A DNA stretch of 57,390 nucleotides from an uncultured Methanosarcinales archaeon (GTDB lineage Archaea > Halobacteriota > Methanosarcinia > Methanotrichales > Methanotrichaceae), in NCBI GenBank assembly GCA_903871465.1, contig CAIQHB010000023.1:1-57390 (forward strand), read 5' to 3'. This document shows, in pieces, positions 1 to 57,390 of this stretch (its first letter is position 1; the number at the start of each line of letters is the position of its first letter). The translations under genes were made by a program, and so were the position numbers. The notes under the pieces were generated by a model. The model ran no database searches. It saw nothing but the letters and a program-made list of their open reading frames with translations, and had not been told where the DNA came from.

Positions 1-96
1 ATTGAGGATTTTCTGTGATTTTTGCGTTCCCTTAGATGTAAGATCGCCGAGTGTCTTACGCTCGTCCTCGGTTAGCGTTACGATATATTTCTTCAT
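1..96 (-). CDS. IS630-family transposase, N-terminal fragment (runs off window)
   Basis: The reverse strand reads from an ATG at 96 to the window edge without a stop. It begins MKKYIVTLTEDERKTLGDL and continues with a KGTQKSQKIL segment. This is the typical start of the helix-turn-helix domain of IS630-type transposases, which begin MKKYIVTLT.DER and continue into a Lys-rich 'ARILL' helix. Only 32 codons are visible, so the DDE catalytic domain cannot be checked. The start lies 3 bases from the first possible start of the divergent transporter gene, so the IS may have removed or replaced that gene's promoter. The call rests on the N-terminal signature alone. Confidence 0.6.
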   Translation of the reverse strand, partial: MKKYIVTLTEDERKTLGDLTSKGTQKSQKILN

Positions 97-99
97 ATC

Positions 100-1002
100 T
101 TGCTCACCAAGATTGGATATGAAGTTAATCGGCCTTATACTTTACGACACTTCAATATTGACGAGACACTAGTTATTTCCATTCTCTTCGGCTTTATCTG
201 GCCTGAACCCGCGCGCACCTCTGAGATTCTCATAACACCTGTGCTCATGCTCATGATGACCTTCTCCTTAACCGATCTCAACCTCAGTGCGACGACCCTC
301 GGGCAGGGCTCCTTGCGGAACTCTATTCTGGGTCTCGCCCTTAACTACGGCCTCCTATCCGGACTGATACTGCTATTGAGCTACAATCTGGAGGATGAGG
401 CTTTGCGCCAGGGCTTCATCGTTATGGCAGCCGTCCCCCCGGCAATCGCGGTCTTGCCCATGACCCGCATCTTGAAAGGCGACATGCGACTCTCTCTGTA
501 CTCAGAGGCCGCATCATATCTCGCGTCCCTCGTGCTGATGCCGGCAATTATTTACGCCTTCACTCGCCAGACCGGCATAAGCCTCATCTACCTGGTGCAG
601 ATCTCGCTATTATTGATTCTTCTGCCGGCGCTGGCTTCCAGGGTTGTGCGGCGCTCGTCGATCGATCCCGTTCTTCCCATTAACCTGGGATTCTTTTGGG
701 TTACTTACACCTTGATCGGCCTTAATCAGGGGGCACTTTGGGGAAACATTGGAAGCGTCTCCTGGATAGCTCTGGCGCGCACTCTCGGAATAGGAGCGGC
801 AATATACGCGGCGGCCTCGCTAACGGGTCAGGACAGATCGCATGCGATTTCTTATACCCTTCTTGGCTCCTACAAGAATTTGGGGCTGGCAGCAGCCATG
901 TCTCTGACGCTATTTGGGCCTGAGGCAGGAATTCCGGCTGCCTTCTCGGTGCTGGCGGAGACGGGCTTTTTCATTCTCCTCGCAATCGCGAAACCGCGCT
1001 AG
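100..1002 (+). CDS. Bile acid:sodium symporter-like (SBF/BASS fold) membrane transporter
   Basis: This is a 300-aa, very hydrophobic protein with about nine membrane spans. The paired helices follow the BASS pattern: a first helix beginning ISILFGFIWPEP, a segment RQGFIVMAAVPPAIAVLPMT near residues 107-127, and a C-terminal GSYKNLGLAAAMSLTLFG helix whose N-L-G-L-A resembles the second broken helix of the family. It is probably a secondary organic-anion or metabolite transporter; the substrate cannot be told. The only start giving this length is a TTG at 100 with no clear RBS, right beside the divergent IS630 start, so the native 5' end may be lost. The SpoIIM-like gene follows 41 bases downstream. 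Confidence 0.6.
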   Translation: MLTKIGYEVNRPYTLRHFNIDETLVISILFGFIWPEPARTSEILITPVLMLMMTFSLTDLNLSATTLGQGSLRNSILGLALNYGLLSGLILLLSYNLEDEALRQGFIVMAAVPPAIAVLPMTRILKGDMRLSLYSEAASYLASLVLMPAIIYAFTRQTGISLIYLVQISLLLILLPALASRVVRRSSIDPVLPINLGFFWVTYTLIGLNQGALWGNIGSVSWIALARTLGIGAAIYAAASLTGQDRSHAISYTLLGSYKNLGLAAAMSLTLFGPEAGIPAAFSVLAETGFFILLAIAKPR

Positions 1003-1043
1003 TCTTAAATAAAGGCCGGACGAGACTCAACCGGAGATCTTGC

Positions 1044-1628
1044 TTGTCAATAAGGGATGATATGGCCTATTTGAAGTCGATTCGAGATTACATCGCCTTC
1101 TCCGTCTTCCTATTTGGACTAACGGCCGTAATGGGTTATTATACGGCGGCATTCGACCCCAAGTTCGCATCCAGCTGGACTGAGGAGCTAAAGATGCTGA
1201 AGTGGATTATGGATCAGCCGCAGATTCTCATAATGATAATTATCTTCCTCAAGAATCTCCTGGCCTCTGCCACCGCTATGCTGTTAGGCCTGGGGCTGGG
1301 GCTCTTGCCTCTGATGGTCGTCACAAGCAACGGCTTTCTTCTGGGCATTGTGGGCTATGGCGCAATCCAGAAAGAGGGATGGCTTTACCTGGCGGCGGGA
1401 ATCCTGCCCCACGGCATCATAGAGCTGCCTGTAGTTCTGGTCAGCATCGCCATTGGATTCCGGCTGGGCCATTTGCTGGCACTATCCATCTTGAGAGAGA
1501 AGGCTGACCTCTCAGGCGAGATCAGAATGGCGGTTCATTTCCTGATCCGCTGGATCACACCGCTGCTCCTCTTGGCGGCGGCAATTGAAACTTTTATCAC
1601 ACCCGTTGTTATATCGGTGGTTGCATGA
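1044..1628 (+). CDS. SpoIIM-like (DUF95) integral membrane protein
   Basis: This 194-aa protein has about five membrane segments. The middle holds a [20 protein letters not shown] stretch, followed by a [19 protein letters not shown] segment; this 'PHGIIELPA' motif is the hallmark of the stage II sporulation protein M / DUF95 family. Archaeal members occur in non-sporulating organisms and their job is unknown; a membrane-remodelling or transport role is a guess. The start is TTG at 1044 with GGAG at 1033-1036. The stop overlaps the proS start by four bases (ATGA), so the two are translationally coupled. Confidence 0.75.
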
Positions 1629-3154
1629 CCGATTCCAAGACTGAATATAAAGCAAAGAAGACGGCCGACTCCAAAGCCGCCTGCGAGACAGAACCCAAGA
1701 AGAGTGCATCCAAGTCAGATTCCAGAGCAACTAGCTCGAAGACTGCCAAGCTGCCCTCGAAAGAGAACTTCAGCGAATGGTATCATGAATTGCTCATGAT
1801 GGCGGAGATTGTCGACAACCGCTACCCGGTCAAAGGAATGTGCGTCTGGTTCCCCTTTGGCTTCGCCATCAAGAAGAATGTCTACGGCATCATTCGAGAG
1901 CTTCTTGATCCCGATCATCAGGAGACCCAGTTCCCGCTCATGATCCCTGAGAACGAGTTCATGAAGGAGGCGCAGCACATCAAAGGCTTCGAGGATGAGG
2001 TTTACTGGGTGACCCACGGAGGACAGTCTCCTCTGGAGGTGAAGCTCGCGCTGCGTCCCACCAGCGAGACGGCAATCTATCCCATGTTCAAGCTCTGGAT
2101 CAGGTCACATGCCGATCTGCCGCTGCGTATTTACCAGATCGTCAATACCTTCCGCTACGAGACCAAACACACCAGGCCACTCATACGCCTGCGGGAGATC
2201 ACCTCCTTCAAGGAAGCGCATACCGTTCATGCCACCTGGGAAGAAGCAGCGGAGCAGGTGGAAGTTGCCATCCAAAGGTACTCGGAGTTCTACCGCCGTC
2301 TGGCCATACCATTCCTGGTCAGCCGCCGCCCCAGCTGGGACAAGTTTCCCGGTGCGGACTATACCATAGCCATAGATGTGATCATGCCGGACGGCAAGAC
2401 GCTGCAGGTGGGCACGGCGCATCATCTGGGCTCGACCTTCGCCAAGACCTATGAGATCACCTACGAGGCAGAAGACGGCGAGCAGAAGCTGGTTTCTCAG
2501 ACCTGCTACGGCATATCGGAAAGATGCATTGCGGCCCTCATCTCGGTACACGGTGACGATAAGGGGCTGAAACTACCATGGTGCGTGGCCCCGACACAGG
2601 TCGTGATAGTGCCCATACTATTGGGCGATAAGGAAAAGGTATTAGAGGTCTCCAGGAATATCGAGAGCCTTCTGGCCGCGGCTCATATTCGTGTGAAGCT
2701 GGACACGAGCGACGAGCGGCCCGGCGCCAAGTTCTACAAATGGGAGATGTTGGGCGTTCCCATCCGTCTGGAGGTCGGGCCCAGGGATATTGAGAAGGGA
2801 GTCGTAACCCTGGTGCGCCGCGATGGCGTAAAGAAGGCCGTGCCTATGGAGGGCCTCAAGGATGCCATCCTCAAAGAGGCAGATGAGCTGCAGACGGCAC
2901 TCTATGCCCGGGCCAGTCAGTTCAGTGAAGAAAAGGTCAAAGGTGTCGTCAGCATAGAAGAAGCAAGAGCTCAGACCGAGGTTGGCGTGGCACTGGTGCC
3001 CTGGTGCGGTGAGGTCGACTGCGGCCACCAGCTCGAAACACAGGTGGAAGCGAACATGCTGGGCGAGCCGCAGTACCAGAGCTTCACAGACGCAGCCTGT
3101 GCGGTCTGCGGCAAGTTGACAGGCAAGCGCACCTATATGGCCAGACAATACTGA
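1625..3154 (+). CDS. proS: Prolyl-tRNA synthetase, archaeal/eukaryal type
   Basis: This class II aminoacyl-tRNA synthetase charges tRNA-Pro with proline in the cytoplasm. The protein has 509 aa, slightly longer than the usual ~480 because of a Lys/Ser-rich, probably disordered, N-terminal extension (residues 1-48). The catalytic core holds [13 protein letters not shown] (about 143-155), the motif-2 region [16 protein letters not shown] (about 177-192) and an anticodon-binding domain from about residue 330. The C-terminus has two Cys pairs (CGEVDC and CAVCGK) and ends in Tyr, as in the archaeal/eukaryal form. A four-base overlap with the SpoIIM-like gene gives the start. A U-rich tract follows the stop. 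Confidence 0.95.
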
Positions 3155-3183
3155 ATTGAGGAAACGGCGCCAGATAGGATCGC

Positions 3184-3207
3184 CGCTTTTCCTCTTTCTT
3201 TTTTATC
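3184..3207 (+). terminator. Probable U-rich terminator after proS
   Basis: Thirty bases past the proS stop the + strand becomes a pyrimidine run of T4, T3 and T6 tracts. Archaeal RNA polymerase often ends transcription at such oligo-T tracts without needing a hairpin. No strong stem precedes it. Confidence 0.4.
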
Positions 3208-3252
3208 GACGACTCTTGGCTGAATCGAGTGGGCAATAGAGTCCTACGCAAG

Positions 3253-3355
3253 TCTTCCGTGCGCTCCACGGCTCTGAGGTTTTTTATTCAGTAGCCCCAA
3301 CAGTTTAATTATTCATCTACGAATATTAACCGCAGAGACGCAGAGTTCGCAGAGA
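3253..3355 (+). repeat. ~100-bp palindromic repeat, copy A
   Basis: This is a ~100-bp unit with complementary arms and an AT-rich middle. The left arm holds GCTCTGAGGTT and the right arm AACCGCAGAGACGCAGAG, with GAATATTAACC just before the right arm. It aligns along nearly its whole length with copy B at 3441-3541 and with copy C on the opposite strand at 15406-15507. No protein is encoded. The ACCACAGAG.CACAGAG arm resembles dispersed repeats known from many prokaryotic genomes. It could be a MITE-like or REP-like element. Confidence 0.75.
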
Positions 3356-3440
3356 CGTGAAATCTATCTGATTACAAGCACTTGAAACTGAAAGAAACAG
3401 CTTATCGCTTCTGAGAAAATAGTCGTCTCCGTTCGTTCGT

Positions 3441-3541
3441 CCTCCGTGCGCTCTGCGACTCTGTGGTTTTATTCCGTAACCACTAGGATTTAATTATCAA
3501 GCTAAGAATATTAACCACAGAGGCACAGAGTTCACAGAGAA
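3441..3541 (+). repeat. ~100-bp palindromic repeat, copy B
   Basis: This is the best-preserved of three copies. ACTCTGTGGTTTTATTCCGT on the left is complementary over CTCTGTGGTT to AACCACAGAG on the right, so the transcript could fold into a long hairpin. The right end reads CACAGAGTTCACAGAGA. Copy A lies 86 bases upstream in the same orientation. Confidence 0.8.
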
Positions 3542-3678
3542 CGGCATGTAGAGGCGAACTAATAACTGGAAACCATGTAACATGAGGTTAGATACTGGAA
3601 ATATTAGGAGCCCGGATCACGGCATCCGATCAGGCATCAGATTGGTATAGTCTGCCGCAAAAGTAGGAGCGATTTTCT

Positions 3679-4593
3679 ATGAAGATTCTGGTTGCAGAGT
3701 ACGCATCCGCCCTAGGCTTGGGCGGCACCTGCGAGCTGGAGGGCCGGGCCATGCTCTCCACACTCGTCGAGAGCTTCGACCGGAGCGGCCATAGTGTCAC
3801 CTATGCCACTCACGGGCCCAAGATCAAAGCGGGCGACTACATCCTGGTGGAAGACCAGGCGGAGTTTGAGGTGTTGCTACAGACGATCAAGGTAGACGCC
3901 TGCCTCTTGATCGCACCGGATGGTCTGCAGCCGCATTTCCTGGAGATCATTGAGGGTCACACTGCAAACCTAGGCAGCAGCCCGGGCGCGGCCCACCTGG
4001 CAGCCGACAAGCTCCTCTGCACCCGGGCGCTGGCGCGCGCGAATGTCCCCGTGGCCGAGATCGTGGACAAGCCGGGTCCCGTGGAGAAAGGCTGCCATCG
4101 ATATGTAGTGAAGCCGCGCACAGGCTGCGGCTCGGAGGGAGTGCGCATCACGTCGTTCGTGAGAGCCGGGCCGGATGAGATCGTGACCCGCTACCATGAG
4201 GGCCTACACCTGTCCGCCAGCTTCATCGTGGGCCGGGAGGGCTTTTTGCCTCTGACCATCAACCGCCAGCTCATCAATTTTGAGGGCGATGGCATGAGCT
4301 ACCAGGGGAGCCAGGTGCCATACAACACGCCCCGCGCCGACGAGATCTGGGAGGCGGCGAATAAGGCGGCTCTGGCCTTAGGTTTGCGCGGGTATGCAGG
4401 GATCGACTTCGTGCTGGGGGAGCGACCTCGGGCGGTGGATGTGAACGCCCGCCCAACCACGTCCATCATAGGTATTGCCAGGGTGATGCAGGAGGAGATC
4501 GGGGAGCTGATACTGCGAGCGAGGTTTGGGGGGATGCCGGAGCAGGTGCATGTGACGGGGGAGTACACGTTCCAGAAGGGAGAGCTTGGGTGA
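3679..4593 (+). CDS. mfnD: ATP-grasp ligase, probable tyramine-L-glutamate ligase (methanofuran biosynthesis)
   Basis: The 304-aa protein has the ATP-grasp layout. The N-terminal domain begins MKILVAEYASALGLGGT; the ATP-binding domain holds YVVKPRTGCGSEGVRI (about residues 137-152), and the metal-binding end carries DVNARPTTSIIG (about 254-265), with the Asp/Asn that hold Mg-ATP. The 'EYA.A' start, size and 'E.R.M...L' helix match archaeal MfnD, which joins glutamate to tyramine during methanofuran synthesis. Other small ATP-grasp ligases cannot be excluded without alignment. AGGAG at 3664-3668 supports the ATG. It stands alone, with repeats upstream and about 300 non-coding bases downstream. 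Confidence 0.65.
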   Translation: MKILVAEYASALGLGGTCELEGRAMLSTLVESFDRSGHSVTYATHGPKIKAGDYILVEDQAEFEVLLQTIKVDACLLIAPDGLQPHFLEIIEGHTANLGSSPGAAHLAADKLLCTRALARANVPVAEIVDKPGPVEKGCHRYVVKPRTGCGSEGVRITSFVRAGPDEIVTRYHEGLHLSASFIVGREGFLPLTINRQLINFEGDGMSYQGSQVPYNTPRADEIWEAANKAALALGLRGYAGIDFVLGERPRAVDVNARPTTSIIGIARVMQEEIGELILRARFGGMPEQVHVTGEYTFQKGELG

Positions 4594-4904
4594 TGCGGAC
4601 AGATGAACGGAAAGAGGCGATCATGAAAATAGCATCCTCAGGCGTTATTCTACGGAAGAATTAAGAATTTATATTTTTTGCGGAAAAACTTGCGATGCAT
4701 AGCGTTTTTCTTTCTCAGAGAAGGAGAGGATCATTCAGGTAGTAAGATAATCAGCCTTTCTAGGAAGGACTGCGAGCGATCATACCCAATATGCATCATT
4801 CATTTATTTGTATCTTATCCATACTTTCAAATATGTAAAAATGGCTTGTTGATATCTAATTCCAGCGAAACTACTTATTCTTACACGCACTACTATGCGA
4901 AGCT
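4594..4904. other. Intergenic stretch, no feature recognised
   Basis: No family signature, RNA or strong repeat is visible. A T-rich stretch around 4665-4680 resembles a TATA box. The one longer open frame here (4678-4929) has biased, low-quality composition and a TTG start and was not accepted. Confidence 0.5.
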
Positions 4905-5135
4905 ATGGCAGGAGTTCTTGAGTGCATGAGGCGGTACAGGAAGCAGATCGTGAAGCAGTCTATCTCTAGGGATCAGATCCCAACCAGGGTCCTCGAGCTG
5001 CAGGCCGCCAAGGAGATCCTGGCGGAGATCTTCAGCACCAACATCTCGGACGTGGAGGAGATGATCCAAATGCGCCGCGAGAAGTTGGAGTCCTATCCAG
5101 AAGGTCTATGGGCCGACGGATGGGGTCGAGTCTGA
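4905..5135 (+). CDS. Small hypothetical protein, charged and helical
   Basis: This 76-aa protein (67 aa if started at the ATG at 4926) is rich in Glu, Arg and Ala. It contains ELQAAKEILAEIFSTNISDV followed by EEMIQMRREKLES, which suggests two amphipathic helices. No family was recognised. It is GC-richer than the surrounding DNA and its codon use looks like the host's, which is the main reason to accept it. It stands alone on the + strand. Confidence 0.5.
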   Translation: MAGVLECMRRYRKQIVKQSISRDQIPTRVLELQAAKEILAEIFSTNISDVEEMIQMRREKLESYPEGLWADGWGRV

Positions 5136-5504
5136 GGTTCTGGCGGGAGCCGACAATCTTCATTATCTCCTGCTTTGTCAAACCCGCCATAACCTTTTTG
5201 GAATTGGTATATCCTTAAATAAGTAGTCGAAGTTCGATTACATCGGTCGTAGTCAATAAATGACGAAAATGAACTATATAGTAAATTCATTAAAGAAATT
5301 ATTATCGAATAGTAGATAGTAATTGTGACCATTGGCATGTATATGATAAAGTTAACTTTAACGCTCAGTGCTCTTGGAGCCGTTTCCCCCACCCAATGAC
5401 TTTAAGGCTTCATCCGTTCTGATAATCGACAATGCAAGATTCGATGCCAAATGGCCATCGGAATAATTCTACTATCTATTAATAATGGCGGCTCTCCCGC
5501 GTCC
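5136..5504. other. AT-rich intergenic stretch
   Basis: No gene was accepted here. The middle (about 5215-5360) is strongly AT-rich with possible TATA-like tracts on both strands. The minus-strand frame at 5093-5392 has no credible composition. Confidence 0.4.
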
Positions 5505-5850
5505 GCAATGGACGACCAACTCGACGAGGCTCGCATCTACCTGGAGGGAACTCCTCCGCTAGGATCAGGAGAATCCCGAACTCTTCTACATCCAGGGACC
5601 CTGCTACGTGGATCTCGGCCAGCACGATAAGGGCATGGATCTCTTGCACTACCACTTCCCGCTCGCGCCCGGACACGCGCGCGCCTGCGTGGCCTGGCGT
5701 TCGGCCACATGCGGGCAGGAGAGCCGAAAGGACTCCACGCGCCAAACGGGATACTCTCCTGGATTGAGGACGACAAGACACATAATGCGCACCTGGGCAG
5801 GGCTCGGGAAGATGGATGCGGAGTTGCTGGCGATCGAGTTATAAATACTA
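5505..5850 (+). pseudogene. Decayed tetratricopeptide-repeat (TPR) gene remnant
   Basis: Fragments of a TPR protein are readable only by changing frame. DEARIYLEG appears in one frame at about 5523, then ENPELFYIQGPCYVDLGQHD and LLHYHFPLAPGHA in a second frame (about 5570-5690), then GLAFGHMRAGEPKG in a third. The fragments keep the TPR spacing of aromatic, Gly and Pro residues (A..YLEG...ENPELFYIQG..Y.DLG..D). There is no start, and at least two frameshifts, so it is not functional. It sits just upstream of a toxin-antitoxin pair. Confidence 0.6.
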
Positions 5851-5870
5851 AGAATTCAAATCTAACATCC

Positions 5871-6023
5871 ATGTGTGAGACTCTGAAGCGGCGAATTATA
5901 ACCGAAGATCTCCCATACGATCTGGAAGAGCCGGTCGATGAGCAAGAGATCACAAGAGGACTCATGAGGCTCTCACAGCGGGCATTGTCCAAATATGTTG
6001 ATAATGAGCCTGACCTCTATTGA
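5871..6023 (+). CDS. Antitoxin of a MazF/PemK-type pair (small)
   Basis: The protein has 50 aa and starts at the ATG at 5871 (MCETLKRRIIT). It holds an acidic stretch DLPYDLEEPVDEQEI and a C-terminal helix LMRLSQRALSKY. A longer frame extends upstream but only into decayed TPR sequence, so the internal ATG is preferred. The stop (TGA, 6021-6023) overlaps the toxin ATG at 6023, the usual coupling of antitoxin and toxin. The antitoxin family was not recognised; the call comes from size, acidity and position. Confidence 0.55.
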   Translation: MCETLKRRIITEDLPYDLEEPVDEQEITRGLMRLSQRALSKYVDNEPDLY

Positions 6024-6352
6024 TGAAAGGAAAGATCGTCGTAATCCCATTCCCTTTTACAGATCTTAGTTCATATAAGCGGAGGCCCGCACTTGTTCTC
6101 CATGAAACCGAATTTGATGTGGTCGCAGCCTATATCTCATCTATTATGCCCACGACGATATCGCCGGAGGATGTCATAATTCTACAAAGCCGACATTCGT
6201 TTACTTGTACTGGACTCATCTCCGATTCGGTCATAATGTTGGGTAAACTCGCAACTGTGGAGAAATCCCTTATTATTCGCATTTTGGGCGAAGTGGACGA
6301 AGATTTAAAGGCAGAAATTAACCCAAAATTGGCGGCGTGTTATAGACTTTGA
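6023..6352 (+). CDS. MazF/PemK-family mRNA interferase toxin
   Basis: The protein has 109 aa from the ATG at 6023; a TTG three bases upstream is also possible. MKGKIVVIPFPFTDLSSYKR near the N-terminus and RRPALVL right after it are the PemK/MazF signature: G-D/K-I-V-V...PFPFTDLS..K.RPALVL. A later GLISDSVIMLGKLATVEKS segment matches the family's second conserved block, and the end reads DEDLKAEINPKL. These enzymes cut mRNA when the antitoxin is lost. The overlap with the upstream antitoxin supports the pair. Confidence 0.8.
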   Translation: MKGKIVVIPFPFTDLSSYKRRPALVLHETEFDVVAAYISSIMPTTISPEDVIILQSRHSFTCTGLISDSVIMLGKLATVEKSLIIRILGEVDEDLKAEINPKLAACYRL

Positions 6353-6708
6353 GTTTGAGATAACAAATCCACAAAACAATTTTTGGCCAAGATTATCAAT
6401 TCAAAACCTAACCGAGGAACATCCGCGATATTCGAGCAGCGTCCTCTTTTTCGGGCGACTCACCTTCCGATACATGCACTCCCCCTTCGGCATCCATTCG
6501 CTTCATCTTTGCATCTGCGCTACGGAGGCGAGGTGGCCGCAGGAACATCGGAGCCGGCGTTTGACCTCTTATGCAGGCCAGGTCCAACAGCGGGCTTCGG
6601 AGCTTATGTGATGGAAGGTACGGTTATATGCCGAAACTCAAAATTTTTGAGGGGCAGCAATCCGAACCCTTTAGTTTAAATCTCTTGAAGACGCAATAGA
6701 AAGGCGAT
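6353..6708. other. Intergenic stretch between the two toxin-antitoxin pairs
   Basis: No gene was accepted. The open frame 6383-6679 is rich in Arg, Pro and His, with no RBS or family signature. No strong inverted repeat was seen. Confidence 0.4.
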
Positions 6709-6963
6709 ATGTTCTGCGAATACATTCATGCTGCGCTGTCCAAGGCAACTTATGAGATCATTGAAGACGAAGAGCCCTTTTATGGAGAGATCCCAGAGCT
6801 GCGTGGCGTGTGGGCTATAGGAAAGACTCTGGAAGAGTGTCGTGAAAACTTGAAAGGTGTTATCGAAGGCTGGATAGCCCTGAGGTTGAGACTGGGTCTG
6901 GCTATCCCTCCCATTAATGGGCATACAATAGAGACGCCTACAAGAGCTGAGGCAGTTGTATAA
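6709..6963 (+). CDS. hicB: HicB-type antitoxin
   Basis: This 84-aa protein has the HicB partial RNase H fold pattern. YEIIEDEEPFYGEIPELRGV is followed by WAIGKTLEECRENLKGVIEG and WIALRLRLGLAIPPING, matching 'Y...IPE..GVWA.G.T.EEA..NL...IE.W...'. It lacks an obvious DNA-binding C-terminal extension. The hicA frame begins inside its last codons. The order (antitoxin first) is common for archaeal HicBA pairs. Confidence 0.85.
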   Translation: MFCEYIHAALSKATYEIIEDEEPFYGEIPELRGVWAIGKTLEECRENLKGVIEGWIALRLRLGLAIPPINGHTIETPTRAEAVV

Positions 6964-7183
6964 GCTCACAAATGTCTCCTGGAACGAGCTGGTCAAGCGG
7001 TTAAGAAAGCTTGGCTTTGAAGGTCCATTTCTTAGCAGCGGCCCACATCCTTATTTCCTGAAGAAAGGAGACCTGACCGTTGACTTACCAAACCCGCACA
7101 AGCAGGATATCGGCGTTGGCCTTCTCAAGAAGGTCCTGAAGCAGGCTGAGATCAGCCGCGAAGAATGGTTTTCTGTGGAATGA
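6956..7183 (+). CDS. hicA: HicA-type mRNA interferase toxin
   Basis: The protein has 75 aa and starts at TTG 6956, overlapping hicB by eight bases. It shows the HicA double-stranded-RNA-binding-like fold: VSWNELVKRLRKLGFE, then a GPHPYFLKKGDLTVDLPNPH strand with the catalytic-type His, then LLKKVLKQAEISREEW. HicA toxins cut mRNA and are neutralised by HicB. A decayed relative with the same ending (REEWLSV) is at 42334-42480 on the minus strand. Confidence 0.85.
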   Translation: MYKLTNVSWNELVKRLRKLGFEGPFLSSGPHPYFLKKGDLTVDLPNPHKQDIGVGLLKKVLKQAEISREEWFSVE

Positions 7184-7452
7184 ATACGGGCGGGCCCGAA
7201 TACGCGACTACTTCAAGAAGGCGCAGCGGATCGCTTGCGAGTTGTTTTCGTGGTCCGACAGGCTGGCGCCTGCACTGCAGTTGAATAAAATCTGGTAGCG
7301 TTGCTGTCCCTGGCGATGGACTCCAGGAATCCCATGGACCTCAAGAACCCAGGGGCCATCTTCTGCAAAGAGGACAGCCGGAGCCGACCGCCTTTGCACT
7401 GTTCGCTTAATCAAAGCCATGTTGAAAGATTTCAGCCTCTATTCCTCCGATC

Positions 7453-8364
7453 CTAATTGGAAAGTTCGATAAAGTCCTCGACGATTTTGGCAAGCCTGTC
7501 AGGATACTGATACATCAGGCCGTGCCCTGCCCCATTGAACTGGACCAACCAGGAGCCGTTGATCTTCTGAGCCAGAATAAACGCATTCTCAGGAGGCGCT
7601 ATGACATCCTCCGTGCCCGTGACTACAAGAGCGGGCGACTCTATAGAGCCGAGCCGGCCAAAGGATCCGGCCCACGTTGCGATGGCCTGGGTTTGGCGTT
7701 CAATATTCTCTGGACGTGTTGTCTCTTTGGGTATCGGGAACCACTTATAGAAGGCCGGTTGTTTGGACAGCCAATCCTTTGGAAATAGCAGGTCGAGTAG
7801 CCTCATGCCGCGTTCTTCCGGAGACCCGGAGTTATTAGCAAGATCGCTAAGAACTTTGGAAGAAGGCATGACCGCCTCTTTGCCACCGCAGTCTCCTGCA
7901 TACAAAATGATCTTATTCACCTTTTCAGGATGGCGGATGGCCAGCTCCTGAGCCACGAACGACCCCATGGACCAGCCCAGTATGTGGGCCCTTTCAATGC
8001 CCAGGGCCGCCATGAGGCCGGCAGTGTCGTTGGCAAACTGAGCAATGGAAAAATTCCCCGGTGTTGCTGTGGAATTTCCCATGCCGCGATTGTCGAATAC
8101 TATTACCCTGTATTTGGAGGATAGATTCTCCAGGAAGTGAGGGTCCCACATATCCATTGTTGAGCCGTAGCCCATGATCAGCACTATCGGTTCTCCCTGG
8201 CCCATAATCCTATAAGAGATGTTGATATCTCCCACGGGAACACTCAAGGCTTCCGCTATGCTGTGGTTCTTCTCTCCTCTGTAGTCCATTCCGATGCAAC
8301 CATTTATCGCCACCGACAGCACGAGCAGCAAAATAAGGCTGGAAATCCGTGATATGCTTTTCAT
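7453..8364 (-). CDS. Secreted/lipid-anchored alpha/beta hydrolase
   Basis: The 303-aa protein has an N-terminal signal with a lipobox-like INGC near residue 22, so it is probably exported and membrane-anchored. The hydrolase core shows the oxyanion region VLIMGYGSTMDMWD, VIVFDNRGMGNS, a nucleophile elbow GWSMGS, the acid in VTGTEDVIAPP and the catalytic His in GAGHGLMY. The nearest types are esterase, epoxide-hydrolase-like or haloalkane-dehalogenase-like; the substrate is unknown. A cytoplasmic relative lacking the signal lies at 11762-12622. A TATA-like AAATTTTTCC region precedes it around 8405. Confidence 0.8.
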   Translation of the reverse strand: MKSISRISSLILLLVLSVAINGCIGMDYRGEKNHSIAEALSVPVGDINISYRIMGQGEPIVLIMGYGSTMDMWDPHFLENLSSKYRVIVFDNRGMGNSTATPGNFSIAQFANDTAGLMAALGIERAHILGWSMGSFVAQELAIRHPEKVNKIILYAGDCGGKEAVMPSSKVLSDLANNSGSPEERGMRLLDLLFPKDWLSKQPAFYKWFPIPKETTRPENIERQTQAIATWAGSFGRLGSIESPALVVTGTEDVIAPPENAFILAQKINGSWLVQFNGAGHGLMYQYPDRLAKIVEDFIELSN

Positions 8365-8655
8365 GTAGTAGGCTCCCGTTTGAGATAATTCTCACCCAAA
8401 CTTCTTAAATTTTTCCTATGACTTACATGTCTGGATGGATTTGGTATGGCTTTAAGGGACCTGCGCGACCCGGGCCTGGCTGGCGGTCAAACCCTAATTT
8501 TCTATTTCCATGATATCTGATCAGATCGATGGCATCTATCCGAACTCGATTTCGGAGCTTAGGATTAAGAAGCTACGAAATAATTTCAGGACTCTACAAT
8601 GGAGTATCCGCTAGATAACCTTTATATTATCTGAACGAATCAAAGAGAGAATGAA
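8365..8655. other. Divergent intergenic region
   Basis: This region separates the minus-strand hydrolase from the plus-strand protease. CTTTATATTATCT at about 8619-8631 is a good TATA box for the protease gene, about 25-35 bases before its start, followed by GAGAGAATGAA around the ATG. Confidence 0.45.
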
Positions 8656-9378
8656 ATGAAGAAATTGGCCTTAGTTCCGCTATCCGTTCTCGTTTTGATT
8701 CTCCTTTTATCCTACGCCAGCTCTTCTGAGGCAAAGGGCGCTATCGCCTGGTTCCCAAAAATAGACACGGCTATCCTTTCGACCTCTCAGAACGTTGATT
8801 TTATCCCCAATTTGACGGCCTACCAGCAGACGACCGACTATACCTGTGGACCTGCTGCATTGCTTTCTCTGGCCAAATTCTACGGATTGCCTGATATTAG
8901 GGAAGATGCGAAAACGGAGATGCGAATAGCTCAGGAATTAGGGACAAGGGATTTGAATTCATCCCAGCCGGGGACCAAACCGCAAGAGATGGTTGCCTGG
9001 CTTGAGAAAAATGGCTTCGATGTAAAACTTGAGTTTGAGGATAAAGGCGATAGCACTGCATTGCAGAGGCTACGCGACAACATTCGTCAAGGCATTCCAA
9101 CCCTGGTGGAATGGATAGATCTTAGCGGACACTGGGCAATAGCTGTCGGATACGACTATCGCAATGAAAGCGATCCGTGGGATGATGTCTTGATTCTGGC
9201 AGATCCGTATGACAGGTATGACGATTACTGCGACGGCTACTCCTTTGTGAATGCCAATCGTTTTTACTGGATGTGGTTTGATGCTCTTTATTTCGACAAA
9301 ATCACCTGGCGAACCATGATCACGGCTACCCGGAAAGAGCCTCCCGGGCAGAAGTCAAACCATACCGTGGCACAATAA
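8656..9378 (+). CDS. Secreted C39-like cysteine peptidase
   Basis: The 240-aa protein has a classical signal peptide (MKKLALVPLSVLVLILLLSY, then an Ala/Ser/Glu cleavage region). The mature part carries the C39-like papain fold. Catalytic Cys lies in QQTTDYTCGPAALLSLAKFY (about residues 56-75), His in LSGHWAIAVGYD (about 156-167) and Asp in LADPYDRYDD. This matches Peptidase_C39_2, a family in which bacteriocin-processing members are best known. No transporter or leader peptide is next to it, so a general extracellular protease or amidase role is more likely. Confidence 0.8.
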   Translation: MKKLALVPLSVLVLILLLSYASSSEAKGAIAWFPKIDTAILSTSQNVDFIPNLTAYQQTTDYTCGPAALLSLAKFYGLPDIREDAKTEMRIAQELGTRDLNSSQPGTKPQEMVAWLEKNGFDVKLEFEDKGDSTALQRLRDNIRQGIPTLVEWIDLSGHWAIAVGYDYRNESDPWDDVLILADPYDRYDDYCDGYSFVNANRFYWMWFDALYFDKITWRTMITATRKEPPGQKSNHTVAQ

Positions 9379-9534
9379 CAACAATGTATGCAGGCTCAGT
9401 CCTATAGAGCGCCGATGCTTACGGATCAAATCTCCATGAACTCCAGCCCGATATTATGAAAATCGGACCCGTATTACTGCGAAACTTATACCGTAGATTT
9501 CCACTACTTCTGCATACCCACCCACCAGTGAAAC

Positions 9535-10113
9535 TTACTTTACAGCCCGATAATTCAATAAAACATTCCCAGGAGGCTCGAACGTCCTCGCATTCAGCAG
9601 TTTCAAATGAAGCCGGTCCTTGATGCCGTTGAATATTGACCTGCCGCCGCCCAAGATAACGGGATTCACCATGATGCTGTATTCATCGATCAAGCCACGT
9701 TCTGCAAACCAGGATACAATACTGCCGCTGCCCAGTATCGCCATGTTTTTTCCCGGTCGGTTTTTCATCTTCTTTATTTCTTCTTCGATATAGTCTTTCA
9801 CTAGCCTCGTATTTTGCCATTCGACCCTGTCAATGTCAAGCGTCCTTGAAAAGACGATCTTGTGCAGATTGTTCATTCGTTCAGCGAGAAATGGAGCATT
9901 CTTCATCGCACTTGCAGTTGTCCAGTAGCTTGCCATAAGCTCATATGTCACGCGGCCAAACAAGAGCAGGTCCGTGGATTTGATCGAATCAATGGCAAAT
10001 TCATCTAATTCCGCCTGGTTACCCGGTTGAGAGACAAACCAGTCGATCTCACCGTTCGGCCTGGAAAAATAGCCGTCAAGCGATACATTTTCAAACGCAA
10101 CTATTTTTCTCAT
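9535..10113 (-). CDS. RibD C-terminal / dihydrofolate reductase-like protein
   Basis: The 192-aa protein starts MRKIVAFENVSLDGYFSRPN, the opening of the stand-alone RibD_C/DHFR-fold family. Later blocks are TDLLLFGRVTYELMASYW, KIVFSRTLD and GSGSIVSWFAERGLIDEYSI, then NPVILGGGRSIF. The fold binds NADPH. Stand-alone members are usually reductases of unknown substrate rather than true DHFRs. It is convergent with the upstream protease gene. Confidence 0.85.
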   Translation of the reverse strand: MRKIVAFENVSLDGYFSRPNGEIDWFVSQPGNQAELDEFAIDSIKSTDLLLFGRVTYELMASYWTTASAMKNAPFLAERMNNLHKIVFSRTLDIDRVEWQNTRLVKDYIEEEIKKMKNRPGKNMAILGSGSIVSWFAERGLIDEYSIMVNPVILGGGRSIFNGIKDRLHLKLLNARTFEPPGNVLLNYRAVK

Positions 10114-10222
10114 AAATCCTCCATGATATTTCCTGGTGATTAGGAACGATACAGCTCATGAAATCGTTTTTTTGATGTTGATAATGGATGAGCGTTGCCC
10201 ATCGCATGGCAGAGGAAGCAGA

Positions 10223-10954
10223 TCAAAGCCCACCCAGCCCCCATTTATTCCTGAACTCGAGCTTCTGTTGACTATTCATCCAGTGGCTGCCGTCACAATA
10301 GGGCTTGTTCTCCGACTTTCCACAGCGGCATAGAGTTACACGGTTGCGGGATTCATACATGCTGCCGTCACTGGATTCAATTGGAACACCACCACGAACC
10401 CAGATAGGGCCTTCACAGCCTTTTTGTTTATCGTGTACCAGTACCAGGGATGGTTCGAATTCTTTCTCAAACGGTTTGCCGGTCTTCTTATCCCACAGCA
10501 CCAGCCGTCCCGATGGGCAGATCATGGCCTCTTCGATGGCGGATTGCCGGGCTTCTGAATCGTCTGATTTTTGTATGAGACTTCTTATCCCACCAGCCCG
10601 GAGACAGAAACGGGAGTGATCACAGAATTCAGGGGCATCGGTCAGTTCCAGTTCAGGGCCTTCAAATACTTCTGCCTTTTCTATGTATGGTTTTCTGCTG
10701 GCGGTTTCACTCCCATCGAAAGATATCTTCAGGTGGGTTCCGTCACAGAAGGGCTTATTCTTAGATGCGCCGCAACGGCACAGGTTATAGGTCTCCTGCG
10801 ATGGGTATTCTTTTTTATCAATTAATTCTCGGGAGTGGCCCGCCTCATCAGTTACTATTATCTGTTCGAAGAGTGGCAATCCGCCGGTAACTCGATAAGG
10901 ACCGTCTTTAATTATCTTAATTCGCACTTCTTCCTTTTTGGCAGCCATAGTCAT
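10223..10954 (-). CDS. CDGSH iron-sulfur domain protein with two clusters
   Basis: The 243-aa protein has two CDGSH motifs, CRCGASKNKPFCDGTH (about 58-73) and CRCGKSENKPYCDGSH (about 208-223). Each supplies three Cys and one His for a 2Fe-2S cluster, as in mitoNEET. Between them is a region with CDHSRFC and a later Cys (MICPSGRLVL) of the divergent 4Fe-4S mitoNEET type. The probable role is electron transfer or redox sensing. The start MTMAAKKEEVRIKIIKDGPY is typical of the family, and the length fits the three-domain archaeal/bacterial form. Confidence 0.88.
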   Translation of the reverse strand: MTMAAKKEEVRIKIIKDGPYRVTGGLPLFEQIIVTDEAGHSRELIDKKEYPSQETYNLCRCGASKNKPFCDGTHLKISFDGSETASRKPYIEKAEVFEGPELELTDAPEFCDHSRFCLRAGGIRSLIQKSDDSEARQSAIEEAMICPSGRLVLWDKKTGKPFEKEFEPSLVLVHDKQKGCEGPIWVRGGVPIESSDGSMYESRNRVTLCRCGKSENKPYCDGSHWMNSQQKLEFRNKWGLGGL

Positions 10955-11196
10955 TCTATATTATTCCCTGGACTTAAGAGATGCGAGCATGGATGCAGCC
11001 TTGGGAGACGTTTCTGAGAGCATGATTATCACAAATCACACAAATTTTTATAACACGTTTGGCATTTTTTAGTATTAGTACATATCTCTTCGGGATTCAG
11101 AATGGGGAAAAGAGATCAACCTTTAAATATGTACGAAGCAGCCTATGGAATATCTCCTGAGTTGGTGAAAGCAGTCAGCAGAATGGGGTGAGTGAC

Positions 11197-11664
11197 ATGA
11201 AACATATAAGGGTTATTCTAGCCATCTTCATAATCGCTATTTTGGCAATCAGTACCGTTGACTCAGCACCTGGAACGCCTGTAAGAACGCTGATCAAAAT
11301 AGGAGCAATAAACTATGGATCTGCGGCACCCGGAAACAGCGAACCTGTAACCATCATGGTCGATGTTCTCAGTACGGCATATCCGCAGGGAATTTGTGGA
11401 TTGGACAAATCCAACTTTAAAATAGAAGTGCCAACCCACGGCTTTGGCTATACCGCCATCGCCATTAAAAATGTCCTGGGAATATCGTCTACTGCTGTGG
11501 GCTCTCCCATCACTTGCAGTTACGGGGTTCAAATAGCACCAGGGATCTTCCAGGGCAAACAATATAAATGGGCGAACTCACCAGGGGCGTTCAATTTATA
11601 CTATTTCAAGGGATTAAATCAAATAGCTGTCGCTACATTCAATCTCAAGATGTATGCGAACTGA
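11197..11664 (+). CDS. Secreted hypothetical protein
   Basis: The protein has 155 aa from ATG 11197; a GTG nine bases upstream also fits, but GGGGTGA at 11184-11190 is better spaced to the ATG. MKHIRVILAIFIIAILAIST is a signal peptide ending at VDSA. The mature part is probably all beta, with NYGSAAPGNSEPVTIMVDVL and a Cys pair (GICGLD and ITCSYG). It resembles an Ig-like or accessory surface domain. No family was recognised. Confidence 0.65.
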   Translation: MKHIRVILAIFIIAILAISTVDSAPGTPVRTLIKIGAINYGSAAPGNSEPVTIMVDVLSTAYPQGICGLDKSNFKIEVPTHGFGYTAIAIKNVLGISSTAVGSPITCSYGVQIAPGIFQGKQYKWANSPGAFNLYYFKGLNQIAVATFNLKMYAN

Positions 11665-11761
11665 ATCGAATTGAATCGAATTGAATCCTTAACTCCTTTT
11701 TTGCATCGTTATTTTACATCGTTAGGCCCAAGTTTCGTCGGATGAGGCTGATGAGAAAACT

Positions 11762-12622
11762 TCACCCCAGGAAATCCGTTAATATCGACAGGGTCTCCTC
11801 CGGATGGCTGATCCAGAAGATATGCCCGGCTCCCTCAATCTCTCGTATTTGAGCTCCCGGGATGACATGGGCAATCCGGATGCTATTTGGAAGCGGAATA
11901 AGTACATCCCGTGTCCCGATTAACACCATTGTCGGCGCACGAATGGTATTCAAGCGCTGATCGACATCAAACTTGGTAAAGGCCTCAAGCTGGGCCATGT
12001 AGGCCACAATCGTGCAGGGATATGCGAGATTGGCCTGGATCTTCTTCTCCACAGTATCCGGATGAGCATCAATGAACTCCTGCGGATAGCATACGGCTCC
12101 TGTCCACAACAGGTAATCATGAGCAGAAAGGTCCGGCCTGGGGTAGAAATACTTCTGGATTTCGGGTGGCGGAAAGGTCCTGGATTTTCCACCGGCGGTT
12201 GTTGCTCCGAGCACCAGCTTGTCTACACGCTTCGGGTATTCCATTGCCATCTGCAGGGCAATCATGCCGCCCATGCTCCCTCCGAATACATGGGCACGAT
12301 CAATTCCGAGAATATCCATCAGGCCGACGGTATCACGGGCCATCTGCTCAATGGCGAACGGCCCTGCAGGCTGATCGCTCCGTCCGGCTCCCCGATTGTC
12401 AAACAGAATTACCTCATACCAATCCGCCAATTTTTGAGGTACGATCCATCCCCAATCGAGAGAGTGGCCTCCCAGGCCCATGATCAGGAGCAATGGCTCT
12501 CCCTGGCCGTGGATTTCGTAATACATCTCTATATCGCCCACAGGGACTCTGCCTGCAGAATTCGGCTCGCGGATCCCGGCAGGCAAAGCCGCCTTAACCA
12601 GAGGAACATCGATCAAATCCAT
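11762..12622 (-). CDS. Alpha/beta hydrolase
   Basis: This 286-aa cytoplasmic hydrolase has the oxyanion stretch LLLIMGLGGHSLDWGW, the strand VILFDNRGAGRSDQP, the nucleophile elbow GGSMGGMIALQMA, the acid in IGTRDVLIPLP and the His in EGAGHIFWISHPE. It is related to the exported hydrolase at 7453-8364; both share a D..NRG.G.S strand and a GE.(I/L)(V/L)LIMG start. The substrate is unknown. It is transcribed away from the DUF1638 gene. Confidence 0.82.
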   Translation of the reverse strand: MDLIDVPLVKAALPAGIREPNSAGRVPVGDIEMYYEIHGQGEPLLLIMGLGGHSLDWGWIVPQKLADWYEVILFDNRGAGRSDQPAGPFAIEQMARDTVGLMDILGIDRAHVFGGSMGGMIALQMAMEYPKRVDKLVLGATTAGGKSRTFPPPEIQKYFYPRPDLSAHDYLLWTGAVCYPQEFIDAHPDTVEKKIQANLAYPCTIVAYMAQLEAFTKFDVDQRLNTIRAPTMVLIGTRDVLIPLPNSIRIAHVIPGAQIREIEGAGHIFWISHPEETLSILTDFLG

Positions 12623-12813
12623 TAAACCACCTGATCACTCAACAGTTAAAAAATTTACGATAATGTGATTGGATCCAATTTGAGCGTAAGTCAAAAATAT
12701 TTAATGTTTTCAGGAGGCTAAGAAACATTAGGGACTTCCTAAGCCGAAAGCTTCATGGCCATCTTGAACAGATCTTTGCAAACCTGGGATGTGTTTTCTC
12801 AAGGAGCTAGAAA

Positions 12814-13695
12814 TTGACTGTATTGAGCATAATCGCGTGCAAGATGCTTGAGGACGAACTCACTCGCGTGCTATCTCTGGACGCGACGTTGCGGCATCTA
12901 ATCCTCGTGGACAACCTGGACGGGATGGGGCTATCCAGGAAGCTGCGCGCCCAAAATCGTTCTCATCTGCTTGTAGACCGCGACGAAATCCCCGACCGGA
13001 TAAAAGACCTGCAAAAAGATGATTTTGGCAAATTCATGAAACCTTTGCTAAAAGGATTTCACATCATTCGCGGGCGAGCAATGGAGAATGCAAGCGAACA
13101 AGAGCATATTGTGGTTGTAAATGTCCTTCGGATGGCACTGCACTCCGATGGTAAGCTGATTAAGGATGAGGTATACAAAAACGTCCGGGATATGTCCAGG
13201 TTCTCCGACGGAATCCTGCTCCTATATGGATTGTGTGGAAATTCGCTCGGAGATATCGGCAATGATTTGAGGGATCTGAGCTGCCCCATATACTTCCTGA
13301 CCGACAGAGACGGTAAACGAGTGGATGACTGCATAGCTGTGGCATTGGGAGGCAACAAGCGATATGAGAAAACTCTGAGCGAATTTCCCGGTGTTGGATT
13401 TTTCTTTACTCCAATGTGGGCCTTCAACTGGAGAGAAATCGAAAAAGAGGCCAATAAATCTTCGAAATCTCAATCTCTGGGAAGCATGCTGAATAGTTTG
13501 GGCTACCTGAGGGTGGCAATGCTGGATACAGGACTCCATTATACTGAGGATTTTGGGGTGGAGTCAAAAGTTAGCGAATTCGCAAGTTCATATAACCTGG
13601 AAATCGTCTGTCTTCAGGGAAGTACGGAGATCGTAGACAGGTGCTATCAACAGGCCAAAGATGGATTTTTTAATAAGAAACAGTCAGGACTCTGA
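12814..13695 (+). CDS. DUF1638 family protein
   Basis: This 293-aa protein fits the DUF1638 family, which is frequent in methanogens and in anaerobes with corrinoid methyltransferases. Visible hallmarks are MTVLSIIACKMLEDEL at the start, GILLLYGLCGNSLGDI (about 134-149) and a Cys in LRDLSCPIYFLTD. The fold and function are not established. The start is TTG at 12814, with AAGGAG at 12801-12806 giving normal spacing. The zinc-ribbon gene begins one base after its stop, so the two are probably one operon. Confidence 0.75.
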   Translation: MTVLSIIACKMLEDELTRVLSLDATLRHLILVDNLDGMGLSRKLRAQNRSHLLVDRDEIPDRIKDLQKDDFGKFMKPLLKGFHIIRGRAMENASEQEHIVVVNVLRMALHSDGKLIKDEVYKNVRDMSRFSDGILLLYGLCGNSLGDIGNDLRDLSCPIYFLTDRDGKRVDDCIAVALGGNKRYEKTLSEFPGVGFFFTPMWAFNWREIEKEANKSSKSQSLGSMLNSLGYLRVAMLDTGLHYTEDFGVESKVSEFASSYNLEIVCLQGSTEIVDRCYQQAKDGFFNKKQSGL

Positions 13696-13696
13696 T

Positions 13697-13852
13697 ATGG
13701 TAATCGTCCTATGCAATGATGCCGAGATCGAGGTCCCGGATGGAGAGGTATGCGAGATCTGCGGCCAGGAGCTGGAGGAGTTCGACGAGGTCACTGGCAC
13801 AGGGATTCACGGCTACTATCACTGGACCTGCGTGAATCATGTGGATGCGTGA
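13697..13852 (+). CDS. Small zinc-ribbon protein
   Basis: The 51-aa protein starts at ATG 13697 right behind the DUF1638 stop. It has a CEICGQELEEFDEV segment and later YHWTCVNH. The CxxC pair with a distant Cys/His pair would hold one zinc ion. The function is unknown; the tight spacing suggests a job linked to the DUF1638 protein. The gene body and about 45 bases beyond its stop are duplicated, with a frameshift, at 16329-16499 next to the tRNA-Leu gene. Confidence 0.65.
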   Translation: MVIVLCNDAEIEVPDGEVCEICGQELEEFDEVTGTGIHGYYHWTCVNHVDA

Positions 13853-13977
13853 GCACCTGGGGGGACGGGCTGTGGGGATACGGATAGCAGGATTCATGAT
13901 AATAAGCTCTCCCGAAGCCCGGGAGCCAATAGTTAATTTAATATCCTCTCAAGCTATCTCCTGCCCCGAGGACTAAC

Positions 13978-14535
13978 ATGACCAAACACATCATTTATTT
14001 TGCATGCATGCTGGCTATGATGATGGCTGTAACGATTACATCGCTTGCTCAAGATAATAATTCAACTGCGAATTTAACCGCAAACAGCACCGCATTAAAT
14101 GTAAGCTTAAATACAAGCTTAAATGCAAGCCTGATTATTGCACCGCCAAGCGTTGCATATGGTAATGACAGTAACGCCACCACTGCTTTGAACAATACAA
14201 CTGCAATAGCTCTGGGCAATGCATCTCCTAAGAAAACCGTCATTGTCGATACAGGGCTAAACCAAACCACCAAGAATCTCAGCACAGTGGATAATGCCAC
14301 GATCGTTGCGGCACCCATTTCCGAGATGGCCAAAACAGCTCCGGAGGTTGCCGCGGCAGCATCTTCCGTCCAGGTTGCTTATGCGCCGGAAGGTGCGCTG
14401 AAGCTGGGCAGCGGTGTAGGTGGGTGGGATCCATTAAGCCCCACGCATAGAGAGGTCAAGACCCAGGAACTCGGCATTCCCATCAAGCCCATGCGAGATA
14501 CAGAAAGTATGTTCTTCGTCTGCGACATAGTCTGA
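13978..14535 (+). CDS. Secreted Asn/Thr/Ala-rich protein
   Basis: The 185-aa protein has a signal peptide ending near SLAQDN. Residues 24-110 are low complexity with very many N-X-S/T sequons (NNST, NLTANST, NVSLNTSLNASL), so it is probably heavily glycosylated on the cell surface. The C-terminal part is different, with a compact Pro/Gly/Asp segment (SGVGGWDPLSPTHRE) and an ending MFFVCDIV. No family was recognised. An inverted repeat (GACGCC at 14594, GGCGTC at 14619) lies between it and the next gene. Confidence 0.65.
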   Translation: MTKHIIYFACMLAMMMAVTITSLAQDNNSTANLTANSTALNVSLNTSLNASLIIAPPSVAYGNDSNATTALNNTTAIALGNASPKKTVIVDTGLNQTTKNLSTVDNATIVAAPISEMAKTAPEVAAAASSVQVAYAPEGALKLGSGVGGWDPLSPTHREVKTQELGIPIKPMRDTESMFFVCDIV

Positions 14536-14635
14536 ACGAAGAATTGGCAGATTCGGCCTGCCACTTTTTTCTAATCTTAAAGCCTGAAATAAGGACGCCA
14601 ACAAGCATATATTCTTTCGGCGTCTTCTTGTTCTT

Positions 14636-15319
14636 ATGAAATGGATCTACGCCACTATCGGTCTTCTATTGACATTGATGGCATTAGCACAATGTCAGCA
14701 GACCGCTACTGATGCTGTAAATACGCAGCTGCAGTCAAATCATACCCAGGGGGAGCCTCTTGCAGGCGATCTCTTATACTCGGACGACTTCTCCAGCAGC
14801 AAATCGGGCTGGTACACTTCTACAAGCGGGGATTTCATGGCCGTATACAAAAACGGAAGATATCACCTAACGCAAGTGTCACCAAATGTCTGGGGACGCG
14901 CTTTTTCGCCCGACCGCCTGAACTTCAGCGACTTCATGCTGGAGATCGAAACCACCAAAGAGGCTGGACCTGATGACAATGCCTTTGGTGTCATGGTCCG
15001 CGAGATCAATTCAAGTAATTATTATTCATATCTCCTCTCCAGCGATGGCTATTATCAGATCGCAAAGCTCGAGAACAATTCCTGGGCTTATGTTTCTGAT
15101 TGGGCTAAATCGAGTGCCATAAAGACCGGCAATGCTACGAACCTGGTAAAGGTCGTCTGCAATGGAGATAAGCTCTCATTCTATGCAAATGGCGTGAAGC
15201 TGACAGATTATAATGATAGCAGCTTTGTTTACGGCCACATCGGACTATATACGGGAACTCAATCGGAAGGCAATGTGACCATCGGTTTCGATAATCTCAA
15301 AGTTTGGGGGATAAAATAG
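14636..15319 (+). CDS. Secreted concanavalin-like (DUF1080/LamG-type) domain protein
   Basis: The 227-aa protein has a signal peptide ending near ALAQC. From about residue 48, SDDFSSSKSGWYTS begins a jelly-roll domain. Repeating strands include YHLTQVSPNVWGRAF, FMLEIETTKEAG, FGVMVREINSSNYYSYLL, KVVCNGDKLSFYANG and the closing HIGLYTGT...IGFDNLKVW. This arrangement is typical of DUF1080/LamG-like sugar- or protein-binding domains. It is probably extracellular and carbohydrate-interacting; catalysis is not evident. Confidence 0.75.
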   Translation: MKWIYATIGLLLTLMALAQCQQTATDAVNTQLQSNHTQGEPLAGDLLYSDDFSSSKSGWYTSTSGDFMAVYKNGRYHLTQVSPNVWGRAFSPDRLNFSDFMLEIETTKEAGPDDNAFGVMVREINSSNYYSYLLSSDGYYQIAKLENNSWAYVSDWAKSSAIKTGNATNLVKVVCNGDKLSFYANGVKLTDYNDSSFVYGHIGLYTGTQSEGNVTIGFDNLKVWGIK

Positions 15320-15323
15320 GACC

Positions 15324-15352
15324 ATAAGGTCGAGACTCCGCCTCGACCTTAT
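15324..15352 (+). terminator. Hairpin terminator
   Basis: ATAAGGTCGAG (15324-15334) is perfectly complementary to CTCGACCTTAT (15342-15352) across a 7-base loop, and a short T-run follows. It starts five bases after the stop of the concanavalin-like gene. Confidence 0.75.
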
Positions 15353-15405
15353 ATCATTTTGGCTCTTCGCTATGTCGAGTGGGTAAAAGGGCCACTCTAT
15401 GCGTT

Positions 15406-15507
15406 TCTCTGTGAAATCTGTAGCTCTGTAGTTAATACTTGTAGCGTGATAATCAAACCCACGTGGTTTACGGAATAAAAACACAGAGTCAAAGAACGCA
15501 CAGAGGA
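15406..15507 (-). repeat. ~100-bp palindromic repeat, copy C
   Basis: Read on the minus strand it aligns throughout with copy B at 3441-3541. It shares ACTCTGTG.TTTTATTCCGTAA, TTATTAACTACAGAG and a closing TTTCACAGAGA, with scattered substitutions. Its arms are partly complementary. It lies 12 kb from the other two copies, in the opposite orientation and again in a non-coding gap. Confidence 0.75.
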
Positions 15508-15738
15508 CCACGAAAAATGCTGAATTCCTGTGACCAGCGCACGAACCCATACTGAATAGCGAGGTGCCATCATATTTTTATTCCTGCCTGCGTGAACCGA
15601 ATTTACTGTATAGTCCAGAAACTCAGGACTGCATAATTCCTATTTCGAACCATATCATTTAAGTAAGACCCGTCATACTTTGTTCCTTAGTCATTCCGGC
15701 TAAGGATTAAGGAAATGATGAACTAAATGGTGAAGCTT

Positions 15739-16302
15739 ATGAAGTATATATATTCAACTATTTGCATTGTGGTCATCTTTTCGATGACGTGTTCTGCTTT
15801 TGCCCAATCAATGTCGACATCAGGGACAACTTCACAACAAGGATTTGCAGACGGCATTCCAGCCGGCATAGGACAAATGTCTTCAACGAGCGAAGCTCCA
15901 TTCCAGATAGGTTTTGAAACAACGTCAACATCGTTTAGGGCAGGAGTTAAGACTACCACTAGCGACCAACCGGTTTCTGGCGCCTCAACTGCCGGATACA
16001 ATGTGACTATATCGAAAGCGCTCCAAGATGGCGATGCTCTTGATGTGGTAGTGGCAAATGATGGAACAGCTCCCGCGAGTCTCATGGATTGGAAACTCAC
16101 TCTGAATAAAGGAGTAAACACATATATCTTTCCCAATTTTGCCATAAATCCAAACACTATTGTTACTATCCATGCAATTACTAGCGCGAACACGGCCGCA
16201 GATCTATTTGGCAGCAATTTTTCGTGGAATGGGACGCGCGATGTTGAGCTTCTTGATCAAACCGGAATGCAGGTGAGCGAATACACTCTACCGACCTTAT
16301 AG
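15739..16302 (+). CDS. Secreted lamin-tail-domain protein
   Basis: The 187-aa protein begins at ATG 15739 (MKYIYSTICIVVIFSMTCSA), preceded by GGTGA; an ATG 12 bases upstream is also possible. The signal peptide ends near SAFAQS. A Ser/Thr/Gln-rich spacer follows. From about residue 90 there is a lamin-tail-like beta sandwich: DALDVVVANDGTAPASLMDW, NTYIFPNFAINPNTIVTIHA, NFSWNGTRDVELLDQTG and a closing V.EYTL. Prokaryotic lamin-tail domains sit on secreted proteins and are thought to anchor or bind partners. It is the last gene before the tRNA-Leu integration site. Confidence 0.7.
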   Translation: MKYIYSTICIVVIFSMTCSAFAQSMSTSGTTSQQGFADGIPAGIGQMSSTSEAPFQIGFETTSTSFRAGVKTTTSDQPVSGASTAGYNVTISKALQDGDALDVVVANDGTAPASLMDWKLTLNKGVNTYIFPNFAINPNTIVTIHAITSANTAADLFGSNFSWNGTRDVELLDQTGMQVSEYTLPTL

Positions 16303-16328
16303 ATGTCTCTAAATAGTGCTTACTAATA

Positions 16329-16499
16329 GAGAGGTAGGCGAGATCTGCGGCCGGGAGCCTGGAGGAGTTCGACGAGGTCACTGCCATGCGGATCCACGGC
16401 CGCTATCACCGGACCTGGGTGGATCATGCGGATGCGTGGGCGCCTGGGGCCGGGGGCCCTCGGGCGCGTGGCCGTGGGGATGCGGATGGCAAGATTCAT
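16329..16499 (+). pseudogene. Decayed duplicate of the zinc-ribbon gene
   Basis: This 171-base stretch is a diverged copy of 13743-13897. Matching landmarks are GAGAGGTA, GCGAGATCTGCGGCC, TGGAGGAGTTCGACGAGGTC and the shared downstream GATTCAT. An extra C in GGGAGCCTGGAGG shifts the frame after the CxxC motif, so no zinc ribbon is made. The copy is GC-richer than the original. It ends about 50 bases before the tRNA-Leu gene. Confidence 0.7.
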
Positions 16500-16550
16500 A
16501 AACCATAGATGCCTGGATGGTTCTCGATCTGCACTGAAAGCAGGTCGGAT

Positions 16551-16635
16551 GCGGGGATAACCAAGCCAGGCCAACGGTGATAGACTCAAGATCTATTCTC
16601 GCAGGAGTTCAAGGGTTCGAATCCCTTTCCCCGCA
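16551..16635 (+). tRNA. tRNA-Leu (anticodon CAA)
   Basis: The 85-base gene folds as a type II tRNA. The acceptor stem is GCGGGGA/TCCCCGC, the D-stem ACC/GGT, and the anticodon stem ATAGA/TCTAT with loop CTCAAGA, so the anticodon is CAA. The long variable arm is CTC-GCAG-GAG, and the T-arm is AAGGG-TTCGAAT-CCCTT. The discriminator base is A, as in leucine tRNAs. CCA is not encoded directly. Its 3' half is the attachment site of the element to the right, and the gene is left intact by the insertion. Confidence 0.93.
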
Positions 16636-16641
16636 CTCCAA
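16584..16641 (+). repeat. attL, 58-bp direct repeat within tRNA-Leu
   Basis: The 58 bases from the anticodon loop to six bases past the tRNA 3' end are identical to 31427-31484. The flanking sequence differs on both sides (GATAG versus TTATT on the left, ACAATC versus TATCCT on the right), so these are true boundaries. This is the left attachment site produced by integrase-mediated insertion; a nearby integrase gene supports it. Confidence 0.93.
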
Positions 16642-16733
16642 ACAATCGATTCATTGCGGTTTTATGGATTATTCTTTGGCTTTAGTTTGCTCTACGTGAA
16701 TATATTAAAGTATATTTGGTGGGGTAGGCTGAC

Positions 16734-17609
16734 ATGAGTAGAGTAGGGGTCGATTGGCATACTAGGCCAGCAATTTTATACAGTAAAGATGTGGTGCTGG
16801 ACCGGTTTAAGCGGTATCTTATGGGCTTAGGGCTGCGTGACGAGACCATTAAGCTTTATGTTGGATTGGTGGGAGGCTTCCTCGAATATGCCAAAGCAGA
16901 TGAACCTAGCGTTGAAACGGCTGATGCCTTTAGAGCTTTTCTTATTGATAAAAGGTTATCGCGGGGCCACATCAATAATGTTTGTTTTGCCATCAAAAAA
17001 TTCTATAAAATGAATAATATCGATTGGGAGTTTATCAAGCTTAAGACTAATGATGGCCTTCCATACTATTTTGATGAAAAGGATGTTTTGGCCATATTCA
17101 GCGTATGTGCTAACATCAAGCATTTAGCTATGCTCCATACTTTATTTTATGGATGCTTGAGGAGCAGCGAGCTATGTAGGCTTGATGATAATGATCTTGA
17201 TCTTAAGACAAGGACACTAAGGCTACGCGAGACTAAAGGCGGCAGAGACGACATCGTGTATATTAGCGAAGAGTGCGCCGATATATTGAGGACCTACCTA
17301 AAAATGAAGCCCCAAATCGAAGTTGAGAACCGGATTCCTTTGTTCTATACTGATAGTGGGAATCGCTGGAGCAATGGCGATGTCAATCGGATGTTCACTT
17401 ACTATAAGGACAAAGCGAACGTTACAAAGCAGGGTGGTCCACATGTCTTTAGCCGACATACAACGGCGACTTTAATGATCGCCAAGGGCTGTGACTGCCG
17501 GATTGTGAAGGAAATACTACGCCATAAGGATATTCACACAACGCTTAGGTATGCTCATGTTGCCGATAAAACGAAGCGGTCCTCTTATGAGCAATATTTG
17601 GTGCTTTAA
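16734..17609 (+). CDS. Tyrosine recombinase (element integrase, archaeal XerC/D-like)
   Basis: The 291-aa protein starts 92 bases after attL. An N-terminal SAM-like core-binding domain spans about residues 20-95. The catalytic domain shows Arg143 in YGCLRSSELCRL, Lys168 in RETKGGRDD, the H-x-x-x-R box at His237/Arg241 (GPHVFSRHTTAT), His264 in ILRHKDIHTT and the Tyr273 nucleophile in LRYAHVADKT. All catalytic positions are present, so it should be active. It is not split by the att site, unlike SSV-type integrases. TATA-like TATATTAAAG at 16701 and a GGTGGGG RBS precede it. Confidence 0.92.
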   Translation: MSRVGVDWHTRPAILYSKDVVLDRFKRYLMGLGLRDETIKLYVGLVGGFLEYAKADEPSVETADAFRAFLIDKRLSRGHINNVCFAIKKFYKMNNIDWEFIKLKTNDGLPYYFDEKDVLAIFSVCANIKHLAMLHTLFYGCLRSSELCRLDDNDLDLKTRTLRLRETKGGRDDIVYISEECADILRTYLKMKPQIEVENRIPLFYTDSGNRWSNGDVNRMFTYYKDKANVTKQGGPHVFSRHTTATLMIAKGCDCRIVKEILRHKDIHTTLRYAHVADKTKRSSYEQYLVL

Positions 17610-17659
17610 CACCAAAAAGTATAATTAAGAAAAAGGCTTTATACTATTTGGTGACAGAA

Positions 17660-17818
17660 ATGACAGACAAAGGCGGGAAGGCGTTCATTTCGCTTCGTTT
17701 TCAGGACGGCGACTACAAGGAGTCCGGCAACATCATCATTTCATGCAATAAAAATGAATTTAAAAATTTGCTGGAGTCATTCGTTGTTGAAGGGCAGAAG
17801 CATATCTTAGTTGACTAA
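17660..17818 (+). CDS. Small element protein, hypothetical (52 aa)
   Basis: The protein starts at ATG 17660 with GGTGA six bases upstream and a TATA-like TTTATACTATT about 20 bases further upstream. It reads MTDKGGKAFISLRFQDGDY, then a short strand ESGNIIISC and a helix NEFKNLLESFVVEGQ. It may be a small beta-alpha domain. No family was recognised. Its RBS, promoter and codon use make it a likely gene despite its length. Confidence 0.6.
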   Translation: MTDKGGKAFISLRFQDGDYKESGNIIISCNKNEFKNLLESFVVEGQKHILVD

Positions 17819-18218
17819 TCGGGCCTTTAAGGGGTCCAAAATCGCGGTTCTTTTTTTCCATAGTAATTTATACGTCCATAAGGGAGATCGTTTGATTTAG
17901 ACCCTCAAACCATACCAAAACAGGCTGTTTTGAGGGGTATTTTGAGTGGATCTAGACCTAATTGGCCACAAGGCAAATAGGTCCCTGAAATCAGTAATTT
18001 TCCCACTAAATCACATATATAATTCTATATGTGAAATAGTTGGATTTTTACCGATTTAGTCTTTTCTTCCTGGTCGGGCGTAAAAGCTAGGGTTTTATAG
18101 TTTATTGATTAGTAAAAATAATTTTACTGATCACGTTAGTCAGTCTGTCAGTCAGGCGCGGCTAGATAACCGTGTGGCTAGATAACCGCGCCATTATTAC
18201 CTAGTTGGTGATTCTTGT
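17819..18218. promoter_or_regulatory. 400-bp non-coding region with several inverted repeats
   Basis: Three separate inverted repeats are visible. CCCTCAAA (about 17911) pairs with TTTTGAGGG around an inner palindrome AAAACAGGCTGTTTT. CACATATA/TATATGTG lies at 18012-18033. GGCGCGG (18155-18161) pairs with CCGCGCC (18186-18192) and encloses two direct copies of GGCTAGATAACCG. Just before the last one is GTTAGTCAGTCTGTCAGTCA with a 4-base period. No protein is encoded. The region separates the integrase module from the AbrB-led regulatory cluster, so operators are likely. Confidence 0.5.
17849..17860 (+). terminator. Oligo-T terminator candidate
   Basis: TTCTTTTTTTCC follows the 52-aa gene by about 30 bases, with no strong stem. 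This is consistent with an intrinsic archaeal terminator. Confidence 0.35.
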
Positions 18219-18386
18219 ATGATTCTACGATTCTTAAGAAAACTTTGCAACAGATCGGAATCCAATCGAGCTGCACTGTTATCAATACCAAGACCAGTAT
18301 CACAAGCTTGGTCCGATGCAGATTACAATTCCTTGGAAATGATCTTTGATGGCGATCGACTAGTTATTACGCCGCAGAGGAATTAA
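18219..18386 (+). CDS. AbrB/SpoVT-like small DNA-binding protein (first of two)
   Basis: The protein has 55 aa. From residue 13 it reads RSESNRAALLSIPRPVSQAW, then SLEMIFDGDRLVITPQR. The 'A..SIPRP......W' loop followed by a strand '.L.M.FDGDRLVITP' is the swapped-hairpin AbrB/MazE pattern. Such proteins bind DNA as dimers and often act as antitoxins or transition regulators. A second AbrB-like gene follows 82 bases later. Confidence 0.6.
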   Translation: MILRFLRKLCNRSESNRAALLSIPRPVSQAWSDADYNSLEMIFDGDRLVITPQRN

Positions 18387-18468
18387 TGTCAGACTTTGCG
18401 CGCAAAATAATTAGAAAAATACGTAAAATTCTCATTATTGCCTTTTATATGAGAGTGGGAGAATAACT

Positions 18469-18618
18469 ATGATTTTCACTAGAAAGATCCAAAAAAATAT
18501 TAATGCAAGCATGATTACCATACCAAAACCGATAATGAATGTATGGGCCGATGTTGAACGACTTGACATGCTTTTTGATGAAGCACATGAAACAATTGTA
18601 ATTACACCAAGGAGATAA
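18469..18618 (+). CDS. AbrB/SpoVT-like small DNA-binding protein (second of two)
   Basis: The protein has 49 aa and starts at ATG 18469 behind GTGGGAG. It reads IFTRKIQKNINASMITIPKP, then DMLFDEAHETIVITPRR, giving the same AbrB pattern (ITIPKP.....W and a closing IVITP) as the preceding gene. The two probably arose by tandem duplication. No toxin-like partner was recognised beside them, so autoregulation of the element module is the simplest role. Confidence 0.6.
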   Translation: MIFTRKIQKNINASMITIPKPIMNVWADVERLDMLFDEAHETIVITPRR

Positions 18619-18623
18619 TATAA

Positions 18624-18911
18624 ATGAATAATAAAAAACATTATATTTCAGATGCCATGAAGCTGAATGGCGGTTTCGAATTGTCTGATCTGGAGAGAGC
18701 CCGTCTAGAGCTTTCGGAGACACAGCGAAGACTTGCTAACAAACATTACATCCCGCCTGGAGATAGAGCCGAGAACATTTCACGGCAGGATGCAATAGAC
18801 CAGCTCCATGAAACTTTAGGCATGACTCAAGAAAAGCCTGCAATGACAAAAGAGCAAGCTATAGCTGAGCTCCAGCAAACCCAAAAGAAATTAGCAACAA
18901 AGCATTTTTAA
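18624..18911 (+). CDS. Hypothetical element protein with an internal helical repeat
   Basis: The 95-aa protein starts six bases after the second AbrB gene, preceded by AAGGAGA. Two related helices are visible: ERARLELSETQRRLANKHYI (about 24-43) and EQAIAELQQTQKKLATKHF at the C-terminus, sharing '.A..EL..TQ..LA.KH'. It is probably a small helical protein that binds a partner twice. No family was recognised. Confidence 0.6.
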   Translation: MNNKKHYISDAMKLNGGFELSDLERARLELSETQRRLANKHYIPPGDRAENISRQDAIDQLHETLGMTQEKPAMTKEQAIAELQQTQKKLATKHF

Positions 18912-18923
18912 GAGGAAATATTT

Positions 18924-19448
18924 ATGAGAACTGAAGAATTTATAAAATTTTGGAACGAGAAAAGCACATCGTCTGCCGAAAGCAAACTAGCATCACGCTA
19001 TACGAAAGCTACTGAAGAACTGCAAATGCTACGCGATCAGCTCATCGCCTGCCTGAGACCGCAAAAAACTTCTAAAGGTCTAGTCGCTGCATTTTCACCT
19101 GAAGCAGAAAGGATCTTTCCCGCATTTGAAGCAACTGAAGCAGAATTAGCTAACGTAATCAGTGATATCGAAGAATTCTCGGCTTTATGCAATGGTCCTT
19201 CGCTAGATTCTCTAATAAAAGAAAAGAATAGGCTCAAAAAATTCTTTGAGAACGCCAATAACGCTATTAGGATAGCTACCTTACGTGTTGTCCGCCGGGG
19301 TAAGAAATCCGACACCGAAGCCGAGCTAGATCCTGAAGTTCAAAAGGAACTTGTTAAAAAAGACTGCATCGAAAACGAATTTGGGGCCAAGCTAATTACT
19401 GTAGAAAAGAAGATCGAAAAAGCGCGTGCCATTTTGGCAAAACATTAA
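18924..19448 (+). CDS. Hypothetical coiled-coil element protein
   Basis: The 174-aa protein is almost entirely helical and charged, with predicted coiled coil around KATEELQMLRDQLIACLR (about 33-50), SLIKEKNRLKKFFENANN and the C-terminal EKKIEKARAILAKH. A basic patch LRVVRRGKKS lies in the middle. RBS AAGAGGAAA precedes the ATG. It follows the 95-aa gene by 12 bases, so it is part of the same operon. No family was recognised. Confidence 0.6.
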   Translation: MRTEEFIKFWNEKSTSSAESKLASRYTKATEELQMLRDQLIACLRPQKTSKGLVAAFSPEAERIFPAFEATEAELANVISDIEEFSALCNGPSLDSLIKEKNRLKKFFENANNAIRIATLRVVRRGKKSDTEAELDPEVQKELVKKDCIENEFGAKLITVEKKIEKARAILAKH

Positions 19449-19490
19449 AAAATTTCAATAAAAACATAATATACTTAGGAGATAAAAATT

Positions 19491-19682
19491 ATGACGGAAA
19501 AAAATGCAACACTGGTTATTTTAGTTGAAAGTGAGCTGAAGAGCCTTCTACAAAACGTAGCTAGCTCCAAAAGAATCACATTGTCAGAATACGCCCGGCA
19601 CGTACTTGAAGTCGGCCTTGACGAAATCCATAAGCGCAATATGAAAGTCCGCGAGCTTGGAAGACAATTCAATGTTCAGTGA
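19491..19682 (+). CDS. Ribbon-helix-helix protein (cassette copy 1)
   Basis: The 63-aa protein reads MTEKNATLVILVESELKSLL, then SSKRITLSEYARHVLEVGL. The short strand, helix, 'IT.SEYAR..LE.GL' helix is the ribbon-helix-helix layout, so it is probably a transcription or copy-number regulator. It is paralogous to the protein at 20385-20561: both start M.EKN, share an equivalent second helix and end with a (K/E)RN segment. TAGGAGA lies nine bases before the ATG. Confidence 0.65.
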   Translation: MTEKNATLVILVESELKSLLQNVASSKRITLSEYARHVLEVGLDEIHKRNMKVRELGRQFNVQ

Positions 19683-19748
19683 ATGAATAATAATAATGTA
19701 CAAGTAGCGTTGGCGCGCTCCTGTACTTGTTTTTAGGGAAGTATATAT

Positions 19749-19955
19749 ATGATAAATAATAACAGTAGTATAAATAGTTTACGGTCAAAAAGCATTTTTG
19801 AAGAACCCATTTGTGTAGATGGGGTACAAGTTAATAAGCCACGGGTTTATAAAGAAGAAGACTTGTGGGATCTTACTGGTATTTTTGATAAGCCCGATGT
19901 CACGCCTACAGGCAAGATAATGGATCTGAGTAATTTCTTTTCAGGCCACGTTTAA
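19749..19955 (+). CDS. Hypothetical element protein sharing its leader with the 20778 gene
   Basis: The 68-aa protein starts MINNNSSINSLRSKSIFEEP. Its RBS-to-start region and first codons (GGAAGTA...ATGATAAATAA...AGTATAAATAGTTT) closely resemble those of the gene at 20778. The rest (DLWDLTGIFDKPDVTPTGKI) matches no family I know. It may be the detached N-terminal part of a gene whose second half is the next ORF. Confidence 0.5.
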   Translation: MINNNSSINSLRSKSIFEEPICVDGVQVNKPRVYKEEDLWDLTGIFDKPDVTPTGKIMDLSNFFSGHV

Positions 19956-19988
19956 AATCAGGATAAAATTAATACTTTTTAAAAGTTG

Positions 19989-20210
19989 ATGGAAATGTAT
20001 ATAACCGAAATAAAAGAATTAGACCCATTATATGATTTTCTTGAGGAAATAATATTTATTAAACGAAATGAAAAACAAAAGAGATATCTGGCCAAATTGA
20101 TCGCCATCAAAGGTGACGAACTTTGGTTAGAAAGCAAAAAGGGCAAAGTTTGGATGGAATCCCGGAAAACAATAGATTATATTGGCCGTCCTAACCTGAA
20201 AAGAAAGTAA
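19989..20210 (+). CDS. Small beta-barrel-like (Sm/SH3-like) protein
   Basis: The protein has 73 aa from ATG 19989; a TTG just upstream is possible. After a helix (ELDPLYDFLEEIIFIKRNEK) it has four short strands, RYLAKLIAIKGDELWLES, KGKVWMES and TIDYIG. This resembles an Sm-like or SH3-like barrel and aligns with GRVKEVNEDFLLLEMRDGRL in the gene at 20778. It may be a nucleic-acid or peptide binder. The assignment rests on strand pattern only. Confidence 0.5.
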   Translation: MEMYITEIKELDPLYDFLEEIIFIKRNEKQKRYLAKLIAIKGDELWLESKKGKVWMESRKTIDYIGRPNLKRK

Positions 20211-20225
20211 AAAGGGACAATTTTT

Positions 20226-20321
20226 ATGACCAAAATTTTAATAATATATGTTTTGTTGATCGTTGTTCCAATTATGATAGATCTGTCATTCGACCAAAAG
20301 CTTTATATACAAGTAGTATAA
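20226..20321 (+). CDS. Possible 31-aa membrane peptide
   Basis: The ATG at 20226 opens a hydrophobic peptide (TKILIIYVLLIVVPIMI, then a short polar tail). It could be a single-span membrane peptide encoded in the operon, but its length and AT bias also allow chance. Confidence 0.3.
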   Translation: MTKILIIYVLLIVVPIMIDLSFDQKLYIQVV

Positions 20322-20384
20322 TGATTCGTAAAATATTTTTAAAAAGATTTAGTATGATTATAATTTTCTTAAGAGGAAATATAT

Positions 20385-20561
20385 ATGATGAAAGAAAAAA
20401 ATGAAATGTTGGGCGTAATGCTTTGTCCAAGTGACAAGGAAGCCATTAAGAAAATCGCAACCAGAAACAACATGACTATGAGCTTCGTTGCCAGGGTGCT
20501 TATCGCGGATAGCCTTAAGCACATAAGCGAACGCAATATTTTTAAAATGGTGGTCGAATGA
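20385..20561 (+). CDS. Ribbon-helix-helix protein (cassette copy 2)
   Basis: The 58-aa protein starts at ATG 20385, behind AAGAGGAAA; a second ATG follows immediately. It reads EKNEMLGVMLCPSDKEAIKK, then RNNMTMSFVARVLIADSLKH, the strand-helix-helix pattern of CopG/RHH regulators. It is a clear paralogue of the 19491 gene. Its stop overlaps the next ATG (ATGA), so the two are coupled. Confidence 0.65.
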   Translation: MMKEKNEMLGVMLCPSDKEAIKKIATRNNMTMSFVARVLIADSLKHISERNIFKMVVE

Positions 20562-20719
20562 ATAAAAAGGGTGCAAAAGGCGCAAGAAAGTCACCGACTA
20601 AAGACGAGCTGCGAGATTATGCTATAAAACATTGCAGCGGCAGATTACCAATCGTTGTTCACGAAGATGAAAATGTTGAAGTCTTCGAGAACGGCAAATG
20701 GATAAGTTACTCAAATTAA
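20558..20719 (+). CDS. Small basic element protein (53 aa)
   Basis: The ATG at 20558 overlaps the upstream stop. The protein has a Lys/Arg-rich start (MNKKGAKGARKSPTKDELRD), then a short beta stretch RLPIVVHEDENVEVFENGKW. The N-terminal charge suggests nucleic-acid contact. No family was recognised. The position between two accepted genes with a four-base overlap is the main support. Confidence 0.55.
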   Translation: MNKKGAKGARKSPTKDELRDYAIKHCSGRLPIVVHEDENVEVFENGKWISYSN

Positions 20720-20777
20720 ATAAAAAATAAGACGCATGAACAGCCACCACTGTCATGCCAAAAGGAAGTACACATTT

Positions 20778-21023
20778 ATGATAAATAAAAGTAATAATAC
20801 AGCTATAAATAGTTTTTGCTCCTATGAGCAATTGGAAAAGTTTTTGAACACGATCTGCGTATTTGACCTGACATTCATGAAAAGGTCAATCACGGGTAGG
20901 GTCAAGGAAGTCAACGAAGACTTCTTGCTGTTGGAAATGCGAGACGGTCGGCTATTGTGTGCTCGACTTGATTGCGTTTTGGGCTTCGGCCAAGTCAAGA
21001 ATCAGCCAGTAAGGGCGGTATAA
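20778..21023 (+). CDS. Small beta-barrel-like (Sm/SH3-like) protein preceding the replication gene
   Basis: The protein has 81 aa from ATG 20778 (MINKSNNTAINSF), chosen because AAAGGAAG precedes it and its leader matches the gene at 19749. Strands SITGRVKEVNEDFLLLEM, DGRLLCARL and CVLGFG suggest a small barrel like the 19989 protein. Its stop directly abuts the ATG of the replication protein (TAAATG), so it is translated with it and may be a replication accessory or regulator. Confidence 0.55.
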   Translation: MINKSNNTAINSFCSYEQLEKFLNTICVFDLTFMKRSITGRVKEVNEDFLLLEMRDGRLLCARLDCVLGFGQVKNQPVRAV

Positions 21024-23642
21024 ATGAAGATACCATCTGAGCTTCAGCTATACCAACATTTCGTACTTCGTGGTGGTCCAACCGGCAAAGCACCAGTAAA
21101 CAAAGCCGGTCAAATATATTCCTGGAATACCCCGTCCACCTGGCTAGTTTCTGGCGAAGCAGTAGAACTGTATGAAGCCAACAAGACATTATTTGCAGGC
21201 ATTGGTTTTATAGTACACCGAGAATCCTTTTTAGAAAACAACCAAATAATTGGTGGCGACATAGATAACTGCCGTGATCCAATTACCGGCGAAATCTCAC
21301 CTAATGCCAAAAAGATAATTGACACCCTTAATACTTGTGTTTCGGTTAGCCCGTCAAAAGTTGGCCTACGCTTCTTTTTAATCGGAAAGCTACCAGAAAA
21401 CGTAGATAATGTATCCTGGTCCGAACCCGATGACTTATCCGACGAAATGAAAGCCAATATCATAAAAGCAAAGCCGGCACTCCAAGAAAAACTAAACAAC
21501 GGTCAAAATGTCTGGAATGGCGTTGAAATTTATGAGAATGGTCGACACCTAACTCTAACCGAAGACTGGCTACAAGAATACCCTGAAGACTTAGAAATCC
21601 GACATCAAGAATTATTAAGTGTCTGTGAAAGCAATATCGTTAAAATAGCATCCAAACCAAAGACAACAAAGTCAACGTCTTCTAAACTACCACACCTTGA
21701 CGTATTAGACGTAATAGACGTTTCTGACTTCAAATATACTGGTGGCCAATATACTGGTCCTCATCCAGTATTTGGTTCTACTAATGGCCACAATCTACAC
21801 GTCAATCCTGAAGAAAATATCTGGTATTGCTTCCATGCGGGCAGTGAATGTGGCGGAGATGCTTGGCTATGGCTAGCTGCTGAAGCCAAAATAATAGACT
21901 GGTCAGAATGTAAAAAAGGTGCTCTCTATGATGCTGCCAAAATTCAACGTTTGAAAGAATACGCATTGTCTAGAAAGCTATTCTCGTTAGACGTATTGTT
22001 TCCAAAGCGTGCTGACGCCTTAAAAACAATTTATGGTATATTGCCTTCTGGTACACGACAATTAGATAGCACTAAGATTTATGAGCCTAAAAATTTAGAA
22101 GCCATAGCTTATATAAAGTTAGAAATGCCTTCCGAATTTATAAAAATGAAGTCAATACTAAACGGTAAAATCTCAATGGTAGATTTTAAGCGTGCTGTAA
22201 GTGCCAAAGAAAGTGAAATAATAAATAAGAATGCTAATAAAGAAAACTCTTATATATTGTTTGATGAAAATAAAAATGCTAAATTACAAATACTACAATT
22301 ATCTACAGATATAATAAAAGAATTGAATATTCATGTAGTATCTGGAACACGAAACAAACTAGCAATGTACCGAAAAGAAGAAGGCATATACGAAATTGGT
22401 GAAGCAGTTAAAAGAAAAATAGATAAAAACGCAATTGACAAAGTAGTTGATTCTGGAGACACGAACGCCGAATCACTTAGCTTGCAGAACTTTGCCAAAA
22501 TAGAAAAAATTGTGTCTAGTAGCGCACCAGAAATCGGTGATGCCTTTGAACAATTCCCGTACCTTATTTGTGTGGGAAACGGCATAGTAGACCTAAAAAC
22601 TGGAAAACTTGAGCCATTCAATCCAAAATATTTAATGGTAGAAAATACTTCTGTTAATTACGTTCCGGATAAGACCTGGCAGGAACAAGCACCTAACTGG
22701 GAAAAGGCTCTTAAAGAAACATTCCAAGACGACTTAGAAAAAATAGAATACTTCAAACGGGTCATGGGATACTGTGCTACTGGCGAAACACGATCTGATG
22801 CTGTATTTTGTCTATATGGTCTTGGTGGAACTGGCAAATCTACTATGATAGATACTGTAATGAAAGCCTTATCATCGTCCAATAAAGTAAATGGCTATGG
22901 GACTATGCTCAAAGCTGACTTACAAAGTTCCAGATCCGGTTCCACTCGTGACGGTATTGCTCGCGCCCGATATAAACGCCTAATTATAGCAAAAGAATTA
23001 GACGAAAAGAACGATTTGTCTTGGGGAACAATTAAAGAATTGGCATCTACATCTTCAGCTATAGAAGTAAGGAAACTATATGAAGGCACTGAAAATATCA
23101 CTCCACGTTTCAAGTTAGTCTTTGATACAAACCATATGCCAAAGTGTGAAACCCCAGACCATTCAATACTTAGACGTCTGAAAATAATACCGTTCCGGCA
23201 CAAGTTTGAAGTAAAAGATGAAACCATGTCCAAGACGCTAGAAAATGAACTTGAAGGTATTCTTCACTGGATAATCGAAGGAGCCTACAACTATTATCGG
23301 GATGGTTTAGGAAACCCTAAATTCTTAGACGAAGAACTTGAAATATATAAAGAAGATATGGATTCAATGTTTATACAATCGTGGTTCAAGCATAGTGGTT
23401 ATATTATAGATGCTTCTGTTATAAGCCTCCCAAGTGACCATTGGGTAAAATCAATGACATTATATGAAGAATATAAAACATATTGTTCAGAAATTGGTGC
23501 ATCTGATACCGCAAGTAAAAACAAATTAGCTGACTTCTTAAAAAATAGGGGTGGTCAAAAGAAGCAAACCAAAAGAACCATAATTCTAAACGGCCAGATA
23601 ATAGAAGAAAGAAGCACGTTCTATTTAAATATATATAGGTGA
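21024..23642 (+). CDS. Replication protein: primase-polymerase plus SF3 (D5-like) helicase
   Basis: The 872-aa protein probably starts element replication. Residues 1-215 have the AEP/PrimPol layout: GGDIDNCRDPITGEIS (about 77-92) carries the acidic metal site, followed by VSVSPSKVGLRFF and a VEIYENGRHLTLT strand. A middle segment WYCFHAGSECGGDAWLWLA resembles the primase C-terminal/zinc-like part of phage primases. The SF3 ATPase has Walker A GLGGTGKST (about 599), an acidic Walker B region RLIIAKELDEKND, sensor-like VFDTNHMPKC and SILRRLKIIPFRHKF. It is the terminal gene of the left operon and is followed by iterons. Confidence 0.88.
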   Translation: MKIPSELQLYQHFVLRGGPTGKAPVNKAGQIYSWNTPSTWLVSGEAVELYEANKTLFAGIGFIVHRESFLENNQIIGGDIDNCRDPITGEISPNAKKIIDTLNTCVSVSPSKVGLRFFLIGKLPENVDNVSWSEPDDLSDEMKANIIKAKPALQEKLNNGQNVWNGVEIYENGRHLTLTEDWLQEYPEDLEIRHQELLSVCESNIVKIASKPKTTKSTSSKLPHLDVLDVIDVSDFKYTGGQYTGPHPVFGSTNGHNLHVNPEENIWYCFHAGSECGGDAWLWLAAEAKIIDWSECKKGALYDAAKIQRLKEYALSRKLFSLDVLFPKRADALKTIYGILPSGTRQLDSTKIYEPKNLEAIAYIKLEMPSEFIKMKSILNGKISMVDFKRAVSAKESEIINKNANKENSYILFDENKNAKLQILQLSTDIIKELNIHVVSGTRNKLAMYRKEEGIYEIGEAVKRKIDKNAIDKVVDSGDTNAESLSLQNFAKIEKIVSSSAPEIGDAFEQFPYLICVGNGIVDLKTGKLEPFNPKYLMVENTSVNYVPDKTWQEQAPNWEKALKETFQDDLEKIEYFKRVMGYCATGETRSDAVFCLYGLGGTGKSTMIDTVMKALSSSNKVNGYGTMLKADLQSSRSGSTRDGIARARYKRLIIAKELDEKNDLSWGTIKELASTSSAIEVRKLYEGTENITPRFKLVFDTNHMPKCETPDHSILRRLKIIPFRHKFEVKDETMSKTLENELEGILHWIIEGAYNYYRDGLGNPKFLDEELEIYKEDMDSMFIQSWFKHSGYIIDASVISLPSDHWVKSMTLYEEYKTYCSEIGASDTASKNKLADFLKNRGGQKKQTKRTIILNGQIIEERSTFYLNIYR

Positions 23643-23669
23643 TAAATTTATATATATATTATTTTTAGT

Positions 23670-23713
23670 ACTAGACTAGTACTAGACTTAAACTAGACTT
23701 ATACTATACTTAA
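23670..23713 (+). repeat. Iteron array, left arm (four 11-bp units)
   Basis: Four tandem 11-bp units begin at 23670, 23681, 23692 and 23703. The first three start ACTAGAC and the fourth is ACTATAC, with the consensus ACTAGACTTAA. The period is exactly 11 bp, about one helical turn, so a bound protein would line up on one face. A further ACTAGACT sits at 23732. The array begins 27 bases after the replication gene stop. Confidence 0.8.
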
Positions 23714-23784
23714 TCAATAACTAGCTAGACTACTAGACTATAATAGGAATAATAAAGTACTAAGCAAAAATTTCTACAAAAAAA

Positions 23785-23798
23785 TTTCCTATAGGAAA
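23785..23798. repeat. Perfect 14-bp palindrome between the iteron arms
   Basis: TTTCCTATAGGAAA is its own reverse complement and lies near the centre of the region between the two iteron arrays, in very AT-rich DNA. It could be a melting or nick region or a regulator site. Confidence 0.55.
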
Positions 23799-23844
23799 GT
23801 TAGAAAAACTCCAAAAAGTCTAGTACACTTAGTCCGTTAGTGGT

Positions 23845-23881
23845 TTTTGTCTAGTTTATGTCTAGTTTAGGTCTAGTACTG
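23845..23881 (-). repeat. Iteron array, right arm (three 11-bp units, inverted)
   Basis: GTCTAGT begins at 23849, 23860 and 23871, again spaced 11 bp apart. Read on the minus strand the units are ACTAGAC followed by four A/T-rich bases, the same iteron as the left arm in opposite orientation. An extra AGTCTAGT lies at 23817. A second repeat pair (CTTAGTCCGTTAGTGGTTTTT and CTTAGTTCGTTAGTGATTTTT) flanks the array at about 23828 and 23891. Confidence 0.8.
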
Positions 23882-24312
23882 GACTAGTAACCTTAGTTCG
23901 TTAGTGATTTTTAGTACATAAAAGGGATGATCTGAGGACAAGGTCCTTGTTTGTATGTAAAATAGCCGTAGATAACGGAAATTTTCGTTGGCAAAGCAGT
24001 CAGAACTTCGACCGTTTTTAGAAACCTTAGATGGTTCAGTCTTGTTAGTATCCAATTTGGGTCAGAAATAAGCCTCAAAAACAATCAAATTTTCTCATAC
24101 ATAAATATATCTGTAGACGGTTCTGTAAAGTCTGTAGTACTTTTTGCTGCACGCAAAATTGGTAAAAAATTAGAAAGATAGTATATATCAAGAAGAATTA
24201 AAACGTAGTACTGCAAAACAAGGAAATTTAGTAAGTTGCTTATCAACACGTTAGGCGAACCAAATATCAAGATATCACCAAGTATTATATAGGTAAAATC
24301 CAACGTTGACAT

Positions 24313-24906
24313 ATGAAACAAATATCAGAACGAATTGATTCAACAAATATAAATACAATTGTAACAATAATAGGTATTATTATAGGTGTACCAAGTTTTA
24401 TAGCACTGATAAGTGGTAATATGACATTCGAAACAATATTTAATGTATCGTATATATTATTATTGATAATATTATTAACGTTGATGTATTTGAATAATAA
24501 TATCACTAAGAAATATCGCAATGAAAAGAAAGAAAAAGAAAACTTAATAGTTGATAACAAAAAAGCCATTGCATCAATATATGCTGACATGAATCAAAAA
24601 GTAACCAAACTAGAAGCAGATGTTATAAATTTGAAAGATCAAGTCGCAAAATGGAAAGATGTTGCAGCGTCTCATTCGGATGAAGTACTTCAATGGAAAT
24701 CTGACTGTAAAATGCTTTTTGATTGGAAACAAGAATTGGAATTGAAAAAGCAACATTTGCAGGAAGAACTGCAACACGTTTATGATTTTCCTCCGTCACT
24801 AAACCCTAACAGAAATGTACCTTATAGCGTTGACGTAATTTTGCGTCCTTCAGATCCACGTGATGCGCAACTTGTGAATATCGATAGAAGACTAAGAACG
24901 ATATAA
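24313..24906 (+). CDS. Membrane-anchored coiled-coil protein
   Basis: The 197-aa protein has two membrane helices near the N-terminus (TIVTIIGIIIGVPSFIALI, about 15-33, and NVSYILLLIILLTLMYL, about 44-60). A long charged coiled coil follows (about 66-155, e.g. MNQKVTKLEADVINLKDQVA) and then a globular tail with PSLNPNRNVPYSVDVIL. With the short periplasmic-side loop, the coil and tail probably face the cytoplasm. No family was recognised. In an element it might tether DNA or a complex to the membrane. Confidence 0.65.
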   Translation: MKQISERIDSTNINTIVTIIGIIIGVPSFIALISGNMTFETIFNVSYILLLIILLTLMYLNNNITKKYRNEKKEKENLIVDNKKAIASIYADMNQKVTKLEADVINLKDQVAKWKDVAASHSDEVLQWKSDCKMLFDWKQELELKKQHLQEELQHVYDFPPSLNPNRNVPYSVDVILRPSDPRDAQLVNIDRRLRTI

Positions 24907-24932
24907 GTTAGACATTATTTGATTATATTTCT

Positions 24933-24946
24933 GTTCTTTTTTTCCT
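24933..24946 (+). terminator. Oligo-T terminator candidate
   Basis: GTTCTTTTTTTCC lies about 27 bases after the stop of the membrane coiled-coil gene, similar to the tract at 17849. Confidence 0.35.
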
Positions 24947-25064
24947 CCCTTACATAATTCACTACTAGATAACTCATTAAATTGCTTAAAGAAATTCACA
25001 GTATGGCCCCATTGAAAGAAACATAAAATACAGAATATATTATGAAAATAGATGAATGATTTAA

Positions 25065-25247
25065 ATGAGATTATGCATGAAATCCAGTGCGTTTAGGCTA
25101 CCGAATGAGCTTGCAGAACTGAGTTTGCAGGCTTTGTGTGCCGGTCATAAGATCAAACTGAGCAGCTTATTGCCGCCCATCCCAAGCCAGGAAGAGCTGG
25201 CCGAAGAATCAGACTTGTGGGAAGTCGCCGACGAGATCGAAACATAG
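25065..25247 (+). CDS. Hypothetical small element protein
   Basis: The protein has 60 aa from ATG 25065, or 56 aa from the ATG at 25077. It reads FRLPNELAELSLQALCAGHK, then PPIPSQEELAEESDLWEVAD. The '.FRLPNEL.E...' start with a following helix suggests a minimal DNA- or partner-binding fold, and the acidic tail could contact a basic partner. No family was recognised. It stands alone with AT-rich spacers on both sides. Confidence 0.45.
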   Translation: MRLCMKSSAFRLPNELAELSLQALCAGHKIKLSSLLPPIPSQEELAEESDLWEVADEIET

Positions 25248-25444
25248 TCCGACCGCCTTTAGAAACTTTAGAAAAGAAGATTTTAAGAACTGAGATGATT
25301 TGGAATGATGAATATTTTATAAAATCATATTTAAATTTAACTGTTTTAAACTGTTTTTAACAGTAATCTCTTCGAATACGAAAAAGTTCTATGACATCCC
25401 TAACTTTTATTTTATAATATATATTGAATATTATTGGACGATTT

Positions 25445-25654
25445 ATGATACAACTTGAAGAGCCTAACGATATCAGGCAACTTATTCGCGAATGGATTTC
25501 AGAAGCTTGTGAGAAGAAGCGGCTGCCTTTCGATCAAGGTGGAACGATTGTACAACTGCTAAATGTATGGCTACGCTCATATGAAATTGAGAAAATGAGT
25601 AATTTGGAAGGACGCATTGAAGCATTAGAACAAAATAAGGTGATAAAAAAATGA
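25445..25654 (+). CDS. Hypothetical small helical element protein
   Basis: The protein has 69 aa from ATG 25445, chosen over a TTG 21 bases upstream. It reads MIQLEEPNDIRQLIREWISE, then VQLLNVWLRSYEIEKMSNLE with a C-terminal coil GRIEALEQ. It overlaps the following gene by four bases, the first of three overlapping genes. No family was recognised. Confidence 0.55.
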   Translation: MIQLEEPNDIRQLIREWISEACEKKRLPFDQGGTIVQLLNVWLRSYEIEKMSNLEGRIEALEQNKVIKK

Positions 25655-25980
25655 AGAGTTTGTCTGGTTTAGAGCGAAGAATCACAGTACTTGAAAGACC
25701 CACAGCCGACATTGATTTGTTAGAGATCGAGATCAGCAAGCTAACCGATAGCGAACTTGGCTTGGTTGAGGAATACATGAGCCTGCTGAATGCAGGATTT
25801 TCACTAGATGAGGTTTCGGATATGATGGACACAGAATCATATTCGCAAGCATTGGGCATCGTTAATAAAATCGATCAAGAATTGGAACGGCTGACAGCGC
25901 CTCCTGTGCGACAATCGATAGCAAGCGCTTCGAAGCGAAGGAAGAGAATCTTAGAGGTCGATCATGGAATCGAAGACTGA
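25651..25980 (+). CDS. Hypothetical helical element protein
   Basis: This 109-aa protein starts MKSLSGLERRITVLERPTAD, echoing the 'LE.RI..LE' end of the preceding protein. Residues 30-85 look helical (ELGLVEEYMSLLNAGFSLDE), and the C-terminus is basic (ASKRRKRILEV). It overlaps the genes on both sides (ATGA at 25651 and 17 bases at 25964), so the three are expressed together. No family was recognised. Confidence 0.6.
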   Translation: MKSLSGLERRITVLERPTADIDLLEIEISKLTDSELGLVEEYMSLLNAGFSLDEVSDMMDTESYSQALGIVNKIDQELERLTAPPVRQSIASASKRRKRILEVDHGIED

Positions 25981-26230
25981 GCAGGCTGCGAATCTTTATG
26001 CTGAGATACAAGATATCCGAAAACGTATGCGTCGCTTTATAGAAACTGGCGATCTCAAACGCATGATCCGGCTTAGGGTTCGGCTGGCCCAACTACAGGC
26101 AAATCTGGAAATCCTGAAAGAGAAACAAGCAGCACGATTGGCTGAAGTCAAATCACCAAGGTTCAGGAGGAGCTATTCTTATGAATTCTTCTTGGAACGG
26201 TTGCATAAGTTTTTCATTGAGGCTGTTTAA
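25964..26230 (+). CDS. Hypothetical basic coiled-coil element protein
   Basis: The 88-aa protein is strongly charged and helical: AANLYAEIQDIRKRMRRFIE, then RMIRLRVRLAQLQANLEILK and a C-terminal YSYEFFLERLHKFFIEA. It could be a nucleic-acid-binding helical hairpin. It is the third member of an overlapping trio and ends 22 bases before the large secreted protein gene. No family was recognised. Confidence 0.6.
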   Translation: MESKTEQAANLYAEIQDIRKRMRRFIETGDLKRMIRLRVRLAQLQANLEILKEKQAARLAEVKSPRFRRSYSYEFFLERLHKFFIEAV

Positions 26231-26252
26231 TGGGTAGCCAGAATTCGGAGGG

Positions 26253-27626
26253 ATGAATTTGAGGTCGGTACAAGTCCTTGGGTTATTACTTATATTGTTC
26301 ATGTCTGTGGCTTCGGCAGCTTATGCTGTTCCGGATAGATCACTTGAATCAGAGCAAAGAATCGCATCAATGGAAATAAATCAAAGTGCTGGTAACATGA
26401 CCGGCGATGATTACATAATCGCATTGATGTATGCGTATATTAATGATACCGTGAACAAAAATTCGATTAACGATCCGTCTAGACCCAATTTCAGATCCGT
26501 GCAGAGTGAAGCTATATCCAAGTTTGGAGATTATAGCGAAGTTTACACCAGCGACAAGCTTGATTTGGAATTAAGGGATCTAATGTCCAACTCAACGACT
26601 CGCGAGTGCTACATTGAACAAGGATCAAAATATTGCAAAGGGCGTTATGTAAAGCCGGATCAAGGATACATCGATGGTTTCCTGTTTAATCTATTCAACA
26701 AGGGTAAACTTAGCGAATTGATAGATGAGGCACGTAATTCGTCACAAGCACGTCTAAAGGAAGAAGTACACTTGGAGGCTGTACGCCGCGAAAAAGAAGA
26801 AAAGCAATTACTTACTCAGCAAGAAAACGCCGCACGCCAGACAGCCTTGGATGCTTACTACAAGAATACCTCTGAAAATTATTCGACCAAAATCGCGGAT
26901 CTTCTGAATCAGTCTGACCTCAATGAGGCACTGAACTTATCCAACGAGTCAATAGTGGCCCTTGTTTCGCCCTACAGCAATATAATGATGATCACCCAGG
27001 GAGACATTTACATGCGCCTGGGCAGGTATCAGGATGCTATCGAGAGCTACAAGAGCGCACAAACCGATTTCAAGTATAGCAATGAAAGCGCTGAATACAA
27101 AGAAAGCGTAAACCAGAGTTTCCTGGAGAATAAATGGGATCGCATAGCTGATGTAAAGATCGGAATTGCGAATGACAAGGTACATGCTCAGATAATAGCT
27201 CTACGTCACAATCTAAAAGATGCACCTGACGCTAAGCGACTCCTAGCTGGCCACACTGATGGAAAAGAATACACTGTTGCTATGTTGAACTACACGGCAA
27301 TTGATCCGGAGTACATTGCAATTGTTAATCTGTCAGCATATAACGACATTAAAACAACGGACATGACGTCCTACCAGGAATCCACCATACCCGTGTGCAT
27401 AGATATATTCGGTGCATTGTTCAAAGATCCAAAGATATCATATGTATTTATTAACCTAAATACATCGTACTACGATAAATTTGGGCATGTCTTGGAACGA
27501 CCGTATATGAGTGAAGCCCTGGATGCCAAGACCGCGACACAAATAGGCGATTGGGCAGCCTTTAAGCAATATGTGGGCACGGATGTGAGCAAATTCGAAC
27601 AGGTAATTGATTTAAAAATGATATAG
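26253..27626 (+). CDS. Large secreted protein with a TPR-like region
   Basis: The 457-aa protein starts at ATG 26253 behind GGAGGG. A signal peptide (LGLLLILFMSVASAAYA) is followed by an extracellular part. Residues 165-205 are coiled coil with a VRREKEEKQLLTQQENAARQ stretch. A TPR-like unit is visible at about 240-270 (ITQGDIYMRLGRYQDAIESY). Many N-X-S/T sequons are present. The C-terminal ~150 residues appear as an independent alpha/beta domain. This host-like surface protein is the largest cargo besides the restriction gene. No enzyme family was recognised. Confidence 0.7.
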   Translation: MNLRSVQVLGLLLILFMSVASAAYAVPDRSLESEQRIASMEINQSAGNMTGDDYIIALMYAYINDTVNKNSINDPSRPNFRSVQSEAISKFGDYSEVYTSDKLDLELRDLMSNSTTRECYIEQGSKYCKGRYVKPDQGYIDGFLFNLFNKGKLSELIDEARNSSQARLKEEVHLEAVRREKEEKQLLTQQENAARQTALDAYYKNTSENYSTKIADLLNQSDLNEALNLSNESIVALVSPYSNIMMITQGDIYMRLGRYQDAIESYKSAQTDFKYSNESAEYKESVNQSFLENKWDRIADVKIGIANDKVHAQIIALRHNLKDAPDAKRLLAGHTDGKEYTVAMLNYTAIDPEYIAIVNLSAYNDIKTTDMTSYQESTIPVCIDIFGALFKDPKISYVFINLNTSYYDKFGHVLERPYMSEALDAKTATQIGDWAAFKQYVGTDVSKFEQVIDLKMI

Positions 27627-27634
27627 ATCGACTG

Positions 27635-27667
27635 CAAGGGCCACTTGCAAAATAAGTGGCTCTTGCC
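27635..27667 (+). terminator. Strong hairpin terminator
   Basis: GCAAGGGCCACTT pairs with AAGTGGCTCTTGC (one mismatch) around a 7-base loop, followed by CTATTTT. It lies nine bases after the stop of the 457-aa protein gene and also faces the convergent minus-strand gene. Confidence 0.8.
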
Positions 27668-27744
27668 TATTTTAAACGAGCATATCGCTTTGAAGCCTTC
27701 TTGGAGGAGATGGCGACATGCTGCAAACGAATACATGTAGAAGA

Positions 27745-28173
27745 TTATACAACAGCCTTCGGCTTTGATGCGAATGGTTCGAATGTCCACGCGCTAATAT
27801 CCTTGAATTTGATGCACCAAATACTAGACTTGCCCTTAAATCTTTCATCGTCTTTAGGACTAACACAGTCACTTACATCACATTCGGTGTCTTGTGGAAT
27901 GATTGCCTCTTTATCCTTTTCCCTGTTGCGAAGTACAATTTTTGTCCCTTTCGTTAAAACCCATGGAATATTCGCAGCTATGAATATATTATTATTAATT
28001 TTTTCTGTTCTATTTTTATCTTTTTCAAACCTCATTTTATCTCTTTCAAATCCTCGATCATCGCCGGAAAACAAAATTAGTGTGCCGTCATCATGCTTTT
28101 CCCAATCAGCAATGCGAATAATACTACCACTCTTTTCTAATGAACCGGAACTCCCTTGTTCAATTATCGCCAT
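27745..28173 (-). CDS. Hypothetical protein, the only minus-strand gene of the element
   Basis: The 142-aa protein reads SGSIIRIADWEKHDDGTLIL, then GDDRGFERDKMRFEKDKNRT and GTKIVLRNREKDKEAIIPQD. It has a charged, Lys/Asp/Glu-rich soluble composition and a plausible RBS, unlike the overlapping plus-strand frame, which is Ser/Leu-rich without a start signal. It is convergent with the secreted protein gene and divergent from the serine recombinase, sharing an AT-rich promoter region. No family was recognised. Confidence 0.55.
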   Translation of the reverse strand: MAIIEQGSSGSLEKSGSIIRIADWEKHDDGTLILFSGDDRGFERDKMRFEKDKNRTEKINNNIFIAANIPWVLTKGTKIVLRNREKDKEAIIPQDTECDVSDCVSPKDDERFKGKSSIWCIKFKDISAWTFEPFASKPKAVV

Positions 28174-28192
28174 ATGTTCTAATTCAATTTGA

Positions 28193-28319
28193 TTGATTTA
28201 TATGTTTTGGAGCACGTGACCTAAAGATGCCACTACATGCTATGATTAATGATTGCATTATAACGTTAATTTTAATTACCGTTATGCTTATATAGTCATA
28301 ACACTAATTGATTACTGTT
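28193..28319. promoter_or_regulatory. Divergent promoter with GTTATG/CATAAC half-sites
   Basis: GTTATG at 28281, CATAAC at 28297 and GTTATG at 28317 form alternating inverted half-sites, next to a TAACGTTA palindrome at 28261. The spacing suggests binding by a dimeric protein. Since the downstream gene is a serine recombinase, these may be its recombination sub-sites or an operator. Confidence 0.45.
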
Positions 28320-29069
28320 ATGATAGCAGTGGGCTATGTCCGGGTAAGCACTGAGAACCAGAATGGCTGTGATAGCTTTGGGCTTGAGACCCAGAAAGAT
28401 ACGATCACGAAGTACTGCGCTGCAAATGCCCTAGAGCTAGTACAAATTTTTGATGACCCTGCGTTGTCTGGCAGTCTGCCCGCGTTGGAGAGACCAGGAT
28501 TACGTGCTATGCTAGATGCCGTTAAAGAAGGCGATAAGGTTATCGTGACCCGGTTAGACAGGATCGCACGGGATTTGTATCTTAGTTTATGGGTGGAAAA
28601 AGAGATACGAAAGGCAGGCGCAGAGCTTATCAGCATAAGCGAGCCTTATCGATGGAACGACCCAACGCAAAAGCTTCTCCTGAATATCATAATGAGCTTT
28701 GCGGAGTTTGAGCGGTCCTTGATTACTTCCCGGTTGTCCAGCGGGCGCAAGACTAAGGCCCGTCAGGGTGGCTATGCAGGTGGTAAGGCACCGATCGGTT
28801 ACAAGGCGGAACGTGGCGACAAAGCCCTTACCTTGGATGAAGAGAAGACCAGCACGGTTCGCAGGGTCTTTGAACTGCGCGATGAAAAGCCCGAAGCTTC
28901 ACTTAAGACGATTGCTGATATGCTGAACGGCGAGGGCTATACATCAAAGGAAGGAAAACAATTTCATCCTATGCAAGTGAAAAGGATCTTGGATAGAAAG
29001 TCCTTTTATGAAGGCATCTATAGGTATTCGGGAGTTGAATCTGAAGGGCAACACCAGAATATTATTTAG
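28320..29069 (+). CDS. Serine recombinase (resolvase/invertase family)
   Basis: The protein has 249 aa from ATG 28320; a TTG 12 bases earlier is possible. The nucleophile Ser10 is in MIAVGYVRVSTENQNG. The conserved LARPGLRAML-like segment is ERPGLRAMLDAVKEGD, followed by VIVTRLDRIARDLYL with the catalytic Arg residues, and MSFAEFERSLITSRLSSGRK links to the E-helix. A recombinase-type DNA-binding domain follows (GGKAPIGYKAERG, ADMLNGEGYTSKEGK). It is shorter than large serine integrases. Since the element already has a tyrosine integrase, a resolvase, inversion or second-integration role is likely. Confidence 0.9.
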   Translation: MIAVGYVRVSTENQNGCDSFGLETQKDTITKYCAANALELVQIFDDPALSGSLPALERPGLRAMLDAVKEGDKVIVTRLDRIARDLYLSLWVEKEIRKAGAELISISEPYRWNDPTQKLLLNIIMSFAEFERSLITSRLSSGRKTKARQGGYAGGKAPIGYKAERGDKALTLDEEKTSTVRRVFELRDEKPEASLKTIADMLNGEGYTSKEGKQFHPMQVKRILDRKSFYEGIYRYSGVESEGQHQNII

Positions 29070-29278
29070 CCGAATTCAGATTTCAATTTCATCGTCTCTG
29101 CGCTCACGACTTAATCACGTAAATGGCTTGAAACTCAGGCCCGAATAGTCGGCTATCGACTTCATGCAAAATGAATTGCTCAAAGTATTCTACAATTCCT
29201 ACAAACCCAACTGAATAAGTCCCTCATCTAAAAGCTTATATTGTTCCTTTGCATCCTACTCCGCAGTAGGAAGGGAAG

Positions 29279-29407
29279 ATGGTATCACTCACAGTCTATA
29301 ATGGCGCTACAAAGATCAGAGGCAACAAGCTCTATCTCTTGCTACAACCGATTCAGAGAAATGTAAATTACTATCCTGGGAATCAATCAAGAGGGATATT
29401 TAAATGA
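29279..29407 (+). pseudogene. N-terminal fragment of a metallo-beta-lactamase-fold (RNase J-like) protein
   Basis: The 42-codon frame begins MVSLTVYNGATKIRGNKLYL, which resembles the first strand pair of archaeal MBL/beta-CASP proteins (V.GG..EIGGNK.L.). It then loses similarity and stops at TGA, overlapping the next ATG. The HxHxDH metal site is absent. It is either a truncated relic or a short peptide whose translation now feeds the restriction gene. Confidence 0.45.
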
Positions 29408-31188
29408 AAGCGACAGATAATAAGCTGCTCGATTTGCTCACTTTCCAGAATCAATACGTAATCCCAATTTATCAGCGAAAATATAGTTGGAATGAAGATA
29501 ATTGCGAAAAATTATGGGATGACATACTTAGTGTGGCAAATCATCCTAACTTCCCAAGTCATTTTATTGGATCAATAATATATATTCGGGGGATTAAAGA
29601 AAAACTGGTAGGGGAAGTCGAAGAGCTATTGGTAATAGATGGCCAACAGCGTTTAATCACAGTGTCATTGCTATTAGCAGCTCTTGCCAAAGCCTTTGAG
29701 GATTCTGATAAAAAAACCAGTCAACAGATCAGAGAATATTACTTATTCAATATGCTTCAGGAAGGCGATAAACGTTATAGGCTGAAACCAACTGATGGCG
29801 ATAGAGAAGAATACTTTTCTCTGCTGGATGAAAAGAAGAAGTCATCATCTTCATCAAAATTTACAGAAAATTATTTATTCTTTGAAAAAAAATTTTGTAC
29901 AATGGAATTAGATTTTTTAAAAAAAATTTACCAAGGAATTAGCAAACTTAAGATCGTCGAAGTAACCCTAAAGCATGGTGAAGATGATCCTCAACTAATC
30001 TTCGAGAGCGTTAATTCTACGGGCTTGGGTCTATCTAAAGCAGATTTAATAAGGAACTTCATCCTCATGGACTTGGAACCAGAGAAGCAAAAGGATCTTT
30101 ATGAAACATGGTCTCAAATGGAGAAGAGTTTTGTCGATTCTGAGCTGCAAGAGAAAACCGATCGCTTTATCAAAGATTACCTAACCATCAAGAATAACGG
30201 CATTATCCCTACGATGAGGGAGATATATAACGTGTTCCAGCACCATTACATCGATCGATCAATGAACGAGGATATCAAGGATATAATCGACGATATTTAT
30301 AAATATTCAAAATACTATATCAAATTGTCTTCATCTGGAGAAACCGATAAATATATAAATAGCATTTTAACCGATATCAGGGCTCTAAGAGTTGATGTCG
30401 CTTACCCTTTTCTCATGGAGGTCTATGATGATTGTTGTCAAAAAAGGATTACGAGAGAAGAGTTTATCGAGATATTAAAGTTCATAGAAAGTTACGTCTT
30501 CAGAAGGGCAATTTGCGGCGTGCCAACAAATTCGCTTAATAAGACCTTTGCTACACTAAGCAAAGAATTAGTCAAAGATAAGGAACACTATCTTGAAAGC
30601 TTCAAGGCGGCAATTATACTAAAGGAATCCCATCGGCGCTTTCCTGATGATGATGAGTTCAAACGAGTAATGATGGTTAAAGATCTCTATCACCTTCGCA
30701 GTTGCGAATATTATCTGACCAAGCTTGAGAAACACCATCCTCATAAGGAAGTTAATATCGATGAATGCACTACCGAGCATATCATGCCGCAGACTTTATC
30801 AGTTACTTGGAAGAATGAACTGGGTGAAAACTGGGAAGAGATTTATAATAGGTATATTCACACCATTGGCAACCTGACATTAGCGGCTTACAACATTGAA
30901 TATTCTAATAGTCCATTCATAAGAAAACGTGACCTAGTAGACGAAAACTGTCATAAAGTCGGATTGGGATACAGCCCTCTGCGTCTTAATGAGGGCTTGG
31001 CTGATTTGGATCATTGGAATGAGGCCGAAATCCTTAAGCGAGCGCATACGCTTGTAATGCTCGCAACTGTAGTTTGGCCATATCCGCAACTTTCACAAGA
31101 GATCCTAGACAAATATCGAGTCGAAAAAAGTGCGGATATCAATAGAAACAACGATCTGGAAGATGCTGTTTCCTTTGGTGAGGACTAG
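29404..31188 (+). CDS. GmrSD-type restriction protein (DUF262 + DUF1524)
   Basis: This 594-aa protein is probably a defence nuclease. The N-terminal DUF262 (GmrS-like) domain begins after LLTFQNQYVIPIYQRKYSWN and carries the DGQQR motif (about residues 79-83, VIDGQQRLITVSLL). The C-terminal DUF1524 (GmrD-like) HNH domain has TEHIMPQTL (about 457) and HTIGNLTLAAYNIEYSNSP (about 486-504), with His and Asn at HNH positions. GmrSD and relatives cut modified or foreign DNA in a nucleotide-dependent way. It is the last gene before attR, a normal position for cargo. It overlaps the upstream MBL-like fragment by four bases. Confidence 0.88.
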   Translation: MKATDNKLLDLLTFQNQYVIPIYQRKYSWNEDNCEKLWDDILSVANHPNFPSHFIGSIIYIRGIKEKLVGEVEELLVIDGQQRLITVSLLLAALAKAFEDSDKKTSQQIREYYLFNMLQEGDKRYRLKPTDGDREEYFSLLDEKKKSSSSSKFTENYLFFEKKFCTMELDFLKKIYQGISKLKIVEVTLKHGEDDPQLIFESVNSTGLGLSKADLIRNFILMDLEPEKQKDLYETWSQMEKSFVDSELQEKTDRFIKDYLTIKNNGIIPTMREIYNVFQHHYIDRSMNEDIKDIIDDIYKYSKYYIKLSSSGETDKYINSILTDIRALRVDVAYPFLMEVYDDCCQKRITREEFIEILKFIESYVFRRAICGVPTNSLNKTFATLSKELVKDKEHYLESFKAAIILKESHRRFPDDDEFKRVMMVKDLYHLRSCEYYLTKLEKHHPHKEVNIDECTTEHIMPQTLSVTWKNELGENWEEIYNRYIHTIGNLTLAAYNIEYSNSPFIRKRDLVDENCHKVGLGYSPLRLNEGLADLDHWNEAEILKRAHTLVMLATVVWPYPQLSQEILDKYRVEKSADINRNNDLEDAVSFGED

Positions 31189-31426
31189 GAATAAGCTTTT
31201 AATTTTTTTAATAATGCATTAATATTATTTAAGCAGCAGTTTTTGGATGTGAGGACGCATATTTTGCATTAATAACGCTCTAAACTAAATATATCGTATA
31301 TAATCAGCCTAAAAGTTTAAATACATGGCCTAACTAATAAATGGACGAGCAAATTGAGGCCAATCATAAAACCAAGCTTAATCGATTGGATTGGAGCAGA
31401 ATAGACAACGTATATGGAGTTATTAT

Positions 31427-31484
31427 ACTCAAGATCTATTCTCGCAGGAGTTCAAGGGTTCGAATCCCTTTCCCCGCACTCCAA
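31427..31484 (+). repeat. attR, 58-bp direct repeat of the tRNA-Leu 3' half
   Basis: This is identical over 58 bases to 16584-16641, starting at ACTCAAGATC and ending at CACTCCAA. Upstream sequence does not form the 5' half of a tRNA, so this is the copy left by integration, not a gene. The integrated length, counting one att copy, is 14,843 bp (16584-31426). Confidence 0.93.
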
Positions 31485-31666
31485 TATCCTTGGTGATAGT
31501 GATTTTCATGATTTTTATCTTGGTTTGGTTCACCCCTTGAGAATAGATGTGCATCTATTTTGGGGTGGGAGACTTGGTAAAGGCAAAGGTTGATTGGCAG
31601 TAAAAGGTTAAATTTGCCAATTTTAGAAGCTTTGAGTCATAGTTTATATATTTAATAGTAGGTGTT

Positions 31667-32092
31667 ATGTTGGTGTGTTTAGTGATCATATACTGGTTAA
31701 TTTCCGGTTTTAATTCGCCTCTTGTTTCTTCTCTTATCGTTGCTCTTGTTGTATTCTGGCTGACATATTGGTACAATAAGCAAAATAAGCGCCGGGAGGC
31801 AAGTCTCATTGTGGCAGATGTTCTTGCGGAATGGGTAAATCTCGGTGGGAAGGATTTATCTTCGGAGGATATATTGCCGTTACATAAAGCTTACTGGAAG
31901 GCGGCATTATCGCTTGATTCTGATTTGTTAATTGAGTTAAATAAGAGGCTAATGAATAGAGAAACGGCTCCAGATACAAAAGAGATACTTCATTATGCTC
32001 GTATAAAGCTAAAAGGGCGTTCTAAGCCGGAAATATTAGCAAAAGACTTTGTTAATTGGGAACCTACTAAAAAAGATTCCGAAAAGAAATGA
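31667..32092 (+). CDS. Hypothetical membrane-anchored protein
   Basis: The 141-aa protein has a hydrophobic N-terminus of about two spans (LVCLVIIYWLISGF and LVSSLIVALVVFWLTYWY), then a soluble, mostly helical domain with REASLIVADVLAEWVNLGGK and ELNKRLMNRETAPDTKEILH. The layout recalls small membrane proteins seen in archaeal plasmids and phages, but no family was recognised. TATA-like TTTATATATTTAA precedes it by about 18 bases, so the transcript has a short leader. Confidence 0.55.
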   Translation: MLVCLVIIYWLISGFNSPLVSSLIVALVVFWLTYWYNKQNKRREASLIVADVLAEWVNLGGKDLSSEDILPLHKAYWKAALSLDSDLLIELNKRLMNRETAPDTKEILHYARIKLKGRSKPEILAKDFVNWEPTKKDSEKK

Positions 32093-32371
32093 AGTTTGAA
32101 AGTAGCATTTAACGATCAAGGGTTATCATTTCCAAAATCTCCACCATCCCTTTTTCTTAATCTCTTCGCCGGGCTTTAGGGCAAATTGGCTGATGCTTTA
32201 GGCGAGATGTACTGCATGATCGCGAAGGAATGAATCAGCAAACAGATTGTCACGATAAGCATGGTTGTTCATCGATTGCCATGGACTTATCTTTTTAAAT
32301 TATAACGCTATGCCTTCGTCTCTATATATTATGCCGGTTAGTTTTTAACGTATTGATGGTTGCAAATAGTC

Positions 32372-32479
32372 GATGCCGAAGCCTGGTACAACAAAGGAGT
32401 TGCTCTTGAAGCCCTCGGAAGGACCAGCGATGCGGATGCTGCCTTTGCCAAAGCAAAAGAGCTGGGATATACAGGCTGA
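32372..32479 (+). pseudogene. C-terminal TPR fragment
   Basis: DAEAWYNKGVALEALGRTSD followed by AAFAKAKELGYTG and a stop matches the last TPR unit of the intact gene just downstream (AWHNKGLALEALGRKSES, AAFAKEKEIG). No start or preceding repeat survives. It is a remnant of a duplicated TPR gene. Confidence 0.7.
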
Positions 32480-32595
32480 TCCCATCTCCTTTTTGTGAAC
32501 TACAATATCACAATCTCCTATCATTGGAGTGGTAAATCAATTACGTAAACCTTATTAATAGAACTGCCTAATTAAGTAAATATGGAGGGATTATC

Positions 32596-33381
32596 ACGCA
32601 ACTTAAGTTTATGCTCGTTTTTTTGACTGTTTTGACAATGTTATGTGTACCAGCACTAGGACAGACGACAGCTAGTGATTGGTATAATAAAGGTGTTGAC
32701 TCTTATGATAAAGGATTTTACGATTCCGCTGTAAAATACTTTGACAAAGTTATTGAGCTAAGACCCTCTGATAATGACGCATTAACCTACAAAGGCTATG
32801 CTCTCGATAAACAAGGCAAATACGATGAGGCCATTCAATCGTTAGATAAGGCTATTAACATTAATCCACAAGATGCGAAAGCATTGTTCTACAAAGGCAC
32901 GGTACTTATTGCTCAGAGCAAGTACGATGAAGCTATCGAAGCGTTAGATCGTGCTACAACAATTAATCCTCAATATACAAATGCATGGTACGTCAAAGGC
33001 CTTGCTCTAAATGAATTGAGCAAATACAATGAGGCTATTGAAGCTTATGATAACGCTATTAAGATCAATCCGCAATTTTCAGATGCCTGGTACAGCAAAG
33101 GTAATTCACTCGACGAATTGAGCAAGTACAATGAGTCCATTGAAGCCTATGATAATGCCATTCAAATTAATCCACAGGATGCAAATGCTTGGTTCGGTAA
33201 GGGCAATGCTTTCTATGCGTTGAGCAAGTTTGATGATGCGATTAAGGCTTATGATAATGCTATCCAGATTGATCCTAAACTCTCAAGTGCCTGGCACAAC
33301 AAAGGATTGGCACTCGAAGCTCTAGGACGAAAATCGGAATCTGAAGCAGCCTTCGCCAAAGAAAAAGAGATAGGGCTATAG
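32596..33381 (+). CDS. Secreted TPR protein with probable ACG start
   Basis: The protein has about six tetratricopeptide repeats of 34 residues (pattern A.Y.KG..L...G.Y.EAI...D.AI.INP), running from about residue 20 to the end. The first ATG is 32611, but that gives a signal peptide without a basic residue. GGAGGG at 32584-32589 is six bases before an in-frame ACG at 32596, giving MQLKFMLVFLTVLTMLCVPA with cleavage after ALGQ. I therefore suggest the ACG start. It probably acts outside the cell or at the surface as a protein-interaction scaffold. Repeats 4-6 are very similar at the DNA level. Confidence 0.75.
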   Translation, partial: TQLKFMLVFLTVLTMLCVPALGQTTASDWYNKGVDSYDKGFYDSAVKYFDKVIELRPSDNDALTYKGYALDKQGKYDEAIQSLDKAININPQDAKALFYKGTVLIAQSKYDEAIEALDRATTINPQYTNAWYVKGLALNELSKYNEAIEAYDNAIKINPQFSDAWYSKGNSLDELSKYNESIEAYDNAIQINPQDANAWFGKGNAFYALSKFDDAIKAYDNAIQIDPKLSSAWHNKGLALEALGRKSESEAAFAKEKEIGL

Positions 33382-33573
33382 TGGATACGAATCTAGGACG
33401 GTAAAGACAGGTCATGGCGAGATTACTGGCAATATCTCGATCCAGCCAAGCTGGATAAGGCTCCTAATGTGGTTTCTGAACATGGGAATGCGTGCAGGGG
33501 ATGAGATCCTCGCACGTCTCGGCTACACAAACTATTTTATTAGGTAAACCAATACCTGCATGGAGGGATATCA

Positions 33574-34572
33574 ATTAAAGGAAATTTTGTTTTCGTTTTA
33601 ATGATGCTTACTGTGCTGTGTATGCCAATATTTGGGCAGACAACAGCCACCAAAACGTGCGAGATCCGTGGTCAAGTCGCAGGAACTATCAATGGCATGA
33701 GCAACCTCGTTGATAACTCCTTCACTTGGAATCCGCAGAACTTCGCTGGCTTCTTCTACGATATCAAGAAGGACCTGGGCACAGAGAGCCTCAAGTTCGT
33801 TCTTACCGAGGATAACAAGCTCAGTGGTGATGCACCCTACGGAGTTACTTACACAACCACTGCTCAGAATAAGAACTTTGAGCGCGACCTGTGGGGTTCC
33901 TATAAGGTAATCGGCTTCCAGGGCGAGAAATACTTCGCGGGATACAATTACGGCGTAGATGAGCAGACTGGGTCGAGAATATTCTACGAGTGGTCAACCG
34001 ATAAAAATTCGCTCTCCAGCGAGCAACTTGAAAAAATCCTGATAGACAGCAAGGATGAGATGACCGTCACCTCTGGCACACCTCTGAAGTTAGCAGAAGG
34101 CTACGAGTTGGTTCTCAAGTTAATCGACACAAACGGAATGTATCTTGAGTTATCAAAGAATGGATACGTCGTTGACTCCAAAGTCATTTCTCCATCCAAG
34201 GATGGCGCGACTGAAGCCGACAAGACCTACTACTACAAGAATCCAGCCGTAGGCGAGCAGAAGAAGCTCGTGACCATTGGCGTTCACTTCAAGAATGCCA
34301 TAAGTATCCAAAATCAGACTGTAGCCACAGTCGACGGCAAGTGGCAGATCTCCGACACACCCCTTGCTATTATGGCGGACACTCAGTATGACAAGATGAC
34401 CATAAGAACCGTCGATGCCACTGCTGGCGTCATCGCCATGGACAACAAGGACAACGCCATAACCCTTAGCAAGAACAAGGAAACTACCCTCATGCCAGGG
34501 ATCAATCTCAGGACCGCTGACAACGACACACTCCGATTCTACATCTACTCAGAAAAGAATTGTCAATGCTGA
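33574..34572 (+). CDS. S-layer-domain protein with probable ATT start
   Basis: The protein has 332 aa from an in-frame ATT at 33574, six bases after GGAGGG (33562-33567), which gives the signal MKGNFVFVLMMLTVLCMPIF; the first ATG is 33601. The mature part carries one Methanosarcinales-type S-layer domain: VDNSFTWNPQNFAGFFYDIK, ERDLWGSYKVIGFQGEKYF, FYEWSTDKNSLSSEQLEKIL and ELSKNGYVVDSKVISP. The usual protein has two such domains and a C-terminal anchor. Here the anchor is missing and the end is a Cys pair (NCQC), so it may be a minor or soluble envelope protein. Confidence 0.78.
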   Translation: MKGNFVFVLMMLTVLCMPIFGQTTATKTCEIRGQVAGTINGMSNLVDNSFTWNPQNFAGFFYDIKKDLGTESLKFVLTEDNKLSGDAPYGVTYTTTAQNKNFERDLWGSYKVIGFQGEKYFAGYNYGVDEQTGSRIFYEWSTDKNSLSSEQLEKILIDSKDEMTVTSGTPLKLAEGYELVLKLIDTNGMYLELSKNGYVVDSKVISPSKDGATEADKTYYYKNPAVGEQKKLVTIGVHFKNAISIQNQTVATVDGKWQISDTPLAIMADTQYDKMTIRTVDATAGVIAMDNKDNAITLSKNKETTLMPGINLRTADNDTLRFYIYSEKNCQC

Positions 34573-35075
34573 GATATTACCGCGTGTAACCTGTAATCCA
34601 TTTCCTATTTTTCGATATGCTTTAAACCACAAGATATTATTATAAGGATAATTTCAGGCTCAAACCTCTTGATCTTACGCGCCGAATTGTGGATTTGCTA
34701 TTGTTTTCACTGACGGCGATTAACCGCGATCGGATGATTTTGAACCCGATTTTACCAAGACTAAGTGAACTGGTAGTTAAGTAGAAGAGATTTATGTCAA
34801 TTTAGACCAGAGAGAATAATATGTCAGTCTTTGGGCAAGCCAGAGTCGATCCACAGAGCCTTCCGCAGAAGAGCCTATCTCCGATGTGATGGACTGGCCC
34901 TGCCAGCAACTCAAAATTGAGCCGAGCGCCGCCCGCAAGATGCACTCAATATATCCAGATCCTCTGCATCAACGATCGATGCCATGTATTACGGGAAGCT
35001 GCCAGAAAAAGGCATGGGATGAAGTGGGATATGTCCTGCAACGCAGTATACATAATTGATTACCGCCACTAGAGA
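34573..35075. other. 500-bp stretch without a recognisable gene
   Basis: The first half is AT-rich. The second half (about 34820-35050) is GC-richer with short broken frames, e.g. one opening MSVFGQARVDP at 34821, and looks like decayed coding DNA. No family was recognised. Confidence 0.4.
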
Positions 35076-35636
35076 GTGTTACTGGGTGCAGTCCAAAGCG
35101 TTTTATACGCCGCTTGCAAATATGTATTAATGGACTTGATATTGTTCGTCGTGTTTCTTGCCGCTTCGGTGGCTAGCGGGATTTACTACACAGTCAAGTA
35201 CATTCGAACCAAGAAAACCGTTTTCCTAATAGCTGGCTTGGCCTTAACGTTCATAGTGATTGCTCTCATTATTCTTTACTTTTTGCCGGAAGCATCTGCA
35301 TCTCCCATGATGCCTTACGGTCCTGCCTATGTATTCAACCACACGCATTTCCAACCGTCGCCCCCAAGTCCGACGCCTGCGACCAGCCTCCTGACTAACG
35401 CTTCTCCGACTCCAATTGTTCCGAACATTGATTACAGGCCCACGGCTAACGTTTCCGCGGTTGCTACACCAACGCCAGCAGCGACTTCTCCAGTGTTGTT
35501 CGTCATGTTGCTTGCCGCTTCGGTGGCTAGCGGGATTTACTGCACAGTCAAGTACATTCGAACCAAGAAAACCGTTTTCCTAATAGCTGGCTTGGCCTTA
35601 ACGTTCATCGTGATTGCGCTCATTTTTCAATGGTAA
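35076..35636 (+). CDS. Membrane protein with a duplicated two-helix module
   Basis: The 186-aa protein has a TTG start at 35076. The module FLAASVASGIYYTVKYIRTK plus TVFLIAGLALTFIVIALI occurs at about residues 26-65 and again at 146-185. The two copies are joined by a Pro/Ser/Thr linker (PSPPSPTPATSLL). The repeat is almost perfect in the DNA (35142-35270 and 35496-35624), so the duplication is recent. The TTG start may not be right; an ATG at 35130 would keep both modules. Its last seven bases overlap the radical SAM gene. No family was recognised. Confidence 0.6.
   Translation: MLLGAVQSVLYAACKYVLMDLILFVVFLAASVASGIYYTVKYIRTKKTVFLIAGLALTFIVIALIILYFLPEASASPMMPYGPAYVFNHTHFQPSPPSPTPATSLLTNASPTPIVPNIDYRPTANVSAVATPTPAATSPVLFVMLLAASVASGIYCTVKYIRTKKTVFLIAGLALTFIVIALIFQW
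35142..35270 (+). repeat. 129-bp direct repeat, copy 1
   Basis: This is nearly identical to 35496-35624, with only a handful of substitutions. The two lie in the same reading frame of one gene and encode the same two membrane helices. Confidence 0.9.
35496..35624 (+). repeat. 129-bp direct repeat, copy 2
   Basis: This is the second copy of 35142-35270, 354 bp downstream and in frame. One visible change turns a Tyr into a Cys (IYYT to IYCT). Confidence 0.9.
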
Positions 35637-36736
35637 CTCGACTAATGCTTAACCTCGGTTACGACATCGCGAAATTCCGCAGCGACTTGTTTTACGACGA
35701 CTTCAACAGCAGGCTAGCTGCAACCGGACGCGCGTACGCGCCGCATTACGTGCTTTGGGACTGCACGAGACGCTGCAACCTCCACTGTGTGCACTGCGGC
35801 GCAGCGAAAGAAAAATATTCGGCCGAACTCTCAAACGAAGAAGTTAAGCGAGTTATCGACGAGCTCGCCGCCATGCGCGTGCGTTTTTTCGCGGCGACCG
35901 GCGGAGAACCGCTGCTTCGAAGCGACTTGTTGGACGTTTTGCGTTACGCGTGCGGAAAGGGTTTGAACACGGGTTTCGCGACAAACGGCTTCTTCATAGA
36001 TGAGGCGAAAGCCGCGGAAATAAAAGACACTGGAATTTCTTCAATCCAAGTTAGCCTTGACGGACTGCACGACGCACACAACGCGATTCGTGGTAACGCG
36101 CAAAGCTTTCAAAACGCGGTGTGTGCCATCCGGCTCTTGCTCGCCGAAGGAATCCCCGTCGTAACGGCAGCGACCACCATCACAAAAATGAATTATGGGC
36201 AAATAAGCGGACTCCGCAACTTGATGGCCGGACTCGGCGTGCGCATGTGGAGGATTTGCTTAGTCATGCCAATAGGCCGTGCGCGTTCAAGTGAATTGCA
36301 TCTCGAACCCGGACAGTTAAAGGGCTTGCTGGAGTTCGTCGAGGAAAACAACAAAAACGGATATCCTGTGAAAATCACGTTAGGCGAGAACATGCCTTTC
36401 CTCGCCAATTTCGAAAAACGGATTCGAAGCGAGCCGAACGCTTGCCCAGTAGGCTTCACCGCTTGCTGCCTCGGCGTCGATGGCAACGTACGCGGCTGTC
36501 CGGAAATGCCGGACCGGCCCGAAAACCGCGAAGGCAACGTGCTCGAGAAGCCGTTCGCGAAAATTTGGAACGAAGGATTCAAAAAATACCGCGTCCGCGC
36601 GGCCATCAACGACAGCGATTGTTCGTGCTGCGCGAGTAAAAAATCTTGCTTCGGCGGGTGCTGGGTCATGCACGAAGCACAAGGCGAACAATGCATTTAC
36701 CGCTTGCTGGGAGAAAAACCACCGTTAACCAGATGA
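35630..36736 (+). CDS. Radical SAM/SPASM domain protein
   Basis: The 368-aa protein carries the radical SAM motif in DCTRRCNLHCVHCGAAKEKY (CxxxCxxC, about residues 45-64), then FFAATGGEPLLRSDLL and VSLDGLHDAHNAIRG. The C-terminal SPASM-type region has about nine Cys (CPVGFTACCLGVDGNVRGC, then CSCCASKKSCFGGCW and a final Cys), enough for auxiliary 4Fe-4S clusters. Relatives modify peptides (RiPPs, quinohemoproteins) or heme. GC-rich codon use with many GCG/CGC/AAC codons differs sharply from its neighbours, which indicates transfer. The start overlaps the upstream membrane protein gene. Confidence 0.88.
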   Translation: MVTRLMLNLGYDIAKFRSDLFYDDFNSRLAATGRAYAPHYVLWDCTRRCNLHCVHCGAAKEKYSAELSNEEVKRVIDELAAMRVRFFAATGGEPLLRSDLLDVLRYACGKGLNTGFATNGFFIDEAKAAEIKDTGISSIQVSLDGLHDAHNAIRGNAQSFQNAVCAIRLLLAEGIPVVTAATTITKMNYGQISGLRNLMAGLGVRMWRICLVMPIGRARSSELHLEPGQLKGLLEFVEENNKNGYPVKITLGENMPFLANFEKRIRSEPNACPVGFTACCLGVDGNVRGCPEMPDRPENREGNVLEKPFAKIWNEGFKKYRVRAAINDSDCSCCASKKSCFGGCWVMHEAQGEQCIYRLLGEKPPLTR

Positions 36737-37354
36737 TTCTAAGGGGTTGTCGGAATATAAATTGCACACTTTCTAAGGCGATATTGAATAAGCTAAATCG
36801 CTTTCTATAATTATCTTTTTGGCCAAGCCCCTAACTGAAATTTGTTCGTTTTATTTTAATAGCTCTTCTAGAACTACCATCTTGAGAATAGTTCCAATTC
36901 GATATCAGTGATCTTGTATCCGATCAACTACCCAGGAACAACGCCTAGAATTTTGACACTTGGATATCGATTTAACTCTTAACCGAAGACGCATGGAGTG
37001 TTACTCGTAAGAAAGTGCGGATATCCCTTTCCCCGCACTCCAATATATTTATTGATAACGATTTTGGGCTACTAAGTGCTGGAGTTATTGCTTTTCGTCG
37101 AGGAATTAGGAGCAAGGACACTATTAATTTCTTCCCGCTAATTTGAGCAGTATCTATTATCCTCTAAATCAGGAACAACACTTAATAAAATAATCGTGCT
37201 TAAATTAAATATCATCCATAAGAATCCAAAAATATTTAAGCAAGAAGCACTTATATCTGTTTGGACATCCGCGATGCAAAAATGCTTCAGGTATGAAGAC
37301 CGTTTCATGTCAATAGGAACATATCTACATGAAAGGCCAAAATAAAGGGAAACT
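36737..37354. other. Intergenic region containing a partial third att copy
   Basis: No gene was accepted; a minus-strand frame at 37138-37389 has no support. The notable content is the att-like sequence at 37023-37065. TATA-like TATTTAAGC (about 37237) is not clearly tied to a gene. Confidence 0.4.
37023..37065 (+). repeat. Third, partial copy of the tRNA-Leu att core
   Basis: The 24 bases at 37023-37046 (ATCCCTTTCCCCGCACTCCA plus ATAT) are identical to the end of attR and its first flanking bases. The next ~19 bases (TTGATAACGATTTT region) still match the sequence after attR with about six differences. Upstream the tRNA similarity stops within the T-arm. This looks like the worn distal end of an earlier insertion at the same tRNA. 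Confidence 0.7.
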
Positions 37355-38214
37355 ATGAGCGATATAGAGGATACACTCAATGCTACCAAAGAAATTCTCT
37401 ATCAACTTAGTTCAATAATTAATAATCCCATGTATAAATATTTAATATTACTAGGTGCAGTTATTTTGTTAGTCGCGTTCTTGCTTATCCTATTAAGATA
37501 TGATAACAAAAACTTGTCATTGCACTATTTGGTTTAGGGTTGCTCTGTCTTGTGCTCGGTTCGATTGTAATTTTGAATTCGCAGAAACCCAGCAACCTGA
37601 GCCTAGAGGATAGTGTAAGAAAAGAAACTGCTGCGGTTGCAGCTGGGACAATAATCACATTGAACGCCTCTGCAAATGATCCCAATAACGATCCTATATA
37701 TTATAAATTTTATTTAAAAAGCAATTCTACGAAAAATGAATGGGAACAAAAGAGAGAATGGGATCAACAAAACGAATGGGAATGGGAGACGACACAGAAC
37801 GATATCGGCACCGATTTCGTCATAGTGGAGGCAACAGATCATAAGTTTTTAAATATCATAAAAATTGAAAAGCAGGAAGGACCGATCAACATCGTAGATC
37901 CGTCTAATGAACCACCTAAAATAACTGGTTTTTCGCAATACCCAAAGAATAGTTCTCATGCTAATACTGTGGTCACTTTAAATGTGAAGGCTTACGATCC
38001 CAACAATGATACGATTCAATATAGATTTAAGGAAATAAACAACCGAGGGGTTGAATCGGTCTTTAGAGGTTGGCAAAATGATAGCCAAGCTGGTTTTCAC
38101 AAGAATAATAACGAAATTGGCAATTATATTATAGTTGCTGAAATAAAAGATAATAAAAATGAAAATATTGATGATTCGGAGGCAGTACCGTACCATATAA
38201 CGGATACTCTATAG
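37355..38214 (+). pseudogene. Membrane protein with two Ig/PKD-like domains, split by a frameshift
   Basis: The first frame (ATG 37355) gives 60 residues with a helix YLILLGAVILLVAFLLILLR and stops at 37535. The second frame, with no good start, continues with LFGLGLLCLVLGSIVILNSQ and two related extracellular units marked LNASANDPNNDPIYYKF (about 37660) and LNVKAYDPNNDTIQYRF (about 37980). One added A in the A5 run at about 37508-37512 would join them into one ~285-aa protein with two membrane helices. It is a genuine frameshift, slippage site or sequencing error. Confidence 0.65.
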
Positions 38215-38407
38215 AACTTTTTTGCAAGACCCAAGCATACCAAGATCTTCTGAATCTTATCCGTGAGGTGTTTAGCTCCATTAGAATTATGGCAATATAC
38301 GCTTTTAGGCCAGGTTTTTGGAGAATAGCCTGAGAAGAGCCAGGCTTGGCAGAAGCTACATGATTGAATGGGCGCAAAACCATCATGTAGTTTCATTAGG
38401 CTCCAGT

Positions 38408-38848
38408 CTAGAACATATTGTTATTGAAGGCATTAAAAGCCAGATTTTGTAATCTCTTGTCCTTCATGCCTGAAGACCCCAATTTAACTGTCCCATTATC
38501 GGATATCGTGTTTCCCTGGTTATTTATTGCAGTAGGGACTAAAATGCTGTTCTGACTTGCATTGACGTTGTTGGTTTGGTTAACGGTTGAATTGGTGTTT
38601 AATGGTTTATCTTGAGAGAGCGATTTCGCCTGTAATGTAGTTTGATGATCGCCAAGATTGTCCCTGTAAAACTCATCAAAAGAGGACATGTCCATGTTGA
38701 CCGATGGGTCGCCCATGAAGTCGTAAGAAGACCCTCCACCGGAGACTGCACAAGACCCCCCACATCCTCCCCTTGCGTGAGGGAAACAGATAATGACGAA
38801 TGATATTGCCACAAGAAAAAAGATCGTATGCTTAACACTAATCCCCAT
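38408..38848 (-). CDS. Secreted hypothetical protein
   Basis: The 146-aa protein has a signal peptide (HTIFFLVAISFVIICF) ending near HARGGCGG. A Gly/Ser/Cys-rich start is followed by GDPSVNMDMSSFDEFYRDNL, then an Asn/Gln-rich, sequon-rich middle (NSTVNQTNNVNASQN) and a short conserved-looking tail LGSSGMKDKRLQNLAFNAFN. It is probably a glycosylated surface protein; the style matches the 13978 gene. No family was recognised. Confidence 0.6.
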   Translation of the reverse strand: MGISVKHTIFFLVAISFVIICFPHARGGCGGSCAVSGGGSSYDFMGDPSVNMDMSSFDEFYRDNLGDHQTTLQAKSLSQDKPLNTNSTVNQTNNVNASQNSILVPTAINNQGNTISDNGTVKLGSSGMKDKRLQNLAFNAFNNNMF

Positions 38849-39321
38849 AATGTCGTCGATTGGAGCCTGGGGTTAAAAGCCCTTCGATAGGTTGATAGGG
38901 ATTTGGTTGAAGGCATTGACTGGAGAAGGTATTCCACGCCCGCCCCACGGATGTAAAGACATGATCCAGATGAGGCCCGGAGGAGGGCAGGCCGGGGGAG
39001 CGTGAACATCTTATGCAGGAATTTGAGTGGAAAAAGTATTTCATGAAGATGATCGTCTACACTAAAATTGATAGATATGAAACCTTCATGCCCGGGTGGG
39101 CACCCATGAGGCATGAAAATGGGCTTTGAGTATATATTCAGGATCAACTTTCCTCAATCATGAGACAAGCAATAAAAGGCAAATTTTTTCTGGAGGATTT
39201 TGATATCCCCTAATATGAAACTGCCCTAAGCAACTCTTAGAACCCATGAATGTCGCCTTATTAGGCACGTGTATCAAATTTACACTCCTATGTTGCTTTG
39301 CCTGCATCGAGGAGATTTATC
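38849..39321. other. Intergenic stretch without an accepted gene
   Basis: A minus-strand frame (38599-39147) has low-quality composition and overlaps the secreted protein gene. No strong repeat or RNA was seen. The last bases carry the RBS GAGGAGA for the transposase remnant. Confidence 0.35.
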
Positions 39322-39960
39322 ATGGAGCCAATCTTAAAAAGTTATGCCGGAATGGATGTCCACGAGAAGAAGGTAGACGTATGCATTGTTCACGGACCCT
39401 TTGATAAAACTCCGAAATATGAAGTTACGACAATTGGTATGGAAAGTACCGGAATCTATTGGAAACCGATCTTCAATGTAATGGATCTGATTACCAATGA
39501 CAATCACTTTGATAAAATTAGAGATTCAGGGCTTATCGAGGTTTGGAGCAACACCAAAGCGATAAAGAGGCTCCTCGATGGGATTGACGATTATAAGGAT
39601 GTCACAATAAGCAGCCCACTATGCACCAATGAGCAATTTCCACCCTTGCCTGCACACGCGCGTGCTCCCGCGCCCGTAAGCGAGCGCCCTTCCGGGCTCC
39701 CGGCTCCGACCGCATCCAGGGCTAAAGGCTGCCAGGCCGGGAGGGCGAGCACCTGCTGGCCCACCCAAGGAAAAGTGGAGCTTGCAGTTGCTCCAAATCC
39801 AAAAGATGTCGACAGCAAAGAAAATCAATTGGTGATTTTACTATTCGCTATCGGCTTTATGGTATTTATGAGACACGATTTGGGTTTTGTGCTCATGTTC
39901 TCAGGATTATCTACTCTAATGGCATTTGGTCTTTTTTATCAACGGACTTATGGCAGGTAA
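39322..39960 (+). pseudogene. IS110-family transposase remnant joined to unrelated sequence
   Basis: The N-terminus ILKSYAGMDVHEKKVDVCIV is the DEDD-domain opening of IS110 transposases, and VTTIGMESTGIYWKPIFNV is the next conserved block. The ~40 residues that normally separate them are missing, and everything after about 39480 is unrelated. The remainder is a GC-rich insert (about 39640-39780) and a short membrane-helix tail (LLFAIGFMVFMRHDLGFVLM). The frame stays open by chance. It cannot act as a transposase. Confidence 0.7.
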
Positions 39961-40154
39961 AAGATTTGATGAGCTAACCGAATATAGAGACAAGGGGACG
40001 ATCAACGGTATTAAGGCCCACCAAATCTGATCTCCAGAGATCCTCAGGCCGAAACTACCTCACTGGTGTCTTCTCCATCGAGAAGTTCATCCAGTTATGT
40101 TTCAGAGCAACACTATAAATCTTATAAGGTGGTATATACTATTGGGTGATATTA

Positions 40155-40409
40155 ATGGACGATATAGATCTTAAAATCATTGAAGCTATCAATACTGTTT
40201 CCCCAAAGTCTTTTGTAAGTCCCGTCAAAGTTAATGAGGGCTTAAAGCTTGATGCAAATCGGCTTGGAACTCGTCTAATGATCCTTAAGAAATCAGGTTA
40301 TGTAGACATTATGACCAGCGAATACCCGTCGAGTCTGACCCTTCCCAATGCCATCTCGAAAGTTTACCTCACAGAATTGGGACGCAAAACATTGACGGAT
40401 AAGAAATAG
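40155..40409 (+). CDS. Small winged-helix DNA-binding protein
   Basis: The protein has 84 aa from ATG 40155. It reads DDIDLKIIEAINTVSP, then VKVNEGLKLDANRLGTRLMI and LKKSGYVDIM, ending in KVYLTELGRKTL. This is the helix-turn-helix plus wing order of MarR/PadR-type regulators ('L...L...GYV......LT..G'). It is probably a transcription regulator; no adjacent target gene is obvious. TATA-like TTATAAGGTGG precedes it by about 25-35 bases. Confidence 0.65.
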   Translation: MDDIDLKIIEAINTVSPKSFVSPVKVNEGLKLDANRLGTRLMILKKSGYVDIMTSEYPSSLTLPNAISKVYLTELGRKTLTDKK

Positions 40410-40583
40410 AACTTGCCTTCAATGATCCATTAGAATGGTTCCGCAGAAAATCAACAATTCCTCTATTAATAAAGTATAGGGCGAATGTAAACTTTTTTCG
40501 AGGTGAGGGAATATGTAGCCGTTATATTCTGGAAAAGAATAAAAATTAAATGATAAATTGCCGAGTTTTCCCCTATTCATGAA

Positions 40584-41360
40584 TTAAGGAGAATTCATCC
40601 ATTGGTAGGTTCCATAGTCCCAGGCAAAGGGATTGCCACTATTAGAGTTGCCGAACAGTTTCTGATTTGCTTTGTTCGCAGCTACATTATCCAGTGCTGC
40701 TTGAGGAGCATTGCTGTCGAATGGAACATTGTACCCGGGATAACTTACTAGAGATTTTACTGGATTATTGGTCAAAGGTGGGTAAGTCATTTTCACAGTG
40801 CCTGATACATCTATTATCACTGAATTGCTTGTTACCCCACTAACAATAAAGGACAACGTATGCCGTCCAGGTGCATCTGCATAGAATCCAAGCTGACCTG
40901 TGGGATAGAAGAAGTAGCTATAGGTGCTGTTCTGACCACTTGAATCGACCAGGATTATGTTGCCGCTGCCCTCGTTGGGAGAGATCGCCAATAGCGACAC
41001 CATCGTTCCCTGGGGAACTACAGCGTATTGTGACCAGTCTGTTGCTCCCTGTATCCATAGGGCATTGCCTGATGCAGTTGATTGATACGTAGAGTAAGGA
41101 ACTTGCTGCATCTGGATGCCGAAGTAGACGCTGGCTGGTGTCCTGCCTGTGAGGTTAAATTGCACAGGAGGCAGAACATGTGCGCTTTGGACGGAACCCG
41201 TAAGTGCAGTGTAGAATTGAGAGTACTGCGAAGTGCTTTGTCCGGCATTCGCCGCGGTGCTTGAACCGTTCACCGGGGTCGCATATTGTCCTTGAACCCC
41301 TGACAAACATGCTAATAGAATGAATGCCAATAGTGTCGATAGTAACCTGTTCATTTTCAT
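40584..41360 (-). CDS. Secreted surface protein (paralogue of 54761-55462)
   Basis: The 258-aa protein has a signal peptide (LLSTLLAFILLACLSG) cleaved near VQGQY. The core domain shares a clear pattern with the protein at 54761-55462: TPASVYFG..., WIQGATDWSQYAVVPQG and the closing APGRHTLSFIVSGVTSNSVI. A tail rich in Asn and Pro ends in FAWDYGTYQWMNS. It is probably a beta-rich adhesive or envelope protein; no named family was recognised. Confidence 0.7.
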   Translation of the reverse strand: MKMNRLLSTLLAFILLACLSGVQGQYATPVNGSSTAANAGQSTSQYSQFYTALTGSVQSAHVLPPVQFNLTGRTPASVYFGIQMQQVPYSTYQSTASGNALWIQGATDWSQYAVVPQGTMVSLLAISPNEGSGNIILVDSSGQNSTYSYFFYPTGQLGFYADAPGRHTLSFIVSGVTSNSVIIDVSGTVKMTYPPLTNNPVKSLVSYPGYNVPFDSNAPQAALDNVAANKANQKLFGNSNSGNPFAWDYGTYQWMNSP

Positions 41361-41565
41361 GATATGCTAATCGGAAGCCATTGAATAAATAGGTTTTGAT
41401 ATCAAAATATTAAAGTGCTATAAGCTATGCGTATATAAATTTGAATGCGGATTCAAAACTACTTGAATGTAAGTCGTGGCATAATCATAGAATCAGGATC
41501 GGCTTCAAGCGGATCAAATCCATATTTCGAGCAGGGGTTTCCAACCCCAGGTCAAAGGAACAAAG

Positions 41566-41615
41566 TTGAGGGCCTGTCGCGCAGGCGTTCGCGGGTTCGA
41601 ATCCCATCTCCAGCA
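41566..41615 (+). other. 3' fragment of a leucine-type tRNA
   Basis: The sequence holds a type II variable arm (GCCTG-TCGCG-CAGGC), a T-loop TTCGAAT and the 3' acceptor strand TCTCCAGC followed by discriminator A. The T-stem has mismatches. No matching 5' acceptor or D-arm is found upstream. This is a tRNA 3' end of the sort left as an attachment-site scar, but from a different tRNA than the CAA gene. Confidence 0.6.
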
Positions 41616-41838
41616 CTATATTTTTCGCGGCATAACGAATTCTAACTGCGCCGATCACATGCCAGATAGAATTTTAAAGCTTTTAGTCAAGAGGGTTGAC
41701 CAAAGAAGCTGGAAGAGATTTAACGCCTTTGTAGTCTGATTCTTTTGTGAGCGTGCAAATACACTCTCAATATCCTATTTATTAGATAGCAAGCGGTCTA
41801 TTGCAATAATATATAATATAATGTTTATTTAATTTTAG

Positions 41839-42240
41839 ATGGAAAACTATTTAGTTCAAATTACGGAATTTTGTATTTGGTGGTATCAAGTGAATAACTA
41901 TCTTGCATTCTTCATTTTAGCGTTCTATTTCGGTTTAGTCGTTACTGGAACCGCTCAAGAATCCTTGAATACAATCCCACAAGGCCAGGGACTGGAACCG
42001 AACTATATGAATTCTTATTACCCCTCATATAATTCCCTTGCATATTGGAACAGTCCGTATGTTCCGGCGAAGTGTGCGGTCCAGGCTGCAAAAGAACGTC
42101 TTTATGCTAACAAGTACATGAATCCCAACTCTGTCTGGTGGCAAGTGCAAGAATCAAAGGAACGACTGTGGATGGTCAAGAATGCTTGCCGCACCTGCAC
42201 TCAGGAGCAAGAATACGGCTTAAGAGGACCCCGGTTTTAG
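41839..42240 (+). CDS. Secreted or membrane-anchored hypothetical protein
   Basis: The protein has 133 aa from ATG 41839. An in-frame GTG at 41890, with GGTGG just upstream, would give a better signal peptide (NYLAFFILAFYFGLVV). After the cleavage-like TGTAQES comes a Tyr/Asn/Pro-rich part (NSYYPSYNSLAYWNS) and a helical end with two Cys (ACRTCTQEQE). Two similar segments AAKERLYANKYMN and ESKERLWMVKNA suggest a small repeat. No family was recognised. Confidence 0.5.
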   Translation: MENYLVQITEFCIWWYQVNNYLAFFILAFYFGLVVTGTAQESLNTIPQGQGLEPNYMNSYYPSYNSLAYWNSPYVPAKCAVQAAKERLYANKYMNPNSVWWQVQESKERLWMVKNACRTCTQEQEYGLRGPRF

Positions 42241-42333
42241 GGAGATCAGGATAATTCAAAATTTATAATACTTTTCTGATTGTTAACGTATGGTTAGACA
42301 TCAATCTTATGTGCAGATTGCCGCATCAAGTAT

Positions 42334-42480
42334 CTAAACTGAAAGCCACTCCTCGCGGCCGATCTCTCCTTATTTTTCAAGATCTGCGCTAAAAAGCCCA
42401 ACACTAAATCCTGGCCGTGATGAGGATTGGGAATGGTCACATATATGCGCCCCTTGGCCAGCTCCATAACCCGCAGCCAT
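42334..42480 (-). pseudogene. Decayed hicA toxin gene
   Basis: The reverse strand encodes GRIYVTIPNPHHGQDLVLGF and LAQILKN in one frame and EIGREEWLSV plus stop in another. Both match HicA; compare LTVDLPNPHKQDIGVGLLKK and EISREEWFSV in the intact gene at 6956. One frameshift and the loss of the N-terminal helix make it non-functional. No hicB partner remains. Confidence 0.7.
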
Positions 42481-42554
42481 CTTGTATCATCTTAGTCCTA
42501 ATCTCGCCGTGGCCGTTAGATTCAAATTAGTCTGCTGTGTTTCCTGCGTCCAAT

Positions 42555-43082
42555 ATGCAAAAGGATCCAGACAACTGGCACAGTACCATCAAATTAGTAA
42601 TGGCCGACATCACCACATTAGAGGTGGATGCAGTCGTCAACGCCGCCAACAACTCTCTTTTGGGTGGCGGAGGTGTGGACGGGGCCATCCATAGCGCTGC
42701 TGGACCGGAGCTTCTGGAAGAGTGCCGCGGCCTTTGCGGCTGCCCGACGGGTGAGGCCCGCATCACCAGGGGCTACGGGCTTCCGGCACGCTTCGTCATC
42801 CATACCGTGGGGCCGATTTGGAGCGGCGGAGACAATGGCGAGGATGATCTTCTTCGGAATTGTTACAGAAATTGCTTCGCCCTGGCAGAACTGCACGACA
42901 TAAAGACGATAGCCTTCCCGGCCATCAGCGCAGGTGTTTATGGTTTTCCCATGGAGCGAGCATGTCGCATCGCTCTTCGGGAGATGATGTCCTACCTGGA
43001 GAAGAAAAACGTTGATGTGATTGCGGTCTGCTTTAGCAAGAGGGCGCTTTGGTGCTATCAGGTTGCTTTGCAGGATTTCTGA
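42555..43082 (+). CDS. Macrodomain protein (ADP-ribose/O-acetyl-ADP-ribose hydrolase type)
   Basis: The protein has 175 aa from ATG 42555. It shows the macrodomain blocks: [20 protein letters not shown] with the substrate Asn pair, the loop [44 protein letters not shown] and the second loop [14 protein letters not shown]. Relatives of the YmdB/MacroD class remove ADP-ribose or deacetylate O-acetyl-ADP-ribose. All ligand-loop residues are present, so it should be active. It is convergent with the EamA gene. Confidence 0.92.
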
Positions 43083-43130
43083 ATGCCGGGTTTTCGGACA
43101 TCTTTTTTCGCATAACTGATAGGCTGGCCG

Positions 43131-44102
43131 TCAGCTCACGAAGTATATCCCTATCATTACCACCAGAAAAGAGATGCCTTTTTGCACCAGTGCTCTCCGA
43201 TCAGTCCTTTCGTTCATCTCTTTTGCCAGCTTTGGCGCGAGGACTCCCAGGCCCAGAATGAGGAGCACGGTCAGTATAGGTTGAAGGGCTCCTACGCTTG
43301 AGACCAGCGTAACCGATCCGATGGCATAGGCGAACATGGAGAAGATCAGCCCCAGGAATTGGAAGATCTCCTCAGAGATGAGCGCCCCCACGGCAACGCC
43401 CCCGCCGGCAAAGAAGTCAGTAACCTCGCTGCGGATAGATTGCTTGCCCAAGAGAGGCAAGACTACCATAAGGCCGCCAAAGGATGACCATATGTATAGA
43501 TGCCACTCATCCATGGAGACAAGGAGATACTTGAGTGATAGGTAATAGATCGCGGTCAAGATCCAGTATGACATGAAGGGCTTAATCGCCGGCGATAGGG
43601 CCACGAGATTCGTCAGGATTTTTGGGCCCCTGCTAATCGAACCGCCACCTATAGCATTTTTTTTGTAAGATAGGAGTAGAGTGCCGACGATTAGCAGCAG
43701 CCCGCCGGCGCAGCATTTCAGATCCAGAACCTCTCCGAAGAGGAAGATGGAGCCTATGAAAACAAATACGGGGTACACATACTCCATGGCGCTGACCTTC
43801 GATGCTTCTTCAGTCTGCATAGCCTTCATGTAAAAGAAGGCCGGAAATATCTGCAGGCATCCGAATAGCAGCGCTATAAGGGATTCGGGGTACATAAATT
43901 TCGGGCCCACTATCAGGAGAACGGGGAGGGTAAAGAGCTGCTGAGCAAGAACCTGGCAGACGATATAGGCCTTGGAATCATTTGTGCATTTGCTGAGGAG
44001 AAGCTTATCCAGTACCCCAGCTCCGGAAAAGAAGACCGTGCCCAAGAATGCCAATATTAGCCACTCCAAGTCCAAACCCTCCTGTTTGAGATTCTCTTTC
44101 AA
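43131..44102 (-). CDS. EamA/DMT-superfamily transporter
   Basis: This 323-aa protein has about ten membrane helices in two halves. The first half shows AFLGTVFFSGAGVLDKLLLS, ALLFGCLQIFPAFFYMKAMQ and SAMEYVYPVFVFIGSIFLFG, the classic EamA ending helix. The second half has a shorter, diverged version ending ALQPILTVLLILGLG. It is probably a metabolite exporter or importer; the substrate is unknown. It is transcribed away from a 600-bp AT-rich region that also precedes the RecA-like gene. Confidence 0.82.
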   Translation of the reverse strand: MKENLKQEGLDLEWLILAFLGTVFFSGAGVLDKLLLSKCTNDSKAYIVCQVLAQQLFTLPVLLIVGPKFMYPESLIALLFGCLQIFPAFFYMKAMQTEEASKVSAMEYVYPVFVFIGSIFLFGEVLDLKCCAGGLLLIVGTLLLSYKKNAIGGGSISRGPKILTNLVALSPAIKPFMSYWILTAIYYLSLKYLLVSMDEWHLYIWSSFGGLMVVLPLLGKQSIRSEVTDFFAGGGVAVGALISEEIFQFLGLIFSMFAYAIGSVTLVSSVGALQPILTVLLILGLGVLAPKLAKEMNERTDRRALVQKGISFLVVMIGIYFVS

Positions 44103-44719
44103 CTACCGCTAAACTGTTTAGTTTAATCAATTAAGTTATAAATCTGATACTAGTTATACTTATCTGAAGTACTAATTTCTAAAATTGAATGAGTTTATAA
44201 TTTAGTCGTATATTTATAAATTAAAAATTATTGGCGCCCCCGCTGTATGCTATTCATATTAGGTGGTCATAATTAATTTAAAAAATTTCAATATGTTATT
44301 ATATTCTATTTTTTGTTTGAAATTATCTGTATATACTATATGCTTTCGATAATTGTCTGTCAATAGTAAATTAATTAATTATATCAGAATTGTTTAAATT
44401 TTGAGTTTGCGAATATCTACTATTCATCATATCTTTTTTTATATTTAAATACATTAAACAGCATTTAAAGAAATTAGAGTCTGTTGTTTAAGAAGTAAAC
44501 GGATATATATATAAAAGTAATGTTGTAGGTTAACAGCTCAATTTTACCGTAAGCTGTTTAAAACTATAGAAAAATATAAATTTTGAATTTGTTTATCTAC
44601 CTGTACTCTATTCATTAATTGGTAGCCAATCTTACCTATAAAATTTATTCTTTGAGCAACAATCACATTCGCTCCGCTTATTCCTCGAACTTATCTTCTC
44701 CCACGAAAAGAAGAATCAT
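44103..44719. promoter_or_regulatory. AT-rich divergent region with repeated motifs
   Basis: No gene is visible in 617 bases. AAATTTTGAGTTTG...ATCTAC.TATTCAT (44395-44427) returns as AAATTTTGAATTTG...ATCTACCTG...TATTCAT (44578-44613), and a shorter CTATTCAT occurs at 44249. Inverted TTAAACAGC/GTTGTTTAA lies around 44454-44490. Several TATA-like tracts (TTTATATTTAAATA at 44438) are present. This may be a duplicated promoter or regulator-binding region for the genes on either side. Confidence 0.45.
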
Positions 44720-45238
44720 ATGGACTTCGAACTGCATCCTGCGATCACTCTTGGCAGCAGAGCCTTCCATGTCCTGGTGGCTCCGGTGCAGATGCTGGTC
44801 GGGGCGCTTAACGACCACCTCGATTTGCAGAGGTTCCAGATCCTATACGTATGCGGGAACTACTCCCGCATCTTGAGCGATCTAGACCGCAGATTTACAG
44901 ACATGGAGGTGAGGAGGGCCTTTACGGCCTTCCAGCTGATGACCGTCCTGGAAGATAACCGTCACACGCTAATGATCTTAGAGCATGACCATCTACTTTA
45001 CGAGGACGCGGAAGAGATGGTGGAGTATGTATCCAGGGCGATGAGAGAAGCGGCGAAGAGCTGCATCGTGCTTCTCTATTCCCCTCTGTCAGACCCATAT
45101 TTGGAGAAGATGATGAATTATGCCGACCGAGTATTTTGCTTCGCCGAAGGCCCTCGCACTGCGACAAAGCCTTCTGCAAAGAGCAGTCGAAAAGCGCAAA
45201 CGAGCTCGACTGGCCAGACGACCCTGGAGGTTTTCTGA
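44720..45238 (+). CDS. Degenerate RecA-like protein with a PCNA-binding-type tail
   Basis: This 172-aa protein looks like a RecA-fold ATPase that has lost its P-loop. The N-terminal strand-loop is RAFHVLVAPVQMLVGALNDH with no GxxxxGK. A Walker B-like strand TLMILEHDHLLYEDAEEM (about 84-101) and a following KSCIVLLYSPLSDPYLEKMM strand remain. The C-terminus ends QTTLEVF, a close match to the PCNA-interacting motif (QxxLxxF). It may be a clamp-bound accessory of DNA repair or replication. It overlaps the next gene by one base. The fold assignment is inference. Confidence 0.55.
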   Translation: MDFELHPAITLGSRAFHVLVAPVQMLVGALNDHLDLQRFQILYVCGNYSRILSDLDRRFTDMEVRRAFTAFQLMTVLEDNRHTLMILEHDHLLYEDAEEMVEYVSRAMREAAKSCIVLLYSPLSDPYLEKMMNYADRVFCFAEGPRTATKPSAKSSRKAQTSSTGQTTLEVF

Positions 45239-45486
45239 TGGGCAGGAGTTTTGAGAGCGTGCGCATGGGCGTGCGAGAGGTCTCAGCTCGCTGGGCTAGG
45301 GCCGGTCGGGCCTTGAAGAAGGAGGACCAGAGCTATGCAGAAGAGCTTGCACGGATGGCCAAAATTCATTCCAGTGAGGCATTCTATGCACTGGACGATC
45401 CACTGGAGGCGGCCATATTCTCCGTGCTGATTGAATTCATGAAAGAGAGAGAGGTCCGAGATATGGGCAAAGATGCAAAAGTGTGA
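45238..45486 (+). CDS. Small helical partner of the RecA-like protein
   Basis: The protein has 82 aa from ATG 45238, which overlaps the preceding stop (TGATG). It reads MGRSFESVRMGVREVSARWA, then KEDQSYAEELARMAKIHSSE and DPLEAAIFSVLIEFMKERE. It is all helical and charged. The overlap implies joint translation and probably a complex with the RecA-like protein. No family was recognised. Confidence 0.6.
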   Translation: MGRSFESVRMGVREVSARWARAGRALKKEDQSYAEELARMAKIHSSEAFYALDDPLEAAIFSVLIEFMKEREVRDMGKDAKV

Positions 45487-45864
45487 CTACCTAAAATCGG
45501 AATAATTTGAATTCCTCATGGAAGATATGGAAAAGATGGCTAAAAATAAGGGCAACGAAGAGCTGCAGTTCCAGGAGAATCGCGTCCTTGGAAAACAGTT
45601 CGCCCGGGCTTTTATACCGGTCTTATTTGAAGTTGGAACAGCTTCATCTGGTCAGTGACGGTAGCCTCTCGAAAGAGCCTCTTATATTCATCTATCGTAC
45701 CCGCCATCATTCCACATACAAATAAATTTAATAATACAACAATAATGCTCTTGAATGATTTAAAGGTAATGGAACTAAAGCGGGTATCATAATGCAATCT
45801 TTGGACCAACAAAAAAGTACACGACCGAAAAATGGATGAGTCTGCAGGTCGCAAGATATTTACA
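45487..45864. other. Intergenic region, no certain gene
   Basis: A short frame at 45518-45658 (46 aa, MEDMEKMAKNKGNEELQFQE) has host-like codons but no family match; it may be a gene remnant. AT-rich DNA with TATA-like AAATTTAATAATAC follows. Confidence 0.35.
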
Positions 45865-46809
45865 ATGCGGAAAACCCTTATTCTTTATGAGAGCAGATAT
45901 GGATCTACGGAAGAAGCAGCTAAAATTCTAGCTCTAATCCTGGGGCCTGCTAGAGCCTGCCGTGTCGATGAGTTCGAAGAGCGTTACAAGGATATCGACC
46001 TGTTGGTTATAGGCACTCCCATTTATTCTGAGCAAATAGACCCCAAGATAGTCCAATTCATAGAAGAGAACTCATCTTGGCTCAAAGATAAGAGCATTGT
46101 ACTCTTCGGCCTCTCACTAGATCGCCCGAATGGTGATGCAGTTCTTCAGAAGCTTCTCTGTGATCAACAACTCAAGGTCATAAGCTCGAAGGCTTTCGGC
46201 GGAAAACTAGACCTGGAGAAACTGAACGACGAAGATTATCGCATTCTATTGGTATTTCAAGACAAAATGGGTCTGCCTATGCAGAACGTTGATAACTTTT
46301 CCAGAGAAGAGATAATTGAATTTGCTCTAGAGATTAAGCAAGCCACGGAACGCTCGGCCAAGACAATGCCATCTGTTGAGCTAGGGCCCTGGGCGGAGGA
46401 TTTCTTGAAGAAGCACAACACCTGCACATTGGCCACCGCATTGGGAAATCGGGTCAGGGCCACGCCTATTGAGTACAACTATCATAGCGGTTTGCTCTAT
46501 CTGCTCAGCGAAGGTGGAGAGAAATTTGCCAATATCCTCCTGAACAACCGGGTATCTATTGCAGTTTATGATGAATACCGTAGCATGGATAAGCTGGCAG
46601 GCATGCAGATCACCGGCCAGGCATTCATCGTGGACCCAGGGGATCAGGAGTATAAAGATTTTCTTCACCTAAAAGGCCACAATCCGGACAAAATCGCAAC
46701 TATGCCTTTCGTCCTGAACATGATCCGCATCGAGATGGAAAAAGTCGAGATCCTGAATTCAGATTTCAAGAAGATGGGGCAGGAAGTAAAGCAGATACTC
46801 CTATTCTAG
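45865..46809 (+). CDS. Flavodoxin-PNPOx-like fusion protein
   Basis: The protein has 314 aa from ATG 45865. The N-terminal flavodoxin domain starts MRKTLILYESRYGSTEEAAK (FMN phosphate loop) and has DLLVIGTPIYSEQIDPKIV, like menaquinone-dependent protoporphyrinogen oxidases and archaeal flavodoxins. From about residue 185 a split-barrel FMN-binding PNPOx-like domain follows (HNTCTLATALGNRVRATPIE, YHSGLLYLLSEGGEKFANIL, GMQITGQAFIVD). This probably makes a two-flavin redox enzyme; substrate unknown. The ORF extends 33 bases further upstream without support. Confidence 0.82.
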   Translation: MRKTLILYESRYGSTEEAAKILALILGPARACRVDEFEERYKDIDLLVIGTPIYSEQIDPKIVQFIEENSSWLKDKSIVLFGLSLDRPNGDAVLQKLLCDQQLKVISSKAFGGKLDLEKLNDEDYRILLVFQDKMGLPMQNVDNFSREEIIEFALEIKQATERSAKTMPSVELGPWAEDFLKKHNTCTLATALGNRVRATPIEYNYHSGLLYLLSEGGEKFANILLNNRVSIAVYDEYRSMDKLAGMQITGQAFIVDPGDQEYKDFLHLKGHNPDKIATMPFVLNMIRIEMEKVEILNSDFKKMGQEVKQILLF

Positions 46810-46900
46810 AGTTTATTTCTTTTTAAATGGATCTTCATCCCAAACGAAGTGCAATTCGTCAGGCCATGCCCCTGAATAAGATCTCGAAAAAGGAGCGCTT

Positions 46901-47872
46901 ATGAATACGAACGATTCGGACAATAATCCTAAAAAGAAATTAACCCCGTTACAGTATCGTGTGACGCAACAATGCGGCACGGAACCGCCCTTTCAGAATG
47001 AGTTCTGGAATAATAAAAAACCGGGCATTTATGTGGATGTGGTCTCAGGTGAACCGCTATTCAGCTCCGAGGATAAATTCGATTCTGGAACCGGCTGGCC
47101 CAGCTTCATAAAGCCCTTGAATGAGGACAATATTGTAGAAGATGTTGATAACAGCCACAACATGAGACGAGTGGAGGTTCGCAGTAAAGTTGCCAAGTCC
47201 CATCTTGGCCATATGTTTGATGACGGGCCGAAGCCGACAGGGATGCGCTACTGCATCAATTCCGCATCTTTGCGGTTTATACCACTGGAAGATCTGAAAA
47301 AAGATGGTTATGGCGAATATTTGAGCCTATTTGATAAGGATGAATCTAAAAAAACACCATTTAAAAGCTCCTTGAAAGACGGTTCGAATTACGAGCTGGC
47401 CACTTTTGCAGCCGGTTGTTTCTGGGGCGTGGAATCGGTTTTCAAACAGGTCACCGGAGTGATGGAGACAACGGTTGGATATACTGGCGGAACCGTCCCC
47501 GATCCCGCCTACCGGCAGGTCTGCACCGGAATTACAGGGCATGCAGAGGCAGTATTGATAAGATATGATCCCAAGATCGTATCTTATGAAGAATTTCTTT
47601 CCTTATTCTGGAGGATACATGATCCTACCACACCTAACCGCCAGGGTCCTGATGTCGGCACGCAGTACCGCTCCGCTATATTTTACCACAATGATAGGCA
47701 AAAGAGGGCTGCAGAAGAATCAAAAGATAAATTTGACCGAAACGGATCGTATATAAATAAAGCCACAACCCAAATCATTCAGGCATTGCCTTTCTATGAA
47801 GCAGAAGAGTACCACCAGGATTATTTTGAGAAACATGGCGGAGGATCCTGCCATGTATTGAGGCCGGAATAG
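46901..47872 (+). CDS. msrBA: Methionine sulfoxide reductase MsrB-MsrA fusion
   Basis: The 323-aa protein repairs both stereoisomers of methionine sulfoxide. The MsrB domain (about 14-135) has [40 protein letters not shown] and the catalytic Cys118 in [10 protein letters not shown]; the zinc CxxC pairs of some MsrB enzymes are absent. The MsrA domain (about 163-320) has [17 protein letters not shown] with catalytic Cys173, [22 protein letters not shown] and [16 protein letters not shown]. The B-then-A order is less common than A-then-B. It follows the flavin fusion gene by 91 bases. Confidence 0.93.
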
Positions 47873-48007
47873 AAAGCGGCTCTCACTTTTTTCAATTTTG
47901 GCTCTTCGCCTTTTCGCGGAGGAAGCAATTCACCACATGCCCCTTATCACATCCAATTCAACGCATTATGAACTGATGCCTTAAAGAAAAGCATACATAA
48001 AGAGAAA

Positions 48008-48163
48008 TTACGGCTCGATCTTAACGCCGTGATTCACGAAGAACTCCTTCAATGCTTCTTCGATAACCTGGCTTTGTGCACGCATGCTGCTTTTAGCCTG
48101 TACGGTATAGACTTTCAGGGTTTTGGCCACCGGTTCCGATAAGGTCAATGTAGTCTTGGGCAT
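48008..48163 (-). CDS. Ribbon-helix-helix DNA-binding protein
   Basis: The 51-aa protein reads MPKTTLTLSEPVAKTLKVYT, then SSMRAQSQVIEEALKEFF. The strand TTLTLSE, a first helix and a second helix starting after 'AQSQVIEEAL' fit CopG/RHH. It may be an orphan antitoxin or regulator; no toxin gene adjoins it. TATA-like TATATACTT lies upstream on its strand at about 48191. Confidence 0.65.
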   Translation of the reverse strand: MPKTTLTLSEPVAKTLKVYTVQAKSSMRAQSQVIEEALKEFFVNHGVKIEP

Positions 48164-48313
48164 AGCTCTTAATTGACTCGTTCTTATGCATATATACTTT
48201 CTGGTATATTGATTTTATTGATACCGGAGACCTCTTTTAATTATGGAGATCGAAGCTGTTGGACTTGTGCCCGAGGCCCTATGCTGGATTTTATGGAGAT
48301 GAACTGTTCTCCT

Positions 48314-48982
48314 TCAGACTCGTCGAATGTAGGGATTGACTTTGGGATCATGATATTTGCGACGTACCGTCCATTGATAGGCGAAAATCAGAAGGAATAG
48401 CCATATCGTGCCGATGATATAGCTGCCTAAAACATCGCTCGCCCAGTGTGCGCCAAGAAACACACGTGACGGTCCGATTAGAAGGATCAGCACACCGCAA
48501 ATAGCGATAACGATAACACGCCTACGTCCGGCAAAATGTATCCACGCCAGATAGGCAAAGAATCCGAAAAAGACGACAAAAAATAGGACATGCCCGCTTG
48601 GATAACTATATTCGTTGATGCTCTGTATAATCCCAGTGCCATTTTGATCTATTGGGAATGGACGTGTTCTATGTATGAGCTCCTTCAGCACAAAAGTCAG
48701 CAATACGCTGCTGGTTGTCACAAGCATAAAGATCGCCTCTATCCAATGACGCCTTACTGCTAAGGTCACCATAGCTATGGCGGTCAGAGCTATAGCTATC
48801 GCCAGTTCGCCAAGGTCGCTAACCCATTTCATCAGCAGGTCGAAGAGTGGGTTCGCTTGCTCTTTCAACTCCTCATAGGTCTTCAGGTCGAGGGGCAAGA
48901 CCGGAAACATGGCTGCTGCATAGGAGAGCAATATGGCAAATGCAAGCATTATCACAAATACGAGTGCAATCTTTCTATCCAC
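48314..48982 (-). CDS. PAP2-family membrane phosphatase
   Basis: The 222-aa protein has about six membrane helices. It carries all three phosphatase motifs: KELIHRTRP (K-x6-R-P), SYPSGHVLFF (PSGH) and SRVFLGAHWASDV (SR-x5-H-x3-D), with the catalytic His residues. It probably dephosphorylates a lipid such as an isoprenyl or phosphatidyl phosphate on the outer membrane face. It is next to a phospholipase D gene on the same strand, so both may act on lipids. Confidence 0.88.
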   Translation of the reverse strand: MDRKIALVFVIMLAFAILLSYAAAMFPVLPLDLKTYEELKEQANPLFDLLMKWVSDLGELAIAIALTAIAMVTLAVRRHWIEAIFMLVTTSSVLLTFVLKELIHRTRPFPIDQNGTGIIQSINEYSYPSGHVLFFVVFFGFFAYLAWIHFAGRRRVIVIAICGVLILLIGPSRVFLGAHWASDVLGSYIIGTIWLFLLIFAYQWTVRRKYHDPKVNPYIRRV

Positions 48983-49101
48983 TGCAGATTCTTATCCAGG
49001 CTCGCGCTTATTATTCTTTTGGCAGTAGAGTTCTCTTAACCCTTCCTTCTCGGGATTATTATGCAGCATCCTGAACTTCTCGATTCGATTGTCGAATGAG
49101 T

Positions 49102-51339
49102 TCAAGGTACTCTCCAGGGCCATTTATCTCCATGACCGCATTTTTCAATCAGGAATACGATCTCGTCCAATCGCCCTGGAGCCTCTGGATCTCCAGAGAC
49201 ATTACTGGATTTTGGGCAGATTTCGGATTCTATTTTCGTATTTAGAGAGCTGGGCTCGAAGAGGCTATCTTCCATCTTCGCTACGTTCTTTTTGCCAAGT
49301 GACCAGATATCTTCTTTTTCCAGCTTTGGATTGTTCAGGGCGCCCCTAGCTCCCTCCAGATAATCCTCCTCGTAATCTTGCTCTCTTGCAACACCAGTCC
49401 AATACGTCGGGTTCTTCCTTGTCTCCGCTGGGTTGGCTGGCAGCCTTGGCGGTCTAATATCTATAGCGGCCCTGGTTTTGCCATCGGCGATAATAGGCCT
49501 TATCTGCTTATCGGCATTCCACCAGGGATCCGGTATTAAATACGAATTTTGGTCTTTAACGGCCTTCTCAAAGGCATCGAAGAATTGCATTCCCCATCCG
49601 CCATTCGGGTCGCTGAAATTGATCTCCCCCGGCCAGGCAACGTCCGGGAAGAGGACACGCCAGAGCCTGCGATAATGCTTTAAGACTAAATCCTCATCCA
49701 GGACGGCACAATCGAGTTCGGTATCACAGGTGAAGGATCTGCGGTTAAGGTTGGCAGAACCACATACAAATAGGCTGCGATCATACAACTGAACCTTCGC
49801 ATGTGCGTATATGCCGCCTGGGATTCGGGAAGGATGCCAGAGGTTATACACGCCTACGCGCTCGAATTCGCCGAAACCTATGCCCAGGTCGGCTGTTAAA
49901 TCGTTGAGGGCCAGCTTCCTCGCATGGTGCTCTTCATGTGGATGATCATCGGCATATGGTGGAAGCACTAATATAACGCAAAGCTTTTTTTCCATATCGC
50001 TCCTGATCAGGTGGTTAAGCAATCTGGCTAAAGGCCTGCTGAAGAAGTATTGATCGAATATCCAGATCAATTCCTCCGCTGCCGAACATGCATTAGCGAT
50101 TCCCGCCATGGCTGTAAACTCCCCTCTCATAAAAGGAGGTTTCTTGCGTTCCGAACGCACGGGAATCGTACGCCACATTTGCACCAGAGACGAGCCTCCG
50201 GGTTTGAGATCAACCTCCTCCGGCTCATCCAATCTCAATATCTCGCCATCCTTAATGGCAGTTTTCGAGCTGAAGATAACCTGATTATTCTTATTGTGTA
50301 AGCTGCCCCAGAATCCAGACTCATACACATTTCCCGCATCTTGCCATCTTTCACAGAACTGCTCTTCCAGGGTCTTTACGATCGGTCCCTGAAGCCCGAG
50401 GTGCTGATCGTGCCAGATTTGATGATCTTCTCCATAGACTTCTTTCGGCAGATCAGGCTCCGAGAGCGAAGGCATAGATACGTCTCTTAATGCATCATAA
50501 ATTGTATCCGGGCTTTTCGGCCAGCGGTGAGTCCTGTCCTTGACATCGATTACCTTTGGGATGTTTTTCCCTGATTGCCAGTCTCCCCCTAAGAATTGAG
50601 GCGAATTGGATTCCATAAGAACGAGAAGATCGTCTAACGTGGCATTAGGATCATATACGTAGGAGTGTGTTGCGTCCGGTGCGTCTCTTCTGGTGAAGGC
50701 CAGATCTACCCCACCGCAATAAGCTACGTTTACATCACCCACGCGAATTACCATCATCTTTTGGTGGTGAGTGGAAGTTATGGGAGACGCCACCCTCATA
50801 TCCAGAGCTACTATGCCACGATCGTTTGCACTGGGATCATTCCGGCTCAGCCTTTTGCATTCCTTGTCGACGACGTCGGCAATGTAGACGTGATCGCTCA
50901 TATGCGGGCCGTGCCCTGCAATTATGGAAGCCGTCATAGGCATCCACAATAAGATCCTGACACGGATCCCGGCCTGCATTAGTCGCAGGATAAGTCCCAG
51001 CGCGGTCTGATCCCGTTTTGCAGAATCGAGCTCATTCCAGGGGCGGTTTTGCATATTCCAGGGATTATCCTCTGACAGGTCTCGCAGGGGATTGAGCCGC
51101 CAATCAGCGATATATACGTGCCCTTTCTTGCCATTTTTAGCCTCAGCAATTGCCGCTTCCAGTGATTCCCTCATTGCGGACATGGCCTCATACCCGCCGA
51201 TCAGAGGGATAACCTGGCAGTTTTCGTCCCAGGGCTTGAAATTACCCATCCTCTTGGCCATGTGAGTATCATCTCCCCATGGACGCCCCTCTCCATCCGG
51301 TAAGAAATTCAGGAACCACTTGTTGGGATCAGCAACCAT
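49102..51339 (-). CDS. Phospholipase D family protein
   Basis: This 745-aa protein has two PLD halves. The first active-site motif is THHQKMMVIRVGDVNVAYCG (about 190-209), where the Asp expected eight residues into HxKxxxxD is Arg and the next Asp is four residues on. The second is YAHAKVQLYDRSLFVCGSAN, a complete HKD with the following GSAN. The large size with a Trp/Pro-rich N-terminus resembles the long PLDs that are exported in bacteria, though no signal peptide is seen here. The substrate is probably phospholipid. It is the largest right-flank gene; its start has TGG-rich DNA upstream. Confidence 0.85.
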   Translation of the reverse strand: MVADPNKWFLNFLPDGEGRPWGDDTHMAKRMGNFKPWDENCQVIPLIGGYEAMSAMRESLEAAIAEAKNGKKGHVYIADWRLNPLRDLSEDNPWNMQNRPWNELDSAKRDQTALGLILRLMQAGIRVRILLWMPMTASIIAGHGPHMSDHVYIADVVDKECKRLSRNDPSANDRGIVALDMRVASPITSTHHQKMMVIRVGDVNVAYCGGVDLAFTRRDAPDATHSYVYDPNATLDDLLVLMESNSPQFLGGDWQSGKNIPKVIDVKDRTHRWPKSPDTIYDALRDVSMPSLSEPDLPKEVYGEDHQIWHDQHLGLQGPIVKTLEEQFCERWQDAGNVYESGFWGSLHNKNNQVIFSSKTAIKDGEILRLDEPEEVDLKPGGSSLVQMWRTIPVRSERKKPPFMRGEFTAMAGIANACSAAEELIWIFDQYFFSRPLARLLNHLIRSDMEKKLCVILVLPPYADDHPHEEHHARKLALNDLTADLGIGFGEFERVGVYNLWHPSRIPGGIYAHAKVQLYDRSLFVCGSANLNRRSFTCDTELDCAVLDEDLVLKHYRRLWRVLFPDVAWPGEINFSDPNGGWGMQFFDAFEKAVKDQNSYLIPDPWWNADKQIRPIIADGKTRAAIDIRPPRLPANPAETRKNPTYWTGVAREQDYEEDYLEGARGALNNPKLEKEDIWSLGKKNVAKMEDSLFEPSSLNTKIESEICPKSSNVSGDPEAPGRLDEIVFLIEKCGHGDKWPWRVP

Positions 51340-51530
51340 TAATCCACCACAGCCTTTTTTGCTCTTTTTTAGGGTAATATGTTGTTAGAATCTATAAAGA
51401 TATCTTAACCTGAATATAGGTGTTTGCATTGCAATATGAATGATCTGGCTTTGGGCTTGGCTCTGGATGGGATGGTTAGCCTTGCTATGACCTAGAATCC
51501 TTATATAGATCCTATTACATACAAAATAAA

Positions 51531-51875
51531 ATGAAGGCAACATGTTGGTATAAGAACGGAAGCTTGGACTCATTCCGCCAGTTTTGCATTCAAAATCAAG
51601 ATAAGCCGGTATCTGTTAAGTTGACAAATAGATCAGAGCCGGTCACCGGAGCTTTGTGCAACTATTATCTCAACTCCTCAAAGGCGCAGGGTCTTTTTCT
51701 TCTCTTAACTGACAGAGTATTTCATCCTGCATACTACGGTCTCGAGGGTATCGAGAGCATGCATATTGAACGGTATGAAGCGCTGCCGCCCGCGATAGAT
51801 ATTGAGTCTTCTAAGGATATGTCTCCTGCCGTGATCATGGCCTTAAGTGGCTCTGCCATGCGATCTGCAAATTAG
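51531..51875 (+). CDS. Hypothetical protein preceding the CoA-transferase/GNAT gene
   Basis: The 114-aa protein reads WYKNGSLDSFRQFCIQNQDK, then PVTGALCNYYLNSSKAQGLF and ESMHIERYEALPPA. It is soluble. No family was recognised. TATA-like CTTATATAGATCC lies about 35 bases upstream of the ATG, and the next gene starts 15 bases after its stop, so the two form an operon. Confidence 0.55.
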   Translation: MKATCWYKNGSLDSFRQFCIQNQDKPVSVKLTNRSEPVTGALCNYYLNSSKAQGLFLLLTDRVFHPAYYGLEGIESMHIERYEALPPAIDIESSKDMSPAVIMALSGSAMRSAN

Positions 51876-51890
51876 AGGGCAGGGATAAAA

Positions 51891-53786
51891 ATGGAAAGAA
51901 TCAATCTGTTAGAGGACTTAAAGAAGACCTGGCCTGAGAAGTTCGCAACGGAAGAAGAGATTTTCAGCCATATACGTGCAGGAAATAAGATCTTCATTGG
52001 CACAGGCTGCGGCGAACCTCAATACCTCGTTCAGGCTCTGGTGAACTTCATCAGCGGCAATCCTAAAGCTTTTTTCGGCATTGAGCTCATACACGTATGG
52101 ACCCTGGGTACGGCTCCCTACCTGGATGACAAATTCCGTGACAACTTCCGGATCGATTCGTTCTTCATAAGCGAAGGCACGAGAAGCGCGATCAATAGTG
52201 GCGCAGCTGACTACACGCCCATATCTCTTTCCGCCGTTCCCAGCCTCTTCCGGAGGGAGATAATACCAATAGACGTGGCATTAATTCAGACATCTCCACC
52301 CGATAAACACGGCTACATGAGCCTGGGGATAAGCGTAGATATCGTAAAAGTTGCAACCCAGAAGGCGTCCTTGATCGTGGCCCAGATAAACTCCCATATG
52401 CCCCGTACTCAGGGTGATGGATTCATAAATATAAAAGATGTAGATTTCATTATTCATCATGATGAGCCGTTGCTGGAGTATACGGTGGAGGACCCGGGAG
52501 ACATCATCAAAGCGATAGGCAAGTATGTCGCCCGGATCATCGAGGATGGGTCTACACTGCAAGTTGGATATGGCATCATACCTAATGCTGTGGTTTCATA
52601 TCTGGATGAGAAAAAGCATCTTGGGGTGCACACCGAGCTCTTAAGTGACGGCATCATAGATTTGATGCAAAAAGGCGTGGTTGATAACACCAAGAAGTCT
52701 ATCGACACGGGAAAGACGGTAGCCTCTTATTGTATGGGCAAAAGAGAGAGTTATGAGTTCCTGGACGAGAATCCAACCGTCCTATTCAGAACCATTGATT
52801 ATGTCAACAATCCTTTGATTATTGCCAAGAATAAATTGATGACCGCCATCAACAGCGCCATAGAGATAGATTTGACCGGTCAGGCTACTGCAGAATCACT
52901 TGCCGGGACATTTTACTTTGGCATCGGCGGCCAGGCGGATTTCATGAGGGGTGCCGTGCTCGCACCGGGCGGCAAGAGCATCCTGGCCCTTCCCTCAACA
53001 GCCGTCAACGACACCATTTCGAGGATAGTGCCATCCCTCCAGCAGGGGACGGGAGTGACTTTTACCAGAGGGGATGTCCACTATGTGGTAACTGAGTATG
53101 GAATCGCATATCTTCACGGCAAGAATATCAGGGAACGCGCTATGGATCTTATTGCCATTGCCCATCCCAAATTCAGGCCGTGGCTGATCGAAGAGGCCAG
53201 GAAGCTCTCGCTCATCTACAAAGATCAAGCATTCGTACCTGGTGTCAATGGGGTGTACCCGGTGGCTCTTGAGACATTCAGGACAACCAGGAGCGATCTT
53301 GATATTCTCCTCAGGCCGGTTAAGATCGGAGATGAGCCCCTGATGAAGGATTTCTTCTATGCTCTTTCCAGCGAAAGCATGTATCGCAGGTTCATGTCAG
53401 TTAGAATGGATATGCCCCATGAGAGATTGCAGGAGTTCGGGGTTGTGGACTATGCTAATAGCATGATGATTCTGGCAATTGTTGAGGGTGATGGCAAAGA
53501 GACAATCGCCGCAATTGGACAATATGAGATAAATGATAAGGTGCATACCGCCGAAGTTGCGCTGGTTGTAAAGGATATATATCAAAAAATGGGCGTCGGC
53601 CATGATGTGCTCATCTACCTCACCCGTCTGGCCAGAAGGCGGGGCTTACTGGGATTCACGGCAGAGGTCTTGATTGAGAATAAGCCGATGCTCGATCTCT
53701 TTAAAGACATGGGATTTGATACGGGAGAGAGAAGTGAGGAAGGGGTCTATGAAATGCGCATGACGTTCGGAGATATTGAGGGTTAA
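51891..53786 (+). CDS. Acetyl-CoA hydrolase/transferase fused to a GNAT domain
   Basis: The 631-aa protein has two parts. Residues 1 to about 470 form a family I CoA-transferase / acetyl-CoA hydrolase (IFIGTGCGEPQYLVQALVNF, IQTSPPDKHGYMSLGISVDI, GQADFMRGAVLAPGGKSILA and the conserved VTEYGIAYLHGK). Residues ~480-631 are a GNAT acyltransferase with the acetyl-CoA loop VVKDIYQKMGVGHDVLIYLT. It probably moves CoA between short acids and acetyl-CoA, possibly self-regulated by acylation. In an acetate-using methanogen this would fit acetate or acetyl-CoA balance, but that role is inferred. Confidence 0.88.
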   Translation: MERINLLEDLKKTWPEKFATEEEIFSHIRAGNKIFIGTGCGEPQYLVQALVNFISGNPKAFFGIELIHVWTLGTAPYLDDKFRDNFRIDSFFISEGTRSAINSGAADYTPISLSAVPSLFRREIIPIDVALIQTSPPDKHGYMSLGISVDIVKVATQKASLIVAQINSHMPRTQGDGFINIKDVDFIIHHDEPLLEYTVEDPGDIIKAIGKYVARIIEDGSTLQVGYGIIPNAVVSYLDEKKHLGVHTELLSDGIIDLMQKGVVDNTKKSIDTGKTVASYCMGKRESYEFLDENPTVLFRTIDYVNNPLIIAKNKLMTAINSAIEIDLTGQATAESLAGTFYFGIGGQADFMRGAVLAPGGKSILALPSTAVNDTISRIVPSLQQGTGVTFTRGDVHYVVTEYGIAYLHGKNIRERAMDLIAIAHPKFRPWLIEEARKLSLIYKDQAFVPGVNGVYPVALETFRTTRSDLDILLRPVKIGDEPLMKDFFYALSSESMYRRFMSVRMDMPHERLQEFGVVDYANSMMILAIVEGDGKETIAAIGQYEINDKVHTAEVALVVKDIYQKMGVGHDVLIYLTRLARRRGLLGFTAEVLIENKPMLDLFKDMGFDTGERSEEGVYEMRMTFGDIEG

Positions 53787-53823
53787 GCCTACAGGGCCAT
53801 GATAAAACCGGCAGGGCTTGCGG

Positions 53824-54162
53824 TCAATGCTCTCCCGGCTTCAGCTCGCCGGTGCCTGTGAAATTGATCACCGGATTGGAATCGATGGCATCTGGAAATG
53901 AGGCGATCATGAACCGTCCACTGTAGACCTCTTTGCCCTTGCGAAACTCTGCAATTATGGGCGCAGTTATCGGAATGGGCCCTAGTTTTGCGCGCTCTTC
54001 CATCATGGCACGTAGGTCGGTCTGAGATAGAATCGCTTTGCCGTGCCAGCTCTCAAGTCCTTCATCTGGTTTGTCCCACTCTATCATCCAGTATTTCAGG
54101 GCTACTGGAAAATTGTCCCATACCAGGCGACCGTCCCGGCCAATTATCTTTGACTTTGCCAT
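53824..54162 (-). CDS. Hypothetical protein
   Basis: The 112-aa protein reads GRDGRLVWDNFPVALKYWMI, then LSQTDLRAMMEERAKLGPIP and FRKGKEVYSGRFMIASFPDA. It is probably a small alpha/beta protein. No family was recognised. It is convergent with the CoA-transferase/GNAT gene, with 37 bases between the stops. Confidence 0.5.
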   Translation of the reverse strand: MAKSKIIGRDGRLVWDNFPVALKYWMIEWDKPDEGLESWHGKAILSQTDLRAMMEERAKLGPIPITAPIIAEFRKGKEVYSGRFMIASFPDAIDSNPVINFTGTGELKPGEH

Positions 54163-54541
54163 ATGGATCTACCTCATTTGCATGATCGAAACGGTGATAG
54201 TATTTCTGCGACGGGTTAGGGTCATAAGAACCTCCTCCATAGGGGGAAAGCATGTGACCATTTACAACGCCGTGACCTAAGCGCGGAAACTCACTGTATT
54301 CCAATTTAACGGCTCTTCAAGACGAGTTATACACGAACTACATATCCAGCTACCAGGGACTACAAACCGTCCCGCGGCAATCAAGCTGCCTCAAAAAATC
54401 CATTCTACCATTTATTCCTCCCGCGACATTCATCTCTGTAAGTATAAGACACTGCCGGGGACGCCTCTTCTGTACTGAAAAAGCAGTGTGAGGACAAAGA
54501 CAAAATAATAGTAAATCCAAAAAAATTACGTCATATGGCGG
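54163..54541. other. Intergenic region, nothing recognised
   Basis: No accepted gene, RNA or strong repeat. Short frames on both strands are shadows of the flanking genes. Confidence 0.4.
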
Positions 54542-54697
54542 CTACAGTATAAGCGAAATTACCGCCAATATGATGAATATTATAACCAGCCACTTGGCAA
54601 TGTCCATTGACATGCCTGCGACTCCGCGAGCTCCCAAAACTCCTGCTATGATGGCGAGCACAAAGAATCCTATCGCCAAGCTGAGTAAACCTGCCAT
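54542..54697 (-). CDS. DUF1328-type small membrane protein (first)
   Basis: The 51-aa peptide reads [20 protein letters not shown], then [20 protein letters not shown] and [11 protein letters not shown]. It has two hydrophobic helices around a Gly-rich turn with 'GVAG.....AK.L..IF..L.V.SL', the DUF1328 (YtjA) signature. Such peptides are stress-induced membrane proteins in bacteria. It is paralogous to 56419-56631. Confidence 0.82.
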
Positions 54698-54760
54698 TTT
54701 TTACACGCTCCTAAATACTGAGATTACATACACAATAGGTCGATCCGGCCATCTGCAGAG

Positions 54761-55462
54761 CTACATTGAAGACGGCGGCACTGATCCTGGCTGAGCCTGG
54801 GCAAACACATCCACAACGACCACGTTGCTGGGCTGGTTGTTCACGACAAAGTACAGCGTATGTCTTCCAACCTGCTCGGCATTGAAGTTCATGGTGTTGT
54901 AACCCTGGTTGAACTGATAAGTCTTGTACTTTGAACTGGTTGTGTCGGTCTGGATCATCTCATAAAAGCCTGCAGGCCCTCCCGCTGGTGCATTGGCAAC
55001 TAGCTGTATCCAGGATCCGAGTGGGGTTACCACATACTGGGTCCAGTTTGTCGCACCCTGGATCCAGAGGTCATTGGTCGTGGATGGCACTATGGATGTA
55101 TACTGGGAGTACGGCAACCCTACACCTGCGCCATAGTACACGCTGGATGGTGTTTTCTCTGTTATATCGAACTTGGTAGGATTGCTTATTATCCCACCCA
55201 CTACAGGCGTACCGGTGGTAGTATAATACTCTCTGTAGGACGAGAACGTGGTTTCAGATACCGCTTGGTTATAGAAGGCTCCACCCGAGCTGTACCAGGG
55301 GAAGTTGGGGACCGGCCGATCGAGCCAATTCAACATCCCACTCAGCCCATCATCGGGATTTGAGCTTCTGGAACCTCCACCGAGGTAGTCTGACTGTGCG
55401 CATGCCTGAAACGCAAGGCATAAGAGTGCTGTCATTAACAGCAAAATTTTGCTATATTTCAT
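54761..55462 (-). CDS. Secreted surface protein (paralogue of 40584-41360)
   Basis: The protein has 233 aa from the ATG at 55462 (MKYSKILLLMTALLCLAFQA, cleavage near ACAQ). It shares with the gene at 40584 the blocks TPSSVYYG, LWIQGATNWTQYVVTPLG and VGRHTLYFVVNNQPSNVVVV. Its N-terminal segment GGGSRSSNPDDGLSGMLNWL is its own. It is probably a beta-rich envelope protein. The frame extends upstream by 36 bases without an RBS. Confidence 0.72.
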   Translation of the reverse strand: MKYSKILLLMTALLCLAFQACAQSDYLGGGSRSSNPDDGLSGMLNWLDRPVPNFPWYSSGGAFYNQAVSETTFSSYREYYTTTGTPVVGGIISNPTKFDITEKTPSSVYYGAGVGLPYSQYTSIVPSTTNDLWIQGATNWTQYVVTPLGSWIQLVANAPAGGPAGFYEMIQTDTTSSKYKTYQFNQGYNTMNFNAEQVGRHTLYFVVNNQPSNVVVVDVFAQAQPGSVPPSSM

Positions 55463-55774
55463 TTTAACACCTATTATTACGGATTCCTGGATTTCCAATT
55501 GAACTGTTGTTACTTCAGTTCCTCTGCCATCCTATTTCCCAATAAATGCTTTCGACTCTTCCGCATCAGTTTTTGCGCGTCCCGTCTTTTTCCTGCATAG
55601 GCCTTCATCTCTACATTATCATCTATCATTTTTGAATATCTTCCTTTTCGGGTTGTGATTCACCTATTGGTTTGGGGTTTAGGATTTGCATGCACGGACT
55701 TGAACTATTTATTTTAAACTACCTAATATCTATTATCGTAATATTTCTAAATTTAAAAATTGATAGAAGCAGAT
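55463..55774. other. Intergenic region between minus-strand genes
   Basis: No certain gene. A short basic minus-strand frame around 55510-55605 (MKAYAGKRRDAQKLMRKSRK) recalls stress-type hydrophilic peptides but is too short to accept. AT-rich TATA-like DNA lies at 55705-55760. Confidence 0.35.
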
Positions 55775-56095
55775 CTATCCTTCGACCCACTCAAATCCCG
55801 GATCTTTGATATTATTAAAATTTTTGATGATCACGGCCGCGTCTTTACGGTTCAGCTTGCTGTCCATCATTTTCTTGCAAAGACATCGCAGCGCCTCCTT
55901 TTCCTGTTTCAGAGCAGTGCTATCTCCGGGTTTGGAAACCAATCCTGCACTTTCAAAGAGGTGCTCCTTCTCGTCCATATGTGTAGACTTACCCCATTTG
56001 CCGAACATCTCCGCGGCATTATCAAGGAGATTTTGATCAAAGATCTTGGGAAGCTTACAACCCTCGATCTGCTGCATAAATTCTTCTTTCTTCAA
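55775..56095 (-). CDS. Hypothetical cytoplasmic protein
   Basis: The 106-aa helical protein reads MKKEEFMQQIEGCKLPKIFD, then NAAEMFGKWGKSTHMDEKEH and RCLCKKMMDSKLNRKDAAVI. It has three Cys. No family was recognised. It sits within a group of short minus-strand genes that look stress-related, and the AT-rich region beyond its start supports a promoter. Confidence 0.55.
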   Translation of the reverse strand: MKKEEFMQQIEGCKLPKIFDQNLLDNAAEMFGKWGKSTHMDEKEHLFESAGLVSKPGDSTALKQEKEALRCLCKKMMDSKLNRKDAAVIIKNFNNIKDPGFEWVEG

Positions 56096-56289
56096 AATGA
56101 TCGCCTCATTTTATTAATTTACACGTATTCGCTTTCTTATTTGCATCTTGGCCGATATCCAAAAGATAGATTTATTTCCTTCAGTTCGGTGGGGCCTCTT
56201 CCTCGTTAGAACCAAGAGGAGGGGAATAATAGTCCCCTGTTTGAACCGTATTTGGTAAGTTTCTTTATCAAGCCCCGGATCCCTAGTGC

Positions 56290-56400
56290 CTTCTCTTCAG
56301 AGCTACAAAGGTCACGGCCAGGAGCCCGACCACAGCAAAAGTGGCCTCGAAGCCAGGAGTCGAGGTAGTCGTGGTCGTTGATTGAGACCTGTCTCCCTCA
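56290..56400 (-). pseudogene. Orphan PGF-CTERM-like C-terminal tail
   Basis: The reverse strand encodes a Ser/Thr stretch, TPGFEATFAVVGLLAVTFVA, a few basic residues and a stop. This is the PGF-CTERM sorting signal that archaeosortase A uses to anchor S-layer-type proteins. No in-frame start or ectodomain precedes it; upstream lies the DUF1328 gene in another frame. It is therefore the relic of a lost surface protein. Confidence 0.65.
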
Positions 56401-56418
56401 GCATTATCTATAATGTGT

Positions 56419-56631
56419 TTAGAGACAAGCGGGCAACCCCAGCATTCCAAGCTGTAATACCGCCAGGTGGAATGAGCCTCCCAACAATAGCGATAATACC
56501 GCCAGAATAATGAATACTATTATAAGCCATTTGGCTATTTCCATCGATATGCCTGCACCACGTATTCCCAATACTGCAAGTATCAGAGCTACTACAAAGA
56601 ACACTACTGCCAAATAAAGTAAGTCCGCCAT
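56419..56631 (-). CDS. DUF1328-type small membrane protein (second)
   Basis: The protein has 70 aa from [20 protein letters not shown]. It continues [20 protein letters not shown] and [10 protein letters not shown], the DUF1328 pattern also seen at 54542-54697. It carries an extra 20-residue tail ([18 protein letters not shown]) beyond the usual end, probably because the original stop was lost. It is a two-helix membrane peptide. An oppositely framed ORF on the same strand is its shadow. Confidence 0.8.
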
Positions 56632-56744
56632 TTTCATACACTCCTATATATTGATGATTGTTTAGTCGCAACCAGGCAGATCGACTCTCTGCCCGGATCT
56701 ACCTGAATCAGTCATGTATTGTCTAATTCAGTACGTCATTCCTC

Positions 56745-57014
56745 TTATCTTTTATTTTCAGCATTGGACTTCTCAAGATCGGCCTTTGCGTGTGCCGTCT
56801 TATTCTTGACATCAGCCTTCGCTTTGTCAATAGCTTCGTTTATGTCTGCTTTTGCATAAGCTACATTCTTCTCCACATCACTTTTACCAAAATTTGCCTT
56901 AACCTTCTCTACATCTGCTTTTGCATCGGCTTTAACATAAGCTCCGGCCTTCTCTGCATCAGCTATTCCTTTCTTTACATCAGCCTTTGCCTTCTCTAAG
57001 TTTTCATTTGTCAT
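56745..57014 (-). CDS. KAD-repeat hydrophilic stress protein (LEA/hydrophilin-like)
   Basis: The 89-aa protein is almost only Lys, Ala, Asp, Glu, Val and Asn. It has about seven degenerate repeats around AKADVKKGIADAEKAGAYVK and KADINEAIDKAKADVKNKTA with an 11-residue rhythm. It would be an amphipathic helix or disordered chain, like LEA and bacterial CsbD/YtfJ-type hydrophilins that protect cells from drying or salt. RBS AGGAGGA lies eight bases before the ATG. Together with the DUF1328 genes it suggests an osmotic or envelope-stress cluster. Confidence 0.65.
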   Translation of the reverse strand: MTNENLEKAKADVKKGIADAEKAGAYVKADAKADVEKVKANFGKSDVEKNVAYAKADINEAIDKAKADVKNKTAHAKADLEKSNAENKR

Positions 57015-57390
57015 TTTTTGAATCCTCCTTTTATGTCTTCTAATTCCTAATAGGATGTCATTAAATAAAAAGCTTTTCGTGTCAAAATATCAAAGCCTCA
57101 TAAGCTATAAGATTATATAATTTAGTATTTAAACAAATCCAAATCGACAGTATCCCAATTATATTCAGAAAATTTAAATCTTAAATTTCATAATATCATA
57201 TGATATATATGCAATGACCTATCATCGTTTATCGATTATATCGCATTTCGGTCGTGTACGCACTTCATTGAATTGGTATCCTGAATGCCATTAGCTCCTT
57301 GATAGTCCAGATATGATCAGTCAGTCCTTCTGCCATCGCAGGTGTTCTTTGCGTCCATCTTTTCCTGCCCAGATCAACTCTTACACGAAG
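57015..57390. other. AT-rich right edge, no gene recognised
   Basis: Contains TATA-like DNA upstream of the hydrophilin gene (about 57105-57130 on its strand) and then featureless AT-rich sequence. The window ends before another gene is clear. Confidence 0.4.

Follow-up and report, generated by a model that had tools for sequence, protein, structure and literature searches.

Knowledge of the origins of archaeal PrimPol-SF3 replicons comes mainly from pRN1, whose origin turned out to be a stem-loop and was said to lack iterons. In phage P4, the alpha protein works with ori1/crr. A C-terminal winged helix lets this protein bind repeats (PMC4234260). The authors of the pRN1 studies hold that primase-SF3-winged-helix Reps use stem-loops, not iterons (PMC4234260, PMC3869888). 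In PICIs, the origin is described as always being a pair of iteron sets with an AT-rich region between them, directly 3' of the initiator gene, and no other known bacterial replicon is said to be organised in this way (PMC6092414). Here, we analysed a stretch of 57,390 nucleotides from an uncultured Methanosarcinales archaeon (the window; contig CAIQHB010000023.1 of assembly GCA_903871465.1), in which two mirrored arrays of 11-bp-phased repeats follow a primase-helicase gene. According to the sequence comparisons below, the arrays probably serve an integrated Methanothrix element as replication origin and are probably recognised by the C-terminal half of its Rep; most likely, this putative origin of an archaeal PrimPol-SF3 element follows the PICI/SaPI layout.

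The window belongs to a genome of the order that includes the methane-producing archaeon Methanothrix, and Methanothrix MAGs are the nearest named relatives. The arrays lie in a low-GC element of about 14.8 kb, which extends from a tRNA-Leu gene to the second att copy (Table 1) and is a mobile element integrated in a Methanothrix chromosome. In addition to the tyrosine integrase, the element encodes a serine recombinase (28308-29069) resembling CcrB of SCCmec (E 3e-33, below the cut-off). A GmrSD-type restriction enzyme with both domains (29404-31188) lies at the right end of the element and is likely defence cargo. The closest relative, locus L082 (Rep identity 47%), keeps the gene order RHH, 95-aa protein, Rep. 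For two short AbrB-like proteins encoded in tandem (18219-18386 and 18469-18618), the match in L082 is one and the same protein of 95 aa (64 and 38% identity). A third, shorter att-like copy (31464-31506 versus 37023-37065) has 21 bp identical to the tRNA-Leu end and 43 bp that are 86% identical to the second copy, suggesting a second tandem element or a remnant with S-layer protein, TPR and radical SAM genes. A 133-bp direct repeat (95% identical; 35142-35274 and 35496-35628) lies ahead of the radical SAM gene.

Table 1. Features of the integrated element and its iteron region (positions in the window).
Feature	Position	Strand	Remarks
att copy 1	16581..16641	+	3' part of tRNA-Leu (gene 16551-16636)
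Tyrosine integrase	16734..17609	+	adjoins tRNA
RHH-like protein, 63 aa	19491..19682	+	weak RelB-type match, below cut-off
RHH-like protein, 58 aa	20385..20561	+	weak likeness to pRN1 ORF56 family (E 0.028, below cut-off); 52% identical in L082
95-aa protein	20736..21023	+	directly upstream of rep; 73% identical in L082
Rep, primase-helicase, 872 aa	21024..23642	+	PrimPol-like N-terminal half, D5_N/SF3 helicase, short C-terminal domain; proposed iteron binder
AT tract TATATATATATT	23643..23668		between rep stop codon and left arm
Left iteron arm	23669..23739	+	ACTAGACT-type units at 23670, 23681, 23692, 23703 (ACTATAC), 23724 (GCTAGACT) and 23732
AT-rich centre	23740..23816		candidate melting region; 77 bp, 78% AT
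14-bp palindrome TTTCCTATAGGAAA	23785..23798		perfect; probably incidental
Right iteron arm, inverted	23817..23888	-	GTCTAGT units at 23818, 23849, 23860 and 23871
29-nt repeat, copy 1 (CTAGTACACTTAGTCCGTTAGTGGTTTTT)	23820..23848	+	
29-nt repeat, copy 2	23884..23912	+	86% identical to copy 1; the copies flank the right array
Terminator-like hairpin	23933..23949	+	behind the arrays; one found versus 0.4 expected
att copy 2	31424..31484	+	right element end; 61 bp, 98% identical

The Rep of the element matches TIGR01613 with 180.8 bits (cut-off 108.7). In its N-terminal half, visual inspection shows PrimPol-type motifs, and PHROG gives primase matches; since no Pfam PrimPol model matched this half, we infer its PrimPol label from these features. 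Among solved structures, that of the SaPI5 primase-helicase (7ola) is closest in sequence (E 2.3e-17). The structural model of the C-terminal half is poor (pLDDT 54), and a fold search with this low-confidence half returned D5-type helicases and SaPI5, with no safe winged-helix call.

Three exact ACTAGAC units (23670, 23681 and 23692) repeat with an 11-bp period, and exact GTCTAGT units stand inverted at 23849, 23860 and 23871. An earlier note on this DNA had described four left units with this period, three inverted units and a position right behind the replication gene. The inverted units and the position were confirmed, the left array starting 28 bp behind the rep stop codon; in the left array, three of the four units are exact and that at 23703 (ACTATAC) has one mismatch. 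Beyond those units, GCTAGACT at 23724 and ACTAGACT at 23732 extend the left arm, and one more inverted unit lies at 23818. The segments 23669-23709 and 23849-23889 are 85% complementary over 41 nt, and spacers of matching rank in the two arms are partly alike. The arrays end at about 23890, and the interval given earlier (23643-24312) ends simply where the non-coding gap stops. Of 300 dinucleotide shuffles of the element, none contained a mirrored pair of 3-copy 6-mer arrays (any 3-copy 6-mer array, 12 of 300), which excludes chance for the arrays, and the array pattern was found at one place only in the 3.13-Mb assembly. The palindrome between the arrays is perfect, as had been noted, but unremarkable: one of equal length occurs in 57 of 500 shuffles (11%) of that interval, and it adds nothing to the origin case. 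Cumulative GC skew, which had been suggested as a check of the origin, has no turning point in the element and is uninformative because the element genes run one way.

To compare the locus with others, Rep relatives were gathered from the host order, IMG/VR and named genomes, including M. harundinacea 6Ac and M. soehngenii GP6. The cluster search was blind to the letters of the window: in each locus, 8-mers of whatever sequence were considered if they recurred on both strands within 350 bp, and at least five exact copies in mixed orientation counted as a cluster. Such clusters were found in 14 of 37 rep-3' regions versus 4 of 356 control tiles of the same loci (Fisher 8e-13), and in 13 of 36 regions when the window was left out, these counts not being independent since the loci are partly related to each other (e.g. 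L090/L091 and L039/L040/L041). In a held-out set, drawn from other families of the class, clusters were present in 5 of 20 rep-3' regions versus 0 of 65 tiles (p 5e-4). When one mismatch was allowed, 21 of 42 regions exceeded every shuffle. The clusters are placed behind rep or at its 3' end and comprise at least ten different iteron sequences, such as GGACCATT (L090), GACCATTA (L091), GACCATCA (L131), GACCGGCA (L129), GTTATCGG (L042), GGACGCAA (L037), CTATAGCA (L127) and CTACAGGA (L137). At this sensitivity, about half of the relatives show no cluster. In viral contigs, the strict array pattern had no match, and none of the 27 contig matches to a loose CTAGAC pattern encodes a Rep relative; therefore, the array letters themselves are not shared. 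Plasmid pGP6 (L141) has no Rep relative. In L082, only three ACTAG motifs remain in the 150 bp ahead of an IS200/IS605-like insertion at the origin position. The absence of the arrays from related elements, named in the earlier note as evidence against an origin, is thus observed in part, namely in the half or so of the relatives without a cluster and in the closest one with its insertion; in the others, mixed-orientation clusters with other letters occupy the corresponding place. Concerning this insertion, the L082 segment 10800-11380 has a small ORF (10859-11311, minus strand) between two copies of CCCCGATGCAAGCATCGGGG and looks like the IS200/IS605 type.

Neighbouring spacings in the clusters fall at 9-12, 20-22, 31-33 and 41-43 bp, and those above 14 bp follow a 10.5-bp period (R 0.69, n=38) rather than a 3-bp period (R 0.19). 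Counted outward from the centre, the left-arm spacings are 8, 21, 11, 11, 11 in the window, 9, 21, 11, 11, 9 in L090, 9, 21, 11, 11 in L091, 9, 43, 11, 10, 10 in L131 and 9, 32, 11, 12 in L129, a pattern that recurs across loci with different letters. In the last four loci, the clusters occupy a segment of the rep frame that follows the SF3 part and precedes the C-terminus, and they have 11-bp periods. An 11-bp period within a reading frame cannot serve a protein repeat, so that the selection is on the DNA. In addition, the centre between the arms was more AT-rich than both flanks in 8 of 8 loci measured, the window values being 78% for the centre versus 69 and 66% for the flanks.

The phasing also bears on a different explanation, namely that the two arms form one long hairpin or cruciform, a stem-loop origin like that of pRN1, the repeats being by-products of stem duplication. 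The pRN1 origin is a stem-loop of about 100 nt located 54 bp behind orf904, and stem-loops were proposed by its authors for primase-SF3-winged-helix Reps (PMC4234260, PMC3869888). The window strand folds better than its shuffles (z -4.0), L131, L129 and L042 reach z-scores of about -6.5 to -6.9, and the partly alike spacers of matching rank would fit a duplicated stem. However, inverted arrays fold by construction, and the z-scores (-6.9 to -1.6 in the other loci) therefore neither prove nor exclude a role for a hairpin. L091 (z -2.2) and L137 (z -1.6) fold weakly and yet retain their arrays, and other clusters interleave orientations (+--+++---) in a way that gives no single hairpin. The helical phasing, with spacing steps of about 10.5 bp, fits a protein on one face of the DNA, and we consider a hairpin origin unlikely.

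The Rep sequences point to the identity of this protein. The Reps of L126 and L131 are 75% identical in the N-terminal half and have nothing in common beyond it; these two loci have different iterons. Between L131 and L090/L091, identity (43-46%) is confined to the C-terminal half; their iterons are GGACCATCA and GGACCATTA, and the iteron regions of L131 and L091 can no longer be aligned as DNA. In L039, L040 and L041, the C-terminal halves are 62-71% identical, and the common iteron is (T/C)C(G/C)CCTCCA. As judged from these alignments, iteron identity follows the SF3/C-terminal half of Rep, a co-variation for which physical linkage may account in part. The rep genes of L131 and L126 constitute a natural domain swap: their N-terminal halves are nearly the same, the helicase halves that follow are unrelated, and each of these comes with iterons of its own.

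The ribbon-helix-helix type of regulator (RHH), which the earlier note had offered as the other possible binder beside the PrimPol-SF3 protein, is less likely. Under that explanation, the arrays would be an operator or centromere of the small RHH proteins, serving autoregulation or parC-like partition. Two RHH-like genes do lie upstream of rep, and the 11-bp period resembles that of parC of plasmid R1, whose 11-bp repeats are bound by an RHH protein. However, no partition NTPase (ParA/ParM match) was found among the element ORFs scanned, and the array lies behind rep, not at the promoter of the RHH genes. Furthermore, the clusters of relatives are inside the rep gene, and their iterons follow the C-terminal half of Rep; an RHH site is thus even less probable than a hairpin origin. 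It is very improbable that the arrays are a transcription terminator or RNA structure behind rep, since the terminator-like hairpin of Table 1 lies outside them, an Rfam search gave no match, and termination needs no phased direct repeats, which relatives carry inside coding sequence.

L039 is the plasmid pH6Ac (circular, 11,991 bp), which occurs naturally in M. harundinacea 6Ac and has a mixed-orientation cluster at the 3' end of rep (4372-4583). Upstream of its rep lies a perfect 11-bp tandem array of GTTCGAGCAAA (6.5 copies, 942-1013), and this upstream array, instead of the 3' cluster, may be the true origin of the plasmid. Together with one inverted copy, the tandem array forms the region 812-1013, which may also be a second origin, an incompatibility site or a partition site.

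A replication origin with Rep as the predicted binder, as the earlier note had proposed, is thus favoured: the position, mirrored layout and phasing are the same in many related replicons, and the iteron sequence tracks the helicase/C-terminal half. This reading is supported by the exclusion of chance, the recurrence at rep 3' ends, the phasing, the AT-rich centre and the co-variation, as well as by the cluster of a natural plasmid, the SaPI5 primase-helicase as closest solved structure and the PICI origin layout. It is weakened by the lack of a cluster in about half of the relatives, the insertion in L082, the upstream array of pH6Ac and the possible linkage. In the proposed mechanism, the element would excise first, and Rep would then recognise the 11-bp-phased ACTAGAC units through its C-terminal half. 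As the copies of the two arms face each other, one Rep assembly would form on each side of the 77-bp AT-rich centre, the two in head-to-head orientation, and together they would melt this centre. Two SF3 hexamers could then load and run outwards, and the primase domain would start both strands, giving a bidirectional start.

If the Methanothrix elements and pH6Ac use mirrored iterons, they would offer a testable origin for vectors in the genus. On a wider scale, mirrored phased iterons with an AT-rich core at the 3' end of the helicase gene might be a cross-domain hallmark of D5/SF3 replication modules, a generalisation that we put forward with slightly more doubt than confidence. Archaeal PrimPol elements would then share the head-to-head loading of bacterial phage satellites, and many would place the origin inside the rep frame, so that the half of Rep that reads the DNA would be passed on together with its target as a single swappable cassette. 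If true, archaeal elements and bacterial phage satellites would have an initiation scheme in common, and a simple sequence rule would allow such origins to be found and compatibility groups to be predicted.

Among the known systems, SCCmec Cch2 is similar in that direct repeats just behind a D5-family helicase gene are bound by the C-terminal domain of the helicase; it differs in having three 5-nt repeats, a tolerated deletion of inverted repeats and a separate primase (PMC7581432). The alpha protein of P4 is likewise a single TIGR01613-family primase-helicase, but its primase domain is of the bacterial type. The archaeal plasmid pRN1 of Sulfolobus shares an RHH gene upstream of a primase-SF3 Rep and a cis-acting origin just behind rep (PMC4234260, PMC3869888); in contrast to the phased, mirrored iterons of the window, its origin is a stem-loop stated to be without iteron structure. 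Compared with PICI/SaPI elements, which comprise the Staphylococcus pathogenicity islands and Gram-negative PICIs, the window element has an archaeal host and a Rep with a PrimPol-like (AEP-type) N-terminal half, and in several relatives the putative origin lies inside the rep reading frame. The likeness to PICI/SaPI elements concerns the origin layout and Rep, without the element itself being claimed as a PICI: the arrays stand immediately 3' of the primase-helicase gene, with the first unit 28 bp past the stop, the left and right arms form two iteron sets with an AT-rich region between them, and the Rep is of the D5/SF3 type, the primase-helicase of SaPI5 being its closest solved structure.
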